DNA from: Cyanobacteriota bacterium
Lineage (GTDB): Bacteria > Cyanobacteriota > Cyanobacteriia > CACIAM-69d
NCBI GenBank assembly: GCA_022402445.1
Contig: JAKRSF010000013.1
Span: 248,001-312,000 of the forward strand
Direction: 5' to 3'
Length of the DNA stretch: 64,000 nt
Positions 1-64,000 of this stretch are shown one piece after another; positions within the stretch are counted from its first letter, which is position 1, and every line of letters starts with the position of its first letter. Under the pieces are notes generated by a model. The model was not told the origin of the DNA, did no database searches, and saw nothing but the letters and a program-made list of their open reading frames with translations. Both the position numbers and the translations under genes were made by a program.

Positions 1-109
1 TCAATCCCCGACGCGATCGCCCACATGGCTCCCCTCCTCCCCGCCGCTATGAATCAGCAGCAATTATCACAAAAGCAAGAATCCTAAATCCCCGACCCCG
101 CAAAACGCC

Positions 110-958
110 CTAGCGGGCACAAACATGGCTCGCATCCTCCGCCCGCTCCGCATAGTCCAGCCCCTTCGCCAAGCGCCACGCAAAAATCATCGGCAGGCCG
201 CGCTCCAGGATCGCCGCACAGGTTTTATCCACCGCATAGGGCACCTCCCGCAGCTCCACCGCCCCCGACTCGTCATCGAACAGCACATAGGTGGCATGGG
301 GCCGACCGTGGCGCGGCTCCCCCACGGACCCCGCATTGATCAAGTGGCGCACGGGGACGGTCACCGTATGATCCACCGGAGGGGCGTCCCCAGGAATGCT
401 CCGTTGATCAGGGGCCTCGGCGATCACCGTCCGCAACTGAATCCCATCGAGCGATCGCGCATAGGGAATGTGCGTATGGCCACAGAACAGCACATCCGCC
501 CCCGCCCCCAAAACCCGTTCGAGGGCCATGAACGCATCCATCTCCGCCAACAGATATTCATGGGCACTACTGGGGCTGCCATGGACAAACACCAGCCGCC
601 CCGCCGCCGTCTCCAGCGCCAAACTCTCCGGCAACTGGGCCAAAAACGCGCGATTGTCCGCCGTCAGCACCCCATCAGTCCACCGGTGGGCCAACCGCCC
701 CCGCCGTTCCGCCAGCAGGGACGGATAGCTACATTCACAGGCATTCAACCCCTCGACAATATCCTCATCCCAACAGCCCTGGACCGTCGGAATCGCCAGC
801 GATCGCACCCGCTCTACCACCTCATTAGGGTAGGGACCATAGCCCACCAAATCCCCCAAGCAATGGATCGCCTCCGCCCCCTGCCGCTCCAGATCCAGCA
901 GCACCGCATCAAACGCCTCCAAATTGCCGTGGATACAGGATAAAATTGCGCGCTTCAT
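110..958 (-). CDS. Metallophosphoesterase family protein with eroded metal-binding motifs
   Basis: A 282-residue protein with the calcineurin-like phosphoesterase fold of the YfcE/ApaH-like group. Visible blocks in order: SCIHGNLEAF near the N terminus, GDLVGYGPYPNEVV, GCWDEDI, FCGHTHIPY and INAGSVGEPRHGRP. In active relatives the first block begins DxH and the third is GNHD; here the first Asp is Cys and the Asn and His of the third are Cys and Trp, so three expected metal ligands are missing while GD and GHTH remain. It may be a divergent or catalytically weak phosphatase; the substrate cannot be told. The start at 958 is chosen because homology begins directly at MKRAILS; an upstream in-frame start adds only an unconserved tail. 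It is the last gene of the run hemB, folE, GTPase, phosphatase. Confidence 0.85.
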   Translation of the reverse strand: MKRAILSCIHGNLEAFDAVLLDLERQGAEAIHCLGDLVGYGPYPNEVVERVRSLAIPTVQGCWDEDIVEGLNACECSYPSLLAERRGRLAHRWTDGVLTADNRAFLAQLPESLALETAAGRLVFVHGSPSSAHEYLLAEMDAFMALERVLGAGADVLFCGHTHIPYARSLDGIQLRTVIAEAPDQRSIPGDAPPVDHTVTVPVRHLINAGSVGEPRHGRPHATYVLFDDESGAVELREVPYAVDKTCAAILERGLPMIFAWRLAKGLDYAERAEDASHVCAR

Positions 959-1024
959 TCGATCATTCCCCGCCACTCTCGATCCGTTCACCCACCCAGG
1001 CCGCCCTGTCCAACCCATCCCCCA

Positions 1025-1909
1025 TCAGCCCATCTCATCCGCCCCCTGGGCCATCCCTAGATCCGTCTGTAGATAATGCTGATGGGCCATCAAAAGGTCA
1101 TCGTCTAGGGCAGACTGCTCCAAACCCAACCGCAAATCCGGCCGGTTGAGCCCCTGACCCACCACCTCCAGGGCGCTGGGGCGATCGGGGCGACCCACCC
1201 GGCACGGCTCCAGGGGCAGCTCCCGATAGACCGTCTCGCTCCCCCGGCGATAGTCAAAGGCAAACATCTCACCGTCCGCGAAATTTAATACCGCCTTGGC
1301 CCGATGCACGGTCCCATAGGCCCCTCCCAACAGTTCTTGCCAGAGCGTATCCAAACTGAGGGGGTCAAACACCTGCCCCGTCAGGTCCAACTGGAGCAGC
1401 TCCGGCGGCTGGGGCTCTGGCGGCATTTCAACCCCCTGGACCTGCGCCGTGGCCCAAGCTTCCCAGGGACCGGGCGACCCGTCGGGGGGCAGCACCACCA
1501 CCCGCTGTCCCCCCAGCCGTTCCAGTTGGGGCAGGCTGGCCATGGGATCGAGGTGGAAGCCGAATTCTAGAAAAACCACCGTCGGTCCGTCCCCTGGAGT
1601 CCGGGGGGTTGCCTCCGATTTGGCTAGGAGGTGCTCCGCGAGATGGCGATCGTCCCAGATGGTCACCGTGGGCCAGCGGGCCTGCATCAGGGTCCGATCC
1701 ACCGCGATCGCCCCGGCGGTCCAGTAGGCGATCGCGGCCTGATCCCCTTGAAGTCGGAACGGGCCATCGGCATCTTCAGCAAGTTGCTCCAAAATCGCCG
1801 CAATCCAAGTGGTCTTACCGGCACCGCTGGGGCCAGCCACCGCCACCACCGGCCCGAGGCCCTCGAGCCCCGTTCCCAAAACGGATGGATCGTATTGAAC
1901 TTGCCCCAT
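1025..1909 (-). CDS. CobW-like P-loop GTPase (putative metal chaperone relative)
   Basis: A 294-residue P-loop protein. The Walker A motif GPSGAGKT sits near residues 27-34, a Walker B-like hydrophobic strand (TVVFLEFG) near the middle, and the C-terminal third (GTVHRAKAVLNFADGE onward) resembles the CobW C-terminal domain, where COG0523 proteins carry an R-K core. The metal-binding GCxCC motif of true COG0523 zinc chaperones and a clear NKxD guanine motif are not visible, so nucleotide and metal specificity are uncertain. It starts at an ATG preceded by an AGGGG-type ribosome site and lies 61 bp after folE, which encodes a zinc enzyme. That context is suggestive but does not prove a metallochaperone role. 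Confidence 0.75.
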   Translation of the reverse strand: MGQVQYDPSVLGTGLEGLGPVVAVAGPSGAGKTTWIAAILEQLAEDADGPFRLQGDQAAIAYWTAGAIAVDRTLMQARWPTVTIWDDRHLAEHLLAKSEATPRTPGDGPTVVFLEFGFHLDPMASLPQLERLGGQRVVVLPPDGSPGPWEAWATAQVQGVEMPPEPQPPELLQLDLTGQVFDPLSLDTLWQELLGGAYGTVHRAKAVLNFADGEMFAFDYRRGSETVYRELPLEPCRVGRPDRPSALEVVGQGLNRPDLRLGLEQSALDDDLLMAHQHYLQTDLGMAQGADEMG

Positions 1910-1970
1910 ATGCTGCCCCTAAACCTTACGGGAGTGTCGCGGAACGTGTGTCGATGTATCCCTGGTGTCC

Positions 1971-2675
1971 CTAAACGGGTCGCGGCCCATGGATGGACGC
2001 CATGAACTCCTGACGCAAGGCCCCATCCGTGGCAAAGACCCCCCGCACCGCCGTCGTGCTGGTCCACGATCGCGGCTTCTGCACCCCCCGCATCACCATG
2101 CACATGTGGGACGCCTCGACGACCACCGCCACCCCCTTGGGCCGCAACAACCCCTGGAGAGCATCGGCAATCTGGGCCGTGAGCCGTTCCTGCACCTGAA
2201 GCCGTCGGGCATACATATCCGCAATCCGGGCCAGCTTAGACAGGCCAATCACCCGACCATTGGGAATGTAGGCAATATGAACCCGCCCCAGAATGGGCAG
2301 AATATGGTGCTCACAGGAACTGAACAGATCAATATCCCGCACCAGGACCATCTCTTCGGTCTGCTCATGGAAAACGGCCCCGTTGAGCAGTTCATCGAGG
2401 GATTGACGATAGCCGCCCGTGAGAAATTGCAGGGCCTTGACCATGCGTTTGGGGGTGTCCCGCAGGCCCTCGCGATCGGGATCTTCCCCCAACCCCAGCA
2501 GCAGGGTGCGGACCGCCACCTCCATCTCAGCGGTGGATACCGGGGGTGGGGTGGGCGGCCTCCACTGGAAATCCACAAGGTCGGAGGGAACCTGGGGAGG
2601 CATGGGCCGGTCAAGGCCGTCGCCATGGGCATCGTCGTAGGCGGAACGCTCGAAGTCGTCGAATCCTGGGCTCAT
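1971..2675 (-). CDS. folE: GTP cyclohydrolase I
   Basis: Converts GTP to 7,8-dihydroneopterin triphosphate, the entry step to tetrahydrofolate and, in cyanobacteria, to pteridine glycosides. The 234-residue protein carries the zinc ligands Cys121 and His124 (SSCEHHILP) and Cys192 (SHMCMVMRG), spaced exactly as in the E. coli enzyme (Cys110, His113, Cys181). The substrate-pocket block IGLSKLARI is intact. The first 45 or so residues are an acidic and proline-rich extension outside the catalytic fold. It lies in a minus-strand run after hemB and before a CobW-like GTPase; the folE-GTPase gap is 61 bp, which fits one transcript. Confidence 0.97.
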
Positions 2676-2838
2676 GGCTGTTTAAGGATGAAAAAGAAAG
2701 GGTCTGCAATGGTCAACGGTGGGGGCGGGCGATCGCGGGACCAGACACGGTTCTAGGGCGGGCGATCGCAGGGATTCAGAGCAGTCATCATCAATCCTCC
2801 ATAGGGAGCCACAGTCGCCCTAGTCATAGGGCCTGGGC

Positions 2839-3942
2839 CTAGGCTTCCTGGAGCCATCGGGCCGCATCCATCGCGTGGTAAGTCAAAATACTGTCCGCCC
2901 CGGCCCGCTTCATCGCCAGCAACGTTTCAAGCACCACCGCCCGCTCATCAATCCAGCCCTGGGCCGCCGCCGCCTTGACCATGGCGTACTCGCCGCTCAC
3001 GTTATAGGCCGCCACCGGCAACCGGGTTTCCTGGCGCAGGCGCGTCACCACATCCAGATAGGCCAGGGCCGGTTTCACCATCAACCAATCGGCCCCTTCA
3101 GCCCCGTCCAACTGGGCCTCCCGCAGGGCCTCGCGGCCATTGGCTGGATCCATTTGATAGGTGCGCTTATCTCCCCACTGGGGGGCCGACCCTAGGGCAT
3201 CTCGGAAGGGGCCATAGTACGCCGAGGCATATTTCGCGCTGTAGGCCATGATGCTGGTTTCATAAAACCCCGCCCCATCTAGGGCCGCTCGGATGGCCCC
3301 CACCCGCCCGTCCATCATGTCGGATGGGGCTACCACATCGGCCCCCGCCGCCGCCAATACACGGGCCATTTCCGCCAGGACCGCTACGGTGGGGTCGTTG
3401 AGGATGGTGCCGCGATCGTCCACCAAACCGTCGTGGCCGTGGGTGGTGTAGGGATCGAGGGCCACATCTGCAATCAGCACCAGGTCCGGCAAGGCCGCCT
3501 TGAGGGCGCGGATGGCCCGGGGAATCAGGCCCGATTCCTTGAGGGCTTCGCTGCCCCGTTCGTCCTTCAGGCTGGGGTCTAGGGCTGGGAAGAGGGCGAT
3601 CGCGGGAATCCCCAACCGATGGACCTCCGTCGCCACCGCCAGCAGCCGATCAATGGTCCGGCGCTCACAGTTGGGCATGGCCGCCACCGGCACCGTTTCA
3701 TTGACCCCATCGATCACAAAAAGGGGATAGATCAAATCGGCGGGCGTCAGGACCGTCTCCGCCACCATCCGCCGCAGGGTTGCCGTTCGCCGCAGCCGCC
3801 GGGGGCGGGCCGACAGGTGCATCCCCTCCGCCGTGGGCGGATCCCCCTGGATGTCCTCGGAAGGGGCGGGGGACAAGGGCGCGATCGCCCGCCCGGAAGT
3901 TTCTAAAACGGTGGATTGACCACTGCCGTCGGCCTGCGCCAT
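2839..3942 (-). CDS. hemB: Delta-aminolevulinic acid dehydratase (porphobilinogen synthase)
   Basis: Condenses two 5-aminolevulinate molecules to porphobilinogen in heme and chlorophyll synthesis. Both Schiff-base lysine regions are visible (AYSAKYASAYYGPFRDA and WLMVKPALAYLD), with SDMMDGRVGAIR between them. The metal-site segment reads DVALDPYTTHGHDG: it has aspartates where zinc-type enzymes have three cysteines, so this is the magnesium-type HemB typical of plants and cyanobacteria. The given start makes 367 residues; about 40 N-terminal residues are low-complexity, and an ATG at 3822 (MHLSARPRRLRR) gives 327 residues, the usual family length, and may be the true start. The gene diverges from the Fur-box gene to its right. 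Confidence 0.95.
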   Translation of the reverse strand: MAQADGSGQSTVLETSGRAIAPLSPAPSEDIQGDPPTAEGMHLSARPRRLRRTATLRRMVAETVLTPADLIYPLFVIDGVNETVPVAAMPNCERRTIDRLLAVATEVHRLGIPAIALFPALDPSLKDERGSEALKESGLIPRAIRALKAALPDLVLIADVALDPYTTHGHDGLVDDRGTILNDPTVAVLAEMARVLAAAGADVVAPSDMMDGRVGAIRAALDGAGFYETSIMAYSAKYASAYYGPFRDALGSAPQWGDKRTYQMDPANGREALREAQLDGAEGADWLMVKPALAYLDVVTRLRQETRLPVAAYNVSGEYAMVKAAAAQGWIDERAVVLETLLAMKRAGADSILTYHAMDAARWLQEA

Positions 3943-4072
3943 ACCCCAAATGTCTCCCTACTGCAAATGTTCTGGCGATGGATCCTGCCCTGGGCAATGC
4001 CCTCGCCCTGACACCGGACCCGCAACGGACCCAAGGGGGCGCGATCGCCTGCCGCCTATCCTACAATATTTT

Positions 4073-4091
4073 GAGAATGATTATCATTTTT
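4073..4091 (+). promoter_or_regulatory. Fur box (ferric uptake regulator operator)
   Basis: The 19-mer GAGAATGATTATCATTTTT matches the classical Fur consensus GATAATGATAATCATTATC at 15 of 19 positions. Its core is a perfect inverted repeat, AATGAT-T-ATCATT, at 4076-4088. A TACAAT -10-like hexamer lies at 4062-4067, so Fur would cover the start of transcription. The site stands out as AT-rich in GC-rich surroundings. It sits 31 bp before the chosen start of the monooxygenase-like gene and about 130 bp from the hemB start, so hemB could also be affected. Confidence 0.8.
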
Positions 4092-4121
4092 AAAAACTTG
4101 AGGATAGGCGTGGAGCGTTGG

Positions 4122-5363
4122 ATGGGCGGTTATGGGGGGTGGTCCCGAGGGGCGGGCGTGGATCTGGCGATTATTGGGGCGGGGCCTCAGGGGCTGACCC
4201 TGGCGGCCCATTGGGCGGCCCGCCTGGGGCAAACGGGGCAACGGCTGGCGGTTTTTGATCCGAGTGGGCAGTGGCTGACGGCTTGGCGGCGGCAGTTTGC
4301 GGCCCAGGAGATTCCCCATTTGCGATCGCCAGCGGTCCACCATCCCGATCCGGATCCCTATGCCCTGCGGCGGTTTGCCCAGGGGCGGCCTGGGGAGTTG
4401 TTCCCCCCCTACGATTTGCCGGGTACGCAGTTGTTTGAGGAGTTTTGTCGGGCGGTGGTGGAGCGGTGGCAGTTGGGCCAGACGGTGGTGCCCGAGGCGG
4501 TGGTGGCCCTGGAGCCCCCTCGGAGGGGTCGGCGTGTCTTTTGGCTCCACCTCAGTTCCGGGACGGTGGTGATGGCGCGGCGGGTGGCGATCGCGACGAA
4601 CCGGGGTCAGTTCCTGTGGCCTGCGTGGGCGGAACCGTGGCGGGGGCGCTGCCCTTGGCCCCATTTGCAAACGGTGGCGGATCTGGATCTGCGCCAGTGG
4701 TCCAGTTTGGAGGGGCAACGCATCGCGATCGTGGGGGGGGGCCAGAGCGCGGCCCATCTTGCCGTCGGGGCGCTCCATCGGGGAGCCCTTGTGACCCTGA
4801 TGGCCCGTCGCCCGCTCCAGGAACGGCTCTTTGATGCGGATCCGGGCTGGCTTGGCCCCAAATATCTCAAGGGATTCGAGCGGGAAACCGACTGGCATGG
4901 GCGGAGTCGCTTGATCCAGCGGGCGCGCAATGGTGGCTCGATCACGCCTGCCCTGCGGATGGAGCTACGGCGCTGGGAACGCTGGGGGGCGCTGCGGGTG
5001 TGGGAAAACTGTCCGGTTCAAGGGGCCACCTGGACGGGGCGATTGTGGCAGTTGACGGGGGTGGGCGATCGCGAGGCGGCGGTTGATCGGGTTTGGCTGG
5101 CGACGGGGTGCCGGTTCACGGTGGATCAAAATCCGCTCTTGACGCCCCTGCGGGAGCAGTATCCGACGCCCCTGGTGGAGGGGGTGCCGGTGCTGGATCG
5201 CTGGTGCCGCTGGCCGGGGTGTGAGGCGTTTGTGCTGGGGGCTTTGGCGGCGTTGCAGGTGGGGCCGGTGGCGCGGAATTTGGCGGGGGGACGGATGGCG
5301 AGCGATCGCGTCCTTGCGGCCTTGACGAAGCGGGGGGTGGGGCGATCGCGGCGGATTGCTTAG
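4122..5363 (+). CDS. FAD/NAD(P)-binding protein, SidA/IucD/PvdA monooxygenase-like
   Basis: About 413 residues with two dinucleotide-binding motifs: an N-terminal FAD motif AIIGAGPQGLTLA and an internal NADPH motif IAIVGGGQSAAHLA. GGGQSA is typical of lysine/ornithine N-hydroxylases of siderophore synthesis. A C-terminal ATGCRF block corresponds to the family's ATGY segment. Start choice: the ATG at 4077 lies inside the Fur box, so the ATG at 4122 (GGAG six bases before) or the GTG at 4110 (AGGA five bases before) is preferred. A siderophore-type or other iron-linked oxidation fits the Fur box, but no siderophore synthetase or transporter is nearby and the substrate is unknown. Transcribed away from hemB. 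Confidence 0.82.
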   Translation: MGGYGGWSRGAGVDLAIIGAGPQGLTLAAHWAARLGQTGQRLAVFDPSGQWLTAWRRQFAAQEIPHLRSPAVHHPDPDPYALRRFAQGRPGELFPPYDLPGTQLFEEFCRAVVERWQLGQTVVPEAVVALEPPRRGRRVFWLHLSSGTVVMARRVAIATNRGQFLWPAWAEPWRGRCPWPHLQTVADLDLRQWSSLEGQRIAIVGGGQSAAHLAVGALHRGALVTLMARRPLQERLFDADPGWLGPKYLKGFERETDWHGRSRLIQRARNGGSITPALRMELRRWERWGALRVWENCPVQGATWTGRLWQLTGVGDREAAVDRVWLATGCRFTVDQNPLLTPLREQYPTPLVEGVPVLDRWCRWPGCEAFVLGALAALQVGPVARNLAGGRMASDRVLAALTKRGVGRSRRIA

Positions 5364-5442
5364 GACGATGATCCCCATCGCAGCGCCTTTGGCCACGGTG
5401 GGGAGGGTCTTGGGCGATCGCCCCTATTCCCTATCTATTGAT

Positions 5443-5862
5443 TTATTGCGTCTCGATTGCGTCGCGATCGCGCAGACCCTCGATACTGTCCTCCCAGTTT
5501 TGCCCATCAAAGGGTTGAATTTGGAGATCGGCGATCGTGCCTGGATCTAAACAGCGAACGTTGACGCTATAGCCATCCGGGTGCGATCGCGGCACATAAA
5601 ACGACTTAATGCCGCAGGTGGCGCAGAACAAATGCTGGGCCGTGTGAGTATTGAACGTGTAGGTCGTCAAGGCATCGCGCCCCTGGAGCAGCCGGAAGCG
5701 ATCGCGCGACACAATCAAATGCAAATAGCCCGTTTTTTGACACAGGGAACAGTTGCAATCGACCGCCGCGATCGCCGCCGGAGCGTCCACCTCGAACCGC
5801 ACCCGGCCACAGTGGCAGCCCCCGCGATGAACAACCCAAGATTCAGTGGAATGGATCGCCAT
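5443..5862 (-). CDS. GFA (glutathione-dependent formaldehyde-activating-like) domain protein
   Basis: A 139-residue zinc protein of the GFA/CENP-V family. The zinc cysteines are visible in order: GGCHCGRVRFE near residue 15, CNCSLCQKTG near residue 37 and FCATCGIKSFY in the second half. Family members include S-(hydroxymethyl)glutathione synthase, but most bacterial members of this size have no assigned reaction. It begins 22 bp after the recA stop codon on the same strand and may be read through from recA. Confidence 0.88.
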   Translation of the reverse strand: MAIHSTESWVVHRGGCHCGRVRFEVDAPAAIAAVDCNCSLCQKTGYLHLIVSRDRFRLLQGRDALTTYTFNTHTAQHLFCATCGIKSFYVPRSHPDGYSVNVRCLDPGTIADLQIQPFDGQNWEDSIEGLRDRDAIETQ

Positions 5863-5884
5863 CGCCTTAACTCAAGTAATTGAC

Positions 5885-7021
5885 CTAAAACGCATCATCC
5901 TCATCGATCGCGCCGTCCACCGCGATCGGGGCGCAGCCCCCACTCATCGCGCCCGCCTCATCCACCATTTCCACATCCGCCGTCGAGCGAATCGCCCCCG
6001 CCTCCGCCAACTTTTGGCGCACCTCTTCTTTCAATTTCTCCGTAAATTCCGCATTCTCCTTCATGTAGAGAATTGCATTGTCGCGCCCTTGACTAATATT
6101 CTCGCCGCCGTAGCTATACCAAGCCCCCTTGCGGACCACGATATTGTGGGTTTCCGCCAGGTCTAAAATGCAGCCGTGGGACGAAATCCCTTCCCCAAAA
6201 ATGATGTCAAATTCAGCAATGCGGAACGGCGGAGCCACCTTGTTTTTCGCCACCTTCACCTTGGCGCGAATCCCAAATTCCTCCGTGCCCTTCTTGAGGG
6301 TTTGAATGCGGCGAATATCCAACCGCACCGACGCATAAAACTTCAGGGCATTGCCCCCCGTCGTCGTCTCCGGATTGCCGTAGGTGACCCCAATCTTTTG
6401 GCGCAATTGGTTGAGGAAAACGACCGTACAGCCGGACTTGCCGATATTGCCGGTAATGCGCCGCAGGGCATGGCTCATCAGCCGCGCCTGACTGCCCACC
6501 TGGGCGGCCCCCATTTCCCCCTCAATCTCCGATCGCGGCACCAGGGCCGCCACCGAGTCCACGACGACAATATCCACCGCCGCTGATCGCACCAACTGAT
6601 CCACCACCTCCAGGCCCATTTCCCCCGTATCGGGCTGGGAAACGAGCAAATCGTCAATTTCTACCCCCAACGCCTTGGCATAGACCGGATCGAGGGCATG
6701 TTCCGCATCCACAAAGGCCGCCACGCCGCCATTGCGCTGCACCTCCGCGATCGCGTGGAGGGCCACGGTGGTTTTACCGGAGCTTTCCGGGCCATAGATT
6801 TCAATCACGCGCCCCTTGGGCAAACCGCCCCCGAGGGCCAGATCCAACGTCAGCGCCCCACTCGAAATGGTCTCGACGCGCATCCGGGCCACATCCCCCA
6901 GCCGCATGATCGCCCCCTTGCCATAGGTGCGTTCAATCTGCTGCATGACCAGCCCGAGGGCCTTGTCGCGCTCCTTATTGGTTTCCTTGGTGCTGTTGGC
7001 GGCGGTGGTTTTGGATGCCAT
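5885..7021 (-). CDS. recA: Recombinase RecA
   Basis: The 378-residue strand-exchange ATPase for homologous recombination and repair. Walker A GPESSGKT lies at residues 77-84 and the Walker B strand ends [10 protein letters not shown]. The L1/L2 loop regions and the [11 protein letters not shown] block are complete. The C-terminal tail is acidic (ending [10 protein letters not shown]), as is usual for RecA. The cyanobacterial start MASKTT fits family length. I looked for a LexA-type operator in the 87 bp upstream and saw none that matches the cyanobacterial consensus. Confidence 0.99.
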
Positions 7022-7108
7022 GGGGGACGCTACCGGATAGGTGATCGACGGATGAACGGAACTTCAAGGCTGCAACGGTCAGGGATCTCCTGGGGAGAAG
7101 ACCTAGCC

Positions 7109-8383
7109 CTAGGATAAACCGACGGATTCCTTGACTATTTTAGTACGAATATCAATTCTTTCGCGACGGGTTGTGGGGGACTGAGGTGGGGCGGGGGCGA
7201 TCGCCCAGGGGGTGGGGCGGCGCAGGGGGAGGCTGGTGTGGTTGTCGCGGCGGTGGGGGGTGCCGTTGGGGGCGATCGCGCCGAAGCTGCGGCAGTAGGC
7301 CCGGACGGCGGGGGGCAATTCGGGATAATCAATCGCGCGATCGCCTTCGGCCACATCGGCCCAGAAGTGGCGCAGGTGGGGCACATAGGCATCGATTTCC
7401 GCCGCCGTCAGGTCCAGGGGGCTGTGTTCGAGGAGTTTGCGCATGAACGGTTCGCTGCGATCGCCCATCCAGTCGCGGGATTGGGTCGGCAAATCGGGCC
7501 AGTCCGGCGTGGTGGCAATGCGGTGGGACTGGACATCGAGCCAGAGGCGGCCATCGCCATCCTCCCGCAGGGCCAGGGTGCGGTAGGGGTGGGGATAGCT
7601 CACCAGCGAGCCCGTTGTGAGGTCGTAGAGGCCGTCCGCTTCGGCGATGTCCTGGACGTGGAGGTGGCCGCTGAAGACCAGTTGAACGCCCGCCGCCTGG
7701 AGTTTTTGGCGCAATGGGTCAGAATTTTCGAGGATATAGCGTTTTCCGAGGACGTGGTTCCCCTGATCGGGTAAATGCTCCAGCAGGTTGTGGTGGACCA
7801 TGACGATCACCAATTCATCCGGGGGCAGGGCGGCGAGGGTGCGATCGAGCCACGCCATCTGTTCCTCGTCGATGTAGCCATCGATCGCGGTGCCATCCGC
7901 CGACAGTTGATTCGAGTTGAGGCCAATGAGCCGCAGGCCGGGGGCGATCGCGCGGCAGTAGTAGGGGCGGTGGCCCTGGTCGTAGCCAAAGGCCCGGTAG
8001 AACCGCACAAACTGGGCCTGGGTGGTGCGAGTTCGCTCACTCACCGCCGGGAAATCATGGTTACCCGGAATCACATAGGTCGGATAGGGCAACTGGGCCA
8101 GACGGCGGGCCAGCCAGCGGTGGTTATCCGGCTCCCCGTGCTGGGTCAGGTCGCCGGGAATCAGCAGAAAATCCAGGTTGAGGTGGGCCAAATGGTCAAA
8201 AATCTGCTCCAGGGCCGGAATACTCACTTCTACGAGATGGAACCGGCGCGGATTTTGCCAAATGGTCTCCGGCAGGGCCACATGGGGATCACTGATGATC
8301 GCGAACCGGTACAGCACGCGATCGCCCGAGGCGGTGGACCGGGCCGCACGGGGCGTAAAAGGGCAAATATTATCGACATCCAT
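7109..8383 (-). CDS. Metallophosphoesterase (CpdA-like, class III phosphodiesterase fold)
   Basis: About 424 residues. The complete calcineurin-like metal motifs are visible: IISDPHVALPE (DxH), LLIPGDLTQHG (GD), YVIPGNHDFPA (GNHD), VMVHHNLLEH and LVFSGHLHVQD (GHxH). The architecture fits the CpdA/Icc cyclic-nucleotide phosphodiesterase group, but the substrate cannot be read from sequence. The C-terminal 100 residues after the catalytic domain are proline-rich and less conserved. The start at 8383 (MDVDNICPF) is chosen because sequence farther upstream is antisense to trmB and unconserved. It diverges from trmB with about 155 bp between starts. Confidence 0.87.
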   Translation of the reverse strand: MDVDNICPFTPRAARSTASGDRVLYRFAIISDPHVALPETIWQNPRRFHLVEVSIPALEQIFDHLAHLNLDFLLIPGDLTQHGEPDNHRWLARRLAQLPYPTYVIPGNHDFPAVSERTRTTQAQFVRFYRAFGYDQGHRPYYCRAIAPGLRLIGLNSNQLSADGTAIDGYIDEEQMAWLDRTLAALPPDELVIVMVHHNLLEHLPDQGNHVLGKRYILENSDPLRQKLQAAGVQLVFSGHLHVQDIAEADGLYDLTTGSLVSYPHPYRTLALREDGDGRLWLDVQSHRIATTPDWPDLPTQSRDWMGDRSEPFMRKLLEHSPLDLTAAEIDAYVPHLRHFWADVAEGDRAIDYPELPPAVRAYCRSFGAIAPNGTPHRRDNHTSLPLRRPTPWAIAPAPPQSPTTRRERIDIRTKIVKESVGLS

Positions 8384-8539
8384 AGGACAGGGGGATTTGA
8401 ATGGGGCGCGATCGCGGGGGGCGGGGCCGTCATCATCATCAATAGCTCTAGGGTACGGCAGCCCCAGGGGGACCACCGCGATCGCGATCGCCCAGTACCC
8501 TACAATCAGAACCCGATTGTCCCCATTCCCCCCTTGCCC

Positions 8540-9175
8540 GTGAGTCCCGTCCGCGTCCGCGATCACGTCAACCCCCTCAGCCGCCGCTTCAGCCAGCCCG
8601 TGGAGCCGCCGGACTGGTCCAATATTTATCAGCGTCCCGAGCAGCCCCTGCATCTCGACATCGGCTGCGCGCGCGGCATTTTTGCCCTGGAAATGGCCCG
8701 CCAGGATCCCACCTGGAATTTTTTGGGCATTGAAATTCGCCACGCCCTCGTCGATCGCGCCAACCTCCTGCGCCAGGAGGCCAACCTCACCAACCTCCAT
8801 TACCTCTTCTGCAACGCCAACAACTCCGTGCGGCCCCTGATGGAATCGCTCCCGGCGGGCATCGTGCGGCGGGTGACGATCCAATTTCCTGACCCGTGGT
8901 TTAAAAAACGCCACCAAAAGCGGCGGGTGGTGCAACCGGCCCTGGTGGAAGAACTGGCGGAATTTTTGGAACCGGGGGCCGATCTATTCCTCCAGTCCGA
9001 TATCGAAGAAGTGGCGGTGGAAATGCGCGATCGCTTCGACGAAAACCCCAACTTTGAGCGCGTGTACGTCGGCGACTGGTGCGGCGAAAACCCCCTGCCC
9101 ATCCGCACCGAGCGGGAGCAATATGTCCTCGCCCAGGATCTGCCCGTCTACCGCGCCCGGTTCCAGCGCCGCTGA
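8540..9175 (+). CDS. trmB: tRNA (guanine-N7-)-methyltransferase
   Basis: S-adenosylmethionine-dependent enzyme that makes m7G46 in the variable loop of tRNA. It has 211 residues, starting at a GTG at 8540; the segment VRVRDHVNPLSRR is the normal cyanobacterial N terminus. SAM-binding block LHLDIGCARGIFAL; ligand region FLGIEIR; the family signature IQFPDPWFKKRHQKRRVV is intact. The gene ends two bases before the stop codon of the convergent SpoIIE-type gene. Confidence 0.95.
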   Translation: MSPVRVRDHVNPLSRRFSQPVEPPDWSNIYQRPEQPLHLDIGCARGIFALEMARQDPTWNFLGIEIRHALVDRANLLRQEANLTNLHYLFCNANNSVRPLMESLPAGIVRRVTIQFPDPWFKKRHQKRRVVQPALVEELAEFLEPGADLFLQSDIEEVAVEMRDRFDENPNFERVYVGDWCGENPLPIRTEREQYVLAQDLPVYRARFQRR

Positions 9176-9177
9176 GG

Positions 9178-11166
9178 TTAGGCCGTCTCCAGATCGCGCT
9201 TGAGGATCATCAGGGTGATGTCATCATCGGCAATGCCCCCCGCCGCGTAGGTTTGTAGATCGTCGATCACCGCATCGCAGATCTCCCGCGCGGTCCCCTG
9301 GCGGTGCTGCACAATCTGGTCGCAGAGGCGATCGGGGCCGTAGAGCTGCCCTTTGGCACTGGTGGCCTCCGTCACCCCATCGGTGTAGAGCACCAGCACA
9401 TCCCCCGGCCCGAGGTCAATTTCCAATTCCGCCACAAAGGCCGTCACATCCTCCTCTAGGCCCAGGGGGAAGCCCAGATCGAGGGTGTCGAACCGCTCTA
9501 GCTGGCCGCTGCGCCGCACGACGATCGCCTCCTCATGCTGCCCAAAGAGCCTCAGCCGCCCCGCCCGGTAGGACAGGAGCGAGAGGGTCATATTTTTGAG
9601 CGATCGCATCCGCCGCGTATTGTCATAGATCACCCGGTTCAGCACATCCATGGTTTTCACCGGGTCCGTTTCCCCCACGGTCAGCAGCGTCCGCACCGCC
9701 GCCTGGGCCATGAGCATCACCATGCCGCTTTCGAGGCCGTGGCCGGTCACGTCGCCGATGCCGATTTCCGTGGCCCCGTTGCGGTGCAGCACGTCGTAGT
9801 AGTCGCCGCCGACGCGATCGGCGGGTTTCATGTAGGCGGCGATGTCCAGTTCGGGGATGGCGGCCAGTTCCTCCTCATTGGGCAAGATCAGTTGCTGCAA
9901 CCGCCGCAGGACATCCAGTTCCGCCCCGAGGCGATCGTTTTCCTGGGCGAGGCGATCGTTGAGGGCGGCGATTTCTCCGTTGGCGATTTCGAGGTCGGCG
10001 GTGCGTTCCGCTACCCGCTGTTCGAGGGTGTCAAAGGTGTGGTGCAGCCGCGCGGCCATCGCTTCAAACGATCGCGCCAGATCGCCAATTTCGTCATCGC
10101 GATCGAGGGGCAGGGCATGTTTCCAGTCGTGGCTCGACAGGGATTGGGTGGCGGCGTTGAGTTGGCTCACGGGCTGCACCAGCACCCGCGACAGGCGAAA
10201 GGACACCAGGGCCGCCAGGGCGATCGCCGCGATCGTCGCCGCCGTGGCCAGGGCAACCTGCCGCCGCAGGGCCAAGGTCACGGGCTCCAGGGACAGGGAT
10301 ACCGTCACGGCCCCCAACACCTGCTTGTCGCGATTCCAGAGGGGCGAACTGACCTCCAGGGTGTTTTGCCATTCCCGCGTGACGGTGCTTTGGGTGTCGA
10401 GGGCGTATTTCAGAAATCGGGGGCGATCGGGGGACATCTCCCGCTCCAGCAGGCTGCCCGGTTTCAGGGCCGTGGCCTGGGGGGTGCCGTTGGCGTCTAC
10501 GGTCCAGATGCCCAGGATGCCTTCGGTGCGCAGGAGATCCTCGAGGATCCGCTGGAGCCCCAGTTCTTCGCGGAGTTGGGCGAGCAGTTCGGCGGAATGG
10601 CCCACCTGGACAATGCGGGGGCGATCGCGGCCCGCCACGGCGACATATTTAAAGGCGCGATCGTCCGTTTCCCGCCGCCGCACGGGCTGCACCACCCGCT
10701 GGGCCTTCCCCTCCAGTAGGGGCCAGAACACATGGGCCTGGGGCTGCCGGTTCGGATCGGGGCTGAAGCAAAAGGGGCGGCTCAGGGTCCGGTTGGTGTT
10801 GAGGTAGGCGCAGCCCTGGGAATTGGTGACGTTGATTTGGCCGAGGTCCGTGGTGGCGACGATGCGATCGAGGCGCTGCTGGGTGGTGGTGGTGGGTTCT
10901 CCGGCGGCGGCGGCGATCGCCACGAGTTCCGCGATCGCGGTAGCCGTGGTGACGGACTGTCCATCCACCGACCCCTCCACCCGCTGATAAATCGTCTGGG
11001 TACTTTCAATGAGCCGCGACAGGGAAGCCACCACCATCAAGCCACTGGCCTGGGTGCGGGCCACCAACTCTCGCCGCAGGGCCCAGGTCAGGACACTAGA
11101 GGTCGGCACAACGGTGAGCAGCGCCACCGCCGATAGGGCGATGAATAGACGGTTGGGAAGCTTCAT
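9178..11166 (-). CDS. SpoIIE-family (PP2C) protein serine phosphatase with sensor and HAMP domains
   Basis: About 662 residues. A first membrane helix lies at roughly residues 7-28, then an extracytoplasmic sensor region of about 250 residues, a second helix (ATAATIAAIALAALVSF), a HAMP segment, a coiled coil and a C-terminal PP2C/SpoIIE phosphatase domain. The metal-binding motifs are present: VGGDYYDVL, GIGDVTGHG, VLVLYTDGVTEA and IADDDITLMIL. By analogy with RsbU and with the cyanobacterial IcfG and HmpU phosphatases, it should dephosphorylate a STAS-domain antagonist. A STAS gene and a HATPase gene follow upstream on the same strand, and the nearest upstream gene encodes a GGDEF protein. 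The start at 11166 gives a normal signal-anchor; an ATG 30 bp upstream is also possible. Confidence 0.92.
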   Translation of the reverse strand: MKLPNRLFIALSAVALLTVVPTSSVLTWALRRELVARTQASGLMVVASLSRLIESTQTIYQRVEGSVDGQSVTTATAIAELVAIAAAAGEPTTTTQQRLDRIVATTDLGQINVTNSQGCAYLNTNRTLSRPFCFSPDPNRQPQAHVFWPLLEGKAQRVVQPVRRRETDDRAFKYVAVAGRDRPRIVQVGHSAELLAQLREELGLQRILEDLLRTEGILGIWTVDANGTPQATALKPGSLLEREMSPDRPRFLKYALDTQSTVTREWQNTLEVSSPLWNRDKQVLGAVTVSLSLEPVTLALRRQVALATAATIAAIALAALVSFRLSRVLVQPVSQLNAATQSLSSHDWKHALPLDRDDEIGDLARSFEAMAARLHHTFDTLEQRVAERTADLEIANGEIAALNDRLAQENDRLGAELDVLRRLQQLILPNEEELAAIPELDIAAYMKPADRVGGDYYDVLHRNGATEIGIGDVTGHGLESGMVMLMAQAAVRTLLTVGETDPVKTMDVLNRVIYDNTRRMRSLKNMTLSLLSYRAGRLRLFGQHEEAIVVRRSGQLERFDTLDLGFPLGLEEDVTAFVAELEIDLGPGDVLVLYTDGVTEATSAKGQLYGPDRLCDQIVQHRQGTAREICDAVIDDLQTYAAGGIADDDITLMILKRDLETA

Positions 11167-11329
11167 GGACGAACGCGCACAACGGTTCTTCACCATTGTC
11201 GATGGAAAGATTCGCAGGTGGTTATGGTTAGGGCCAAGAACCACCCCAAGGGTCTGCCATGATGCGGCTGTCCAGATTGTGCAGCGCCGTTGCTCCGGGA
11301 CGGGTTTAGGGCTTCCAGGGGGCACAAAA

Positions 11330-12397
11330 TCAGGGGCCGTCCGCCGCGATCGCCCCTGGCCCATCCCCCCCCTCCGCCGCCGCCAATTCCGCCCGATTGC
11401 GCCCCCGATGCTTCGCCCGATAGAGCGCCCGATCCGCCGACAGCAGCAGCGCCTCGCACTCCGCCGCATCCCCCCGCGCGGGCACCACCCCAGCAATGCC
11501 AATGCTCACGGTGACCCGAGGCCCAACGGGCGACTGGGGGTGGTACAAATCCAGGGTTTCGATCGCATTGCGCACCCGCTGGGCAACGATCATGGCCTGG
11601 GGGGCCGTCGTGTGGGGCAACACGATCGCGAACTCCTCCCCCCCATAGCGCGCCACCAAATCCCCCGGATTGCGGGCCGCCTGCTCCATCGCCTGGGCCA
11701 CCCGCTGCAAACAGCGATCGCCCGCCACATGGCCACAGCAGTCGTTATAGAGCTTGAAAGCATCAATATCCACCATCAGCAGCGCCAGGGACGCCCCCCG
11801 GCGGGCCATCTCCTGCACCTGCACCTGCAAATAGGCATCAAACCGCCGCCGGTTCGCCAACTGGGTCAGATCATCCACCTGGGCCTGCCGATCCGCCTCC
11901 ACCGCGCGATCGTACCAATGCTCCGCCACCGCATCCCCATGCTCAATAATCAGCCGCAGCACATTTTCCAAATCATGCTTTTCCCGCGACAGCACCTGCA
12001 TCAGCGATTGGAGCTTAGCCTCCGCATTCTGGTGCTGGGACACCTGCTCCTTCAGTTGGCGGTTCGCCGTCAGCAGCTCCTCCTCCAGCACCTGCCCATG
12101 CTCGACGGTCACCGCCAGCACCAGCTCCAAATCCTGTTTCTGGCGCGACAGCATCTCCAGCACCGTCTGCAACTGCTGCTGCTGGCGTTTGTAATGCTGC
12201 AACAGCTCCTGCAAACGCAGATTGCTGCTCTGTAATTCCGCTTCAATGCAGTCCCCGTGGGCGGCGGTGGTTTCTAGGGCGATTTGCAGATCCTCATTAC
12301 TTTGCCGCAGGGTGCTGACTTCGGCGCGCAGGACGGCTAGCTCGTCGCGCAGTTGCTGAACCTCGGGGGCGCGATCGTCGTGGGAATTGCAGACCAT
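11330..12397 (-). CDS. Diguanylate cyclase (GGDEF) with coiled-coil repeats
   Basis: 355 residues, no membrane segment seen. The first 170 residues are a coiled coil built of three related units, each with a DLQ/DLE core and an EHG- or AHG-type block (DLQIALETTAAHGD, DLELVLAVTVEHGQ, DLENVLRLIIEHGD), about 53 residues apart. The C-terminal GGDEF domain reads YGGEEFAIVLP at the active half-site, with the upstream metal Asp in LLMVDIDAFK, so c-di-GMP synthesis is expected. An RxxD inhibitory site is not obvious. It lies between the SpoIIE-type phosphatase and the STAS gene on the same strand, which suggests that it shares input or output with the partner switch. Confidence 0.93.
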   Translation of the reverse strand: MVCNSHDDRAPEVQQLRDELAVLRAEVSTLRQSNEDLQIALETTAAHGDCIEAELQSSNLRLQELLQHYKRQQQQLQTVLEMLSRQKQDLELVLAVTVEHGQVLEEELLTANRQLKEQVSQHQNAEAKLQSLMQVLSREKHDLENVLRLIIEHGDAVAEHWYDRAVEADRQAQVDDLTQLANRRRFDAYLQVQVQEMARRGASLALLMVDIDAFKLYNDCCGHVAGDRCLQRVAQAMEQAARNPGDLVARYGGEEFAIVLPHTTAPQAMIVAQRVRNAIETLDLYHPQSPVGPRVTVSIGIAGVVPARGDAAECEALLLSADRALYRAKHRGRNRAELAAAEGGDGPGAIAADGP

Positions 12398-12430
12398 GAG
12401 CCAGGGGAGAATATGGCGAAATGACGCGGC

Positions 12431-12790
12431 TCAGGAACTGAGGTTGAGCTCAATACTGGGCATGAGGCGCTGGAGGTTTTTGAGGGAGCGGGTTTGCCAG
12501 AGGATGCGGTTGGAGCCCTGGAGGATCAGGTGGCAGTCCCCCCGCTTCCGCAGGCCCACGACGAACATGGACAGCATACTGATGCCGGAGCTGTTGAGAA
12601 ATTCTAGATCCGAGAGATCTAGGGTGAGGGTCGTGCCCTGCTGGGAGGCTTCATCGAGGAGATCGACAATGGGCCGGTAGGCATCGAGGCCGTCGAGGCG
12701 CAGGGAACCGCTGCAACGGACGGTCTGGCGATCGGGTTCGTAACAGATGCTGTAGTCGTCGGTCCGCAGTTGCTTCACGGGGGTGGGCAT
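12431..12790 (-). CDS. STAS-domain protein (anti-sigma factor antagonist-like)
   Basis: 119 residues that make up a single STAS domain. The phosphorylatable serine region reads DLSDLEFLNSSGISML, matching the D-S-S/T-G-I motif of SpoIIAA/RsbV proteins. It resembles the small STAS proteins encoded with the IcfG phosphatase in Synechocystis and HmpV in Nostoc. In such systems a HATPase kinase phosphorylates the serine and a SpoIIE-type phosphatase removes it; both partners are encoded here within 4 kb on the same strand. The region just upstream contains a GGC-rich repeat run. Confidence 0.9.
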   Translation of the reverse strand: MPTPVKQLRTDDYSICYEPDRQTVRCSGSLRLDGLDAYRPIVDLLDEASQQGTTLTLDLSDLEFLNSSGISMLSMFVVGLRKRGDCHLILQGSNRILWQTRSLKNLQRLMPSIELNLSS

Positions 12791-12814
12791 CCTCAGTTCA
12801 AGGGTGACGTCAGG

Positions 12815-12847
12815 GGGGCGGCGGCGGTGGCGGCGGCGGCGGTGGCG
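12815..12847. repeat. GGC/GGT trinucleotide-rich run
   Basis: A short low-complexity tract of GGC units interrupted by GGT, in the 154-bp gap between the STAS gene and the HATPase gene. It may be slippage-prone; no function is implied. Confidence 0.6.
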
Positions 12848-12944
12848 ATCGCGGCGGCCCGACCGCTAGGGGGCCGGTGGATATTCTAGGGCGATAGGGG
12901 AAATCACGGAGTTGGCTGCGCTGGCTGCCGTGGGGCCATGGCCG

Positions 12945-13514
12945 CTAGATATCAATGCTAGCCATGGCGATCACTTCGATGGAGCGGCTGTCGGAGGTGG
13001 GGACAAATTTCCAGCCCAGCTTGCAGTCATAGTCCAGGGCGATCGTCAGCAGCCCAAGGCCGGAGTCGTTGCCCCGTTCGGCGCTGGCTTCCAGTTGCTG
13101 CATATAGAAGGTGTCGAGGTCGGCTTGGAAGAGTTTGGTCAGAAAGTTTTGGAAGGTGCTGACGGTGGTGGCGCTGGCGTGGTTGGTGACGACGCAGGTG
13201 ATGCTGGATTCGTACAGGTATAGGGTAATGCCGACGGGGTGATGGAGGTCGCGATCGCTATATTTGATGGCGTTTTCGATCAGTTCGTTGGCGATGTAGC
13301 TGATGGTGGCCTTGACGGCATCCTTCCGGGCGATGCCGCCGCCGTCGCTGCGGCCGGGAAAAAAGGTGGCGAAGTAGTCCCCGAGGAAGTCAGCGGAGAG
13401 GCCGTAATTACGCCAGCGTTCTTGGCGGGCGTTGGCGCTCAGGGAGAAACTCAGGGTGAGGTATTCGTCGGTGGGGGGGAGTGCTTCGCAAAAGTCGCCG
13501 AGGATCGAAGACAT
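12945..13514 (-). CDS. HATPase-domain protein (RsbW-like switch kinase, DUF6272-type)
   Basis: 189 residues with a GHKL ATPase fold. The N-box is visible as NELIENAIKYSD, and a G-box-like loop as GNDSGLGLLTIALDYDCKLGW. The protein resembles the HATPase members of cyanobacterial partner-switching clusters (Slr1861- and HmpW-type). Its expected role is to phosphorylate the neighbouring STAS protein. The start at 13514 (MSSILGDFCEALP) is chosen because the 32 residues encoded upstream are proline- and arginine-rich and unlike the family. It is the first gene of the four-gene signalling run. Confidence 0.85.
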   Translation of the reverse strand: MSSILGDFCEALPPTDEYLTLSFSLSANARQERWRNYGLSADFLGDYFATFFPGRSDGGGIARKDAVKATISYIANELIENAIKYSDRDLHHPVGITLYLYESSITCVVTNHASATTVSTFQNFLTKLFQADLDTFYMQQLEASAERGNDSGLGLLTIALDYDCKLGWKFVPTSDSRSIEVIAMASIDI

Positions 13515-13635
13515 GGCGGCGGGGACGGGGTGATGGGCTATGGGGGGCGGGCGAGGGGCGAAAAGGGACCACGATCGCCCACCCCTGGGGATAGACGCGA
13601 TGGGCCGCAATGAACCTTAATATACCCCTACGGTT

Positions 13636-14886
13636 TCATGGCGTTGCGTCGGCGGGGGGCGGAGCGCTGGGAACCAGGATAAAGCCCATGCTGGCGAGGG
13701 TGGCCTGGAGGTGGTGCCCTTCGGCGAGGTGGCCGAGGCGGTGGTGCAGGTCGATCGCGCGGCGGAAGGCGTCGAGGGCGGCGGGGGTGTGGCCGCCTTT
13801 GAGTAGGGCGACGCCTAGGTTTTGGTGATATTCGGGGCGATCGCCGTCGAGGGCAATGGCTTTGCGATATTCCGCGATCGCGCCGTTGAGATCCCCGAGG
13901 CCCTTTTTGGCCAGACCGAGATTATGGCGGGCGGGGGCGAAGTGGGGGGCGGCCTTGACGGCGGCGGCGTACTGTTCGGCGGCGTTTTTGTAGTCTCCGG
14001 CGGCTTGATACAAATTGCCCAGGTTCACCCGCGCACCGACGGCCAGCAGGGGCAAGACGGGCTGCCGCAGGGCGACGCGATAGTGCGATCGCGCCAGATC
14101 CAGATTCCCCAGGGCGCTGTAGGCGATCGCCAGGTGGTAGTGCAGTTCAAAGCGCAGTTCCGTGAGCTGGTCCCGTTCGGCGATGCGGGCTCCGGTTTTG
14201 AGGAGCTCCAGGCCGCGATCGCCCTCCCCCAAATCCAGCAGCAGCGCCCCGAGTTTATTGCACACGTAGGGATCGTCCGGGTGGGCGGCGTAGTACTTTT
14301 CCATGGCCGCTCGGGCGCGCTGGGCCTTGTTTTTCCCCGCGATCGCCGCCAACCGGTAGCCATCATGGGCGATCGCCGGCCCATCCAACGACAGCACCCG
14401 CCAGTGGGGATCCGCCGCCATCAGGGCCGCCGCACTGTCGTCAATCAGGGCATGGTAGGGCCGATCAAACCGCAGGGCCGGATGCCGCCGAAACAGCCGC
14501 GACACCAGGGAATAGGGAGCCTGGGCCGCCCCGATCTCATGGCGCACCAGATTCACCACCAGGGCCGACTCCTGGGCGATCGCCTCCCGGATCGGCGCGA
14601 TCGCCTCCGCCAGCAGCCACTCATCCGCATCCAGCATCAGCACCCAATCCCCCGTCAGTTGCGCTAAACCGTAGTTACGCGCCGCCGCAAAATCATCACA
14701 CCAGTCAAAAAACACCACCCGCGCCCCCAGATCCAGCGCCCCCTTGACCGTGCCATCCGTCGAGCCCGTATCCACCACCAGCAGGTCATCGCACAGGGGC
14801 CGCACGCTCTCGATGCAGCGCCGCAGTTGGGCCGCCTCATTCTTGGCAATCAAACAAAAACTGACGGTCGGGGAAACGGGGGCCAT
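13636..14886 (-). CDS. Family 2 glycosyltransferase with C-terminal TPR repeats
   Basis: 416 residues. The N-terminal GT-A domain begins VSFCLIAKNEAAQL, has the nucleotide-sugar segment LLVVDTGSTDGT and a DxD-like metal motif in VLMLDADEWL. The C-terminal half holds at least four tetratricopeptide repeats (units such as VNLGNLYQAAGDYKNAAEQY and HNLGLAKKGLGDLNGAIAEY). Proteins of this design (KdtX/WaaE-like with TPR) act in surface polysaccharide or glycoprotein assembly. The acceptor is unknown. The ATG at 14886 is used because homology starts there; the open frame upstream is antisense sequence. Confidence 0.9.
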   Translation of the reverse strand: MAPVSPTVSFCLIAKNEAAQLRRCIESVRPLCDDLLVVDTGSTDGTVKGALDLGARVVFFDWCDDFAAARNYGLAQLTGDWVLMLDADEWLLAEAIAPIREAIAQESALVVNLVRHEIGAAQAPYSLVSRLFRRHPALRFDRPYHALIDDSAAALMAADPHWRVLSLDGPAIAHDGYRLAAIAGKNKAQRARAAMEKYYAAHPDDPYVCNKLGALLLDLGEGDRGLELLKTGARIAERDQLTELRFELHYHLAIAYSALGNLDLARSHYRVALRQPVLPLLAVGARVNLGNLYQAAGDYKNAAEQYAAAVKAAPHFAPARHNLGLAKKGLGDLNGAIAEYRKAIALDGDRPEYHQNLGVALLKGGHTPAALDAFRRAIDLHHRLGHLAEGHHLQATLASMGFILVPSAPPPADATP

Positions 14887-15132
14887 AGGGGCAGACGGGC
14901 GGGGCGGGCAAGCGGGTCGCAAACGGCACGGGGACACGCGCGGAGGCGCACCCAGGAGCAGAACGGACCCAAGACGGGGAAAGGGGACAGTAAGAGGGAC
15001 AGATGGCGCGGTAGGGTTGAAGGCGGCACGGGGGGTGCATCCTCCCCAGGGATCGGGCGGCGTGGCCCCCGAAGCCAGTCGGGCTCCCGGTTCTGTTCCT
15101 GCCATTGTCACCCATTGCTGAGCAACGCGATC

Positions 15133-15603
15133 GTGTGGATTTTTCTCGACATTGACGGGGTTTTGGTGCCCGATACCATGTATGAACGGACTGATTTGCC
15201 CCCCTTTGACCCGGCGGACCCGCCCTTTGAACCGGCCTGCCGCGATCGCTTTGAAACGGTCCTGCGGCACCATCGCTCTGCCCTGGTGGTGATTGCGTCG
15301 AGCTGGCGGGAGATTTTTCCCCTCTCGGCCATTTGCGATCGCTTCTCGCCGGACATTGCCCGACGGGTGGTGGGCCAAACGCCGTTCCTGGCGGCCACGG
15401 ACGCGGCCAATGTGAACTACCTGCGCCATCGGGAAGTGGAGGCATTCCTGGCGGGGCTCGGTGTCCCCAAGGCTCCGTGGGTGGCGATCGATGACATCGC
15501 TGACCACTTCCGTCCGGGTGCGCCGGTCATCCTCACCGATGGCAATGTGGGTTTTGACGATCGCGCCGCCGCCGCCCTCGATCAAGCCCTCTACGCGGTT
15601 TAG
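15133..15603 (+). CDS. HAD-like hydrolase (HAD_SAK type)
   Basis: A compact 156-residue HAD protein. Motif I is FLDIDGVLVP with both catalytic aspartates, motif II is ASSWRE, and a motif IV-like acidic block lies in AIDDIADHF. There is no large cap domain. It resembles the HAD domain found in Swiss-Army-Knife RNA-repair proteins, a family that includes many stand-alone cyanobacterial members of unknown substrate. The likely start is the GTG at 15133. A HerA-like ATPase follows 42 bp downstream on the same strand, so the two may be co-transcribed. Confidence 0.82.
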   Translation: MWIFLDIDGVLVPDTMYERTDLPPFDPADPPFEPACRDRFETVLRHHRSALVVIASSWREIFPLSAICDRFSPDIARRVVGQTPFLAATDAANVNYLRHREVEAFLAGLGVPKAPWVAIDDIADHFRPGAPVILTDGNVGFDDRAAAALDQALYAV

Positions 15604-15645
15604 CGCCGGTTTTTAGTGCCGATTTAGCGGACTTTCCCCCCCACC

Positions 15646-17370
15646 ATGGCCCCTGATGATCTCCCCCTCGGTTCCGTCACCCAAGGCTCCCTGAGCGATG
15701 GGCTTGAAGTGCGCCTCCACCCGGATGTGTCCGTCGAGGAGATGCGCGTGGGTAAATTCCTGGTGGTGCGGGGCCAGCGATCGCACTTTTTCTGCATGTT
15801 GGTGGATGTGTCATTGGGCACATCGAGCCCGCGCATTTTGGTGGATCCGCCCCACCCGGAGGACGACTTTCTGCGGGATGTGCTCTCCGGCAGCGGCACC
15901 TTCGGCACCCTGGAAATTGCGCCGATGCTCATGTATATCCCCCAGGAGCACCCGGCGGAACCGGCCCCCAAGAACCGCTCAAACGCAAAACGGGGCAACG
16001 CGATCGCGAGCTTCGAGGCCAACAGCAGTGCCAATGTGGAACTGCGGCCGGTCAAAACCATCCCCAGCCATTTCTCCCAGGTCTACGACGCCAGCGATCG
16101 CGACTTCCGCATCGTTTTCGGGTGGGAGGATGACCCCCAGCGCCAGAACTTCGCGATCGGGATGCCCATCGACATGGACGTGCCCGTGTGCCTGGATCTC
16201 GATCGCTTCGTCGAACGCAGCAACGGCATCTTCGGCAAATCCGGCACCGGCAAATCCTTTTTGACCCGCCTCCTCCTCGCGGGCACCATTTATAAAAATG
16301 TCGCCGTCAACCTCATCTTCGACATGCACTCCGAATACGGCTGGGAAGCTATGAAGGAGGGCAAAGGCATCAGCACCGTCAAAGGGCTGCGGCAACTGTT
16401 TCCCGATCGCGTCCAAATCTACACCCTCGACCCCGACTCCACCCGTCGGCGCGGCGTCCGCGATGCCCAGGAACTCTACATCAGCCTCGATCAAATTGAT
16501 GTGGAAGACCTGATGCTCGTCAGCAGCGAACTCAACCTTTCGGAAGCAAGCCTCGAAAACGCCATCATCCTGCGCAACGAATTTGGTAAATCTTGGATTG
16601 CCCGATTGTTGTCCATGACCAATGACGAAATCCAGGATTTTTGCGAGACCAAAATGGGCAACAAAGCGTCCATCATGGCCCTGCAACGGAAACTCAATCG
16701 CCTGGATCAAATCGGCTACATTCGCACCAGCACCCCCCACGATTACATCCGCCAAATCCTCGATACCCTAGAGGCGGGCCGCCACGCGATCGTTGAATTC
16801 GGCTCCCAATCGAACCTGCTGGCCTACATGCTCGCCACCAATATTATTTCCCGCCGCCTCCACGCCATCTATGTGCGCAAGGCGGAAAAATTCCTGCAAA
16901 CCAAAGACCCCGCCGACAAGCCCCGCCAACTGATGATCACCATTGAAGAGGCCCACCGCTTCCTCGATCCCCACACGGCGCGGCAGACCATTTTCGGCAC
17001 GATCGCCCGGGAAATGCGCAAATATTTTGTGACCCTTTTAGTCGTCGATCAACGGCCCTCCGGCATTGACAACGAAGTGATGTCCCAGATCGGCACCCGC
17101 ATCACCGCCCTGCTCAATGACGAAAAGGACATCGACGCCATTTTTACCGGCGTTTCGGGGGGCCAAAACCTGCGATCGGTCCTCGCGAAACTGGACTCGA
17201 AACAGCAGGCCCTCGTCCTCGGCCACGCGGTCCCCATGCCCGTGGTGGTGCGCACCCGCCCCTACGACGAAACGTTCTATGCCCAAATCGCCGATGTGGA
17301 TTGGGAAACCCTGCCGGATTCGGTGGTGCTGGCCCACTCGGACGCGGCCCTGGCGGATCTGGGGTTCTAG
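15646..17370 (+). CDS. HerA-like (DUF87) hexameric ATPase
   Basis: 574 residues. An N-terminal beta-rich HAS-barrel-like region is followed by an ATPase domain. Walker A is GKSGTGKS near residues 197-204; Walker B ends LMITIEEAHRF near residue 430; a sensor-like LLVVDQRPSGID and an arginine-finger region SQIGTRITALL follow. HerA proteins are FtsK-superfamily DNA translocases; in archaea they work with the NurA nuclease in end resection, and many bacterial ones belong to defence modules. No NurA-like nuclease is adjacent here; the only partner on the strand is the HAD protein before it. Confidence 0.9.
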   Translation: MAPDDLPLGSVTQGSLSDGLEVRLHPDVSVEEMRVGKFLVVRGQRSHFFCMLVDVSLGTSSPRILVDPPHPEDDFLRDVLSGSGTFGTLEIAPMLMYIPQEHPAEPAPKNRSNAKRGNAIASFEANSSANVELRPVKTIPSHFSQVYDASDRDFRIVFGWEDDPQRQNFAIGMPIDMDVPVCLDLDRFVERSNGIFGKSGTGKSFLTRLLLAGTIYKNVAVNLIFDMHSEYGWEAMKEGKGISTVKGLRQLFPDRVQIYTLDPDSTRRRGVRDAQELYISLDQIDVEDLMLVSSELNLSEASLENAIILRNEFGKSWIARLLSMTNDEIQDFCETKMGNKASIMALQRKLNRLDQIGYIRTSTPHDYIRQILDTLEAGRHAIVEFGSQSNLLAYMLATNIISRRLHAIYVRKAEKFLQTKDPADKPRQLMITIEEAHRFLDPHTARQTIFGTIAREMRKYFVTLLVVDQRPSGIDNEVMSQIGTRITALLNDEKDIDAIFTGVSGGQNLRSVLAKLDSKQQALVLGHAVPMPVVVRTRPYDETFYAQIADVDWETLPDSVVLAHSDAALADLGF

Positions 17371-18468
17371 GCCCTCCGGCGCGATCGCCCCCGCCAAACC
17401 GTTGAAGCCGGGGGAGGCAAGATCCCAGCCCCCCAGGGAACAATCAAGAATCACTAGCAATAGTCCCCAATTCCGCGCTTCCGGGGGCGATCGCGGCCCC
17501 AGCCCTTGGAAGATCGGCCAATTCGCCCATCACACCGTCCACAGCACCGTCATGGAAGTGTCACGGGCGCTTCACGGCAAGTTCATACCCATTGGCTAAT
17601 TCATAGACAGGGAATGGTAGGGCAGGCTCGAAACCCTGGCCCTTGCCTCGATCTCAACTGAACTAAACCGTTCGGTTATCGCCACCTGTGCCCCCCTAGC
17701 CGCCATCTTCAGGAGCCGCCACCATGAGGTTATGACTGAGGCCCGTGACTGAGCACCCCGCGCGATCGCGTCCTTGGACCCGGTCCCTGGGGAGCGAACC
17801 TTTTCACCCCGTTGGCGGTCATAACCGCTAGCGCTGACCGATGGAGTGTACTAAAATGAGCCCATCAAACTCATACTGACTATGAGTTGCCCGAAGTCTA
17901 GCCCCGCGATCGCGTCGGTGTTGCGATCCGCCAACCCATCCCTAGGGCGCTAGATCGGGACTTTTAGTCAGGATCAAATCCTAGGCACCGGGTTGAGCCG
18001 ACATCCGCTTCGGTCACCCCTTTCTCCCCATCAGGGCCTCGCTTCGCCGCTGGAGCGATCGTTGTCTATCCCCTGAGCCCTCAAGGTCTAGGGTTTGCAT
18101 CAGATTTCATGTTCTAGCTCGCGCCCCCTAGGTCTCGCGTCCTAGCCCGTAGCTTTAGCCGTTCCGTTCCGTTTCTGACTGTCTGGCATTGGTGGGGGCC
18201 ACGGCCTCCGGCAGCGGTGGGGGCCGCTCCTGGGATTGATCCCCACGGTTGACCCCCATGGACCCGATCTATGGTCTTGGCCGCCAATGCCGATGGGGCT
18301 GGTCCTTTGCCACTGGGCCGAGCGATCGCGCCGGATTCACCGGAGTTCCGCCCATGGCCCTTGCCAACCGTAGTCGGCGATCCACGCTTGAGGAGATTGC
18401 CTGCGGATTGGGCCAGTGCCGCCTTCAGTCGTAATTCAGTTCATCTGCGAGGGAGTCCACCGTCCATT
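17371..18468. other. 1.1-kb region without a credible protein gene, upstream of a sigma factor
   Basis: No frame here shows family-like protein sequence. It contains an 8-bp inverted repeat at 17868-17888, the direct repeat TGACTGAG at 17733-17740 and 17746-17753 (13-bp period), an AT-rich TGTACTAAAAT at 17847-17857 that could be a -10 region, and only a few HIP1 sites compared with the coding DNA around it. It is the longest gene-free stretch in the window and runs directly into the start of a group 2 sigma factor gene. A long 5' leader, a small RNA gene, or both are possible. Confidence 0.6.
17868..17888. promoter_or_regulatory. 8-bp inverted repeat, operator or RNA hairpin candidate
   Basis: AACTCATA at 17868-17875 pairs perfectly with TATGAGTT at 17881-17888 across a 5-nt CTGAC loop. 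A third related ATGAG lies at 17856. It follows a TAAAAT hexamer by 10 bp, so it could be a repressor site or the first hairpin of a leader. Confidence 0.4.
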
Positions 18469-19518
18469 ATGATGTCCACCACTGAACTCCAGACCACCCC
18501 CATCGGCGAGCCGCGCGATCGCGAACCTGCCCGCCGCAGCCTTGGCCGTAGTCTTGACGGCAGCGGTGGCAGCCAGTCCTCGACGGATCTGGTGCGGGTT
18601 TATCTGCACGAAATTGGGCGAGTGCCCCTGCTGACGGAAGAGCAGGAAATTATCCTCGGTAAGCAGGTGCAGCAGATGATGCAGTTGCTGGACCTGAAGG
18701 AAACCCTGGCGGCGGCCCTCGATCGCGAGCCGACCCTCGAGGAATGGGCCGCTAAGGCGGGGCGATCGCCCGAGGTGTTGCAGCAGCAGTTGCGCCACGG
18801 CAACCGGGCCAAGCAAAAGATGATCGAGGCGAACCTGCGTTTGGTGGTGTCGATCGCCAAAAAATACCAGAAGCGCAACCTCGAGTTTTTGGACCTGATC
18901 CAAGAGGGCAGTTTGGGCCTAGAGCGGGGGGTCGAAAAATTTGATCCCATGCGCGGCTACAAGTTCTCGACCTATGCCTACTGGTGGATTCGTCAGGCCA
19001 TCACCCGCGCGATCGCCCAGCAGGCCCGCACCATCCGTCTGCCGATCCACATCACCGAAAAGCTCAACAAAATCAAGCGCGCCCAGCGGGAACTCACCCA
19101 GAAATATGGCCGCGCGCCGCGTCTGGGGGAAATCGCCGAGGAGCTGGAGCTAGAAACCAGCCAGGTGCGCGATTACCTGATGATGGCCCGCCAGCCCGTT
19201 TCCCTAGAACTGCGGGTGGGCGACAACCAGGACACGGAGTTGCAGGATCTGCTGGAGGACGATGGGGCCTTGCCGGAGGATTTTGCCAACCGGGAAGCCC
19301 TGCGGCAGGATTTGCAGGGGATGTTGGCGGAACTGAGCCCCCAGCAGCGGGAGGTGTTGACGTTGCGCTTTGGCCTGGAAGATGGCTATGAACTGTCCCT
19401 GGCGAAGGTGGGCCGACGGCTCAATATCAGCCGCGAGCGGGTCCGCCAACTGGAGCACCAGGCCCTCAAGCAGCTCCGCCGCCGCCGCAGTGATGCGCGG
19501 GATTATTTGGCGAGCTAG
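18469..19518 (+). CDS. RNA polymerase sigma factor, RpoD-type group 2 (SigD/SigB-like)
   Basis: 349 residues. Region 1.2 is [17 protein letters not shown], region 2 includes [15 protein letters not shown] and the promoter-melting block [18 protein letters not shown], and region 4.2 ends [19 protein letters not shown]. The short N terminus lacks the long region 1.1 of the principal sigma factor, which makes this a non-essential group 2 type; it is closest by eye to SigD/SigB of Synechocystis. Group 2 sigmas act in light, stress and nitrogen or carbon responses in cyanobacteria. Two adjacent ATGs (18469 and 18472) are possible starts. The gene has a 1.1-kb gene-free upstream region. Confidence 0.94.
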
Positions 19519-19540
19519 GTCGTCAGGGATCGCGGGGGCT

Positions 19541-19559
19541 GGGCGGGAAAACCCCGCCC
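19541..19559 (+). terminator. GC-rich hairpin downstream of the sigma factor gene
   Basis: GGGCGGG at 19541-19547 pairs with CCCGCCC at 19553-19559 around an AAAAC loop, 22 bp after the stop codon. No T-run follows, so it is at best a partial intrinsic terminator or an mRNA-stabilising hairpin. A similar hairpin follows the LON-domain gene at 38856. Confidence 0.4.
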
Positions 19560-19688
19560 CCCTACGGTCGATCGATGATGGGAGAACAAGCTAGGACGGG
19601 GTATGGGCCTATGGATTGCGGATCCTAAGGCCCGTCCCTTTGGGCATTTTTTGGCGCTTTTGGGTGTTCCCAGGGGGTGGGGTGATCC

Positions 19689-20711
19689 CTAGGCTCCCCA
19701 TTCAAAGACGGCTGCCCCCCAGGACAGGCCCGCCCCGAAGCCCGCCGTGGCGATCGCGTCCCCCGGCTTCACCCGCCCATCGCGCACCGCCGCATCGAGG
19801 GCCAGGGGGATCGACGCCGCCGATGTATTGCCATGCTCACACAAATTACCTAAAACCTTTTCGGGGGGAATCTCCAGCCGCTGGGCCACCGCATCCACGA
19901 TCCGCTGGTTGGCCTGGTGTAGCAGGAGCCAATCGAGATCCGCCGCCGTGCGGTTGGCTTTAAATAACGCCTTTTCGATCGCCTCGGGCACCCGCCGCAC
20001 CGCAAAGCGATAGACCTCGGGGCCGTTCATGGCGACGGTTTGATAGGTCCCCAAGGCAACGGCAAGGGGGCTGCCATCGGTGGCCGTGGCGGGTTCGAGC
20101 GATCGCGCCTGGGCCTGAAAATTCAAAGTCAGTGAACTGTTTTGGGTGCCATCCGAGCGCATCTCAAAGCCCAACAGGCGATCGCGATCGCTCGCCCGAA
20201 TCACCACCGCCCCGGCCCCATCCCCAAACAAAATGCACGTCCGGCGATCGTCCCAATCCACCCAGCGGGACATCAAATCCGCCCCGATCAGCAGCACATT
20301 GCGAAACACCCCCGTCCGCAGGAACTGCGCCGCCGTCACCAGGCCAAACACAAACCCTGAACAGGCCGCCGTCAGATCAAAGGCTACCGCCCGCGTCGCC
20401 CCAAGCTGCCCCTGCACCCGCGCCGCACTGCCAAACAAATCATCCGGCGTCGAAGTGGCCAGCAGAATCAAATCTAGATCCGCCGCCTCCATCTGCGCCA
20501 TCTCCAGAGCCCGCCGCCCCGCCAGTTCCGCCAAATCCGTCAGGGATTCCCCCGGAGCCGCCAAATGCCGCCGCCGAATGCCCGTGCGGGTGGTGATCCA
20601 TTCATCGGACGTCTCCACCCGCCGCTCTAGGCCCCCGTTGTCGAGCACGGCCTGGGGGGCAGCGGACCCCGTTCCAACCAGGGCCACGCCCCCAAGCTCT
20701 TGATTCAGCAT
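19689..20711 (-). CDS. fabH: 3-oxoacyl-ACP synthase III (KAS III)
   Basis: Starts fatty-acid synthesis by condensing acetyl-CoA with malonyl-ACP. The 340-residue protein has the catalytic triad: Cys in DLTAACSGFVFG, His in LLLHQANQRI and Asn in HGNTSAASIPLAL. The C-terminal FGAGLSWGAAVFEW block is standard. A GGAG site precedes the ATG at 20711. It lies 99 bp after plsX on the same strand, the normal plsX-fabH order; fabD, often next, is not here. Confidence 0.98.
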   Translation of the reverse strand: MLNQELGGVALVGTGSAAPQAVLDNGGLERRVETSDEWITTRTGIRRRHLAAPGESLTDLAELAGRRALEMAQMEAADLDLILLATSTPDDLFGSAARVQGQLGATRAVAFDLTAACSGFVFGLVTAAQFLRTGVFRNVLLIGADLMSRWVDWDDRRTCILFGDGAGAVVIRASDRDRLLGFEMRSDGTQNSSLTLNFQAQARSLEPATATDGSPLAVALGTYQTVAMNGPEVYRFAVRRVPEAIEKALFKANRTAADLDWLLLHQANQRIVDAVAQRLEIPPEKVLGNLCEHGNTSAASIPLALDAAVRDGRVKPGDAIATAGFGAGLSWGAAVFEWGA

Positions 20712-20810
20712 TCAGTCTCCGTAACTTTTCTGTAGCTCCAACTGTGGTCCTGTGCGGCCCCGCGCGATCGCGCCCCGACCTAAACCCGTAGCCCGTCAGC
20801 CCTGCGGGAG

Positions 20811-21854
20811 TCAGGCGGGTTCATTTTCCGTGACGGTGGGCTGGGCCTGCTTCTTGCGGTACTGGGAGCGGATCCGCTCGGTCACATCACTGTGGGCCGC
20901 CTCCCGCGCCAGCCGGATGGCACTGAAGACCGACGCCGCCTCGGAACTGCCGTGGCCGATGATGCATGGCCCATTGACCCCCAGCAGCAGCGCGCCGCCG
21001 TGTTCCGCATGGTCCATCCGCTGCCGCACCCGCTTGAGGTTGGGGGTGAGCATCAGCGCGCCCACCTTGCCGTTGATGCCCCGAGGGAGCTCCTGCTTGA
21101 GGATTTGCAGGACGATATTGCCCACCCCTTCGGCGAATTTCAGGACGACGTTGCCCACGAAGCCGTCGCATACCACCACATCCACGTCGCCGGAGAGCAC
21201 GTCGCGCCCTTCCACATTGCCGGTGAAGTTGATGCGATCGTCCGCCTTCAGGAGGGGGTAGGTGCGCAGGGCCAGATCATTGCCCTTGCAGTCCTCTTCG
21301 CCGATGTTGAGCAGGCCCACCCGGGGGTTATCAATGCCCAGGACGTGCTCGCTGTAGATCGAGCCCATGACGGCGAACTGTTCCAAAAATTTGGGGCGGC
21401 AGTCCACATTGGCCCCCACATCGAGCACCAGGACGGGGGTGCCGGTGAGGGTGGGGAAGACGGCTCCGATCGCGGGGCGATCCACCCCAGGGATGCGGCC
21501 CAGGCGCAGGAGGGCGGCGGCCATGGCGGCTCCGGAGTGGCCGGCGGAAAAGACCGCGTCCGCGTGGCCCTGTTTCACCTGATCCATCGCCACGGCGATC
21601 GAGGATTTGGGTTTTTTCCGCAGGGCGGTGAGGGGTTCTTCGCCCATGGCGATCGCCCCTTCGGCGGGGATGATTTCGATGCCGCTGTCGGTGGCGCGGC
21701 TGCCCAGGTGGGGGCGGATGGCGTCGGGTTCGCCCACCAGTTGTACCGTAACGCCCAGTTCGTCGCGCGCCCGGAGGGCTCCCGCCACAATTTCTTGGGG
21801 TGCGAGGTCGCCGCCCATCGCGTCAATTGCAATTCGATCGCCAGTGGACCCCAT
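20811..21854 (-). CDS. plsX: Phosphate acyltransferase PlsX
   Basis: Makes acyl-phosphate from acyl-ACP, feeding PlsY in phospholipid synthesis, as a peripheral membrane enzyme. 347 residues of normal family sequence: RIAIDAMGGDLAPQEIVAGA at the N terminus, the SAGHSGAAMAAALLRLGRI block, LDVGANVDCRP, and VVVCDGFVGNVVLKFAEG. It is the first gene of the plsX-fabH pair and diverges from the PBP4-type peptidase gene. Confidence 0.98.
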   Translation of the reverse strand: MGSTGDRIAIDAMGGDLAPQEIVAGALRARDELGVTVQLVGEPDAIRPHLGSRATDSGIEIIPAEGAIAMGEEPLTALRKKPKSSIAVAMDQVKQGHADAVFSAGHSGAAMAAALLRLGRIPGVDRPAIGAVFPTLTGTPVLVLDVGANVDCRPKFLEQFAVMGSIYSEHVLGIDNPRVGLLNIGEEDCKGNDLALRTYPLLKADDRINFTGNVEGRDVLSGDVDVVVCDGFVGNVVLKFAEGVGNIVLQILKQELPRGINGKVGALMLTPNLKRVRQRMDHAEHGGALLLGVNGPCIIGHGSSEAASVFSAIRLAREAAHSDVTERIRSQYRKKQAQPTVTENEPA

Positions 21855-21983
21855 ACGGTTTCTGCGCTACAAAATCTCCCAAATTTTACCAGAGCGTCTT
21901 GCGTCACTGGGGAATCGGGCGCGCTAGCCTAGGGGCGGTTTGGCGGAAGGTTGGGCGCATGGGGGGGCGATCGCGGCGTGGGG

Positions 21984-23519
21984 ATGGCTAGGGAGATGCG
22001 AGGGAGGGCGGCGGTGAAGGGACGGGCGATGGGGGCGATCGCGGTGCTGCTGACGGCGGGGCTAACAAGCTTGGCGGGGGCTCCGGCGATCGCGGCGGCT
22101 CCGGTGGGGGCCATTGGGGCGGTGGCGAGTGGCCTGCGCGATCGCTTGGCCTGGGGGAGCTATCCGTGGTACTCCGGGGCGCAACCGGCGGATGCGATCG
22201 CCCAAGGGGCCGTGGCGACCTATCTCCAACGGCTGCAAACCGAAGGCATTGATCCGGCCCGCCAGGGGGTTTGGCTCCAGCAGGGCGATCGCGTCTTGGC
22301 GGCCCACAATCCCACGGTGCCCCTGTCGGCGGCGTCGCTGACGAAACTGGCCACGTCCCTGGTGGCCCTCGATCGCTTTGGACCGGGCCATCGCTTCGTG
22401 ACGGAATTCTGGACCGATGGGGCGATCGCGGACGGGGCCATCAAGGGCAATCTCATCGTGCGCACGGAGGGGGATCCGTTCTTCGTGTGGGAGGACGCGA
22501 TCGCGATCGCCAACGACCTGCAAGCCCTGGGCATCAGCCGCATTGACGGAAATCTCGTGGTGGAAGGGGCCTTCGCCATGAACTTCCTGCCGGATCCGCA
22601 ATATCCCACCGCCACACCGCCGATCCGAGGGGGCGAAATGCTCGCCGAAGCATTCGATCACCGCCGCTGGAACCGGGCCGCCACCGCCCAACATGCCACC
22701 ATGGCTCCGGGCACCCCCAAACCCCAGATTGAATTGCGCGGGGCGGTGGAGCTGGTCCCCGTGCGGCCCCAATCTCCGACGGCAACCCCCCCAGCGGACG
22801 GGGCGGGGCGACCCGGTGAGGCCCTGATCCTGCGCTACCGATCGCTGCCCCTGCTGGAGCTGGTGAAGCAGGTGAATGTCCACAGCAACAACTTCATGGC
22901 GGAAATGCTGGCGCGGCAGGTGGGGGGCAGCACGGCGATCGTGGAGCGGTTGGCGGCCTTGACCGGGGTGCCGAAGCGGGAAATGCAGCAAATCAACGGT
23001 TCGGGTCTGGGGGTGGACAATCGCTGGTCGGTGCGGGCGATCGCGGCGATTTTGCTGAAATTAGATAACTATCTGCGCCATCCGACCGCCAATGGGGCCA
23101 AAACCCGCCTGGGGACCGGCGATCGCTACGGCCTCGGGGATGCGCTGCTGGTGGCGGGCCGCGAGCGGGGAAGCCTCCAGGGCCGCCCCACCCCCGCCGG
23201 TGCGACGGTCAAAACCGGCACCCTCAATACCGTCAGTGCCCTGGCCGGTGCCCTGCCCACCCGCGATCGCGGCACCCTTTGGTTTGTGTTAATTAATACC
23301 GACACCCCCAAGGTGGGCACCCTGCGCAGCGAACAGGATCGGTTCCTTCAGGCATTGCGCGATCGCTGGGGCAGCCCCACGGAAACCACCGCGATCGCCC
23401 CCACCCGCACCGCCGCTGGCACCCCCCTCACGGGCAAGGCAACCCCCGGCGATCGCGATCGCCTCGAACGGGTCTGGCAGCCCCCCACCGCCGAAGCCAC
23501 CGAAGCGACCACCCCCTAG
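21984..23519 (+). CDS. dacB: D-alanyl-D-alanine carboxypeptidase/endopeptidase, PBP4 family
   Basis: A periplasmic peptidoglycan hydrolase of about 511 residues. A basic N terminus and hydrophobic stretch (AIAVLLTAGLTSLAG) with an AIAAA cleavage region form a signal peptide. The three penicillin-binding motifs are present: SxxK in SAASLTKLA, SxN in VHSNNFMAE and KTG in TVKTGTLNTVSALAG, with the domain inserted between the first two that marks the PBP4 class. Several starts are possible (ATG at 21984, 21996 or 22029); all keep the signal sequence. The stop codon shares the tetranucleotide CTAG with the stop codon of the convergent lptC gene. Confidence 0.92.
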   Translation: MAREMRGRAAVKGRAMGAIAVLLTAGLTSLAGAPAIAAAPVGAIGAVASGLRDRLAWGSYPWYSGAQPADAIAQGAVATYLQRLQTEGIDPARQGVWLQQGDRVLAAHNPTVPLSAASLTKLATSLVALDRFGPGHRFVTEFWTDGAIADGAIKGNLIVRTEGDPFFVWEDAIAIANDLQALGISRIDGNLVVEGAFAMNFLPDPQYPTATPPIRGGEMLAEAFDHRRWNRAATAQHATMAPGTPKPQIELRGAVELVPVRPQSPTATPPADGAGRPGEALILRYRSLPLLELVKQVNVHSNNFMAEMLARQVGGSTAIVERLAALTGVPKREMQQINGSGLGVDNRWSVRAIAAILLKLDNYLRHPTANGAKTRLGTGDRYGLGDALLVAGRERGSLQGRPTPAGATVKTGTLNTVSALAGALPTRDRGTLWFVLINTDTPKVGTLRSEQDRFLQALRDRWGSPTETTAIAPTRTAAGTPLTGKATPGDRDRLERVWQPPTAEATEATTP

Positions 23520-25834
23520 CGATTGTTCTGGCGCAGGGCCGGCGGCAACAGCACCGTCTCCGCCCGCGCCCGCAGCAAACTGGGGGGAATTTGCGGCAGG
23601 GGATTCGAGTCCGGCAGCGGCCCAGCAGGCACCGGCGCAGGGCCAGTAGCCCCCGGCCCAGCGGTCCCCGGCCCAGCGGCCCCCGGTGAAGCCCCTGGAT
23701 TGCGAGGCCCCCCGCCATTGCCGCTGGAGGAGCCGCCCCCCTCTTCCGGAATGAACGTTGATCGCGCCCGCCCCCCCGGCCCGCCATAGAGGGAAATGGC
23801 CCCATCCTTAATCTGGCCAAAGATCTGCTCCCCCGTGGAGGTGATGGGGGGATCGCTCTGGCGATAGAACACCTGGCCAATGGCCTGCACCACCTGCTGT
23901 TCGATCGCCCAGATCAGCCGATTTGAGCGCAATTCCGCCCCGCGCCGCTGATCCGTCCCCCGCACCTGGCCGATCAAATCCACCAGCTTCGCCTTGCCAT
24001 TGAACGTGCCGCGATCGCCCCGCAGAATCACCCCCTGCTCGCGATCAATCGCCGTCACCGGTTGATCCGCCGTCAGGATCAGATCCCGCATCTGCCACGC
24101 CAGCGACTCCCCCAGCACATCCACCGCCGGATCCGTCAGGCTCACCTGGGCATTGCCCCGCAGGAACGCCGTCTGGCCCTTGAGGTCCATGTCCGCGCGA
24201 TCGCCCACCGCCCGCTGGGCCACCTGGCAGGACGCCCCATTGCAATCGAGCACCTCCACCAACGTGCGCGTATCCGACTGCACCAGCTTTGGCCCCAACT
24301 GCCACACCAGCCGCTCCGTCTGGGTCCGTAGGGGGGGATCCTGCGACAGGGCCACCACATTCCCCATGGCCTGCAAAATTCTGCTCCGGCGCTGCCACAC
24401 GACGCGATCGCCCGCCAGGTTTACCGGGGAGCCTTCGCCACTGGTGCCCACGGCGTTCACATTACCAAGGGCATCGAGGATGTCGTCCTTGCGTCGCCAG
24501 ATGGCGCGATCGCTGGTCATGGCCAGGGGGGTGCCGTCCGGTTCCACGCCCGACGCCTGCACCTGACCACGGGCATCCATCAAATCGGCGGTTTGGTTCC
24601 AGGTCAATTGATTGCTCAACACCCGCGCGATCGCCCCATCGGAGCCCGTGCCCTGGGTTTGCACCTTGCCCGAACTGTGGACCATGCCCTCCCGCCGCAG
24701 CCAGGTGAGCCGCTGGGCCACGAGGGTAGCCTGTTCCTGGGGTCCGCGCCCCGTCGGATTACGCTTCACGAAGGACGCATTCACCGCCCCGATCGCGTCG
24801 ATCCGATCCAGCTTCCGCAGCCAGGTGAGCCGCTGGGTCTTGAAGCGGGCCGTTTCCTGGGGTGGCCGTTGGGGCCGGGGCGCGGGCGGTCCCTGGGCCA
24901 ACAGTTGCGGGGGCGATTGCACGGGCTGGGGCTGCGCGATCGCACCGGGTGCATTGGCCGTCCCTTGCGCCCCAACCGGTTCCCCTGGACTCGGAGGGCC
25001 TTGTCGCTGATCCCCGAGTTCCGGCCCCGGTGAGGCGGAGGGCTGGGCAGCCCCCGCAGCGGTGGCCCCTGATCGCGCCGCCGCGACCTTATTAAACAGG
25101 CCATCCACCGCCCCGATCGCGTCTACCCGATCCTCCTCCAGCAGCCACACCAGCCGCTCCGCCTTAAAATCCGCCCCCCGCTTCTTCGACACCGTGCGGG
25201 TTTTCCCAAGCAATTCAATGCGGCGATCGCGGCTCGACGCCTTCCCAGCCCCCGCCGTCAGCACCACATCCTCCCGCGACACCTTCAACCCCTTCGTCAC
25301 ATCAAACAGGGCCGCCTGGGGTTGCCATGACGCCTCCTGGCCCTCGAACCGCACGCGATCGCGCACATCCAACGCCCGAATCTTGCCCCGCAGGCGCAGC
25401 ACCTCCCCATTGGCCTCCACCTCGCCCCGCTCCGCCGACACCTCATAGACCAGCTTGCCCCCCTCATAGAGCTTGCCCGTCGGCTTGAGCAGTTGGGCAA
25501 ACTGGCGATCGCGCGAATAGCGAGCCTCCGCCGCCGTCACCTCCCACAGCAGTTGCCCATCGCCATCGGAACGATTAAGGGTCACATTGGCAAACACCAA
25601 ATCCCCCTCAAACTCATCCATCCCCGCCGACGGCTCCTCCGGCTCCGGCGCAGGCCCCCCACACGCCCCCGTCCCCACCGCGATCGCCATCAGCAGCCCC
25701 GCCGTCAGCAGACCCACCCGCCAACGAACCGCCCCCCGCGATCGGGGCAAAGCCCCCACCCATCGGGGCAAAGCCCCCACCCATCGCCCCATTGGCCATC
25801 GATCAGCTTGAGAATAACCCTGGTCGCCCTTCAT
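23516..25834 (-). CDS. lptC: LptC-type lipopolysaccharide export lipoprotein with LptA/OstA-like repeats
   Basis: 772 residues, about four times the length of E. coli LptC. A signal peptide ends in a lipobox-like GTGAC near residue 58, so the protein is probably membrane-anchored. LptC-like sequence (DLVFANVTLNRSDGDGQLLWEVTA) follows, then a chain of beta-strand repeats with the pattern R-L-x-W-x-R-x-x-D-x-I-D-A-x-G-x-V: at least eight units, for example RLTWLRKLDRIDAIGAVN, RAIWRRKDDILDALGNVN and RLIWAIEQQVVQAIGQV. These match the beta-jellyroll bridge used by LptC, LptA and LptD to move LPS across the periplasm. Proline- and glycine-rich linkers lie near residues 255-330 and at the C terminus. 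Two in-frame copies of a 21-bp genomic repeat lie in the signal-peptide region. Confidence 0.88.
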   Translation of the reverse strand: MKGDQGYSQADRWPMGRWVGALPRWVGALPRSRGAVRWRVGLLTAGLLMAIAVGTGACGGPAPEPEEPSAGMDEFEGDLVFANVTLNRSDGDGQLLWEVTAAEARYSRDRQFAQLLKPTGKLYEGGKLVYEVSAERGEVEANGEVLRLRGKIRALDVRDRVRFEGQEASWQPQAALFDVTKGLKVSREDVVLTAGAGKASSRDRRIELLGKTRTVSKKRGADFKAERLVWLLEEDRVDAIGAVDGLFNKVAAARSGATAAGAAQPSASPGPELGDQRQGPPSPGEPVGAQGTANAPGAIAQPQPVQSPPQLLAQGPPAPRPQRPPQETARFKTQRLTWLRKLDRIDAIGAVNASFVKRNPTGRGPQEQATLVAQRLTWLRREGMVHSSGKVQTQGTGSDGAIARVLSNQLTWNQTADLMDARGQVQASGVEPDGTPLAMTSDRAIWRRKDDILDALGNVNAVGTSGEGSPVNLAGDRVVWQRRSRILQAMGNVVALSQDPPLRTQTERLVWQLGPKLVQSDTRTLVEVLDCNGASCQVAQRAVGDRADMDLKGQTAFLRGNAQVSLTDPAVDVLGESLAWQMRDLILTADQPVTAIDREQGVILRGDRGTFNGKAKLVDLIGQVRGTDQRRGAELRSNRLIWAIEQQVVQAIGQVFYRQSDPPITSTGEQIFGQIKDGAISLYGGPGGRARSTFIPEEGGGSSSGNGGGPRNPGASPGAAGPGTAGPGATGPAPVPAGPLPDSNPLPQIPPSLLRARAETVLLPPALRQNNR
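25741..25790 (-). repeat. 21-bp interspersed element, two tandem copies (locus A)
   Basis: Two perfect head-to-tail units at 25741-25761 and 25762-25782 with core GGGGCAAAGCCCCC, followed by ATCGCCCC. Being 21 bp, each unit adds seven codons, and here they encode WVGALPR twice in the N-terminal region of lptC. Other loci: 39908, 44513, 54165, 57814 and 60079. Confidence 0.9.
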
Positions 25835-26009
25835 ACCCGCCCCTCACCGCCTCAGCAACATGGACCCCCGTGGTCCGGTCCCCCACCGCACCCCATCCTA
25901 ACGAACGCCCAGCGGAATGAAGCATCGCCCCAACCCCAGCGAAAGCGAAGCGAAGCGACCCTCCCATCAAGTCAGCCCCACCAGCAACGGCTTCAATAGC
26001 ACCGCCCCC

Positions 26010-26609
26010 TCAACGCTCATCATTGTGATGCTGCGGCGTCCCCGACAAAGGCCGGTAGGTGTAATTGTGGCGCGGACTCTTCTGGATATCCTCCTTGATG
26101 CCATCGAGATCAATGTAGCGATCGGCGACATTAATCAAACTGTCACTGGTCATCGATCGCAAACTCACCACCTCGACCCGCACCCCCCGGTAGCTCACCG
26201 CATCCACCGCATAGGCCAAATCCCCATCCCCACTCACCAACACCGCCGTATCATAGGCCCCCACCAGGGCCATCATATCCACCGCAATTTCCACATCCAG
26301 ATTGGCCTTCTTCGACCCATCCGGCAACTGCACCAAATCCTTCGCAATCACCCGATAGCCATTGCGGCGCATCCACAGCAAAAAACCCTGCTGCTTCTCA
26401 TTTGCCCGGTCCACCCCCGTATAAAAGAAGGACCGCAACAGGCGAGAACCGGCCGTCAACCGGCAGAGAAGCTTGGTGTAGTCGATTTCAATTCCTAACT
26501 GGAGTGCCGCGTAGAATAAATTAGAGCCATCAATAAAAATTGCGACCCGTCCTCGATTTTCTAAAACCTGCTCCGGCGTAAAAATTGGATCTCGATCCAT
26601 ACCATGCAT
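26010..26609 (-). CDS. NYN-domain protein, LabA/DUF88 family
   Basis: About 199 residues. The NYN (PIN-like) nuclease fold is recognised by VAIFIDGSNLFYAAL near the N terminus, the KANLDVEIAVDMMAL block and AVLVSGDGDLAYAVDAV, which carry the conserved acidic residues. The family includes LabA of Synechococcus elongatus, which acts in circadian output; most members are uncharacterised RNA-processing candidates. The ATG at 26609 is used; a TTG 21 bp upstream and an ATG at 26600 are alternatives. Order on the strand is metG, NYN gene, lptC. Confidence 0.9.
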   Translation of the reverse strand: MHGMDRDPIFTPEQVLENRGRVAIFIDGSNLFYAALQLGIEIDYTKLLCRLTAGSRLLRSFFYTGVDRANEKQQGFLLWMRRNGYRVIAKDLVQLPDGSKKANLDVEIAVDMMALVGAYDTAVLVSGDGDLAYAVDAVSYRGVRVEVVSLRSMTSDSLINVADRYIDLDGIKEDIQKSPRHNYTYRPLSGTPQHHNDER

Positions 26610-26759
26610 GATTGTTATACCTGGAATCAATCGTTTTAAAAAGAAAATGGTTTGATATCTTCATCGATATCCCTATCAGGAGGGCATGGCCAATAGCCTA
26701 GCGGACTCCACCCCTTAAACCTAACCCGTTTCGCCCATCTGCGAAGCCAGGTCGTGACC

Positions 26760-28346
26760 CTAATTTTCTAGCTCTAGCTTACGAAACACCGGTTGCGGTT
26801 CCGCAAGGGCTTGACCCACGGGCAGGGCTCCCCACTGATCATGGCCCGGTGGCCCCACTTCCACCTCATTAAAGTCGATGGAAAAACCCAGTTGGCGATA
26901 GATGGCTCCGCTGAGGGTGGGCACCACGGGCGCAAGCCAGTAGGCCGCAAGGCGCACCGCCTCAAGGACGGCGTAGAGAATGGCATCAACGGCGGCCAAT
27001 TCCTTTTGTTTGAAAAGGGTCCAGGGGGCTCGCTCATCGAGGTATTTATTGCCGGTTCGGGCGAGTTCTAGGGCGGCGGTGCAGGCGTCGTGGAAGGCCA
27101 GGGTGCGGTAGCTGTGGCGGGCGCGATCGCCCAGGCCAAGCCCCAGGGCCATCAGGGCATCATCGGGGGGGACCTGTCCACTGGGAACGGTGCCGTCGCC
27201 GTATTTGTGGGCCATCCGCAGGGTGCGATTTAACAAATTCCCCAGATCATTGGCTAGATCCGCATTCAGGATATTGACGAAACGGGTTTCATTAAAATCC
27301 CCATCCCGTCCAAACTCGATTTCCTTAAGGAAGTAATAGCGAACCGCATCGGCCCCGAACCGATCGACAAGGGCGAAGGGATCGAGGACATTGCCGAGGC
27401 TTTTGCCCATTTTTTGGCCGTCCTGGGTCAAGAAGCCATGGACAAAGAGTCCCTGGGGCAACGGCAGGCCGGCGGACAGGAGCATGGCGGGCCAGTAGAT
27501 GGCGTGGAAGCGCAGAATGTCTTTGCCTAACAGGTGCAGGTTGATGGGCCACCAGCGCTTGAGGGCGTTGTCGAGGGTGGGCTCGTCGTCGGGGTCGAGC
27601 AGGGCGGTGACGTAGCCCAGGAGGGCATCAAACCAGACGTAGATGGTGTGTTTGGGGTCCGTGGGGAAGGGAAAGCCCCAGTCGAGGTTGACGCGGGAGA
27701 TGGAAAAGTCCTGGAGCCCCTGGTCCATAAAACTCAGGACTTCGTTGCGGCGGCTGGGGGGCTGGACGAAGTTGGGGCGATCGCGGTGGAGGGTTTCTAG
27801 GGCCTCCTGGTAGTGGGAGAGGCGGAAGAAGTAGTTTTCTTCGTCGCGCCATTCGACGGGTTTGTTGGTGTGGGTGGTGCAGCAGCGATCGTCGGTGATG
27901 TCCCGCTCTTCCTTAAATTCTTCGCAGGCGACGCAATACCAGCCCTGCTGTTGGGCGAGGTAGATGTCGCCCTTGTCCCAAACCCGTTTAAAAAAATCCT
28001 GGACGATCGCGTGGTGGCGTGGATCGGTGGTGCGGCTGAGGCGATCGTAGCGAATGTTCAACTGCTGCCAAAGGCGCTCGAATCCTGCCACAATTTCATC
28101 GCAATGGGCCTGGGGAGATTTGCCCCGCTCGGCGGCGGTCCGCTCAATTTTTTGCCCATGTTCGTCGGTGCCGGTGATGGTGAGAACGGCTTTCCCTTCG
28201 AGGCGATGGAACCGTCCGAGGGCGTCGGCGGCGATGGTGGTGTAGGCGCTGCCCACGTGGGGCAAGGCGTTGACGTAGTAGAGGGGGGTGGTGAGGGCAA
28301 AGGTGGGGCGATCGGATGCTTTGGCGGGAATATCTGGAGCCGTCAT
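26760..28346 (-). CDS. metG: Methionyl-tRNA synthetase
   Basis: Charges initiator and elongator tRNA-Met. 528 residues: the class I HIGH signature appears as PHVGSAYT after TTPLYYVNAL, and the KMSKS loop as QKMGKSLGN. A zinc-knuckle region with CVACEEF and a later CC pair lies in the connective peptide. It ends after the anticodon-binding helical domain with no C-terminal tRNA-binding extension, the usual short bacterial form. Confidence 0.98.
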   Translation of the reverse strand: MTAPDIPAKASDRPTFALTTPLYYVNALPHVGSAYTTIAADALGRFHRLEGKAVLTITGTDEHGQKIERTAAERGKSPQAHCDEIVAGFERLWQQLNIRYDRLSRTTDPRHHAIVQDFFKRVWDKGDIYLAQQQGWYCVACEEFKEERDITDDRCCTTHTNKPVEWRDEENYFFRLSHYQEALETLHRDRPNFVQPPSRRNEVLSFMDQGLQDFSISRVNLDWGFPFPTDPKHTIYVWFDALLGYVTALLDPDDEPTLDNALKRWWPINLHLLGKDILRFHAIYWPAMLLSAGLPLPQGLFVHGFLTQDGQKMGKSLGNVLDPFALVDRFGADAVRYYFLKEIEFGRDGDFNETRFVNILNADLANDLGNLLNRTLRMAHKYGDGTVPSGQVPPDDALMALGLGLGDRARHSYRTLAFHDACTAALELARTGNKYLDERAPWTLFKQKELAAVDAILYAVLEAVRLAAYWLAPVVPTLSGAIYRQLGFSIDFNEVEVGPPGHDQWGALPVGQALAEPQPVFRKLELEN

Positions 28347-28670
28347 GGGTTTGGCTGAACGATCTTAATTATGAAAGCTTTGCTAAGACGCCTAGGCGTG
28401 GTTTAGGCCGGAAAATGGGGGAGCGAACCCAAAAAGTTGAGCCCCGCTAGGTCCGTTACCTGGGGGATGAGGCCCGGTTGGATGGCCTGACTCGGGTTGG
28501 GGGAAGGGATCAGTTTGGGGGCCAATTTTGCGATCGCTATATGCGGGGGCGGGCGCGTGCAGATTGTACTCGATTTTCGAGAATCTTTAGGGATTGGCCT
28601 GGGGGCTGGGGGTTGCAATTGGGCCGCCGGGGCGAGGGCGGCGGGGGGCCATGGGGCGATTGATCGCCCC
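28347..28670. other. Gap upstream of metG, with a perfect hairpin next to the transporter stop
   Basis: No coding frame is credible. GGGGCGAT at 28653-28660 and ATCGCCCC at 28663-28670 form an 8-bp stem with a 2-nt loop directly after the stop codon of the minus-strand transporter gene; no T-run follows. The part next to metG is AT-rich (around 28360-28385) and should hold its promoter, but I cannot assign a clear -35/-10 pair. Confidence 0.5.
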
Positions 28671-30011
28671 CTATCGCTGGGCGAGGCGCAGCAGACGCCA
28701 CCACCGGCTGACCATGCGCTGGGAGGGAAGGCTTGGATGGGCCAAGAGGCGAGAAACCCCCAGGCCAATCGGCGCGATCGCAAGGCCGGTGAGGGCAATG
28801 GTGAGTTCGGGGCTGCTCCAGCACCAGGCGGCTTGGGGATGCAGTTGCAGGGTGACCAGGGCGGCGAGGCTACCGATGGCGGTGGCGATCGCGGCGGCGG
28901 TCACGGCCTGGGGCGCGAGGGGGATACCAAAGCGGCGCTCGATCAACAGCAGACCAAAGGGCACCACCACCACCACCACATAGGCCGTATAAAACTCCGT
29001 CATGGTGCTGACGATCGCCCCGCCCCGGGCCGCCACCACCAGGGCCAGGGCACTATTGAGCAACGCAAGGCCAAAACGCCACCGCCCCGTACTGGGAAGC
29101 AGTTGGAGATCCATGAGGGCCTTCGCCTGGGCCCGCAGCACATTGCTCCCAAGGCCAATGGCGGGCAGGGCCGCGATCGCGATCGCTCCCCAGGCCAAAG
29201 GATGATCTAAACCGCCGCCCGCCCAGGCCAGCAGATAGGGAATCGCCTGGGCACCGGGCACCTCCGCCGGCAAAATGCCCCCCTGCATCGCCGCCAGGGC
29301 AACGGTACTGGGCAAAAACGCCAGCAGCCACAGGGCCACCATCGCGATCGCCAGCCCCCCGTACAAACTCTGAAGATTGCGCGCCTTCACCACAAACTGG
29401 TGGCACTTCATATCCACCGACACCGCCAGGGCACTCGCCACCGCCAGCCCAATCCCCTGGCCATTGCCCCCAAACACCGACAGCCCCATCGAAAAATCCA
29501 GCGGCGATCGCCAATAGGCCCCCCAGCCCCCCAGCCGCGTCAGCACCAGCAGCAGCACCACCGCATTGGTCACCAGCAGCCCCCGAATCACCACACTCGC
29601 CCGCTCCAGCGGCAGCAGCGACAGCAGCGCAAACGTCAGGGCCAACCCCCCCGCCCCCAGCCACCAGGGCAGCGCCACCGTCTGCAAAATCGCCGCCCCC
29701 GCCGCCACCTGGGCCGCCGCCACCCCCACAAACGCCAGCCACGACATCAGCCCCACCAGCCGCCGCAGCACATCCCCATAGCGATCGCCCAGGAGGGTCC
29801 AAATCTGCTCCACCTCCCGCCAATAGAACCGGCCCAACAGCAGCAGCAGCCCCATCCCCACCACCAGGGAAACGGGATACAAACTCCCCGCCGCACCCCA
29901 CTGCACCGCCTGTTCCGCCGTCCCTAACAGAAATCCAAGGCCATATTGAGAGGCCACCAACATCGCCGCCAGGGCCAAGGGGCCTAGCGGTCTCGAACCA
30001 CTCGCACTCAT
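28671..30011 (-). CDS. Sodium:solute symporter-like membrane transporter
   Basis: About 446 residues with 12 or so hydrophobic helices from ALAAMLVASQYGLGF to the C terminus. The first helix pair (SQYGLGFLLGTAEQAVQWG) and the overall pattern resemble the sodium:solute symporter/LeuT-fold superfamily. No residue pattern that defines a substrate was recognised. The ATG at 30011 (MSASGSRPLG) is used because the 39 residues encoded upstream are not membrane-like; neither start has a strong ribosome site. Confidence 0.72.
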   Translation of the reverse strand: MSASGSRPLGPLALAAMLVASQYGLGFLLGTAEQAVQWGAAGSLYPVSLVVGMGLLLLLGRFYWREVEQIWTLLGDRYGDVLRRLVGLMSWLAFVGVAAAQVAAGAAILQTVALPWWLGAGGLALTFALLSLLPLERASVVIRGLLVTNAVVLLLVLTRLGGWGAYWRSPLDFSMGLSVFGGNGQGIGLAVASALAVSVDMKCHQFVVKARNLQSLYGGLAIAMVALWLLAFLPSTVALAAMQGGILPAEVPGAQAIPYLLAWAGGGLDHPLAWGAIAIAALPAIGLGSNVLRAQAKALMDLQLLPSTGRWRFGLALLNSALALVVAARGGAIVSTMTEFYTAYVVVVVVPFGLLLIERRFGIPLAPQAVTAAAIATAIGSLAALVTLQLHPQAAWCWSSPELTIALTGLAIAPIGLGVSRLLAHPSLPSQRMVSRWWRLLRLAQR

Positions 30012-30255
30012 AGGGGGCGATCGCGCCGTCGCACCGGTTGATAAAAACTGAGGGGACGAAACAACGTCGCCCCAGAAAACCTCACCCGTGGCGCAGCTTC
30101 CTGAGGACGTGTGACTCCATCGCCCCATACCTACAAGATTAACAAAACTTCTTGTGGTCGCGGAAAAACTTAAATCAATCGCGGATTAATGGCTAATCCA
30201 TCGCCCATCGGTCGTCCCCATGGCCCGAATCGCCCCCTGAGTTGTCAGATGGCCC

Positions 30256-30759
30256 CTAGGGCGAGGCCATTAAATCCAGTTGATAGGGGGGCTGGCCGCC
30301 GGGCGTGAAGGTGCCCACCCAGATTTGATAGGGGCCGGAGGCCGGAGCCGTGAGGGTAACGATCGCGCCGGGGTCATCCGCCGTGGGGTCATCGCCACAG
30401 AAGACGGTGCCATTGGGGCCTTGGATCACGAGGGTGGTGTCATCGCGGCCGCTGCTGACCCGCACCTGGAGCGAGGGGAGGTTGGCGGGCAGGGTGACGG
30501 TGTGGTTGGGCTGGAAGGAGCCGTAGCCGACGCAGGGATTGCCGTTGGCGTCGTGGGGGGTCTTGGCGATCGCGTCGAGGAGGGAGGTGCTGCCCCCGGC
30601 CCGTCCGGACAGTTGCGAGGGCAGGGGTGTTTCCTGGGCGCGGCTAGGGCTGGGGAGGAGGGCCATGAGGGCCGCGAGGGCGAGGGAAAAATGTCCCCCC
30701 CAAACCTGGCCCCGACGGTGAATTAGTTGCCCTGGCTCAATTCGATGGTTTCCTTGCAT
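30256..30759 (-). CDS. Exported protein with a PPC-like beta domain
   Basis: 167 residues. A signal peptide is visible (SLALAALMALLPSPSRAQE, cleavage after SRA). The mature part contains NPCVGYGSFQPNHTV, LVIQGPNGTVFCGDD and PYQIWVGTFTPGGQPPYQLDL, similar in layout to bacterial pre-peptidase C-terminal (PPC) beta-sandwich domains. Two cysteines could form a disulfide. No enzymatic motif is visible and the role is unknown. Small proteins of this kind are common in cyanobacterial periplasms. Confidence 0.7.
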   Translation of the reverse strand: MQGNHRIEPGQLIHRRGQVWGGHFSLALAALMALLPSPSRAQETPLPSQLSGRAGGSTSLLDAIAKTPHDANGNPCVGYGSFQPNHTVTLPANLPSLQVRVSSGRDDTTLVIQGPNGTVFCGDDPTADDPGAIVTLTAPASGPYQIWVGTFTPGGQPPYQLDLMASP

Positions 30760-30861
30760 ATTGACTTTCCCCTTTCCCTACTGCGCGATCGCCTGGACGG
30801 GCACCCCAAATCTAGGGTAAGCAATGGGGATGCCTTCCGTCCGCGCGTTTGTTGAGGTTTC

Positions 30862-31062
30862 ATGGTTGCCACCGTTGTTGGCCTGCTGCTGCTGTTGCTC
30901 ATCCTCAACGGTGTTGGGTATAACGTGCTGACCCTTTGGCCGGATGGGGTCCTGCGGGCGGTCGCGTCGTTACCCCAGTGGGTGGCGATCGCGGCGGTGG
31001 TGAGTTTCCTGGGCTGGTGCCTGCGGGACGACGAAGATCGCTCCCCCCCACCGGAACCCTAG
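30862..31062 (+). CDS. Small membrane protein, 66 residues
   Basis: Two hydrophobic segments (VVGLLLLLLILNGVGYNVL and VAIAAVVSFLGWCL) separated by a short loop, and a charged C-terminal tail. A GAGG ribosome site lies about 7 bases before the ATG. I do not recognise the family. The stop codon shares the tetranucleotide CTAG with the stop of the convergent UbiH-like gene. Confidence 0.7.
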   Translation: MVATVVGLLLLLLILNGVGYNVLTLWPDGVLRAVASLPQWVAIAAVVSFLGWCLRDDEDRSPPPEP

Positions 31063-32342
31063 CGCGCCAGGGCGGGCAGCCGTCCCAGCAGGCCGGTCAT
31101 GAGTTTGAGGGAAAAGACCTTGAGGGGTTTGATCCGCTTGAGGGCAAAAATTCCCAGCCGCCGCACGGCCATCAGCGGCCAGATTTGGTTGGAAAAGAGG
31201 CGATCAAGCACATCCGTGAAGCCCAGGATCGTCCAATTGCCCCAGCGCCGCCAGCGATCGTAGCGCCGCAGGACCGCCACGGAACCGATGTCTTCGCCCT
31301 GGGCGATCGCGGTTTGGATCGTTTCCGCCAGGGCCGCCGCATCACGAATCCCCAAATTCAACCCCTGACCGCCGACGGGATGGCAATTGTGGGCCGCCTC
31401 CCCCACCAGCGCCAACCGGGGACGACAGTAGCGATCGCTCTGCATCAGCCGCACCGTGAACGTATGGCGTCGCCCCAGCAGGGTGAGCTTGCCCATTTGC
31501 GGGCCAAAGCGCCGCTCCAGTTGCGCCAGAAATTGCTCATCATCAAGGGCCGCCAACGCCTGCGCCTCCGCGTGGGGAGCCGTCCAGACAATGCGGCAGG
31601 TGTCCCCCAGGGGCAAAATCGCAAAGGGGCCGCTGGCCTGGAACCGCTCGTAGGCCACCTGATCATGGGACCGCTCGGGCCGCACCGCCGCCACAATGCA
31701 CGATTGCCAATAGCCCCAGCCCCGGGTGCCGATGCCCGCCGCCTCTCGCAGGGGCGATCGCCCGCCGTCCGCCGCCACCACGAGTTTCGCCCGCAGTTTT
31801 TGGGGCAGCGCTTCCCCGCTCAATTCAGCCTTGGGCGCGATCGCCACCTCCGCAAACTCCTCGCCGTAGGTCACCCCCGTCACCGCCGCCGGGCAGAGCC
31901 AGGTAATTTCCGGCGCGTCATTCATAGCCTGATGCAGGGCCGACAGCAGCACCGAATGTTCCGCCACATAGCCCAACTCCGCCGTCCCCAGGTCCGCCGG
32001 TTCAAATTCCACCACATCCGGCCAGTCCCCATCCGACAGGCGAATGCGCGTAAAGGTCTCCAGCCGCGATCGCACCGTCTCCCACAGGCCGAGGCCCCGA
32101 AAAATTCGCCCCGACAGCAGCGAAAACGCATAGGCTTGGGCCTGCCGCGCCGCCGTCGCCTGGGGCAGCGCCTCGATCACCGCCACCTTCAAACCACTGC
32201 CCCGCAACGCACAGGCCACCGTCGCCCCCACAATGCCGCCCCCCGCGATCGCCACATCAAACACCGGCACCGATCCCTCGCCCTCAGGCGTTGCCGCCAA
32301 CCCAGAAACCGGAGCCCCCGCGATCGCGCAATCTAGCACCAT
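31059..32342 (-). CDS. FAD-dependent hydroxylase, UbiH/UbiF-like
   Basis: 427 residues with the three flavin-monooxygenase motifs: the N-terminal Rossmann GxGxxG (VAIAGGGIVGATVA), a DG-type motif in LVVAADGGRSPLREAAG, and the second FAD motif LVGEAAHNCHPVGGQGLNLGIRDA. This layout matches the UbiH/COQ6 family that hydroxylates quinone head groups; cyanobacterial members are thought to act in plastoquinone or related quinone metabolism, which is an inference. The first 28 residues before the Rossmann fold are non-conserved, so the start may lie downstream. Confidence 0.88.
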   Translation of the reverse strand: MVLDCAIAGAPVSGLAATPEGEGSVPVFDVAIAGGGIVGATVACALRGSGLKVAVIEALPQATAARQAQAYAFSLLSGRIFRGLGLWETVRSRLETFTRIRLSDGDWPDVVEFEPADLGTAELGYVAEHSVLLSALHQAMNDAPEITWLCPAAVTGVTYGEEFAEVAIAPKAELSGEALPQKLRAKLVVAADGGRSPLREAAGIGTRGWGYWQSCIVAAVRPERSHDQVAYERFQASGPFAILPLGDTCRIVWTAPHAEAQALAALDDEQFLAQLERRFGPQMGKLTLLGRRHTFTVRLMQSDRYCRPRLALVGEAAHNCHPVGGQGLNLGIRDAAALAETIQTAIAQGEDIGSVAVLRRYDRWRRWGNWTILGFTDVLDRLFSNQIWPLMAVRRLGIFALKRIKPLKVFSLKLMTGLLGRLPALAR

Positions 32343-32656
32343 AACCCCAACCCATCCCAGACCAAATCTTCAAAATCCACGCAAAACTGCAACCCTAGGC
32401 CCACTCATCTCGCCCGTTACAGTTCTTAAAACTTCCACCTCAATTTTGACACACCCACCCCCGAATTTTCCCTGACAATCCCCCCACCTCAACCCTTCCA
32501 GCCCTTGCAGCCCCCCAGCGGCCCCGTTCGCCAGCCCTTCACCAACCCCCCAAACGCCAAAAGGAAAGGGGACCGGTTAACCGATCCCCCTCCCCGTAGC
32601 ACTAGCCTAGAACCCTAGATTCGTACTCAAGTTTTGATGCTATCTCTAGCCGCAGC
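32343..32656. other. psbA downstream region
   Basis: Holds the psbA terminator (32568-32589) and the upstream region of the UbiH-like gene. The part at 32343-32560 is C-rich with scattered AT stretches, and no gene is visible. Confidence 0.6.
32568..32589 (-). terminator. psbA intrinsic terminator
   Basis: A 22-bp near-perfect palindrome about 70 nt after the psbA stop codon: on the minus strand GGGGATCGG pairs with CCGGTCCCC around TTAA, with one T-G wobble, followed by TTTCCTTTT. The strong stem with a T-rich tail makes a good factor-independent terminator for this very highly expressed gene. Confidence 0.8.
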
Positions 32657-33739
32657 CTAGCCGTTGATGGCGGGAGCTTGCAGAGCCACAGGCGCAGACT
32701 CGCCAGCAGCCAGGTCCAGAGGGAAGTTGTGAGCGTTACGCTCGTGCATCACTTCCATACCCAGGTTCGCACGGTTCAGCACGTCAGCCCAGGTCCCAAC
32801 CACACGACCCTGAGAGTCGATGATCGACTGGTTGAAGTTGAAGCCGTTCAGGTTGAACGCCATCGTGCTGATGCCCAGCGCCGTGAACCAAATACCCACA
32901 ACCGGCCACGCACCCAGGAAGAAGTGCAGCGAGCGGCTGTTGTTGAACGAAGCGTATTGGAAGATCAACCGACCGAAGTAGCCGTGGGCCGCAACGATGT
33001 TGTAGGTCTCTTCTTCTTGACCGAACTTGTAGCCATAGTTCTGAGACTCGGCCTCGGTCGTCTCACGCACCAGGCTGGAGGTCACCAGCGAACCGTGCAT
33101 GGCAGAGAACAGCGAGCCACCGAACACACCGGCAACGCCCAGCATGTGGAACGGGTGCATCAGGATGTTGTGCTCGGCTTGGAACACGAACATGAAGTTG
33201 AACGTGCCCGAGATGCCCAGGGGCATACCGTCAGAGAAGGAGCCTTGGCCGATCGGGTAGATCAGGAACACGGCGGTCGCAGCGGCCACAGGAGCGCTGT
33301 AAGCAACGCAGATCCAAGGGCGCATGCCGAGGCGGTAGGACAGTTCCCACTCACGACCCATGTAGGCGAAAACGCCGATCAGGAAGTGGAACACCACCAA
33401 CTGGTAAGGACCACCGTTGTACAGCCACTCGTCGAGGCTGGCGGCTTCCCAAATGGGGTAGAAGTGCAGGCCGATGGCGTTCGAGGACGGCACAACGGCA
33501 CCGGAGATGATGTTGTTGCCGTACAGCAGGGAGCCAGCAACCGGCTCGCGGATCCCGTCGATGTCAACGGGAGGCGCGGCGATGAAGGCGATGATGAAGC
33601 AGATCGTGGCAGTCAGCAGGGTGGGGATCATCAGCACGCCGAACCAACCCACGTAGATGCGGTTGTTGGTGCTGGTCACCCAGTTGCAGAACTGCTCCCA
33701 CAGGTTCGCGCTTTGGCGCTGTTGCAGAGTTGCAGTCAT
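32657..33739 (-). CDS. psbA: Photosystem II D1 protein, Glu130 form
   Basis: The 360-residue D1 core subunit of photosystem II, which carries the redox-active tyrosine and most ligands of the oxygen-evolving manganese cluster. The sequence is canonical from [10 protein letters not shown] to the C terminus ALQAPAING; the precursor tail after NFPLDLA is removed by CtpA. Residue 130, which tunes pheophytin, is Glu (YMGRE), the D1:2 or high-light type, not the Gln of low-light D1:1. The ATG at 33739 starts the normal N terminus. HIP1 sites are absent from the gene and its codon choice looks more uniform than its neighbours, as expected for very high expression. Only this copy is in the window. 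Confidence 0.99.
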
Positions 33740-33810
33740 GTTCTGAATAAATCCGTTTGCAGGAATATATTTTTTGGATTTGGGAAGTGTTGTTTCCCTC
33801 ATCTGAACTT

Positions 33811-33839
33811 AGATTAACCGATAGGTTTAGTTTTGTAAA
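33811..33839 (-). promoter_or_regulatory. psbA promoter (sigma-70 type)
   Basis: On the minus strand, TTTACA (33834-33839) and TAATCT (33811-33816) are spaced by 17 bp, about 75 bp before the psbA start codon. The region is clearly AT-rich against its surroundings. The 5' leader between promoter and ATG is A/T-rich, as in other psbA genes. Confidence 0.6.
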
Positions 33840-33912
33840 GAAGTTTTATTTTTTCTTGGGGTGCGGGGCTGTGGGGGGTGTGGGCGATCGCGATCGCGGG
33901 GGGGCAGGCGGG

Positions 33913-34974
33913 GTGGGGATTGCCGAAGGGGGGCGGCTGTTGACCTACAGTCCGGCGGTGACGCTGGTGCCGACCTACGAATGTTTCAACCGCTGTAGCT
34001 ACTGCAATTTTCGGGTGGAGCCGGGGGGCGATCGCTGGCTGCCGTTGGACGTGGCGGCGGAGCGGCTGAAAAGCCTGCAAGGGCAAGGGATTGCGGAGAT
34101 TTTGATCCTGAGTGGGGAGGTGCATCCGGCCAGCGCGCGGCGGGGGGAATGGTTTACTCATCTTTACAATCTCTGTGGGTTGGCACTCTCGTTGGGTTTT
34201 TTGCCCCATACGAATGCGGGGCCGCTGACGCGATCGGAGATGGGGGCGCTGGGGTCTGTCAATAGCTCGATGGGGCTGATGGTGGAGCAGGTGACGCCGG
34301 TGCTGCTGGAGACGGTCCATCGCCATGCGCCGAGTAAGGTGCCGTCGGTGCGGCTGGAGCAGTTGGAGATGGCGGGTGAGCTGAAAATTCCGTTTACGAC
34401 GGGGCTGTTGATTGGGCTGGGGGAGACCTGGGCCGATCGCGCGGAGACGTTGGGGGCGATCGCGTCGAGCCACGGGCGGCATGGGCATATCCAAGAGGTG
34501 ATCGTTCAGCCTTATTTGCCGGGGACCCGTCAGGTGGGATCGGCTCCGGGGTGCGATCGCGCGGCACTCCTGGAAACGGTGGCCCTGGCGCGGGAGATTT
34601 TGCCGCCGGAGGTGGTGGTGCAGGTGCCGCCGAATCTGTTGGGCGATCGCGGGACCCTGTTGGCGGCGATCGCAGCGGGGGCGCGGGATTTGGGGGGCAT
34701 CGGCCCCATTGATGAGGTGAACCCGGACTATGGCCACGTGTCCCCGGCCCAGCTCCAGACCTGGCTAGCGGCGGAGGGGTGGACCCTGCAACCTCGCCTC
34801 GCGGTTTATCCCCAGTACGACGGCTGGGTGTCTGGGGCGGTGCGGCCGGTCTTGGCGGCGTGGCGATCGCGGCTGGCGGCGGCGGAGATCGTCGGCCCCG
34901 CCCCAGGGCCAAGGCTCGGGCCAACGGTCGGCTCTGCCACGGCTCCAGCTACGGATGCCATGAGATTCCATTAA
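33913..34974 (+). CDS. cofG: 7,8-didemethyl-8-hydroxy-5-deazariboflavin synthase, CofG subunit
   Basis: A radical SAM enzyme that with CofH builds the deazaflavin 8-HDF, the F420 core used in cyanobacteria as an antenna chromophore of DNA photolyase. The cluster motif CxxxCxxC is in YECFNRCSYCNF; TGLLIGLGETWADRAETL and GGIGPIDEVNPDYGHVSP are family blocks. About 353 residues. The start is uncertain: the GTG at 33913 is preferred because sequence farther upstream overlaps the divergent psbA promoter; GTG at 33880 and TTG at 33940 are alternatives. No cofH is in the window. The C-terminal 25 residues (alanine, proline, glycine) are outside the family. Confidence 0.93.
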   Translation: MGIAEGGRLLTYSPAVTLVPTYECFNRCSYCNFRVEPGGDRWLPLDVAAERLKSLQGQGIAEILILSGEVHPASARRGEWFTHLYNLCGLALSLGFLPHTNAGPLTRSEMGALGSVNSSMGLMVEQVTPVLLETVHRHAPSKVPSVRLEQLEMAGELKIPFTTGLLIGLGETWADRAETLGAIASSHGRHGHIQEVIVQPYLPGTRQVGSAPGCDRAALLETVALAREILPPEVVVQVPPNLLGDRGTLLAAIAAGARDLGGIGPIDEVNPDYGHVSPAQLQTWLAAEGWTLQPRLAVYPQYDGWVSGAVRPVLAAWRSRLAAAEIVGPAPGPRLGPTVGSATAPATDAMRFH

Positions 34975-35122
34975 TTAGGGTTAGGGCGGGTGCGATCGCG
35001 ATCGCGGCGGCCAAGCAAATTCTTCGCAGCCCCTAGACAAAAGTGAGGGCGGTTGCCAAGCCATTGGGGGTCGCCTAGCATCGGATCAGCGTAAGGATCA
35101 GCTAGCCATCAAATATCCCATC

Positions 35123-35608
35123 ATGGAACGCCGAAATCCCCTAATTCTGCGGGCGGAAGAAATCGCCAGCAGTGTCCAAACATTCTCCCATCCCTGGAAT
35201 CCAAACTCTGAAATATCCGGCACCTATCTTGGTCGTGCGGTTGGATTAGAGCGCACGGGCGTTAACTTTGCAAAGCTTGCCCCCGGCAAAGAATCCTTCA
35301 TTTACCATTCGCACCATCGCGAGGAGGAGTGGATCTACATCCTGTCGGGGCAAGGCATTGCGGAAATTGATGGGGAAGAATTTGAAGTGGGTGCAGGGGA
35401 TTTTATGGGATTTCCAACCCCGTCGGTCGCCCACCACCTTAGGAATGTGGGCAATGGGGATTTGGTCTATCTCGTGGGCGGGGAAAATTTGGCGGTGGAA
35501 ATTGCTGATTTTCCCCACCTGGGTAAACGAATGCTCCGTCGTGGGAGTTCCGTTGAAATTTATGATCATGCGGATGCAAAGCCCTTTGGGGAATTGGATC
35601 CTCAATAA
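35123..35608 (+). CDS. Cupin-domain protein
   Basis: 161 residues forming one cupin barrel. Metal-binding motif 1 reads YHSHHREEEWIYILSG and motif 2 GDFMGFPTPSVAHHLRN, with His and Glu ligands present. The substrate is unknown; it resembles cupins annotated only by fold. The gene has visibly lower GC than its neighbours and lacks HIP1 octamers. Upstream, GGATCAGC is repeated at 35083 and 35095 (12-bp period). Confidence 0.88.
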   Translation: MERRNPLILRAEEIASSVQTFSHPWNPNSEISGTYLGRAVGLERTGVNFAKLAPGKESFIYHSHHREEEWIYILSGQGIAEIDGEEFEVGAGDFMGFPTPSVAHHLRNVGNGDLVYLVGGENLAVEIADFPHLGKRMLRRGSSVEIYDHADAKPFGELDPQ

Positions 35609-35829
35609 ATAAAATCCACCTTAAAACCCCGTTGAAACCGATCAGCCCCAGTCGGCTCGATCGGGCAAGGGACAGGGTGCCCTGGGGGGCTCAGCGGGCC
35701 AGGTCAGTCAACCGGTCAGTCAAGGGGCCATTTGAGGGGGCTGCACGGCGTTCTAGGGGGCTCGCCGTCGCTTATCTTGGTCGTTAGCGCGTATCTAGAC
35801 GAGGGACCGGCCCGCCGGTTGCACCATCC

Positions 35830-36063
35830 ATGACGACCCATTTCATCGAAGCTGAGATTGACCTGACCGCCTCGCCCCACGAGCTGCCCCGCGCGATCGA
35901 GGCGGCCTTGCAGCAACAGGGTGACCCCCTGCGGTGGGCGGTGACGGCGGTGGATCCGGTGGCCCAAACGGCCCAGGTGGAGGCGATCGTCACGGCCACG
36001 GAAACGACCCAAACCCAGGCCGATGCGGTGCTGGTGCCGTTGCAAAGGGCGGACTGCGCTTAG
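35830..36063 (+). CDS. Small conserved-looking protein paired with DUF3326
   Basis: 77 residues, acidic, soluble, with a pattern (FIEAEIDLTAS, PLRWAVTAVDPVAQTAQVEAIV) that looks like a small alpha/beta domain. I do not recognise a named family. It lies 27 bp upstream of the DUF3326 gene on the same strand, which suggests an operon. Confidence 0.7.
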   Translation: MTTHFIEAEIDLTASPHELPRAIEAALQQQGDPLRWAVTAVDPVAQTAQVEAIVTATETTQTQADAVLVPLQRADCA

Positions 36064-36090
36064 CGCTGCTGAGGTAATAGAGAGAGTCCC

Positions 36091-37161
36091 ATGGTTCCCA
36101 TGACGCCCCCAGGTCAGCGCCCCTACACAGCGATCGCGGTGGTGCCGACGGGCATTGGTGCGCGGGTGGGGGGCTATGCGGGGGATGCCCTGCCCTTTGT
36201 GCGGGCGCTGGCGTCGGTGGTGGACTGCGCGATCGCCCATCCGAACGTGCTCAATGGGGCGATGCTGTCCTGGCCCCTCGATAACGTGCTCTACGTGGAG
36301 GGCTACGGCCTTGATCGCTTTGCGGCGGGGGATTGGGCACTGCGGCCCGTCCATCGCAACACCATTGCCCTGGTGCTGGACCGCGCCATTGAACCGGCCC
36401 TCCAACTGCGGCAGCGGCAGGCGGCGGATGCGGCCCGGGCCACCTGGGGTTTAAGGCTATTGCCCGAGGCGATCGTCACCGATGAACCGTTGGGGGTGGA
36501 ACTGCGGCGATCGCCCTCCGGAGCCTCCTGGGGCACCATCGCCCAACCGGCCAGTTTGCTGCGGGCGGCGGATCGGGCCATCCAAGCGGGGGCCAGCGCG
36601 ATCGCCGTGGTCGCCCGTTTTCCCGACGAGGGAGATGGGGATCACGCCGCCGCCGAAGCCTACCGCCAGGGCAAGGGGGTCGATCCGATCGCCGGAGCCG
36701 AAGCGGTCATTAGCCATTTAATCGTGCGGGAATTTGCGATCCCCTGCGCCCACGCTCCGGCCCTGGCCCCTTGGGATCCTAGCGAAACCGTTGATCCCCG
36801 CGCCGCCGCCGAGGAATTGGGCCATACCTTTTTGCCCTGCGTTTTGGCGGGCCTGGGCCGCGCCCCCCAGTTTGTGATGAATCGCGATCGCCGAGAACCC
36901 GGAGATCTCACCGCCAGCGCCGTAGATGCGATCGTGGTGCCCGCCGATGCCTGCGGCGGCGGTGCGGTCCTGAGCCTGCCCGCCACCACCGAGCGGATCG
37001 TCGTCACGGGCAACGCCACCCAAATGAACGTGCCCCCCGAAGCCCTCGGCCTCGCGGCCACCCCCGTCCGGTCCTACCTCGAAGCGATCGGCGCGATCGC
37101 GGTCCATCGGGCGGGCCTCGACCTCCACACCTTCCAGCATTCCCTGCATCCCCTCCACTAG
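36091..37161 (+). CDS. DUF3326 family protein
   Basis: 356 residues. The N-terminal block YTAIAVVPTGIGARVGGYAGDA and the central HPNVLNGAMLSWPLDNVLYVEG region identify the DUF3326 family, found mainly in cyanobacteria and plastid-bearing eukaryotes. The function is unknown. A conserved stretch VVPADACGGGAVL near the C terminus may be a ligand loop. There are no membrane segments. It is probably co-transcribed with the 77-aa gene before it. Confidence 0.85.
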   Translation: MVPMTPPGQRPYTAIAVVPTGIGARVGGYAGDALPFVRALASVVDCAIAHPNVLNGAMLSWPLDNVLYVEGYGLDRFAAGDWALRPVHRNTIALVLDRAIEPALQLRQRQAADAARATWGLRLLPEAIVTDEPLGVELRRSPSGASWGTIAQPASLLRAADRAIQAGASAIAVVARFPDEGDGDHAAAEAYRQGKGVDPIAGAEAVISHLIVREFAIPCAHAPALAPWDPSETVDPRAAAEELGHTFLPCVLAGLGRAPQFVMNRDRREPGDLTASAVDAIVVPADACGGGAVLSLPATTERIVVTGNATQMNVPPEALGLAATPVRSYLEAIGAIAVHRAGLDLHTFQHSLHPLH

Positions 37162-37441
37162 GCCCAACCCCCCAAGCCGCCCCGGCCTTGGCCACGGGGA
37201 TCAACGGCTCCAGCCCCCAACCCGGTTTAAGGGGGGTCAAACCCCCTGACATATCAGGTTTTCCTTAAAGATTCGTTCCCGGATGGATGCTATAGAATCG
37301 CATCCATCGGCCTGGGATTATCCCCACCTAAGGGGGGCATAGCAAGGGTTTGTGCAATCCCCTGACCTTGCCCCACCGTCTGCGGTATGTTCCATCCGGT
37401 CCGCCCCCTGCATCCCTCCCGTTCCCTTGCCCTGTGCCGCC

Positions 37442-38029
37442 ATGCCCGACTCTTTCCCCCCGCCGCCGGATCTTGACCTGCTGACGCGATCGCAGGTGCT
37501 GATGGCCCTGGCCCTGACCGCCGCGCTGCTGCTGCTGTTGGCAAAAGCCTGGATGGTCTTGGGTCAGGCGAGTGTGCTGCCCGTGCAGTTCAGTGGCGGC
37601 GCGATCGCCCTGGGGGGTGGTCTCGGCCTTGCCTTGGCGGGGTTGAGCGCCCTGGCCTATCGCCTGTGGCCCCCCTACAGCGCCAGCGCCGATGCCTACC
37701 TCGATCTGCTGCTGCGGCCCCTCACCTGGACCGATCTGTTTTGGCTGGGCCTGCTGCCTGCCCTGAGCGAAGAGCTGCTGTTTCGGGGGGTGATGCTGCC
37801 CGCCCTGGGGCTCACTTGGTGGGGGATCCTGGCGTCGAGCCTGTGTTTTGGCCTGCTGCACCTGCTGAGTTTGCGCCATTGGCCCTATGCCCTGTGGGCG
37901 GCGACGGTGGGGCTGGTGCTGGGGGTGAGCGCTTGGCTGAGTGGTAATTTGCTGGTGCCCGCGATCGCCCATGCGGCCATCAACTGGCTGTCGAGCGGGG
38001 TTTGGAAACTGCGCCACCGGACCCCCTAG
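37442..38029 (+). CDS. CPBP-family intramembrane glutamic protease
   Basis: 195 residues with about six membrane helices. The Abi/CPBP motifs are in place: EExxxR in LSEELLFRGVMLP, an FxxxH in CFGLLHLLSL, and HxxxN in AIAHAAINWL. Members act as CAAX-prenyl-type or bacteriocin-immunity proteases. The ATG at 37442 is preferred over an upstream in-frame start, since the added 30 residues look non-coding. Substrate unknown. Confidence 0.9.
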   Translation: MPDSFPPPPDLDLLTRSQVLMALALTAALLLLLAKAWMVLGQASVLPVQFSGGAIALGGGLGLALAGLSALAYRLWPPYSASADAYLDLLLRPLTWTDLFWLGLLPALSEELLFRGVMLPALGLTWWGILASSLCFGLLHLLSLRHWPYALWAATVGLVLGVSAWLSGNLLVPAIAHAAINWLSSGVWKLRHRTP

Positions 38030-38196
38030 GGGAACGCTGGGGGCCGCAATTGATCGCGCTGCGCCCCCGCCATCCCAGGGGACTTGAGGGAATGGGCTAA
38101 ACTGGATAGGGCCTTTGGCCGTCGGCGCGATCGCCCCCCGTCCGCCGCCCCCTTGAGCCCACCGCAGTTTTTGGCACCGCGCCGCGATCGCTCCCG

Positions 38197-38844
38197 ATGG
38201 AATTTTCCTCCTCCCTCGCTGTCCGCGAACTTCCGCTTTTTCCCCTGCCGGAGGTGGTGTTGTTCCCTGAGCAACCGCTGCCCCTGCATATTTTTGAATT
38301 TCGCTATCGCATCATGATGAACACGGTCCTCGACAGCGATCGCCGTTTCGGCGTCCTGTTGATCGACCCAACCAGTGGCGAAATCTCCTCCGTGGGCTGC
38401 TGCGCCGAAATCGTGCAATACCAACGGCTGCCCGATGACCGCCTGAAAATGCTCACCCTGGGGCAGCAGCGGTTTCGGGTGCTGGAATATGTCCGCCAAA
38501 AGCCCTACCGGGTGGGCTTGGTGGAATGGATCGAAGACGCCCCGCCCACGGAAAATCTTCAGCCCTTGGCCGATGAGGTTTCGGGCCTGCTCGATGACGT
38601 GGTGCGCCTGTCCGCCAAGCTGAGCAACCGGGACTTTGAAATGCCCGAAGAGGTGCCCACCCTGCCGACGGAGTTGTCCTACTGGATCGCCAGCCGCCTC
38701 TATGGGGTCGCCAGTGAGCAACAGGCGCTGTTGGAACTTCAGGACACGGCGTCGCGGCTGCGGCGGGAGGCGGAAATCCTGGGTACCACCCGCAGTCATC
38801 TGGCGGCCCGCACGGCCCTCAAGGATGTGCTGAAGGACGATTAA
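38197..38844 (+). CDS. LON-peptidase substrate-binding domain protein
   Basis: 215 residues that make up only the N-terminal domain of Lon (LON-SB/PUA-like): RELPLFPLPEVVLFPEQPLPLHIFEFRYR is the diagnostic start. There is no AAA+ or protease domain. The C-terminal 60 residues are helical. Such stand-alone proteins are common in cyanobacteria; a role in substrate recognition or regulation is inferred only. Confidence 0.93.
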   Translation: MEFSSSLAVRELPLFPLPEVVLFPEQPLPLHIFEFRYRIMMNTVLDSDRRFGVLLIDPTSGEISSVGCCAEIVQYQRLPDDRLKMLTLGQQRFRVLEYVRQKPYRVGLVEWIEDAPPTENLQPLADEVSGLLDDVVRLSAKLSNRDFEMPEEVPTLPTELSYWIASRLYGVASEQQALLELQDTASRLRREAEILGTTRSHLAARTALKDVLKDD

Positions 38845-38855
38845 CCTCACCGCAG

Positions 38856-38874
38856 GGGCGGGGTTTCTCCGCCC
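38856..38874 (+). terminator. GC-rich hairpin downstream of the LON-domain gene
   Basis: GGGCGG at 38856-38861 pairs with CCGCCC at 38869-38874 across a 7-nt loop containing TTT, 12 bp after the stop codon. It resembles, in reverse orientation, the hairpin after the sigma factor gene at 19541. No T-tail. Confidence 0.4.
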
Positions 38875-38953
38875 AGCCCCACCGGTCTATCTTGCTTGCC
38901 TGCCCTGACCTCGCGATCGCGGTGCCCAGACTGAACTGGATCGATAGCACGCC

Positions 38954-39847
38954 CTAGGGGACCGGCACCATGCGGTAACTGCCAAAGACCCGCAGGGTTT
39001 CCACCTTTTCCGCGAGCCGGTCGAGGGCCTGGGCCACGCGATCGTCCCCTTGGCCCCCTTCGCAGTCAATGAAGAAAAGATAGTCCCCGAAGGATCGCTG
39101 GGTGGGGCGCGATTCGATGCGGCAGAGGTTAATGCGCTGCTCCGCCAGGATGGCGAGGGGTTCGAGCAGGGCTCCGGGGGCGTTTTCCGGCAGCAGAAAG
39201 GCCAGGGAGGTGTGGGTGCCTTCGCCGGTGCCGGGGGTGCGGGAAAGGCACCAAAAACGGGTGGCGTTGTCCGGGCGATCGCCGATGTGGGTGGCCCGCA
39301 CGGGAACGTCATAGAGGGCGGCGGCGCGCTGGGAGGCGATCGCGGCGATCGCCCCATCATCCCTGAGGCGATCGAGGGCCTCCGTGGTGGAATTGGTAGG
39401 CACCAGTTGCACCTGGGGCAAGTTGGCATTGAGCCAGCGCTGGCACTGGGCCAGGGCCTGGGGGTGGGAATAGACCGCCCGCACCGCCGCCAAATCCGTG
39501 CCGTAGGACAGCAGCACATGGGCGATCGGCAGCACAATCGCCTGATTAACATAAACCCCATCGAGCCGCCAAAGGGTATCGAGGGTCGAGGCAACGCTCC
39601 CCTGGAGGGCATTTTCAACGGGCACCACCGCCCAGTGGGCCGCACCGCTGGCGACCGCCTCCAGGGTTTGGGGAATGCTGGGGTAGGGGCACAGCAGCCC
39701 GCCGCCGAGCCCATCGGCAAAGGCCACCGCCGCCGCCTCGCTGTAGGTGCCGGGGGGACCGAGGTGCGCGATCGCGAGATGGGTCGCCCCATCCCCAGGG
39801 CAGGGCCTAGGGCAAGGATCGGAGGGGGAATTCGGGGGGTGGATCAC
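38954..39847 (-). CDS. pheA: Prephenate dehydratase
   Basis: Converts prephenate to phenylpyruvate in phenylalanine synthesis. 297 residues: the substrate-binding start HLGPPGTYSEAAA, central EALDRLRDDGAIAAIASQRAAALY, the catalytic Thr-Arg-Phe in DNATRFWCLS, and a C-terminal ACT regulatory domain (LEPLAILAEQRINLCRIESRP) for feedback by phenylalanine. There is no chorismate mutase domain. The first 20 residues, rich in proline and glycine, are outside the fold, so translation may begin slightly downstream. Confidence 0.95.
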   Translation of the reverse strand: MIHPPNSPSDPCPRPCPGDGATHLAIAHLGPPGTYSEAAAVAFADGLGGGLLCPYPSIPQTLEAVASGAAHWAVVPVENALQGSVASTLDTLWRLDGVYVNQAIVLPIAHVLLSYGTDLAAVRAVYSHPQALAQCQRWLNANLPQVQLVPTNSTTEALDRLRDDGAIAAIASQRAAALYDVPVRATHIGDRPDNATRFWCLSRTPGTGEGTHTSLAFLLPENAPGALLEPLAILAEQRINLCRIESRPTQRSFGDYLFFIDCEGGQGDDRVAQALDRLAEKVETLRVFGSYRMVPVP

Positions 39848-40158
39848 GGCGGTCCTCCCAGGGAGATCGGGGCAAAAACGGGGGGTGGGGGCTAGGAATG
39901 GGGCGATGGGTGGGGGCTTTGCCCCGATCGCGGGGGCCGTTGGGGAACTGGCCCGTCCGGGCGGGGATCGGTCCGGTCAATCGCTATGATGGACAGTGGC
40001 TTTCCCTAAAAATTGATGTCCCGAGGGTAATGATCCGTTAGGACCGTTAACCATGGGCCATGGATTGGGGGTCGTGGACGTCCGCTGGTCGGCGTCCGCT
40101 GGGGGACAATGGCCGGTCCCGGTTCGCTTTCACGCCTGTGCCTAGGCTGTATTCTCCC
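39848..40158. other. Divergent gap between pheA and the DUF1997 gene
   Basis: No gene. It contains one copy of the 21-bp repeat at 39908-39928 and a TATGAT -10-like hexamer at 39985-39990 reading towards the DUF1997 gene, without a clear -35. Confidence 0.5.
39908..39928 (+). repeat. 21-bp interspersed element, single copy (locus B)
   Basis: One exact unit in inverted orientation relative to locus A (core GGGGGCTTTGCCCC), preceded by GGGGCGAT and followed by CGCGGG. It lies in the pheA/DUF1997 intergenic region. Confidence 0.85.
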
Positions 40159-40767
40159 ATGGCTGCTCCGCCCATTGCCTCATTTTTCGCGTCCCAGGTG
40201 GTACACCTGCCGGTGTCGTCGTCGGTGGCGACGGCCCGCGCTTACCTCCGCAAGCCGCACCGGGTGGTGGATGCGGTGACGGGCACTAGTCAGGTGGAGG
40301 ATCTGGGGGGCGATCGCGTCCGGCTGACCATGCGCCCCCTGACGTTTTTGACGTTGACCTTTCGCCCTCGGGTGGACATGCGGGTATGGACGGACGAGCT
40401 GGGGACGGTGCGCCTGCGATCGCTGGCCTGCGAACTGGAGGGGATTGATTATTTAAACCACCGGTTTTCCCTGGATCTGGTGGGCTATCTCAAGGCGATC
40501 GCGGGGGAGAACGGCACGGCGACCCTGACGGGGGTGGCGGATCTGGGGGTGAAGGTAGAAATTCCTGGCCCCCTGCGATCGCTGCCCCGATCCATGGTGT
40601 TGGCGGCGGGCAATGGGCTGCTGCGGGGGGTGCTGGCGACGGTGGAGGGGCGGCTGCGGCGGGATCTGCTGGCGGACTATGGCCGCTGGATGCGGGCCGC
40701 TACCCTGGGCCAAGAGGCGTCACAACCGCCATCCCAGATGCGCCGCCGGGGCCGCAAGGTGAGCTAG
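40159..40767 (+). CDS. DUF1997 family protein
   Basis: 202 residues without membrane segments or enzymatic motifs. The layout (VVHLPVSSSVATARAYLRKPHRVVDAV, then LTMRPLTFLTLTFRPRVDMRVW) matches the DUF1997 family of cyanobacteria and chloroplasts. The function is unknown; the fold is thought to be related to START/SRPBCC proteins. The ATG at 40159 is used because the 33 residues encoded upstream are unconserved. The stop shares CTAG with the stop of the convergent rnhB. Confidence 0.85.
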   Translation: MAAPPIASFFASQVVHLPVSSSVATARAYLRKPHRVVDAVTGTSQVEDLGGDRVRLTMRPLTFLTLTFRPRVDMRVWTDELGTVRLRSLACELEGIDYLNHRFSLDLVGYLKAIAGENGTATLTGVADLGVKVEIPGPLRSLPRSMVLAAGNGLLRGVLATVEGRLRRDLLADYGRWMRAATLGQEASQPPSQMRRRGRKVS

Positions 40768-41345
40768 AGCGGCAGGGGCAGTTGTTGGCAGGGGCCGAAG
40801 GAGCGCCGATGGTGGGGCGAGGGGCCGTGCTCCCGGAGGGCGGCCATATGCTTGGCGGTCCCATAACCCTTGTTGGCGGCGAGATCGTAGGCGGGATAGG
40901 CCTGGGCGAGGTTGAGGATCAGATCATCGCGCCAGACCTTGGCCAAAATGCTGGCGGCGGCGATCGCGATGGAGGTGCGATCGCCGCCGACTAAGGTTTG
41001 TTGGGGCAGCCGCAGCTTGGGGATGGGCTGGTTGCCGTCGATGTCGCAGCGATCGGGGGGCGGATCAAGCTGGGCGATCGCCCGGTCCATCGCCAGCAGT
41101 GACGCTTGCAGAATATTGATCTGGTCAATTTCCGCCACCGTTGCCGCCGCGATCGCCCAATCGAGGGCCTGGGTCTTGATGACGGGCACGAGGGCCTGAC
41201 GCCGCTTGGGGGAGAGCCGCTTGCTATCGCGCACCCCCGCCGCCGCGAGGGCCGCCGCGCGATCATCGTCGAGCACCACGGCGGCGGCCACCACGGGACC
41301 GAACAAGGCCCCGCGTCCCACCTCATCGACCCCTGCGATGCGCAC
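40764..41345 (-). CDS. rnhB: Ribonuclease HII
   Basis: Removes ribonucleotides and RNA primers from RNA-DNA hybrids. 193 residues: the catalytic Asp-Glu in IAGVDEVGRGALFGPVVAAA, Asp in ILQASLLAMDRAI, and the SIAIAAASILAKVWRD block. It lies 26 bp after rne on the same strand, the usual cyanobacterial rne-rnhB pair, probably one operon. Confidence 0.96.
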   Translation of the reverse strand: MRIAGVDEVGRGALFGPVVAAAVVLDDDRAAALAAAGVRDSKRLSPKRRQALVPVIKTQALDWAIAAATVAEIDQINILQASLLAMDRAIAQLDPPPDRCDIDGNQPIPKLRLPQQTLVGGDRTSIAIAAASILAKVWRDDLILNLAQAYPAYDLAANKGYGTAKHMAALREHGPSPHHRRSFGPCQQLPLPL

Positions 41346-41371
41346 CGGCGGCTCCCCTGGGGTGGCTAGGG

Positions 41372-43711
41372 CTAACCCTTGGCGGCGGAGCGGCGGCGGC
41401 GGCGGCGGGTGCGCTCGCTCGATCCGGCCCCGGCGGTGGCGTCATCGCTAGGGCTGCTGACCTCCGCTTCGGCAATGGTGGCGGCGACGGCGGCGGGGCC
41501 TGAATCTAGATCCAGCTTGGTCTCAACCTTCGTCTCAACCTTCGGCTCAGCCTTCGGCACGGGGACTCCCTTGGGTGTGGGGGTGGTCCGTAGGGCCGTG
41601 GCGGCGGTGGTGTCCTCCGTCGCCGCGATCGCCCCGCGCCCCCGACCCGCCGGACTGGGGATGACCTTCCGCGATCGGCCCCCGCGTCCGGTTCCGGCCT
41701 TCTCATCCGACCCAAGACCATTGCCCTGGGCCGTTTCCAGCACCTCCGATGGCGTCCCCTTGGGCAGCGCATCAGCCTCCCCATCGAGGAGATCCGCCGA
41801 TGGATCCGTCGGCACCACCGCCACGGCCCCCTCCTCCTCAGGAGCGCCCTGGGACGACGATTCCGTCACCAGCAGCAGCGGCGACAGCCCCATCCAGGCA
41901 TACACATCCTGCTGGGCCGGCGTCATGGCAATGCGCACCGGTTCCGGCGGCGGCGCTTCCGGGGCACGGCCACGCCCCCGACCGCGCCGACTCGGCCCCG
42001 TGCCGTTGCTCGTACCCACCGATTCAGCGGTCCCGTTTTCCGATGGCTCCGGCAGCGGCGAAAACTCCTCCAGGGGCTCCGACCCATCCTCATCGAGGGC
42101 CGGCTCGATGGAGCGGGCATTCACCGTAGGACGCGGCAGATTGCCCTGCACATCCCGGCGCGCGGCCCCCTCGACCCGGCCCCGGACCGGTGCGGCCTCC
42201 TCGGTGCCATTGTTGGCGCGGCGGCGGCGGCGACGGCTTCCGCTGCCCTGCTCCTGGTAGCTGGGGTGGTTGCTCAGGTCCAAATCCTGAAACTCTGACG
42301 GTTCCGCCTCCACGGCCCCGGCCCCAGGAATCAGGCTCACCGGATTGGCGGTCACGGCGGCCCTCGATCCCTTGCGGCCACCGCTGGTGCGCGATCGCTG
42401 CAACATGGGCACATTGGGCCGCTCCGAGCCATCACTCACCCCCGGCAGCAGGCTCGAGGCGCTGTCGCTGTTGGCATCGTCCGGCAAATGCACCAGATGG
42501 CCCAGGCCGCCGCAGGTGGGGCAAGCGCGGCCAAACAGTTCATAGATATTCTGCCCCTGGCGCTTGCGGGTCAGTTCCACCAGCCCCAGTTCCGATAGCT
42601 GGGCAATCTGGGGCCGCGCCTTATCCGATCGCAACGCCTTACTAAAATGCTCGAGCACCTGCAAGCGATCGCGGTTCACCTCCATATCAATGAAGTCCAC
42701 CACAATCACCCCCGCGATATTGCGCAACCGCAACTGCCGCGCAATCTCCGCCGCCGCCTCGCAGTTGGTCCACAGCACCGTCTCGCGGGCCGTCGCCGAT
42801 CGCGTAAACGACCCCGAGTTCACATCAATCACCGTCAGAGCCTCCGTCGGCTCAATGATGATGTAGCCCCCCGACGGCAAATCCACCCGAGGTTTGAGGG
42901 CTTCACGGATCGCCGCATTCACCCGGAAATATTCCAGGATCGGCGCGCGATCGCGGTGGTGATCCACCAACACCCCCTGGGGCAGTTTGCCGTGGTTCCA
43001 GGCCGTCAGGTGCTGCTTCACCCGCTTCGTCCCCGTATGGGAATCCGCCACAATGCGGTTCACCTCCGAGGAATACACATCCCGCAGCACCCGCTGAATG
43101 AAATCATCATCCCGAGACAGCAGCGCCGGAGCCCGCGTCGAAGTCGCCTCCTGCTGAATCTCCTCCCACTGCTGCTGGAGCCCCCGGAGATCCTCAATGA
43201 TCGCCTCCTCCGGCACCCCCTCCGCCTCCGTGCGGACCACCAGCCCCATGCCCGCCGGCTTAATCAAAATCGCCAGCGCCCGCAGCCGATGGCGCTCCGC
43301 CTCCTTATCAATGCGGCGCGACAGGTTCACCCCCGCGCTGTGGGGCATCAGCACCAGATAGCGACCGGGCAAACTGATCTTGCCCGTCAGCCGGGGACCT
43401 TTATTCCCCGTCGGCTCCTTCATGATCTGCACCAGCACCTTCTGTTGGGGTGCCAGCAACTCCGTAATCGAGCCCGCCGAACGGCGCAGGCGCAACGGTC
43501 CGAGGTCGGAGACATGGATAAATCCATTGCGCTCCGCATCGCCGATGTTGACGAAGGCCGCATCAATCCCAGGGAGGACGTTCTCGACCACCCCCAGGTA
43601 GATATCGCTGACTTGGTGGCTGCCGGTCGCGACAATCAATTCCTGAACGCGATCTTCGCTAAAAACCGCAGCGATCCGATGCTGCTCGGCAATAACGATT
43701 TGTTTCGGCAT
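41372..43711 (-). CDS. rne: Ribonuclease E/G, cyanobacterial type
   Basis: 779 residues. An S1 domain lies near residues 35-120, followed by the RNase H-like and DNase I-like catalytic parts with metal aspartates in LTVIDVNSGSF and VIVVDFIDMEVNRDR, and the Zn-link cysteines in RACPTCGGLGH near residue 404. After about residue 415 comes a long, poorly conserved, proline-, glycine- and charge-rich region. The C terminus ends TRRRRRRSAAKG, matching the arginine-rich peptide through which cyanobacterial RNase E recruits polynucleotide phosphorylase (described for Anabaena). A GAGGA ribosome site precedes the ATG. Its unusually long gene-free upstream region may be an autoregulatory leader, as in other bacteria. 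Confidence 0.97.
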   Translation of the reverse strand: MPKQIVIAEQHRIAAVFSEDRVQELIVATGSHQVSDIYLGVVENVLPGIDAAFVNIGDAERNGFIHVSDLGPLRLRRSAGSITELLAPQQKVLVQIMKEPTGNKGPRLTGKISLPGRYLVLMPHSAGVNLSRRIDKEAERHRLRALAILIKPAGMGLVVRTEAEGVPEEAIIEDLRGLQQQWEEIQQEATSTRAPALLSRDDDFIQRVLRDVYSSEVNRIVADSHTGTKRVKQHLTAWNHGKLPQGVLVDHHRDRAPILEYFRVNAAIREALKPRVDLPSGGYIIIEPTEALTVIDVNSGSFTRSATARETVLWTNCEAAAEIARQLRLRNIAGVIVVDFIDMEVNRDRLQVLEHFSKALRSDKARPQIAQLSELGLVELTRKRQGQNIYELFGRACPTCGGLGHLVHLPDDANSDSASSLLPGVSDGSERPNVPMLQRSRTSGGRKGSRAAVTANPVSLIPGAGAVEAEPSEFQDLDLSNHPSYQEQGSGSRRRRRRANNGTEEAAPVRGRVEGAARRDVQGNLPRPTVNARSIEPALDEDGSEPLEEFSPLPEPSENGTAESVGTSNGTGPSRRGRGRGRAPEAPPPEPVRIAMTPAQQDVYAWMGLSPLLLVTESSSQGAPEEEGAVAVVPTDPSADLLDGEADALPKGTPSEVLETAQGNGLGSDEKAGTGRGGRSRKVIPSPAGRGRGAIAATEDTTAATALRTTPTPKGVPVPKAEPKVETKVETKLDLDSGPAAVAATIAEAEVSSPSDDATAGAGSSERTRRRRRRSAAKG

Positions 43712-44494
43712 GCATGTTCCTCAAAAACTTGAATGCAGCTAGGTGGACGCTGACACGGCGATATCAAAATCGCGATCGCGTCCTTTGGCATTACGGTCGG
43801 GTGGATGGTTCGGGGCCAGGGGCGGCAGATGGGACGCACGGGCCAAAGCGAAGTCCCTGGCGATTTCCCTGATACGGAGACCGTTGGCTGCAAGGCGGTC
43901 GGCCATGCCCCTCGGGCGGCCGGTGCGCGCCTGCCACGTCAGCCCAGCGGTTGATCGCGGTGCGGTTCGGGGCGCTGCGGTTCGGGGCGCTAAGTAACCG
44001 CAGGGGGTCCGGGCGATCGCAGGGGTGGAGCTTTAGGGTTGGCCCCATCCCGGAGCAATGGTTACGGTACATCTAGAGTCGATGGCGCACGATGGTCCCG
44101 TGACTTGGGGCATCTGCGGCCACTGCGTCCGGATGACGCCGCTTCAATTGCTCGGTGGTGCGAGGCTCCAGCCCCAGTCCTTGGCGATCGAGTTCGTGGC
44201 TCGCGATCGCGCGGTTATGTTCACCAAGGCGGTTGGTCTGATGCACCGCGCCGATTCTAATGCGCGGCGATCAAACAGGGGGTTACCCGTGGGCACCTCC
44301 AGCAACTCGGCTAGGGGTGCGTTTAGCGCTCGGGGTGGGGGTTAAGACTCGGCCTTGGCGAACCCCTTGGGTCGTGCATCCGTCGCGCACGCTAGGGGTT
44401 GGAGCCCGTGTACCTTAGCACTCAGTCTAACAGGTCTTTTGGCAATCTTTGACGCGATGACTGGGGGTGGGGATCACGGGCGGTGGTGAGGGGC
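43712..44494. other. Gene-free leader region upstream of rne
   Basis: About 780 bp between the end of the radical SAM gene and the rne start, both on the minus strand. Open frames here look like GC-rich noise. Long rne 5' leaders that RNase E itself cleaves are known in enterobacteria and Synechocystis; such a leader is the simplest reading. The AT-rich part near 44415-44460 is the best place for a promoter, but I cannot assign hexamers with confidence. Confidence 0.55.
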
Positions 44495-47365
44495 CTAGGC
44501 TGTGGGGGCGATGGGTAGGGGCTTTGCCCCGATCGCGGGGGTGTCGCTGGGGTCGGGGGCGGCCAAGAGCAGGCGGCGGCGGTGGATCCGCAGCAGTTGC
44601 AGATCGTCGCGCTGGGCCACCTGGGCGATCGCCCAACGGACCTGATCGGGCCGCAGGAGGATGCCGCTGTTGCGACAGGCCCCGAGGACGCGCAGGGTGG
44701 CTTGGTCGTCGCTGCTATCGAGGAGGGTGAGGCTGTCCAGGAGCGATCGCAGGTCTACGGTTTTGGCCTTGCCGGATTTGGTGGTGGTGTGCCAGGGCAG
44801 TTCCGGCAGGGCCAGGAGGGCGTCGATCCAGGTTTGCCACTGGGCGGGCGGGGGCGTTTCTGCAAGGGTTTCAGGATCGGCCTCGGGGTCGGTGGGGGCG
44901 ATCGCCAGGGTCAGGTCATATTCGGCCCGGTCGATGGTCTGGGCGGCTCCGGGGGCTTCCTTGGCCAGGGTTTCGGCCCGGTAGAGGGGCAGGGTGGGGG
45001 GCAGTTGGGCGGCGAGGCGATCGCGGAATTCCTCCGGATCCATGGCCTCCGTTAGTTCAATGTCAAAGATTTCGCCGCTGCTGGTGGTGCCCAAGGGCAG
45101 GGCGGTGGCGGGGCTCAGGCGCGGGGTGGGGTGAAATCCGCCGGTGAAGGAAACGGGTAGGGCGGCCCGCCGCAGGGCGCGATCGAGCAATTTCATCAGA
45201 TCCAGGTGCCCCAGGAGGGCCAGATCGTCTAATTTGCCGAAATGCACCCGCAACCGGGCGACGCGATCGCCATTGGGTTTTAGGTTGCCCGCAAATTCCG
45301 GAATCTCCGGCGGCGGCACCACGATGTTATGGCCGAAGTCGAGGCCGCACACGCCGCAGTGGGAACAGCCCTCAAAGGAGCAGTCCGGCACCGTCGCCGC
45401 CTCCAAGGCCCGCTGCAAATCCTCCTGGAGCCAGGTTTTGCTGATGCCCGTGTCCAAATGGTCCCAGGGCAAGGGGCGATCAATCAGCGATCGCAAATCC
45501 ACTAGGGGCGAGTTTTCTGAGGAATTTTTAGGGGCATTTTCAGGGGGATTTTCAGAAAATGCTTCAGGATTCTCCGTGGGGCTGGGCGACGCTGAATCGG
45601 GATGGGCGGCGGTGGCCTCTTCGGGACCATCAAAGAAATTCCATTCCCCGTCCTCCACCTGGCGATATTTCCAGGTCAGGCCCGCCTCATCGATGGCCTG
45701 CTGCCATGCGGCGAAGGCGCGATCGAGCCCCTCCCACCAGGCATCCATCCCGGCCCCCAACTCCCAGGCCCGACGCACCACGGGAGCGAGACGGCGATCG
45801 CCCCGGCCCACAAAATCCTCCATCGCCGAAATGCGCACATCGGTAAAATTCACCTTCGTGCCGCGAATCGTGCGAAATTCCGCCCTCAGCAGCGCCTGCT
45901 TGCGGCTAAACTCCGCCGTGGACACCGTATGCCACTGGAACGGCGTGTGGGGTTTGGGGGTGAAATTCGAGACCGTGATATTAAACTGCATCGGGCGGCG
46001 CTTCTGGGCACTGCATTCCCGCTTCAGCCAGCGCACGGTTTCCGCAATGCCCAGCACATCCGCGTCCGTTTCCCCCGGCAGGCCGATCATGAAATAGAGC
46101 TTGACCTTATCCCAGCCGTTATTCCAGGCGGTTTTGATGCCCCGCAACAGTTCCTCATTGGTCAGGCCCTTGTTCACGATGTCGCGCATCCGCTGGGTGC
46201 CCGCCTCGGGGGCGAAAGTCAGGCCGCTTTGGCGATTGCCGCCGATGATGTCGGAGATGTTTTTGTCGAAGCGATCGACCCGCTGGCTGGGCAGCGACAG
46301 GGAAATGTTTTCCGATCGCAGGCGGTTGCGGATTTCCAGGCCCACGGCGGGCAGGGCGAGATAGTCCGAGCAACTGAGGGACAGGAGGGAAAATTCATTG
46401 AAGCCGGTTTTGCGCATCCCATCCACGACGGAATTGACCACCTCCTCCGGGTCCACATCGCGGGCGGGGCGGGTGAGCATTCCCGGCTGGCAGAAGCGAC
46501 AGCCCCGGGTGCAGCCGCGCCGGATTTCCACCGTGAGCCGTTCATGGACCGTTTCCACGTGGGGCACGAGGCCGATGGAGTAGTGGGGCATGGGGGTGGC
46601 GACGCGCCGCAGGATGCGCTTGGGCACGTCGGGCCGCAGGGGATGGACGGAGCCGTTGTCGGCCATGGCGTAGAACTGGGGGGCGTAGACGCCGGGGATT
46701 TGGGCGAGATCCAATAGGAGGGTTTCGCGATCGCTATGGGCCAGTTTGTTCTCTTCGACGATCGCGCCAATTTCCGGCAGCAATTCCTCCCCATCCCCGA
46801 GGGCAATGAAGTCAAAAAAGTCCGCGTAGGGCTCCGGGTTCGACGTGGCCGTTTGGCCCCCCGCAAAGATCAGCGGCCAGGGGCGACCGTCCGGTTGGCT
46901 AGAAGCTTGGCGATCGCAGCGGGTGAGGGGAATGCCCGCCAGATCCAGCATTTCTAAGATATTCGTCGCCCCCAGCTCATAGCTGAGGCTAAAGCCCAAA
47001 ATGTCGAACTCCGTCAGCGATCGCCGGGACTCCACCGCAAACAGGGGCGTCTGGGTCTCCCGCAACTTCGCCGACAGATCAGGACCGGGCAGGTAGGCGC
47101 GATCGCACAACTGCCGAGGCTGGGCATTGAGGATGTTGTAGAGAATGATGTGGCCCAGGTTCGACGCCCCCACCTCATACACCTCCGGGTAGGTCAGCAC
47201 CCAGCGCACCGTCGCCTCCGACCACGGTCGATGGACCGACCCCACCTCCGTGCCCAAATAGCGGGCGGGACGATTAATTTCCGGGGTGAGCAACTGCTCG
47301 ATCGCAACGGCCACAGGGCAACTCCTCAACGCATCACGTAAACCATACACACCATCATCGGGCAA
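44495..47365 (-). CDS. B12-binding radical SAM protein, TIGR03960 fused to TIGR03936 (DUF2344)
   Basis: 956 residues. An N-terminal cobalamin-binding-like domain (VLTYPEVYEVGASNLGHIIL) is followed by a radical SAM domain with cluster cysteines in RRGCTRGCRFCQPGM. A linker near residues 600-640 is low-complexity (repeats of ENP/SEN), then comes a cysteine-rich block (CSFEGCSHCGVCGLDFGH) and the DUF2344 domain (VHFGKLDDLALLGHLDLMKLLDRAL). In many bacteria this protein is encoded next to RNase E/G, as here with rne following; its reaction is unknown and RNA modification is an inference. The last 13 residues (AIGAKPLPIAPTA) are encoded by a copy of the 21-bp repeat, so the repeat has supplied the C terminus. 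Confidence 0.93.
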   Translation of the reverse strand: MPDDGVYGLRDALRSCPVAVAIEQLLTPEINRPARYLGTEVGSVHRPWSEATVRWVLTYPEVYEVGASNLGHIILYNILNAQPRQLCDRAYLPGPDLSAKLRETQTPLFAVESRRSLTEFDILGFSLSYELGATNILEMLDLAGIPLTRCDRQASSQPDGRPWPLIFAGGQTATSNPEPYADFFDFIALGDGEELLPEIGAIVEENKLAHSDRETLLLDLAQIPGVYAPQFYAMADNGSVHPLRPDVPKRILRRVATPMPHYSIGLVPHVETVHERLTVEIRRGCTRGCRFCQPGMLTRPARDVDPEEVVNSVVDGMRKTGFNEFSLLSLSCSDYLALPAVGLEIRNRLRSENISLSLPSQRVDRFDKNISDIIGGNRQSGLTFAPEAGTQRMRDIVNKGLTNEELLRGIKTAWNNGWDKVKLYFMIGLPGETDADVLGIAETVRWLKRECSAQKRRPMQFNITVSNFTPKPHTPFQWHTVSTAEFSRKQALLRAEFRTIRGTKVNFTDVRISAMEDFVGRGDRRLAPVVRRAWELGAGMDAWWEGLDRAFAAWQQAIDEAGLTWKYRQVEDGEWNFFDGPEEATAAHPDSASPSPTENPEAFSENPPENAPKNSSENSPLVDLRSLIDRPLPWDHLDTGISKTWLQEDLQRALEAATVPDCSFEGCSHCGVCGLDFGHNIVVPPPEIPEFAGNLKPNGDRVARLRVHFGKLDDLALLGHLDLMKLLDRALRRAALPVSFTGGFHPTPRLSPATALPLGTTSSGEIFDIELTEAMDPEEFRDRLAAQLPPTLPLYRAETLAKEAPGAAQTIDRAEYDLTLAIAPTDPEADPETLAETPPPAQWQTWIDALLALPELPWHTTTKSGKAKTVDLRSLLDSLTLLDSSDDQATLRVLGACRNSGILLRPDQVRWAIAQVAQRDDLQLLRIHRRRLLLAAPDPSDTPAIGAKPLPIAPTA
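44513..44533 (+). repeat. 21-bp interspersed element, single copy (locus C)
   Basis: One unit with one mismatch to consensus (GGGTAGGGGC instead of GGGTGGGGGC) inside the last codons of the radical SAM gene, encoding its C-terminal tail. Confidence 0.85.
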
Positions 47366-47835
47366 AGGGCGACCGAATCATGGCAGCGCCCCCCGCCGCC
47401 CCCCTCGGGGAACCCCAGCAATAGTCCCCAGCGTCAAGGGCACAGATGGCCGCGATCGCAACAGCAACCGACCCCCTTTGCCGAAGCGGTTTAACGTTCG
47501 CTTAATCTATCAATTCAAAGCCAAATGGTAGAGTGGCACACATCTTGGTGCCTCCACAGAATCATCACCCTACCCTAAGTCTGAGATCAGAAACCGGTTC
47601 AAAATACACCGGAATCGATCCCTCGAAGTCTGATCGAAACCGAGTTAGCAAGGCAGCGCGAGGAGCCACGGGATTTAGGAAATTCCTCGGAATTGCCCCC
47701 TAGGGCCTGACAGTAACTTTCTGCCCTGACTTGGTGACCAGGATCACGCCCCCTAAAACGACGCGATCACTTCTGATCTGGGGGACGATGCCGATAATTT
47801 TAGGTAGTGCAATTTAGAATTAGGGCGTTTGAATT
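47366..47835. other. Divergent gap between the radical SAM gene and a small protein gene
   Basis: No gene seen. GGCAC and GTGCC near 47535-47555 form a weak inverted repeat. A TTAGAAT element at about 47814, 20 bp before the small gene, is a possible -10. Lower GC and fewer HIP1 sites than the flanking genes. Confidence 0.45.
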
Positions 47836-48048
47836 ATGCCATCCGATTCGCACACAAGAACACCGAACGTCATCCGGCGCTTAGTGGAAAAAGCCATCCA
47901 CTTGAAGACCCTAACCCCGGATATTGAACAGGGTATCAACTCGGAGTTGACCCGTTTGGGCTATGTTTCCGATGCGGAGTATGAGGCGCTGGAACTGTTG
48001 ATGGCGGAGATGGATGAGGGGCGGATTAAGTTGGTGCCCAGTCTCTAG
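47836..48048 (+). CDS. Small conserved-looking cyanobacterial protein, 70 residues
   Basis: A helical, acidic 70-residue protein (TPDIEQGINSELTRLGYVSDAEYEALELLMAEMDEGRIKLV). Its family has no assigned role as far as I recognise. A normal start context follows an AT-rich upstream region. It may be an adaptor or regulator by size; nothing in the context tells more. Confidence 0.8.
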   Translation: MPSDSHTRTPNVIRRLVEKAIHLKTLTPDIEQGINSELTRLGYVSDAEYEALELLMAEMDEGRIKLVPSL

Positions 48049-48080
48049 GTTGCGGATTGGATCGGTGGGTTGGTGGGGTC

Positions 48081-48449
48081 CTAGAGCGGGCCGGTGGGGG
48101 CGCGATCGCGCGGGGCTGCGGTCCAGAGGCGCTGGAGGAAGGCATTGAAGGCGCGGCGGGCCGGTTCGCCACCCCGGAGACGATCGCCAGGGTTGGCCAG
48201 GAGGGCGATGAGCGGCAGGGCGTCCGTATCGAGGGCCAGGTGAAACCAGTCCTGCGGCAATACCAGATCGGGGCAGTCCCCTAGGGCGTAGGGAACCCCA
48301 TCGAGCTCGTCATGCAGCAGGGCCAGGGGCCGCACCCAGAGGCGATCGCGGCTGACATCTCGATCAATCACCTCCACCCAGAGGGTCTCCGGGGCCAAGG
48401 CGAGGTAGGCCATGGGGCGCGCGATCGGATCTAGGGAAGATAGGGACAC
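48081..48449 (-). CDS. Hypothetical protein, 122 residues
   Basis: A soluble alpha/beta-like protein without a known motif (YLALAPETLWVEVIDRDVSRDRLWVRPLALL, then DLVLPQDWFHLALDTDALPLIALL). The amino-acid pattern and codon use look coding and fit cyanobacterial hypothetical proteins. Convergent with the 70-aa gene, with 32 bp between stops. Confidence 0.72.
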   Translation of the reverse strand: MSLSSLDPIARPMAYLALAPETLWVEVIDRDVSRDRLWVRPLALLHDELDGVPYALGDCPDLVLPQDWFHLALDTDALPLIALLANPGDRLRGGEPARRAFNAFLQRLWTAAPRDRAPTGPL

Positions 48450-48599
48450 GGGCGGGCGACGGAGGGCGACGGCATGAAGGGAGGAGTCTGGAACCGCCTA
48501 GGGCATCCTGGGCCGTGCGGAATGGGGCCGCCGTGGGCGACTTTGCCTTGGCATTGCCCAATGTTGGTTCAGTATTGATGATATGATTCTTTGCGGTTC

Positions 48600-48671
<72 letters not shown>

Positions 48672-48827
48672 TTTTTCGGGCGCTGAACTCCGTAAAAACC
48701 CGTGGATCTAGCCAGTGGGGGATTAGGGCTAGGGCATAAATCCCCCCATCTGACGGGATCTGGGCCAATGGGGCGATACGGCAAAAGTCCCTTGCATTGG
48801 GAGCTTGGGGGCAATTGGCGGCGCGTC

Positions 48828-51245
48828 CTAGGCGTCGTGGGGGGTGATGGGGGCGGCTCCTGGCCCTGGGGTTTGCTGCGATCGCCAGGTCTCCGCCGCC
48901 CGTTCAAAGGCAATTTGCAGCATGGTCGCGATCGCGGGGGGCGCACTGGTGAACTGCACCATGGCCCGATCTTGGGACCCGTAGAGGCGCACCACCTTGC
49001 CATAGACCGCCCCATCGCTCGACGGGGGGCGCTGGGTTCCCCCCGGCCCCTCGAACAGCACCTGGATCAGCAGGTTGCCAAACACCGTCGGATGGGTGCT
49101 CGGATCGTCGCTGCCAAAGCGTATTTCACCCCCCCGCTGGGAAATTTTGACCAACTGGGCCGGGTGGGCGCGATCGCTCACATGCTTGCCATCTAGAAGC
49201 TGATAGGTCATGGCGATCGGGCGCGGCACCTCGTAGAACACCTCCTCCTGGGTGCGCAGTTGCCGGTCGTATGGCCCCTTCACCCCCCCCACGTCATAGA
49301 CCGTCATCGGCTCCTTGACCCCCTTGGGGCGCACCTGCTTCGTGTCGCGCACGATCACAAAGTCATCGCCCCCCGCCTCCTTGAGGGTGGACTCCGTAAT
49401 CAAAATCTGGCCGCCCACCGTATAGGACTCGATGCGATAGGTCAAATTCACCTGGGCTCCCACCACGCCGTACTTGGTGCGCTTGAGGGAGCCGATATTG
49501 CCCACCACCACCTCCCCCGTGTTGATGCCGATGCCCATCTCCAACTGCTGAAAATTCAGGGCGGCCATCCGTTCGTTCACCTTTTCCATGGCAAGCTGCA
49601 TGGCGACGGCGCAGGCGATCGCGCGCTGGGCATCGTCCGGGCGGCGGGTGGGGGCTCCGAACAGCACCAAAATCCCATCCCCCATGAATTCATCAATGGT
49701 GCCCCCGTGGTCCACAATCACATCCGCCATGGATTCGAGGTAGAGGTTGAGGATGTCGATGACCCGCTCCGGTGGCAGCCGTTCGGCGGTGGCGGTGAAG
49801 CCCCGCAGGTCGGAGGTTAAGAGGGTGATCCGTCGCCGTTCGCCGCCGAGTTTTTGGCCCTCGGGATTTTCCAGCAGGGTGGCCACCACCGCATCGGTGA
49901 GGTAGCGCCCGAAGGTGGCTCGGATGCGACCGGCGCTCTGGGCCATGTGGATGGCGACCCCCGTGGCTCCGGCGATCGCCCCGAGCAGGGGAGGCACCGC
50001 CGGAATCCACCAGCCCCCCTTGAGGGCGAAGAAACAACTGGCCCCCAGCAGACCCAGGCCGCCCACGCTGCCCCCCACGGCCCAGAGGGTTACCTTCCAG
50101 GGCGATCGCTGCGATCGCAGCCCCCAGGCCACCAGCGTCCCCAGGGCGGTCCAGCCCACGATCCACAGGGCCTCCACCGACTCCGGCCAGCTCCGGATCA
50201 TGGGCATGTTCCCCAGCGCCGCCTCCACCAGATGCCGGGTGGCGTGGGCATGGATCTCGACGCCGTAGGTGGTGCGGGCGGGCACGAATAGATTGCGGCG
50301 ACCGTAGGGCGTGTCCACATAATCCTTCGAGCTTTCGGCCATGTTGCCGATCAGGACGATGCGATCGCGCACCAGATCCGCCGTCAGCCGCCCCGCCAAC
50401 ACCTGGGAAATGGGCACCACCGTGAAGGCCCCCGACCGTCCGGCGTAGTTCAGCATGATCTGATAGCCGTAGTTTTCCGTGCGGATGTAGCCGCCATCGT
50501 TGGGCATCAGGCTTTCGAGGATTGCTTGACCCACCTGCACCGGCTCGCGCGGATCGCCCTCGCGCCCTTCCACTCGGCTAGATACAATGCCCCGCTGATC
50601 CTTGAGGTACCGTTCCGCCAGGACGGCGGCGAGGGAAAAGACAATGGGGCGATCGGGGGACTGCTCATCGGTCAGGTAAATGAGCGATCGCCGCACGGTG
50701 CCATCGGGGTCGCGCAGAAGATCATTGGCCGCCACGCGATTGGCCGCCGCGAGGGTGGGGGGTGGCGGCACGCGATCGAAGGCAATGCTCCCCTGGACCT
50801 TGGCGATGCCGATGAGGTTATCCGTTTCCGCAAAGAGGCGATTGAGGGCATCGGTACCGGGGGGCACCGCCTGGGGGCGATAGATATCTAGGCCAATGGC
50901 GGCGGCCCCGTGATCCCGCAGGGTTTGGAGCACCTGGGCATATTCCGCATCCGTCAGGACCGGGGAGGTGCGCTGGTTCAGGTCCGCTTCGGTGATGGCG
51001 ATGATCGTGATGAAGTCGGCAGCGGGGCGATCGCGGCGCAGGGTGAGCAGGGTATCGTAGGCGCTCCATTCCAGCGGTTGCAGCCAGCCCGTGGCCCGCA
51101 GGCCCAACACGCCACCGGAGGCCAGGGTGAGGGAGAGGAACACGCCCCGCCACCGCCACGCGATCGCCTTGCCCCGGCGGAGCAGGTCGCTTTGGCGCAG
51201 TCGTTGATGGGTACGGCAAAGGAGAGCGCTCAGCGTGGACCGCAT
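48828..51245 (-). CDS. CHASE2-domain adenylate/guanylate cyclase
   Basis: 805 residues. An N-terminal membrane helix is followed by an extracytoplasmic CHASE2 sensor (about residues 55-340, with DYVDTPYG near its end), then three membrane helices (VGWTALGTLVAWGL, GGSVGGLGLLGASCFFAL and AVPPLLGAIAGATGVAI) and a class III cyclase domain. Both metal aspartates are visible (LLTSDLRGFT and EFMGDGILVLFG), as are the transition-state Asn and Arg (VNLTYRIES). The position usually Asp in the GDxVN motif is Ala (GAQVN), so ATP/GTP preference is uncertain. About 110 C-terminal residues form an extra beta-rich domain. Two DUF928 genes lie directly upstream on the same strand. Confidence 0.95.
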   Translation of the reverse strand: MRSTLSALLCRTHQRLRQSDLLRRGKAIAWRWRGVFLSLTLASGGVLGLRATGWLQPLEWSAYDTLLTLRRDRPAADFITIIAITEADLNQRTSPVLTDAEYAQVLQTLRDHGAAAIGLDIYRPQAVPPGTDALNRLFAETDNLIGIAKVQGSIAFDRVPPPPTLAAANRVAANDLLRDPDGTVRRSLIYLTDEQSPDRPIVFSLAAVLAERYLKDQRGIVSSRVEGREGDPREPVQVGQAILESLMPNDGGYIRTENYGYQIMLNYAGRSGAFTVVPISQVLAGRLTADLVRDRIVLIGNMAESSKDYVDTPYGRRNLFVPARTTYGVEIHAHATRHLVEAALGNMPMIRSWPESVEALWIVGWTALGTLVAWGLRSQRSPWKVTLWAVGGSVGGLGLLGASCFFALKGGWWIPAVPPLLGAIAGATGVAIHMAQSAGRIRATFGRYLTDAVVATLLENPEGQKLGGERRRITLLTSDLRGFTATAERLPPERVIDILNLYLESMADVIVDHGGTIDEFMGDGILVLFGAPTRRPDDAQRAIACAVAMQLAMEKVNERMAALNFQQLEMGIGINTGEVVVGNIGSLKRTKYGVVGAQVNLTYRIESYTVGGQILITESTLKEAGGDDFVIVRDTKQVRPKGVKEPMTVYDVGGVKGPYDRQLRTQEEVFYEVPRPIAMTYQLLDGKHVSDRAHPAQLVKISQRGGEIRFGSDDPSTHPTVFGNLLIQVLFEGPGGTQRPPSSDGAVYGKVVRLYGSQDRAMVQFTSAPPAIATMLQIAFERAAETWRSQQTPGPGAAPITPHDA

Positions 51246-51315
51246 GGGGAGGCCGGGGAGACGAATGGGTCGGACTTACTCAGACTGACTCAGATTGGCT
51301 CAGATTGATGGGGAT

Positions 51316-52137
51316 TTACCGGGGGTCGATGATGCGATTGGTCGGGGCGAAGGGATGGCCCTGGGGCCGCTGGGGGGGCGGGGCGATCGCGGTCCGCCGT
51401 AGTTCTCCGAGGACGCCGGGATTGAGGCTGGTGTCTTGGGCATCGCAGCCCAGAACGAGGGACCAACGGTAGGATTTTTGCGGTTCTAGCCCCTGGCCGC
51501 CGGTGTCCGTGAAGGCGCTGAAGGCCACCTGTTCCGCCTCCGGAGGCAAGGGCAGTTGCTGCACCTCCAGCAGGGTGCCGCCGTCGTCAAAGATGGCCCA
51601 TTCCGCGATCGCGGGGCGCTCCACGGGCAGGTGGACATGGAGGGTGGGATTCGCCGCCGCCACCTCCAGCACCAGGCCACCGGGGGCGGCGGGGTCCGGG
51701 GACAGGTTCACGAAGGGGGGCTCTAGATCGCGGCAGGGGCTCGGATCTGGGGGGGAAACTGAATCGGCGGGGCCAGCGGGGGCGGGGCCAATGGGGCGGG
51801 GGCGATCGCGGGTTGGGTCCGCATCCTCCGGGCCGATCCCCGCATCTTCGGGGATGCCGCCGGTGGGGCTGCCGCCCGTGGAGCTGCCGCTGCGGGTGTG
51901 GGTGGGGGTGCCGCGATCGCGGGGATTGGGGATGAGGTTTGCGCCGCCGCCAAAGGTCTGGGTGGGGGCACCGCGATCGCGGGGATTCGGCACCAGTTGA
52001 AGGGGTTGGCCCCGTTGTTCGATGCCCTGGGCCATCGCCACCCCCGGCCATAGCCCCACCCCCAAGGCTCCCCACAGCAACAGCGGGATGGCGGAGCGCG
52101 ATCGCGGGCGGGCGGGGGGCATCGGGGGGAATTGCAT
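51316..52137 (-). CDS. DUF928 family exported protein (first of a tandem pair)
   Basis: 273 residues. A signal peptide (LLLWGALGVGLWPGVAMAQG) is followed by two copies of the motif xxPNPRDRGxPT, then a proline-rich linker and a DUF928 beta domain ending QKSYRWSLVLGCD. The start is the ATG at 52137; the 31 residues encoded upstream do not fit a signal peptide. DUF928 proteins are cyanobacterial, periplasmic, often encoded with CHASE2 or CHAT proteins, and of unknown role. The gene is 70 bp before the CHASE2 cyclase. Confidence 0.9.
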   Translation of the reverse strand: MQFPPMPPARPRSRSAIPLLLWGALGVGLWPGVAMAQGIEQRGQPLQLVPNPRDRGAPTQTFGGGANLIPNPRDRGTPTHTRSGSSTGGSPTGGIPEDAGIGPEDADPTRDRPRPIGPAPAGPADSVSPPDPSPCRDLEPPFVNLSPDPAAPGGLVLEVAAANPTLHVHLPVERPAIAEWAIFDDGGTLLEVQQLPLPPEAEQVAFSAFTDTGGQGLEPQKSYRWSLVLGCDAQDTSLNPGVLGELRRTAIAPPPQRPQGHPFAPTNRIIDPR

Positions 52138-52333
52138 GGGGGTATCTCCGTGGGGGGAGCGGATAACCGTTGAATCAATCCATTCATCCATCCATCCGCC
52201 TTCAGCCATGGATTCGCTGGATTCATCCACTGATCCATCTTAGGCGAGGGGATTTTGGGCAAGGCAATGGGGCCAATCCACAGGAGCGATCCGCGCGATC
52301 GCCCCATCGGTCACGCCGAAGAGCGGGCCAGAC

Positions 52334-52981
52334 CTACCGGGTGGTGCCGGAGGACCCCTGGCGGGGGCGGGGGGTTGGCCCAGGGGCGGGGGGCATCGCA
52401 TCCATCAGGCGCACCTCCCCGAGGACACCGCGATCGGCCCCGCGATCCTCGCGATCGCAGATCAGGACAAAGGCCCAGCGGTAGGACTTCTGCGGCTCTA
52501 GGCTGAGGCCACGCCCCTGGCCCGAATCGGCAAACAGACGCAGGGCCAACACCTGATGCCCTGGCTCCGACGCGGAGGGCAGCGTGAGGGCACTGCGTTC
52601 TAGGATCGTGCCGCTGCCGTCGAGGACAATAAATTCCGCATCGGCGGGGCGTTCCTCCGGCAGATGGATATAGAGGAGCGGGTTGGGATCGCGCACGGAG
52701 AAGGAAACGCCGCCCGGTGCGTTCGGGTTTTCCGACAGGTTGACGAAGGGCATGTCGCTGGTGCTGCCACAGCCGTTGCCCCGGGTGCCGCCGCCGACGG
52801 TGCCGGTGGGGGTGCGGCGATCCTGGGGATTGGGGACGAGTTGGGCCGTGGCGGGGGCGATCGCCGCGAGGGTGCTGCCCAGGCTGGTGGCGATCGCCAG
52901 GAGCAGGGTGCTCCAGCGGCGGCGGGTGGACTTAGTGGGGGCGGTTGCGGCGGGGCGACGGCGGTCGCTGGGGTTCAACAT
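52334..52981 (-). CDS. DUF928 family exported protein (second of a tandem pair)
   Basis: 215 residues, paralogous to the neighbouring DUF928 gene. It has a signal peptide (LLLAIATSLGSTLAAIAPATAQ), one copy of the xxPNPQDRRTPT motif, and the DUF928 core with ERSALTLPSASEP and QKSYRWAFVLICD. The shared segments around FVNLSxNPNAPGG and the C-terminal LGEVR indicate tandem duplication followed by divergence; the linker present in the first copy is absent here. Confidence 0.9.
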   Translation of the reverse strand: MLNPSDRRRPAATAPTKSTRRRWSTLLLAIATSLGSTLAAIAPATAQLVPNPQDRRTPTGTVGGGTRGNGCGSTSDMPFVNLSENPNAPGGVSFSVRDPNPLLYIHLPEERPADAEFIVLDGSGTILERSALTLPSASEPGHQVLALRLFADSGQGRGLSLEPQKSYRWAFVLICDREDRGADRGVLGEVRLMDAMPPAPGPTPRPRQGSSGTTR

Positions 52982-53087
52982 GGCTCAAGGTCTCCACCAA
53001 AGGCGGCGCAAGGGGTCAAAAGGGAATGGATTCAAATGCGTATGCAGCCATCCAAGAAGGAATTCCTGGGCAACTCATGCCCCAATC

Positions 53088-54074
53088 CTAGCCACCAATC
53101 TGGGACATGGTGCGGCCATAGCGGCCGGTGGTGCCCGCGTCCCGCTGTTTGAAGTTGATCTCGGGTTTGGCGGCCAGGAGGGCGGCGACGCGATCGCGCA
53201 ATGCCCCCAGGCGTTCTCCACTGCGCAGGGGCGATCGCAAATCAATCTGGGCGGATTCATTCAAAAGGCAAGGGCGCAGCCACCCATCGGCGGATAGGCG
53301 CATCCGGTTGCAGCGATCGCAAAAACATTCGGACATTTGGCTAATGAACCCAACCGTGCCGATCGCGCCGGGAATCTGAAACACATCGGCGGGGCCAGCC
53401 CCCAGGACCGAACCGTCATCGAGTCCCCACAGGCCCCGAATGCGATCGCGCAGGGACTCCGACGAGATCCAGCCGCGATCGCCAAACAGGGCATCGTTAC
53501 CGATGGGCATAAATTCAATGAACCGCACATGCCAGTTGCGATCGCGCGTCAGGCCCGCCAACGCCTCCACCTCGCCGTCATTAATGCCCGGAATCACCAC
53601 CACATTGAGCTTGAGCGGATCAAACCCCGCCGCATGGGCCGCCTGAATCCCCGCCCACACCTGGGGCCACCGCGATCGCCCCCGATTGCCCGCCAGCAGA
53701 TCAAACGTGTCCGGATTGAGGGAATCGAGACTGATATTGATCCGCCGCAGGCCCGCCGCATATAAATCCGCCGCCAAATCCGCCAGCAGAAACCCATTCG
53801 TCGTCAGGGCCAAATCCTCCGTCGTCGGCAGGGCCGCCAAATTCGCCACCAGGTCCACCAATCCGGGCCGCAGCAGCGGCTCGCCCCCAGTCAGGCGAAA
53901 ACGCCGAAACCCCAGCGGCCCAAACACCTCCGTCACCAGCGTCAGAATCTCATCATTGGTCAGCAGCTCCGGCCCCAGGAGATAGGACAACTCCTCCCCC
54001 TCCGGCATGCAGTAGACGCAGCGGAAATTGCAGCGATCAATCAGGCTGATGCGTAGGTAATCCGTAACGCTCAT
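53088..54074 (-). CDS. moaA: GTP 3',8-cyclase (molybdenum cofactor synthesis)
   Basis: The radical SAM enzyme that starts molybdopterin synthesis from GTP. 328 residues: the N-terminal 4Fe-4S motif in [10 protein letters not shown], the C-terminal cluster cysteines in [20 protein letters not shown], and a C-terminal Gly-Gly (SQIGG), which the family needs for activity. The ATG at 54074 has a strong GGGAGGGA ribosome site seven bases upstream, which decides the start. No other moa, moe or mob gene is in the window. Confidence 0.97.
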
Positions 54075-54586
54075 CAAAAATTCCCTCCCTGGGAAGACGG
54101 CTTTGGGGCGCATGGCCCCCCTAAGGGGCTAGATCGGAGCCTAGGGGATGAACCGCCCGCCGCGATCGGGGCAAAGCCCCCACCCATCGCCCCCTCGCCA
54201 TTTGCGATCGCGCCCAACTGTGATAGTTTGATCCGATATCCGACGGCGGCCCCACCGGATCTGCGGCTGCGCCAGCCCCGCCAGTGCCCGTCATCTCCTA
54301 TTTTTGAGTGAAGCGCTGCCTTAAATTTCAGCCCTTTCCTTTCAAAACCCCGATAGCTCGTCCGTTTTTCCTATAGCAAGCCTCCCCTTCAACCTTTTCC
54401 CCGTGAGCATTGCCGCCCGAGCGATCGCCCCTTTGCGCTTCTTGACTTAGCTCCCCGTTCTAGATCCGGTGCCCCGGCCCCGGTGCCTTGGTTTCTTTGG
54501 GTCGCGTCTGAACCGCGATCGCCGCGCGCGATCGCCCACCGCGCCCCCCTTTTCAGTCCCCCCACGCCCTAGCCAACATCCAACCC
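54075..54586. other. Divergent gap between moaA and guaA
   Basis: About 510 bp without a gene. It contains one 21-bp repeat unit (54165-54185). The AT-rich part at 54280-54400 is the likely promoter region of guaA, but no convincing -35/-10 pair stands out. No riboswitch fold was recognised. Confidence 0.5.
54165..54185 (-). repeat. 21-bp interspersed element, single copy (locus D)
   Basis: One exact unit in the moaA/guaA intergenic region, same orientation as locus A, preceded by CGCG and followed by ATCGCCCC. Confidence 0.85.
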
Positions 54587-56197
54587 GTGACCACCCAAAC
54601 CCAGGGAGCGCCCGCCTCCACCGCCGTCCCATCGGCCATCAACCGCGAATTCATCGCCATCCTCGACTTTGGCTCCCAATATTCGGAACTGATCGCCCGC
54701 CGCATCCGCGAAACCCAGGTCTATTCCGAAGTCCTGCCCTACCGCACCAGCGCCGACCAGTTGCGCCAGCTCCAGCCTAAGGGCATCATCCTGTCCGGTG
54801 GCCCCAGTTCCGTCTATGCCGACGGTGCCCCCCACTGCGACCCGGAACTCTGGAATTTGGGCATTCCCGTCCTGGGGGTGTGCTATGGGATGCAGTTGAT
54901 GGTGCAGCAGTTGGGGGGCCAGGTGGAGGCCGCCGATCGCGGGGAATATGGCAAGGCTGCCCTATTTGTGGATGATCCGACGGATCTGCTCACCAATGTG
55001 GAAGACGGCACCACCATGTGGATGAGCCACGGGGATTCCTGCACGGCCCTGCCCAGCGGCTTCGAGGTGCTGGCCCATACGGACAATACCCCCTGCGCCG
55101 CGATCGCGGACCACGACAAAAAACTCTACGGCGTCCAGTTCCATCCCGAGGTGGTCCATTCCCTCGGCGGCACCGCCCTGATCCGCAATTTTGTCTACCA
55201 CATCTGCCAAGCCCAGCCCACCTGGACCACGGAAGCCTTTGTGGAAGAATCCGTGCGGGAGGTGCGCGCCCGGGTCGGCGATAAGCGGGTTCTGTTGGCC
55301 CTGTCCGGCGGTGTGGATTCGTCTACCCTAGCCTTCTTGCTCCACAAGGCCATTGGCGATCGCCTCACCTGCATGTTCATCGACCAGGGGTTCATGCGGA
55401 AGGGGGAACCGGAACGCCTCGTGAAGCTCTTCCAGGAGGAGTTCCATATCGCCGTCGAATACGTCAATGCCCGAGAACGGTTCATTAGCGCGATCGCGGG
55501 GGTCACGGATCCCGAGAAAAAGCGCAAAATCGTCGGCCATGAATTCATTCGGGTGTTTGAAGAGGAATCCAAGCGCCTTGGCCCCTTCGACTACCTCGCC
55601 CAGGGCACGCTGTACCCGGACGTGATCGAGTCCGCCGACTCCAATATCGACCCGAAAACCGGGGAACGGGTCGCCGTCAAAATCAAGAGCCACCACAATG
55701 TGGGCGGCCTGCCGGAGGATCTGCAATTCAAATTGGTCGAACCCCTGCGCAAACTCTTCAAGGACGAAGTGCGCAAGGTGGGGCGATCGCTGGGCCTGCC
55801 GGAGGAAATCGTCCAGCGGCAACCCTTCCCCGGTCCGGGCCTATCCATTCGGATCCTCGGGGAAGTCACCGCCGAGCGGCTGAATATCCTGCGGGATGCG
55901 GACCTGATCGTGCGCCAGGAAATCAACCGCGCCGGGATTTATAACGACATTTGGCAGGCGTTTGCGGTGCTGCTGCCCGTGCGCAGCGTCGGCGTCATGG
56001 GCGACAAGCGGACCTATGCCTATCCCGTCGTCCTGCGGCTGGTGAAGAGCGAAGATGGCATGACCGCCGACTGGGCGCGGGTGCCCTATGAATTGCTGGA
56101 AACCATCTCAAATCGCATTGTTAATGAGGTGGAAGGGGTCAACCGCGTGGTCTATGACATCACCTCAAAACCCCCCGGCACCATCGAATGGGAATAG
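54587..56197 (+). CDS. guaA: GMP synthase (glutamine-hydrolysing)
   Basis: Converts XMP to GMP. 536 residues, beginning at a GTG. A class I glutamine amidotransferase domain ([13 protein letters not shown], nucleophile Cys in [12 protein letters not shown], His-Glu in [11 protein letters not shown]) is fused to the ATP-pyrophosphatase domain with the P-loop [12 protein letters not shown] and the dimerisation domain ending [17 protein letters not shown]. The sequence is complete and canonical. It is convergent with the CDF transporter gene across a gap that holds DnaA-box repeats. Confidence 0.98.
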
Positions 56198-56511
56198 GGT
56201 AAATGGCCCTGGACCGAGCCTAAAATCTGCGATCTTTTCCTGATTTTTGGCCCGGTCTTTTGCCTAACTTTTTGATGCCATTTCCGGGCGATCGCGGCCA
56301 CCCCCAAGGGCGGGATGGTCCATCTTTGCCTGTGGAAAACTACAGCTTTTCTGTGGAAAACTCGATCAATCTGTGGAAAACTCAGGTTTTTTAACCACAA
56401 ATGGTATAGACCTTTACGTTTTCTTATGATTTGCCGGAAGCCCTTGACGGGGGGCGATCGCGGCAATTTTGGGGTGGTTTTGGGGCGATCGCCCAGGGCC
56501 AGTTCGGGATG
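56198..56511. other. Convergent gap between guaA and the CDF gene, holding DnaA boxes
   Basis: A gap between two gene 3' ends with no coding frame. It is markedly more AT-rich than the surroundings, especially 56330-56430, and contains the DnaA-box cluster listed separately. Because both flanking genes end here, promoters are not needed, which makes the repeats harder to explain as ordinary regulatory sites. Confidence 0.7.
56331..56399 (+). repeat. DnaA-box cluster (three direct repeats plus one inverted box)
   Basis: TGTGGAAAA occurs at 56331-56339, 56352-56360 and 56372-56380, each inside the longer direct repeat CTGTGGAAAACT. Its complement TTTTCCACA is the cyanobacterial DnaA-box form. 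The copies are 21 and 20 bp apart, about two helical turns, so they face one side of the DNA. TTAACCACA at 56391-56399 is an inverted box one mismatch from TTATCCACA. AT-rich sequence (TTTTTTAACC, TTTTCTTATGATTT) lies alongside. Confidence 0.7.
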
Positions 56512-57450
56512 TCAGGGATAGCTGATGTGGTCACTGCGGTAGCTGCGCGGCTCCACATGGATCGTGATGCGGATGGGGGCATAGCGCTCCGCGAGGGTGG
56601 CCTCGACGGTTTCGGTGATGTCGTGGGCGGCGGTCACGTCCTCGGCCTCGACGATCAGGTGCATTTCCACGAACACCTGGCGGCCCAGCAGCCCCCGAGA
56701 GGCGATGTCGTGGCAGTCGATGACCCCCGGCACCGCCGTGACTACCCGATGGATTTCCTCCGGCGCGATCGCCATTTCGTCCACCAGCCAGGGCAAATTT
56801 TCCTTGAGCACCGCCCAGCCACTGCGGAACACCAGCAGCGCCACCGGCAACGCCAGCACCAGATCGAGCCAGGGCAGCCCCGCCTGGACCCCCAGGAGCC
56901 CCGCAATCACGACGATCGTGATCCACACATCCCCCATGGTGTGGTGGGCGTCCGCCAGGAGGATATTGCTGTTGAGCCGTCGCCCCTGCTGCCGTTCGTA
57001 GAAGGCCACAAAAATATTGGTGCCCAACACCAGCAGCATCAGCCACAGGACCGGCGTGGACATTTGCACCGGTTTGCCGGACCCGAGGAGGCGATCGAGG
57101 GCGCTGGTGAGGATTTCAAAGCAGGCCATGCCCAGGAAGGCGGCGATGCCCAGGGCTCCGATCGCTTCAAATTTGTGGTGGCCGTAGGGGTGTTCGCGAT
57201 CGGGGCGCGGGTCCGCGAGGCGGTTGGTGGTGATGCCGAGGATGTTGCTGGCGCTGTCGGTGACGCTGTGGAGGGCGTCGGCCATGAGGCTCAATGAGCC
57301 GGTCCACCAGCCCAACAGGGCTTTGATGATCAGCACAAAAACGTTGAGCAGGAGGGTGAGGATCAAGATCCGCAGGACGCCGCGCCGCCGCAGGGTTTCG
57401 ATCGCGGGGAGGTGGGAATCAGTGGCGGGCTCAGGGGGGAGGTGGGCCAT
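56512..57450 (-). CDS. Cation diffusion facilitator (CDF) metal transporter
   Basis: About 312 residues with six membrane helices and a cytoplasmic C-terminal domain. The metal-site motifs are DALHSVTDSASN (helix 2, HxxxD) and DAHHTMGDVW (helix 5, HxxxD), the pattern of zinc, iron or manganese exporters. The C-terminal domain (VIDCHDIASRGLLGRQVFVEMHLIV) fits the family dimerisation fold. Which metal cannot be decided by eye. The ATG at 57450 is used; the gene start overlaps the end of a small membrane-protein gene, a sign of coupled translation. Confidence 0.9.
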   Translation of the reverse strand: MAHLPPEPATDSHLPAIETLRRRGVLRILILTLLLNVFVLIIKALLGWWTGSLSLMADALHSVTDSASNILGITTNRLADPRPDREHPYGHHKFEAIGALGIAAFLGMACFEILTSALDRLLGSGKPVQMSTPVLWLMLLVLGTNIFVAFYERQQGRRLNSNILLADAHHTMGDVWITIVVIAGLLGVQAGLPWLDLVLALPVALLVFRSGWAVLKENLPWLVDEMAIAPEEIHRVVTAVPGVIDCHDIASRGLLGRQVFVEMHLIVEAEDVTAAHDITETVEATLAERYAPIRITIHVEPRSYRSDHISYP

Positions 57451-57763
57451 GGCGATCGCGCTCCGGTGACGCATCAGTGACGGAAGGGCGAAGGGATTTG
57501 AGTTGGGCGATCGCGGCGCTAGAGCCATAGGTGGCCGACAGCAGCACAAACCAGGTCAATAAACTGCTGTCCGGCGGCAGGGCCAGGTCGGGCCGCAACG
57601 CTCCGGCCCCCCACCGCAAACCGGCCAACAGCGCCAAAAATGCCCAGCCCCCTTGGCCGTAGCGCCGCCAGAGCCAGAGCCCCGCGATCGCCGCGATCGC
57701 AGGCATCCAGCCATAGAGCCCCCCAAGGGCCTGATCCGCCAGCTCCATCACCCGATCGTCCAT
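57431..57763 (-). CDS. Small membrane protein upstream of the CDF transporter
   Basis: 110 residues with two or three hydrophobic segments (WMPAIAAIAGLWLW, GWAFLALLAGLRWG and SLLTWFVLLSATYG). A GAGG ribosome site lies five bases before the ATG. It overlaps the CDF gene by 20 bp. I do not recognise the family; the overlap suggests a joint operon. Confidence 0.6.
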   Translation of the reverse strand: MDDRVMELADQALGGLYGWMPAIAAIAGLWLWRRYGQGGWAFLALLAGLRWGAGALRPDLALPPDSSLLTWFVLLSATYGSSAAIAQLKSLRPSVTDASPERDRHGPPPP

Positions 57764-57813
57764 CGCCCCTCAACCGTTTAAGATCAGCAAATTACAGGGA
57801 TTTTGCCCCCGCG

Positions 57814-57876
57814 ATCGGGGCAACGCCCCCACCCATCGGGGCAACGCCCCCACCCATCGGGGCAACGCCCCCACCC
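57814..57876 (-). repeat. 21-bp interspersed element, three tandem copies (locus E)
   Basis: Three head-to-tail units at 57814-57834, 57835-57855 and 57856-57876 in a variant with core GGGGCAACGCCCCC, identical to one another, then GTCGCCCC. They lie 40 bp before the ribD start. The shared A-to-C change in all three shows amplification after divergence from loci A, B and D. Confidence 0.9.
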
Positions 57877-57915
57877 GTCGCCCCCTTCCATCCTACCCGC
57901 CCCGCCGCCTGCCCC

Positions 57916-59079
57916 ATGACTGCTGATCACCCCCTCGATCGCCCTGTGGATCAAGCCGAGCAAGACGCCTTTGACCGGGCCATGATGCGCCGCTGCCTGG
58001 ATCTGGCCCGCCAAGCCTGGGGACGCACGGCCCCCAATCCCCTGGTGGGTTCTGTTGTGGTGCGCGATGGGGAAATCGTCGGCGAGGGGTTCCATCCGGG
58101 GGCGGGCCAACCCCATGCGGAGGTGTTTGCCCTGAGGGCGGCGGGCGATCGCGCGATCGGCGCAACGGTCTATGTCAATCTCGAACCGTGCAACCACCAT
58201 GGCCGCACGCCCCCCTGCTCCGAGGCCCTCGTGGCGGCGCGGGTAAAGCGGGTCGTCGTCGGCTGCGGTGACCCCAACCCCCAGGTGGCCGGGGCGGGCA
58301 TTGCCACGTTGGAGCGGGCGGGCATCGCCGTGACCGTCGGGGTGGAGGAGGACGCCTGCCGCCGCCTCAATGAAGCCTTTTTCTTTCGGATCCGCCACGA
58401 TCGCCCCTTCGGCATTTTGAAATACGCCATGACCCTCGATGGCAAGATCGCCACGGCGGCGGGCCACAGCGCCTGGGTGACCGATCGCGCGGCCCGGTCC
58501 TGGGTGCATCATTTGCGGGGGGGCTGCGACGCGGTGATCGTGGGGGGCAACACGGTGCGGCGCGACAATCCCCACCTCACCAGCCACGCGGTGGAACCCC
58601 ACAATCCCCTGCGGGTGGTGATGACCCGGAGTTTAGAGTTGCCCCAAACCAAGGCCACGGGGGAGCCGCTGCACCTCTGGCAGACCGACGAGGCCCCGAC
58701 CCTGGTGCTGACGGAGCCGGGGGCGAACCCGATGATGCAAACCTGGCTGCGCGATCGCGGGGTCGAGGTGCTGGAGCTGGCGATCCTAACCCCGGCGGCG
58801 GCCCTGGGGATTTTGGGCGATCGCGGTTTCCTGTCGGTCCTGTGGGAATGTGGCGGCACCCTGGCGGCCCAGGCGATCGCCGATGGGTCCGTGCAAAAGC
58901 TGCTGGCCTTCATCGCCCCGAAGATCGTGGGCGGCCGGGATGCCCCCTCCCCCGTGGCGGATCTGGGCCTCAAAACGATGCTCGACGCGATCGCCGTGGA
59001 CCGCGCCGAGATGCGTCAAGTGGGATCAGATTTTTTGATCGAAGGTTATTTACCAACCCAGACCGCTACCAATCCCTAA
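57916..59079 (+). CDS. ribD: Bifunctional riboflavin deaminase/reductase
   Basis: Second and third steps of riboflavin synthesis. 387 residues: an N-terminal zinc deaminase domain with HAEVFAL and EPCNHHGRTPPCSEAL, then the NADPH reductase domain with FGILKYAMTLDGKIAT and DAVIVGGNTVRRDNP. The ATG at 57916 (MTADHPLDRP) is preferred; frames extending upstream would run through the triple 21-bp repeat and are not conserved. Confidence 0.96.
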   Translation: MTADHPLDRPVDQAEQDAFDRAMMRRCLDLARQAWGRTAPNPLVGSVVVRDGEIVGEGFHPGAGQPHAEVFALRAAGDRAIGATVYVNLEPCNHHGRTPPCSEALVAARVKRVVVGCGDPNPQVAGAGIATLERAGIAVTVGVEEDACRRLNEAFFFRIRHDRPFGILKYAMTLDGKIATAAGHSAWVTDRAARSWVHHLRGGCDAVIVGGNTVRRDNPHLTSHAVEPHNPLRVVMTRSLELPQTKATGEPLHLWQTDEAPTLVLTEPGANPMMQTWLRDRGVEVLELAILTPAAALGILGDRGFLSVLWECGGTLAAQAIADGSVQKLLAFIAPKIVGGRDAPSPVADLGLKTMLDAIAVDRAEMRQVGSDFLIEGYLPTQTATNP

Positions 59080-59086
59080 CCCTTTC

Positions 59087-59260
59087 CTACGGCAGCGAAG
59101 GATTCGCCGTGGCCGCAGCGCTGAACGGTTCGCGATCCTCCTTCGGGGCCTGGGCCGGGTCCACCGCGCGATCGCGCCCCGACACCCACAGGGGCAGCAT
59201 CACGCACACGGCCCCATTCGCCACCGCCAAGCCCACGCCCAACATAAAACCACTGTCCAT
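59087..59260 (-). CDS. Single-helix membrane protein, 57 residues
   Basis: A short gene on the minus strand with a strong AGGAG ribosome site eight bases before the ATG. The product begins MDSGFMLGVGLAVANG, has one hydrophobic helix (FMLGVGLAVANGAVCVMLPLW), then a charged tail (VSGRDRAVDPAQAPKEDRE). It converges on ribD with a 7-bp gap. Size and form recall small photosynthetic-complex subunits of cyanobacteria, but it matches none that I know. Confidence 0.65.
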   Translation of the reverse strand: MDSGFMLGVGLAVANGAVCVMLPLWVSGRDRAVDPAQAPKEDREPFSAAATANPSLP

Positions 59261-59573
59261 GTCCCAGTCTCCTAAACGCTAGGGAGCCCGCATGGTGCCG
59301 AAGGGGGGGTCTGCTACTGTCGTCCGGTCGTCGCCCTAGCGGTCCCGGTCTAGGGGCGGAAGGCGGCGCGATCATCCGACGGAGTAAAAAGATTCACTTA
59401 GGAACCCGCGAACTTTGATTGCTATTTCTGATTATGGGGAACAAAATCTTAACCGTATGAAATCAATTCATTTGAAGATCTTGTATCCTCCATCACATTC
59501 CCTGATGAACGCGGGGCTGCGGATCCTGATCGAGGCGTCCTAGGGACCTTGGCCGTGCGATCGCTCGCAAATC
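59261..59573. other. Gap upstream of the 57-aa gene and downstream of mnmD
   Basis: AT-rich between 59385 and 59500, in contrast to its flanks, with no HIP1 site there. No gene seen. It should contain the promoter of the 57-aa gene and the 3' region of mnmD. Confidence 0.5.
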
Positions 59574-60557
59574 TCAGAATTTGGCGCGACAGTCCCCAAA
59601 CCAGCGGCGTTTCCAGCGGGAGGTGGGTTCTAGGGGGCTTGCGGCCTGCTCGCGATCGCGGCGTTCCAGAATCATGTCCGCCGAATCGGCCAGGGTGGGA
59701 TCCCGGTAGGGCACCGCCGCGCGAGTTTGTAAATGCTCCTGCTCCCGAGGATCGAGGGGATCGAAGGGTGGCTCCGGCGCGATCGCCGCGATCGTCCCCG
59801 GCCAGCGGCGGCCAAAGGGCTCGCTCGGCCCCACCGTCAGCCCCGCCAGTTGCAGCGCCGCCCGCACCGCCGGGGCACAGGAATAGGTCGCCAACCGCCC
59901 CGTCGGAGCCAGACACGCCGCGATCGCCCCAATAAACTCCACCGTCCAGAGCTGGGGGCAGCGGGGTGGCGAAAAGGGATCAAAAAAAATCGCATCCGCC
60001 CCAACCCCGTCCGCCGCCATCGCCTCGGCCACCTGGGCCACCGTTTGGCGCGCATCCCCCAGCAGCAGCGACCCCGTGATCGGGACAAAGCCCCCACCCA
60101 TCGCCCCCGCCGGATCCGTCGCCACCCCCGCGACCGCCACCGACTCCACCACCGCCCCCACGCGATCGGCCACCGCCGCCGACAGCTCCCCCGCCGCCAC
60201 CTGGGCCGCCAAATACTCCCGCAACGGCGCGATCGCCGCCCGAGGCACCGCCCCATCCAGCTCCAGGCCAAACCACCGCACCCGGCAGGCCGGATCCGCC
60301 ATCCAGATCGCCCCCAGCGCCGCCGCCGTGTTGTACCCCAGGCCGTAGCACACATCCAGCAGCACAATCGGTTCGCCACACCGCCCGCGATCACCCGCCA
60401 ACCCCACCAGCCCCGTCGGCAGCACAAACTTCGCGATCGCCTCGCGCCACGCCCCCTGCAAACTGTGGAAATGCTCCCCGAACCGCTCCGAACGGAACGT
60501 CACCGAGCCATCCGCCGTCCGCACCACCGACAGCCCCGCCCCATCACCCTCCGCCAT
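59574..60557 (-). CDS. mnmD: tRNA 5-methylaminomethyl-2-thiouridine methyltransferase, MnmD-type
   Basis: A 327-residue SAM-dependent enzyme expected to finish mnm5s2U at the tRNA wobble base. SAM-binding block VLLDVCYGLGYNTAAAL; the family signature DAIFFDPFSPPRCPQLWTVEF is complete, followed by LATYSCAPAVRAAL. The FAD domain of fused MnmC proteins is absent, so this is the stand-alone MnmD form. A copy of the 21-bp repeat at 60079-60099 inserts the peptide GGGFVPITG into a variable loop. The start lies 3 bp after the CheY-like gene stop. Confidence 0.93.
   Translation of the reverse strand: MAEGDGAGLSVVRTADGSVTFRSERFGEHFHSLQGAWREAIAKFVLPTGLVGLAGDRGRCGEPIVLLDVCYGLGYNTAAALGAIWMADPACRVRWFGLELDGAVPRAAIAPLREYLAAQVAAGELSAAVADRVGAVVESVAVAGVATDPAGAMGGGFVPITGSLLLGDARQTVAQVAEAMAADGVGADAIFFDPFSPPRCPQLWTVEFIGAIAACLAPTGRLATYSCAPAVRAALQLAGLTVGPSEPFGRRWPGTIAAIAPEPPFDPLDPREQEHLQTRAAVPYRDPTLADSADMILERRDREQAASPLEPTSRWKRRWFGDCRAKF
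60079..60099 (-). repeat. 21-bp interspersed element, single copy (locus F)
   Basis: One unit with one mismatch (CGGGACAAAG), followed by ATCGCCCCC, inside mnmD. It is in frame and encodes GGGFVPIT in a loop between core strands. Confidence 0.85.
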
Positions 60558-60560
60558 CCC

Positions 60561-60923
60561 CTAGCCCAAAAGCTGCCGCAGCGTCATCTGCAACTCCTGC
60601 GGATCCACCGGCTTTTGCAAATAGGCATTCGCCCCCAGCATCGTCCCCCAGGTCTTATCCACATCCGTCCCCTTTGTCGAGCAAATAATAATCGGAATCG
60701 CCTTCGTCGCCTCGTGCTTTTTCAACTCTCGGCAAATTTCAAACCCACTTTGACCGGGCAAAATTACATCCAAAACAATCAAATCCGGCAACTTCGCATC
60801 CAGCACCTGGGTCGCTTCCTCACCGCTGCCAACCGCCGTCACATTCATGCCCGCATCTTGCAGATAGCGGATCATCAGGCCGCGATCGGTTTGGCTATCT
60901 TCAACAACTAGCGCAGTACGCAT
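60561..60923 (-). CDS. CheY-like response regulator, PilH type
   Basis: 120 residues that form a single receiver domain. Acidic pocket in ALVVEDSQTDR, phospho-acceptor Asp in LIVLDVILPGQSG, Thr/Ser in IIICSTKG and the conserved Lys in AYLQKPVDP. There is no output domain. It follows the PATAN-REC gene by 152 bp, so it is the CheY-like partner in a pilus-type chemotaxis set and precedes mnmD by 3 bp. Confidence 0.94.
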   Translation of the reverse strand: MRTALVVEDSQTDRGLMIRYLQDAGMNVTAVGSGEEATQVLDAKLPDLIVLDVILPGQSGFEICRELKKHEATKAIPIIICSTKGTDVDKTWGTMLGANAYLQKPVDPQELQMTLRQLLG

Positions 60924-61075
60924 GGGATAGGTTCTCTATAGGGAGGAGGATATGGGACGGATTCAGATCAAAGCGCCAGGGCACACCATCTGGCGGCCCC
61001 CAGCCATGGGCTTAGGGCATCACCCCCCCGGACCAGACCGGTCTGGCGACGCCGTTGAGACCCCCCGAACACCCC

Positions 61076-62338
61076 TCAAGGGCCTTGGGGGGCCATGCCC
61101 TGGGCTCCCGTTGAGCGGGCCACCAGGGGGCTAGCGGCCTCTGCCACTAGGTATTTATCTAGCACAGCCTTAATTTTGTCAGCTTCGACGGGTTTCCCAA
61201 TGAAGTCCGTGGCCCCCACGACCCGCGCCCGCACCCGGTCGATGATGCCGTCGTTCCCCGTGAGGATGACGATGGGCATGTCCTTGAAGGTGGCGATGCG
61301 GCGGATCTGGGCGCAGATTTCATAGCCGTTGGCGACGGGCATGATCAGATCTAAAAACACCAGGCTGGGTTTGTGTTCCAGCAGGGCGGTGAGGGCGCGG
61401 GTGGAGTCCTGGATGCACAGGGGCCGGTAGCCTGCGGTGGTGAGCAGTTCCTCCATCAGGGCGCACACCTGGGGGCTGTCGTCGATGCAGGCGATGGTGG
61501 CGATGGGGCCGTTGGGGGGCCGCTGGCGGCGATCGCTGGGGGAACTGGCCTCGCGGGGGGGGCCGCTGGTGGAGAGGACCACGAGATCCGGCAGGTCTGC
61601 GACGGGGCTCAGGGAGAGGATGCCGCGTCGGACATAGGGGGCGAGGGATTTGAGGATGGCGGCGGCGGGCTTGTTCATCAGGGTGGCCAGCTCCCGGACG
61701 GTGCGCTTGCCATCGATCGCGGCGGCGAGTTTTTGGTAGACCGCTGCGCCCACCTTGGCCTCCAGTTGGGCCGCATCGGCAATTTCGAGGGCATCACCGG
61801 CCATCAGGTCCGCCAGCCCCGCCTCCTGCCACTGGAGCCAGTCCCGTTCCGCCTGGGCGAGGGCGCGATCGCCATTGACCGGCAGGGAAGCAATTTTGAG
61901 AATATCCAGCGGATCGTAGGGGGTTTCGGCGAAGGTGAGCGATCGCCCCGCCCCCCGCTGAAAAATGTCGAACCACAGTTCCGCCAGCACCGACTCCACC
62001 AGTTGGCAAAACTGCTCCTGGGTAATGGCCTTGCGCTGGAGCAGAATGAACAGCAGATTATAGTTCTGGCACTCGAAGGAATCCCCCGCCCGCAGGGCGA
62101 AGCGGCGCTGCTTGAGTTGGGGGCAACAGGCGGACAGGTGGGCGCTCAGGCGGCGGTTGGATGCCTGGTGATCTTCGACCCAAAAGGGCCGCCCTAGGCA
62201 AAAGTACAGGGACCACTGTCGCTCGCGATCGCCCTCGTGGGGGGGGGCCGTCACGCCCACTTTGCCCGTGAATTGCTGGTGGCGGTACCGAGCCAGACAG
62301 CCCTGGAGCGCATCTGGCTTGGGCTCGGGAGAGGTCAT
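61076..62338 (-). CDS. PATAN-domain response regulator (PilG/PixG-like)
   Basis: 420 residues: an N-terminal PATAN (DUF4388-like) domain (LQGCLARYRHQQFTGKVGV, then FDIFQRGAGRSLTF), a helical region and a C-terminal receiver domain with ATIACIDDSPQV, phospho-acceptor Asp in LVFLDLIMPVANG and Lys in DFIGKPVEADK. Members such as PixG and PilG control pilus motors or phototaxis in cyanobacteria. A perfect palindrome lies 255 bp upstream. Confidence 0.93.
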   Translation of the reverse strand: MTSPEPKPDALQGCLARYRHQQFTGKVGVTAPPHEGDRERQWSLYFCLGRPFWVEDHQASNRRLSAHLSACCPQLKQRRFALRAGDSFECQNYNLLFILLQRKAITQEQFCQLVESVLAELWFDIFQRGAGRSLTFAETPYDPLDILKIASLPVNGDRALAQAERDWLQWQEAGLADLMAGDALEIADAAQLEAKVGAAVYQKLAAAIDGKRTVRELATLMNKPAAAILKSLAPYVRRGILSLSPVADLPDLVVLSTSGPPREASSPSDRRQRPPNGPIATIACIDDSPQVCALMEELLTTAGYRPLCIQDSTRALTALLEHKPSLVFLDLIMPVANGYEICAQIRRIATFKDMPIVILTGNDGIIDRVRARVVGATDFIGKPVEADKIKAVLDKYLVAEAASPLVARSTGAQGMAPQGP

Positions 62339-62737
62339 TAGGTATGGAGTTCTCTATCGCGCTGATGGTTTGCGAGAGGGGGCACCCTGCGGGGGACGCG
62401 GCGGCCGCGGCTGGCGATCGCCCCCCGGAACTGTTCCCTGGTGGTTAGGGGACTGAGGTTGGGAAGGCTAGGCGGGGCGGTGGACGGAACCTGGGGGGGG
62501 CAAAGGGAGCGGTTGGGGCACCCCAGCGGATGAGGCTCCGGGTTTGGCTTTCCTTAGGATTCCCAAATTTAATAAAATCTTAGTCCTCCGGTAAGGAACT
62601 GTTCCTTGACCTGCGGGGGACCGCTGTGAGGGGTCCGTATTTTCCAGGAGATTGGAGGGAAAGCCGGGAAGGGGTGCGATGGATCGCCTCCCTTTTCCAT
62701 AGTACCGACCATTCCTGAAGAGCGGTACTGGCGATCG
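62339..62737. other. Gap upstream of the PATAN regulator
   Basis: About 400 bp without a gene, holding the 15-bp palindrome (62593-62607) and an AT-rich block at 62560-62582 that could be the regulator's -10 region. Confidence 0.55.
62593..62607. promoter_or_regulatory. Perfect 15-bp palindrome, operator candidate
   Basis: AAGGAACTGTTCCTT is a 7-1-7 perfect inverted repeat. On the minus strand its TTCCTT half is followed 17 bp later by TTATTA in AT-rich sequence, so it would overlap the -35 of a promoter for the PATAN regulator. No known operator matches that I recognise. Confidence 0.45.
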
Positions 62738-63265
62738 CTAGGGGAGGGCGAGGGTCCGGGCCAGATCGAGTAAGAAAATCGAGGTTTCCTGGCCGTCGGT
62801 GCCCAAAACGGCGACGAAGGTGGCCAGGTTGCTCAGGTGGGCGCGATCGCCGTGGGGGGGCAGGGGGCGGACGGCGGCGCGGGGAATTTCGAGCAGGTCA
62901 GGGGGGGCGTCGGTGGGAATGCCGACGGGGGCGCGGCCCTGGCAGTGGGCGACCACGAGGAATTGTTCGGGGGCAATCGCGGGGGCCGGTTCGGGGGCGT
63001 GGGGGTGCAGGAGGGTGCGCAAATCGAGGATTTGGATCACCTGGCTATCGATATGCACCAGGCCCGCCTTGCCCAGATCGGTGCCGTCGAGGGAGGGGCA
63101 ATGGGCCACCTTGGAGATGGCGGTCACCGGCAGGGCGAAGCGGTAGCCCTCGACGCCAAAACAGATGGCCCGCAGGGTTTCGGGGCGGGAGGGCTGGGGG
63201 CCGGTGTGGGGCGATCGCGCGCCGGGGAGCACCAGGGGCAGCAGGGGGGAGGAGGAGAGGGTCAT
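62738..63265 (-). CDS. CheW-like scaffold protein
   Basis: 175 residues with a CheW domain: RAICFGVEGYRFALPVTAISKVAHCP, IQILDLRTLLHP and FLVVAHCQGRAPVGIPTDAPPDLLEI. It would couple a chemoreceptor to a histidine kinase; neither is in the window. The ATG at 63265 (MTLSSSPLL) is used because the residues encoded upstream are a proline-rich run. It is encoded after the CHAT gene and before the PATAN regulator on the same strand. Confidence 0.88.
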   Translation of the reverse strand: MTLSSSPLLPLVLPGARSPHTGPQPSRPETLRAICFGVEGYRFALPVTAISKVAHCPSLDGTDLGKAGLVHIDSQVIQILDLRTLLHPHAPEPAPAIAPEQFLVVAHCQGRAPVGIPTDAPPDLLEIPRAAVRPLPPHGDRAHLSNLATFVAVLGTDGQETSIFLLDLARTLALP

Positions 63266-63329
63266 GGGATGGGGTGGTGGTGGTGGTGATGGAGGGGGGT
63301 GGAAAGGGGAATGGCGATCGCGGCGGTCC

Positions 63330-64000
63330 CTACCAGGGGTTGCCAATGACGGTGAAGGCGGCCCAGTGGAAGGGATGGGTGAGGTCAATGGAGGCCCCGT
63401 CGGCCCCGAGGCTGCTCGGCAGGGGCAAATAGCTCCCGTCGCGCCGCCGCAGTTGGCCATTTTCGATGCGCACCTGGCCGTTCAGCAGATCCAATTGGGC
63501 CTGACGCAGGGCGACGGTGGCGCTGGGGGCGGTGAGGAGGCGATCGTAAAAGGCGTCCATTAACGCTAGGGTACCCAGATCGCTGACGGTCCAGAGGCTG
63601 GCGATCGCGGTGGGCACCCCGGCGGCGACGGCCAACCCCGCAAACCCCAGTTCCGCATTGCGATCGCCCACGGCGGTTTTGCAGGCGCTCAGGACCAGCA
63701 GTTGCACCGGCGGCGTGGCCCAGTCGAGCGATCGCAGTTGATCGAGGGAGAGGGCCTCATCCCAAAAGCGCACGAACGATCGCGTCACCGGCCCCGCCCG
63801 AAAGTCCGCATGGGTGGCCAGATGCACAATTTTTTCGCCCCGCTGGCGCTGCCGTTGGAGATTGGCCGCCGTAAAGCCCTCATTCAAAACCTGCCGACTG
63901 CCGCCCCCCGCCCGCTGGAACCGCTGGGCGATCGCCGTCAACTCCAGGGGCACTCCCGGCAGCGGGGCCAAATCGCCAAATTCCGACGCCCCCATGGCCA
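63330..64000 (-). CDS. CHAT-domain protein, C-terminal part (runs off the window)
   Basis: At least 222 residues of a CHAT (caspase-like) protease domain. The catalytic His is in VHLATHADFR and the Cys in LLVLSACKTAVG; the C terminus HPFHWAAFTVIGNPW is typical. The frame stays open to the window edge, and cyanobacterial CHAT proteins usually carry long N-terminal TPR or surface domains, so the start lies outside. The proteolytic target is unknown. Confidence 0.9.
   Translation of the reverse strand, partial: AMGASEFGDLAPLPGVPLELTAIAQRFQRAGGGSRQVLNEGFTAANLQRQRQRGEKIVHLATHADFRAGPVTRSFVRFWDEALSLDQLRSLDWATPPVQLLVLSACKTAVGDRNAELGFAGLAVAAGVPTAIASLWTVSDLGTLALMDAFYDRLLTAPSATVALRQAQLDLLNGQVRIENGQLRRRDGSYLPLPSSLGADGASIDLTHPFHWAAFTVIGNPW

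Follow-up and report, generated by a model that had tools for sequence, protein, structure and literature searches.

Which function is served by three identical DnaA boxes lying between the converging ends of guaA and a cation-efflux (CDF) transporter gene, at a locus that adjoins neither dnaN nor dnaA? The earlier note on this DNA had proposed either a replication origin or a site of DnaA titration. In the following, the window is the whole 64-kb stretch that was analysed (G000:C5:248001-312000, part of a draft genome of 13 contigs), and the array within it (at C5:304331) is termed the gua site. Positions given without a contig are those of the window.

54587..56197, plus strand: guaA, encoding GMP synthase; flanks the site on the left in many families
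56212..56257, plus strand: hairpin with a trailing TTTTG, probably the intrinsic terminator of guaA; precedes the boxes (-25.4 kcal/mol, z -5.2)
56331..56339, minus strand: DnaA box 1, TTTTCCACA, exact match; conserved in register in relatives
56352..56360, minus strand: DnaA box 2, TTTTCCACA, 21 bp from box 1, exact match; conserved
56372..56380, minus strand: DnaA box 3, TTTTCCACA, 20 bp from box 2, exact match; conserved
56383..56432, no strand: AT-rich stretch adjoining box 3 (70% AT), a possible unwinding or bending segment
56391..56399, plus strand: near-box TTAACCACA, 2 mismatches; absent in relatives, probably not functional
56512..57549, minus strand: CDF transporter gene (PF01545, PF16916), convergent; right neighbour in several families

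The boxes in the guaA/CDF gap and the origin question

The threefold repeat of CTGTGGAAAACT in steps of 21 and 20 bp was found as the earlier note had described it, with starts at 56330, 56351 and 56371 (three copies in the window) and interbox gaps of 12 and 11 bp. Its statement that the 64 kb contain no further TTTTCCACA also held, as all three exact copies sit in the convergent gap at 56198-56511, whose limits follow exactly from the guaA stop at 56197 and the CDF stop at 56512 on the minus strand. Shuffled versions of the window contained on average 0.31 copies of TTTTCCACA and reached three copies anywhere in 1 of 100 shuffles; same-strand triplets within 50 bp are expected about 2e-9 times per window. 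Box spacing at gua-type sites amounts to 20–22 bp, or about two helical turns, such that the boxes face the same side of the DNA. Two further claims of the note stood in part: a near-box in the opposite orientation exists, but deviates at two positions and is missing in relatives of the family; and the AT-rich character of the gap is a local one, as the 70% AT of the stretch next to box 3 exceeds the 36% of the window, whereas the whole 314-bp gap has 49%. The only terminator-like match reported by the scanner is situated within the boxes and does not rise above chance, and no Rfam match of meaningful score to an RNA element was obtained at the site. Between the boxes and the CDF gene (56452-56494) lies an inverted pair of GCGATCGC (HIP1-type) with a strong minus-strand fold (z -3.6).

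Genome-wide pattern searches identified 50 exact copies of TTTTCCACA versus 13 for the reversed control, and only three clusters: the gua site, a triplet at C4:759-821 and a group of 11 exact boxes at C5:125204-125442. The latter is located about 0.5 kb from dnaN (C5:123551-124693) and 179 kb from the gua site, includes 11-bp tandem boxes that the gua site lacks, and is evidently oriC; dnaA resides on another contig (C11:502431). The gua site is thus not the densest DnaA-box cluster of the chromosome (3 versus 11 exact boxes). The search for a denser cluster, set beforehand as a test of the origin reading, came out against it: because such a cluster adjoins dnaN on the same contig, the gua site was rejected as the main origin. 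Cumulative GC skew along contig C5 did not turn clearly at the gua site or at the 11-box cluster, in a draft genome and with cyanobacterial skew often being irregular; GC skew has been reported as uninformative in most cyanobacteria (PMC7198777). When up to one mismatch per box was allowed, the two-box geometry occurred only at oriC in 300 kb of contig C5 covering sequence outside most of the window.

Conservation of the array and a second array upstream of DUF2811

Conservation was analysed in a sample of 291 cyanobacterial genomes, with families counted according to the sample's own labels; guaA searches and triple-box pattern searches were run independently on the same sample and their coordinates then joined. 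An exact triple array is present 32-1089 bp downstream of the guaA stop in at least 40 genomes of 10 families. Among the matches listed, the array lies downstream of guaA in 40/40 cases and in the same orientation in 40/40, with TGTGGAAAA on the guaA coding strand each time (40/40), where random placement would predict 0.04 if kinship is ignored. Nineteen genomes without an exact triple were inspected directly; of these, 5 show the same geometry with only two boxes or with one mismatch, 14 have no such version, and many genomes and families that possess dnaA have no gua site. This distribution indicates that the gua site is old, often lost or absent, and non-universal. According to alignment and information content, the 27 box positions are invariant and the spacing is kept, with little conserved otherwise beyond a few box-flanking bases; across 37 gua sites there is a modest AT enrichment after box 3 (p = 0.012). 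A single recent copy appears unlikely as the source of the gua arrays, as these occur in ten families and their spacers are no longer similar. The distance from oriC ranges from 4 to 43% of the chromosome across genomes; a fixed distance as in E. coli was not seen.

Across 38 distinct gua-type sites, GuaA always lies to the left where it is present (28/28), and the CDF gene, in convergent orientation, to the right (21/21). Some sites are flanked by both genes, some by GuaA alone and ten by CDF alone (e.g., Microcoleus, L166). The array thus persists with either gene on its own and is therefore not the operator of one gene; it behaves as a stand-alone element, independent of either neighbour.

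In a scan of named genomes, which agreed independently with the above, most cyanobacterial matches among those listed lie at DUF2811, guaA/CDF or dnaN/dnaA, and matches in Clostridia mostly beside dnaA. In Picosynechococcus sp. PCC 7117 (L219) and at two further loci (L100, L101), a triple DnaA-box array neighbours a small, membrane-protein-like gene, and none of GuaA, CDF, DUF2811, DnaN and DnaA is matched in the vicinity; Synechococcus PCC 7002, in which DnaA is dispensable, may be close kin of this Picosynechococcus strain. Other triple arrays with neither guaA nor DUF2811 nearby are those at G010:C1:2444046 (L064) and G032:C14:8589 (L071), as well as L104 and L105. Plasmid pSOE2 of Candidatus Pantoea edessiphila (L192) has a long 21-bp tandem run of TGTGGAAAAAACAGCATATCC at both record ends, which probably represents plasmid iterons.

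The triplet at C4:759-821 of the present genome (three exact boxes; array entries G000:C4:738-821 and 1262-1432; L007, L032) belongs to a second type of array, located upstream of the gene for DUF2811 (PF10929, ~74 aa). Such arrays lie 252-647 bp from the gene, upstream and in the same orientation in 64/64 of the matches listed. They were found in 61/80 genomes from about 18 families and, by coordinates, in nine more, i.e., in at least 70 genomes. Their design is similar to that of the gua array, with spacings mostly of 21+22 or 21+21 bp (gua: mostly 21+20 or 21+21). The DUF2811 arrays are richer than the gua sites, as steps of 21 and 22 bp are followed by steps of 11 and about 11 bp and then by an AT-rich segment, where the AT content at +65..+105 is 0.66 versus 0.54-0.58 in the flanks (p = 3e-11). 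The protein itself is encoded in 286/291 genomes; AlphaFold2 predicted three helices at a mean pLDDT of 65, too weak for a fold search, and a search for sequence relatives in the PDB found none.

Three near-complete genomes of the sample lack dnaA (G142, G149, G156), and the triple array is absent from all three (p = 0.06, n = 3). Two of the four well-assembled genomes without DUF2811 are among these three (Fisher p = 0.0005, at small n and with genomes that are not independent), which suggests that DUF2811 and DnaA are functionally connected.

Candidate roles of the gua site

With moderate confidence, we propose that the gua site is a conserved, autonomous element away from oriC at which bound DnaA is either titrated or modified in its activity. 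We infer DnaA binding from the same 9-mer in other cyanobacteria: DnaA of Cyanothece 51142 and of Anabaena 7120 binds the box TTTTCCACA (PMC4674748), which also makes up the oriC of the present genome. HA-tagged cyanobacterial DnaA binds oriC in vivo in S. elongatus (PMC7198777). As direct repeats of one consensus sequence at intervals of two helical turns, the three boxes would align bound DnaA along a single side of the DNA, beside the AT-rich stretch. The locus would then most likely hold DnaA (titration), or alter its nucleotide state in the manner of datA or DARS, and the amount of active DnaA reaching oriC would be tuned by it; this presumed effect on initiation is drawn by analogy. DnaA titration, the surviving reading of the earlier note, appears strengthened by the deep conservation of the array at its locus. 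Against this explanation, three boxes are few for simple titration, with about 50 single boxes scattered in the genome. The lack of the site in many genomes and families that possess dnaA, its variable distance to oriC and the total box counts of dnaA-less genomes, which are not reduced, likewise count against it. Although still speculative, the gua array could be the autonomous member of an old three-part DnaA circuit that further comprises oriC and the DUF2811-linked array, with DUF2811 as a partner or regulator of DnaA; the two off-origin sites, retained across deep evolutionary time, may explain why dnaA persists in some cyanobacteria whose replication no longer needs DnaA. We put this wider model forward only tentatively.

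The main rival, which we consider unlikely, assigns DnaA a transcriptional role at the site, as a factor or roadblock that ends or blocks transcription from guaA or from the convergent CDF gene, thereby coupling GMP synthesis to replication. The constant orientation relative to guaA and the upstream position of the sister array at DUF2811 genes, both without exception among the matches listed, would be in line with such a role, as would the ability of DnaA to obstruct RNA polymerase and the report that guaB is among its targets in E. coli; this guaB site, however, was unbound in ChIP-seq (PMC11317965). At the gua site, a transcription role is weakened because the strong, probable hairpin-T terminator of guaA precedes the boxes, here and in several relatives, and because the array is also found where one of the two genes, guaA or CDF, is absent. 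Moreover, a promoter scan found no promoter-like site in the guaA/CDF gap.

Another protein, for example a nucleoid or chromosome-organising factor, might instead bind the 9-mers, in which case their likeness to DnaA boxes would reflect a shared vocabulary. Binding by DnaA at the gua and DUF2811 loci is, after all, deduced from the sequence, and genomes without dnaA, too, contain more single TTTTCCACA sites than expected from the reversed control. This reading nevertheless seems improbable to us in view of the same array geometry at cyanobacterial oriC and beside dnaA in Clostridia, and of the missing arrays in all three dnaA-less genomes.

Hardly to be expected, too, is a secondary or backup origin, in which three direct boxes and the adjacent AT-rich stretch would permit DnaA-driven unwinding. 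In favour of such a function, oriC of Cyanothece 51142 has only three boxes (PMC4674748), and some cyanobacteria use several origins (PMC7198777); the AT-rich side is conserved as well, modestly at gua sites and clearly at DUF2811 sites. On the other hand, a full 11-box oriC exists near dnaN, the multi-origin species replicate without DnaA (PMC7198777), and at the gua sites the AT enrichment is small and the boxes are few. A chance cluster or an inert relic carried along by linkage to guaA, which could by itself keep a neutral segment in place among close relatives, has a negligible probability, being contradicted by the minute number of exact triplets expected per window and by a conservation pattern in which most spacer sequence is lost across 10 families while all box positions and their spacing stay intact.

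Regarding the wider meaning, the role of DnaA in cyanobacteria that replicate without it has been named an open question by Ohbayashi et al. 2020 (PMC7198777). The two short, conserved off-origin arrays provide concrete loci for DnaA-binding and deletion studies, and the link to DUF2811 names a candidate protein. Searches of the open-access literature yielded no description of gua or DUF2811 arrays in cyanobacteria.

Comparison with known DnaA-box loci

As a group of consensus boxes that lies between genes and at a distance from oriC, the gua site corresponds in descriptive terms to an extra-oriC DnaA-box cluster. The best-known off-origin loci of this kind are those of E. coli and B. subtilis, and our findings suggest an old counterpart in another phylum. 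By analogy, the gua site would be comparable in role, and closest, to the DnaA-box clusters (DBCs) of B. subtilis and to datA/DARS of E. coli. Deletion of all six B. subtilis DBCs leads to early initiation (Okumura 2012, reviewed in PMC5295017). Shared with them are the location of DnaA-box groups away from oriC and the presence of several per genome; phylum and box consensus differ, and the gua site has three boxes, a two-turn spacing and deep conservation of its locus.

DARS1 and DARS2 of E. coli are likewise non-coding and have a core of three DnaA boxes, with conserved boxes and variable spacers (PMC4585315). The box pair of DARS1, however, is 3 bp apart (PMC11317965), whereas the gaps of the gua site measure 11-12 bp, so that paired core boxes at a distance of 2-3 bp, which define DARS structurally, are not found there. 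The datA locus, which reduces active DnaA, is also a non-coding DnaA-box cluster, but comprises five boxes and depends on an IHF site that separates boxes 2 and 3 (PMC4585315), while the interbox sequence of gua sites is not conserved; the structural definition of datA, an IHF site at fixed spacing between these boxes, thus does not apply to a site with such short interbox gaps. Furthermore, datA and DARS hold fixed relative positions in E. coli, and the distance of the gua site to oriC varies. Cyanobacterial oriC beside dnaN, finally, has the same 9-mer box, often in steps of ~21 bp, in common with the gua site, which differs from it in having three boxes only and in lying far from dnaN and dnaA.
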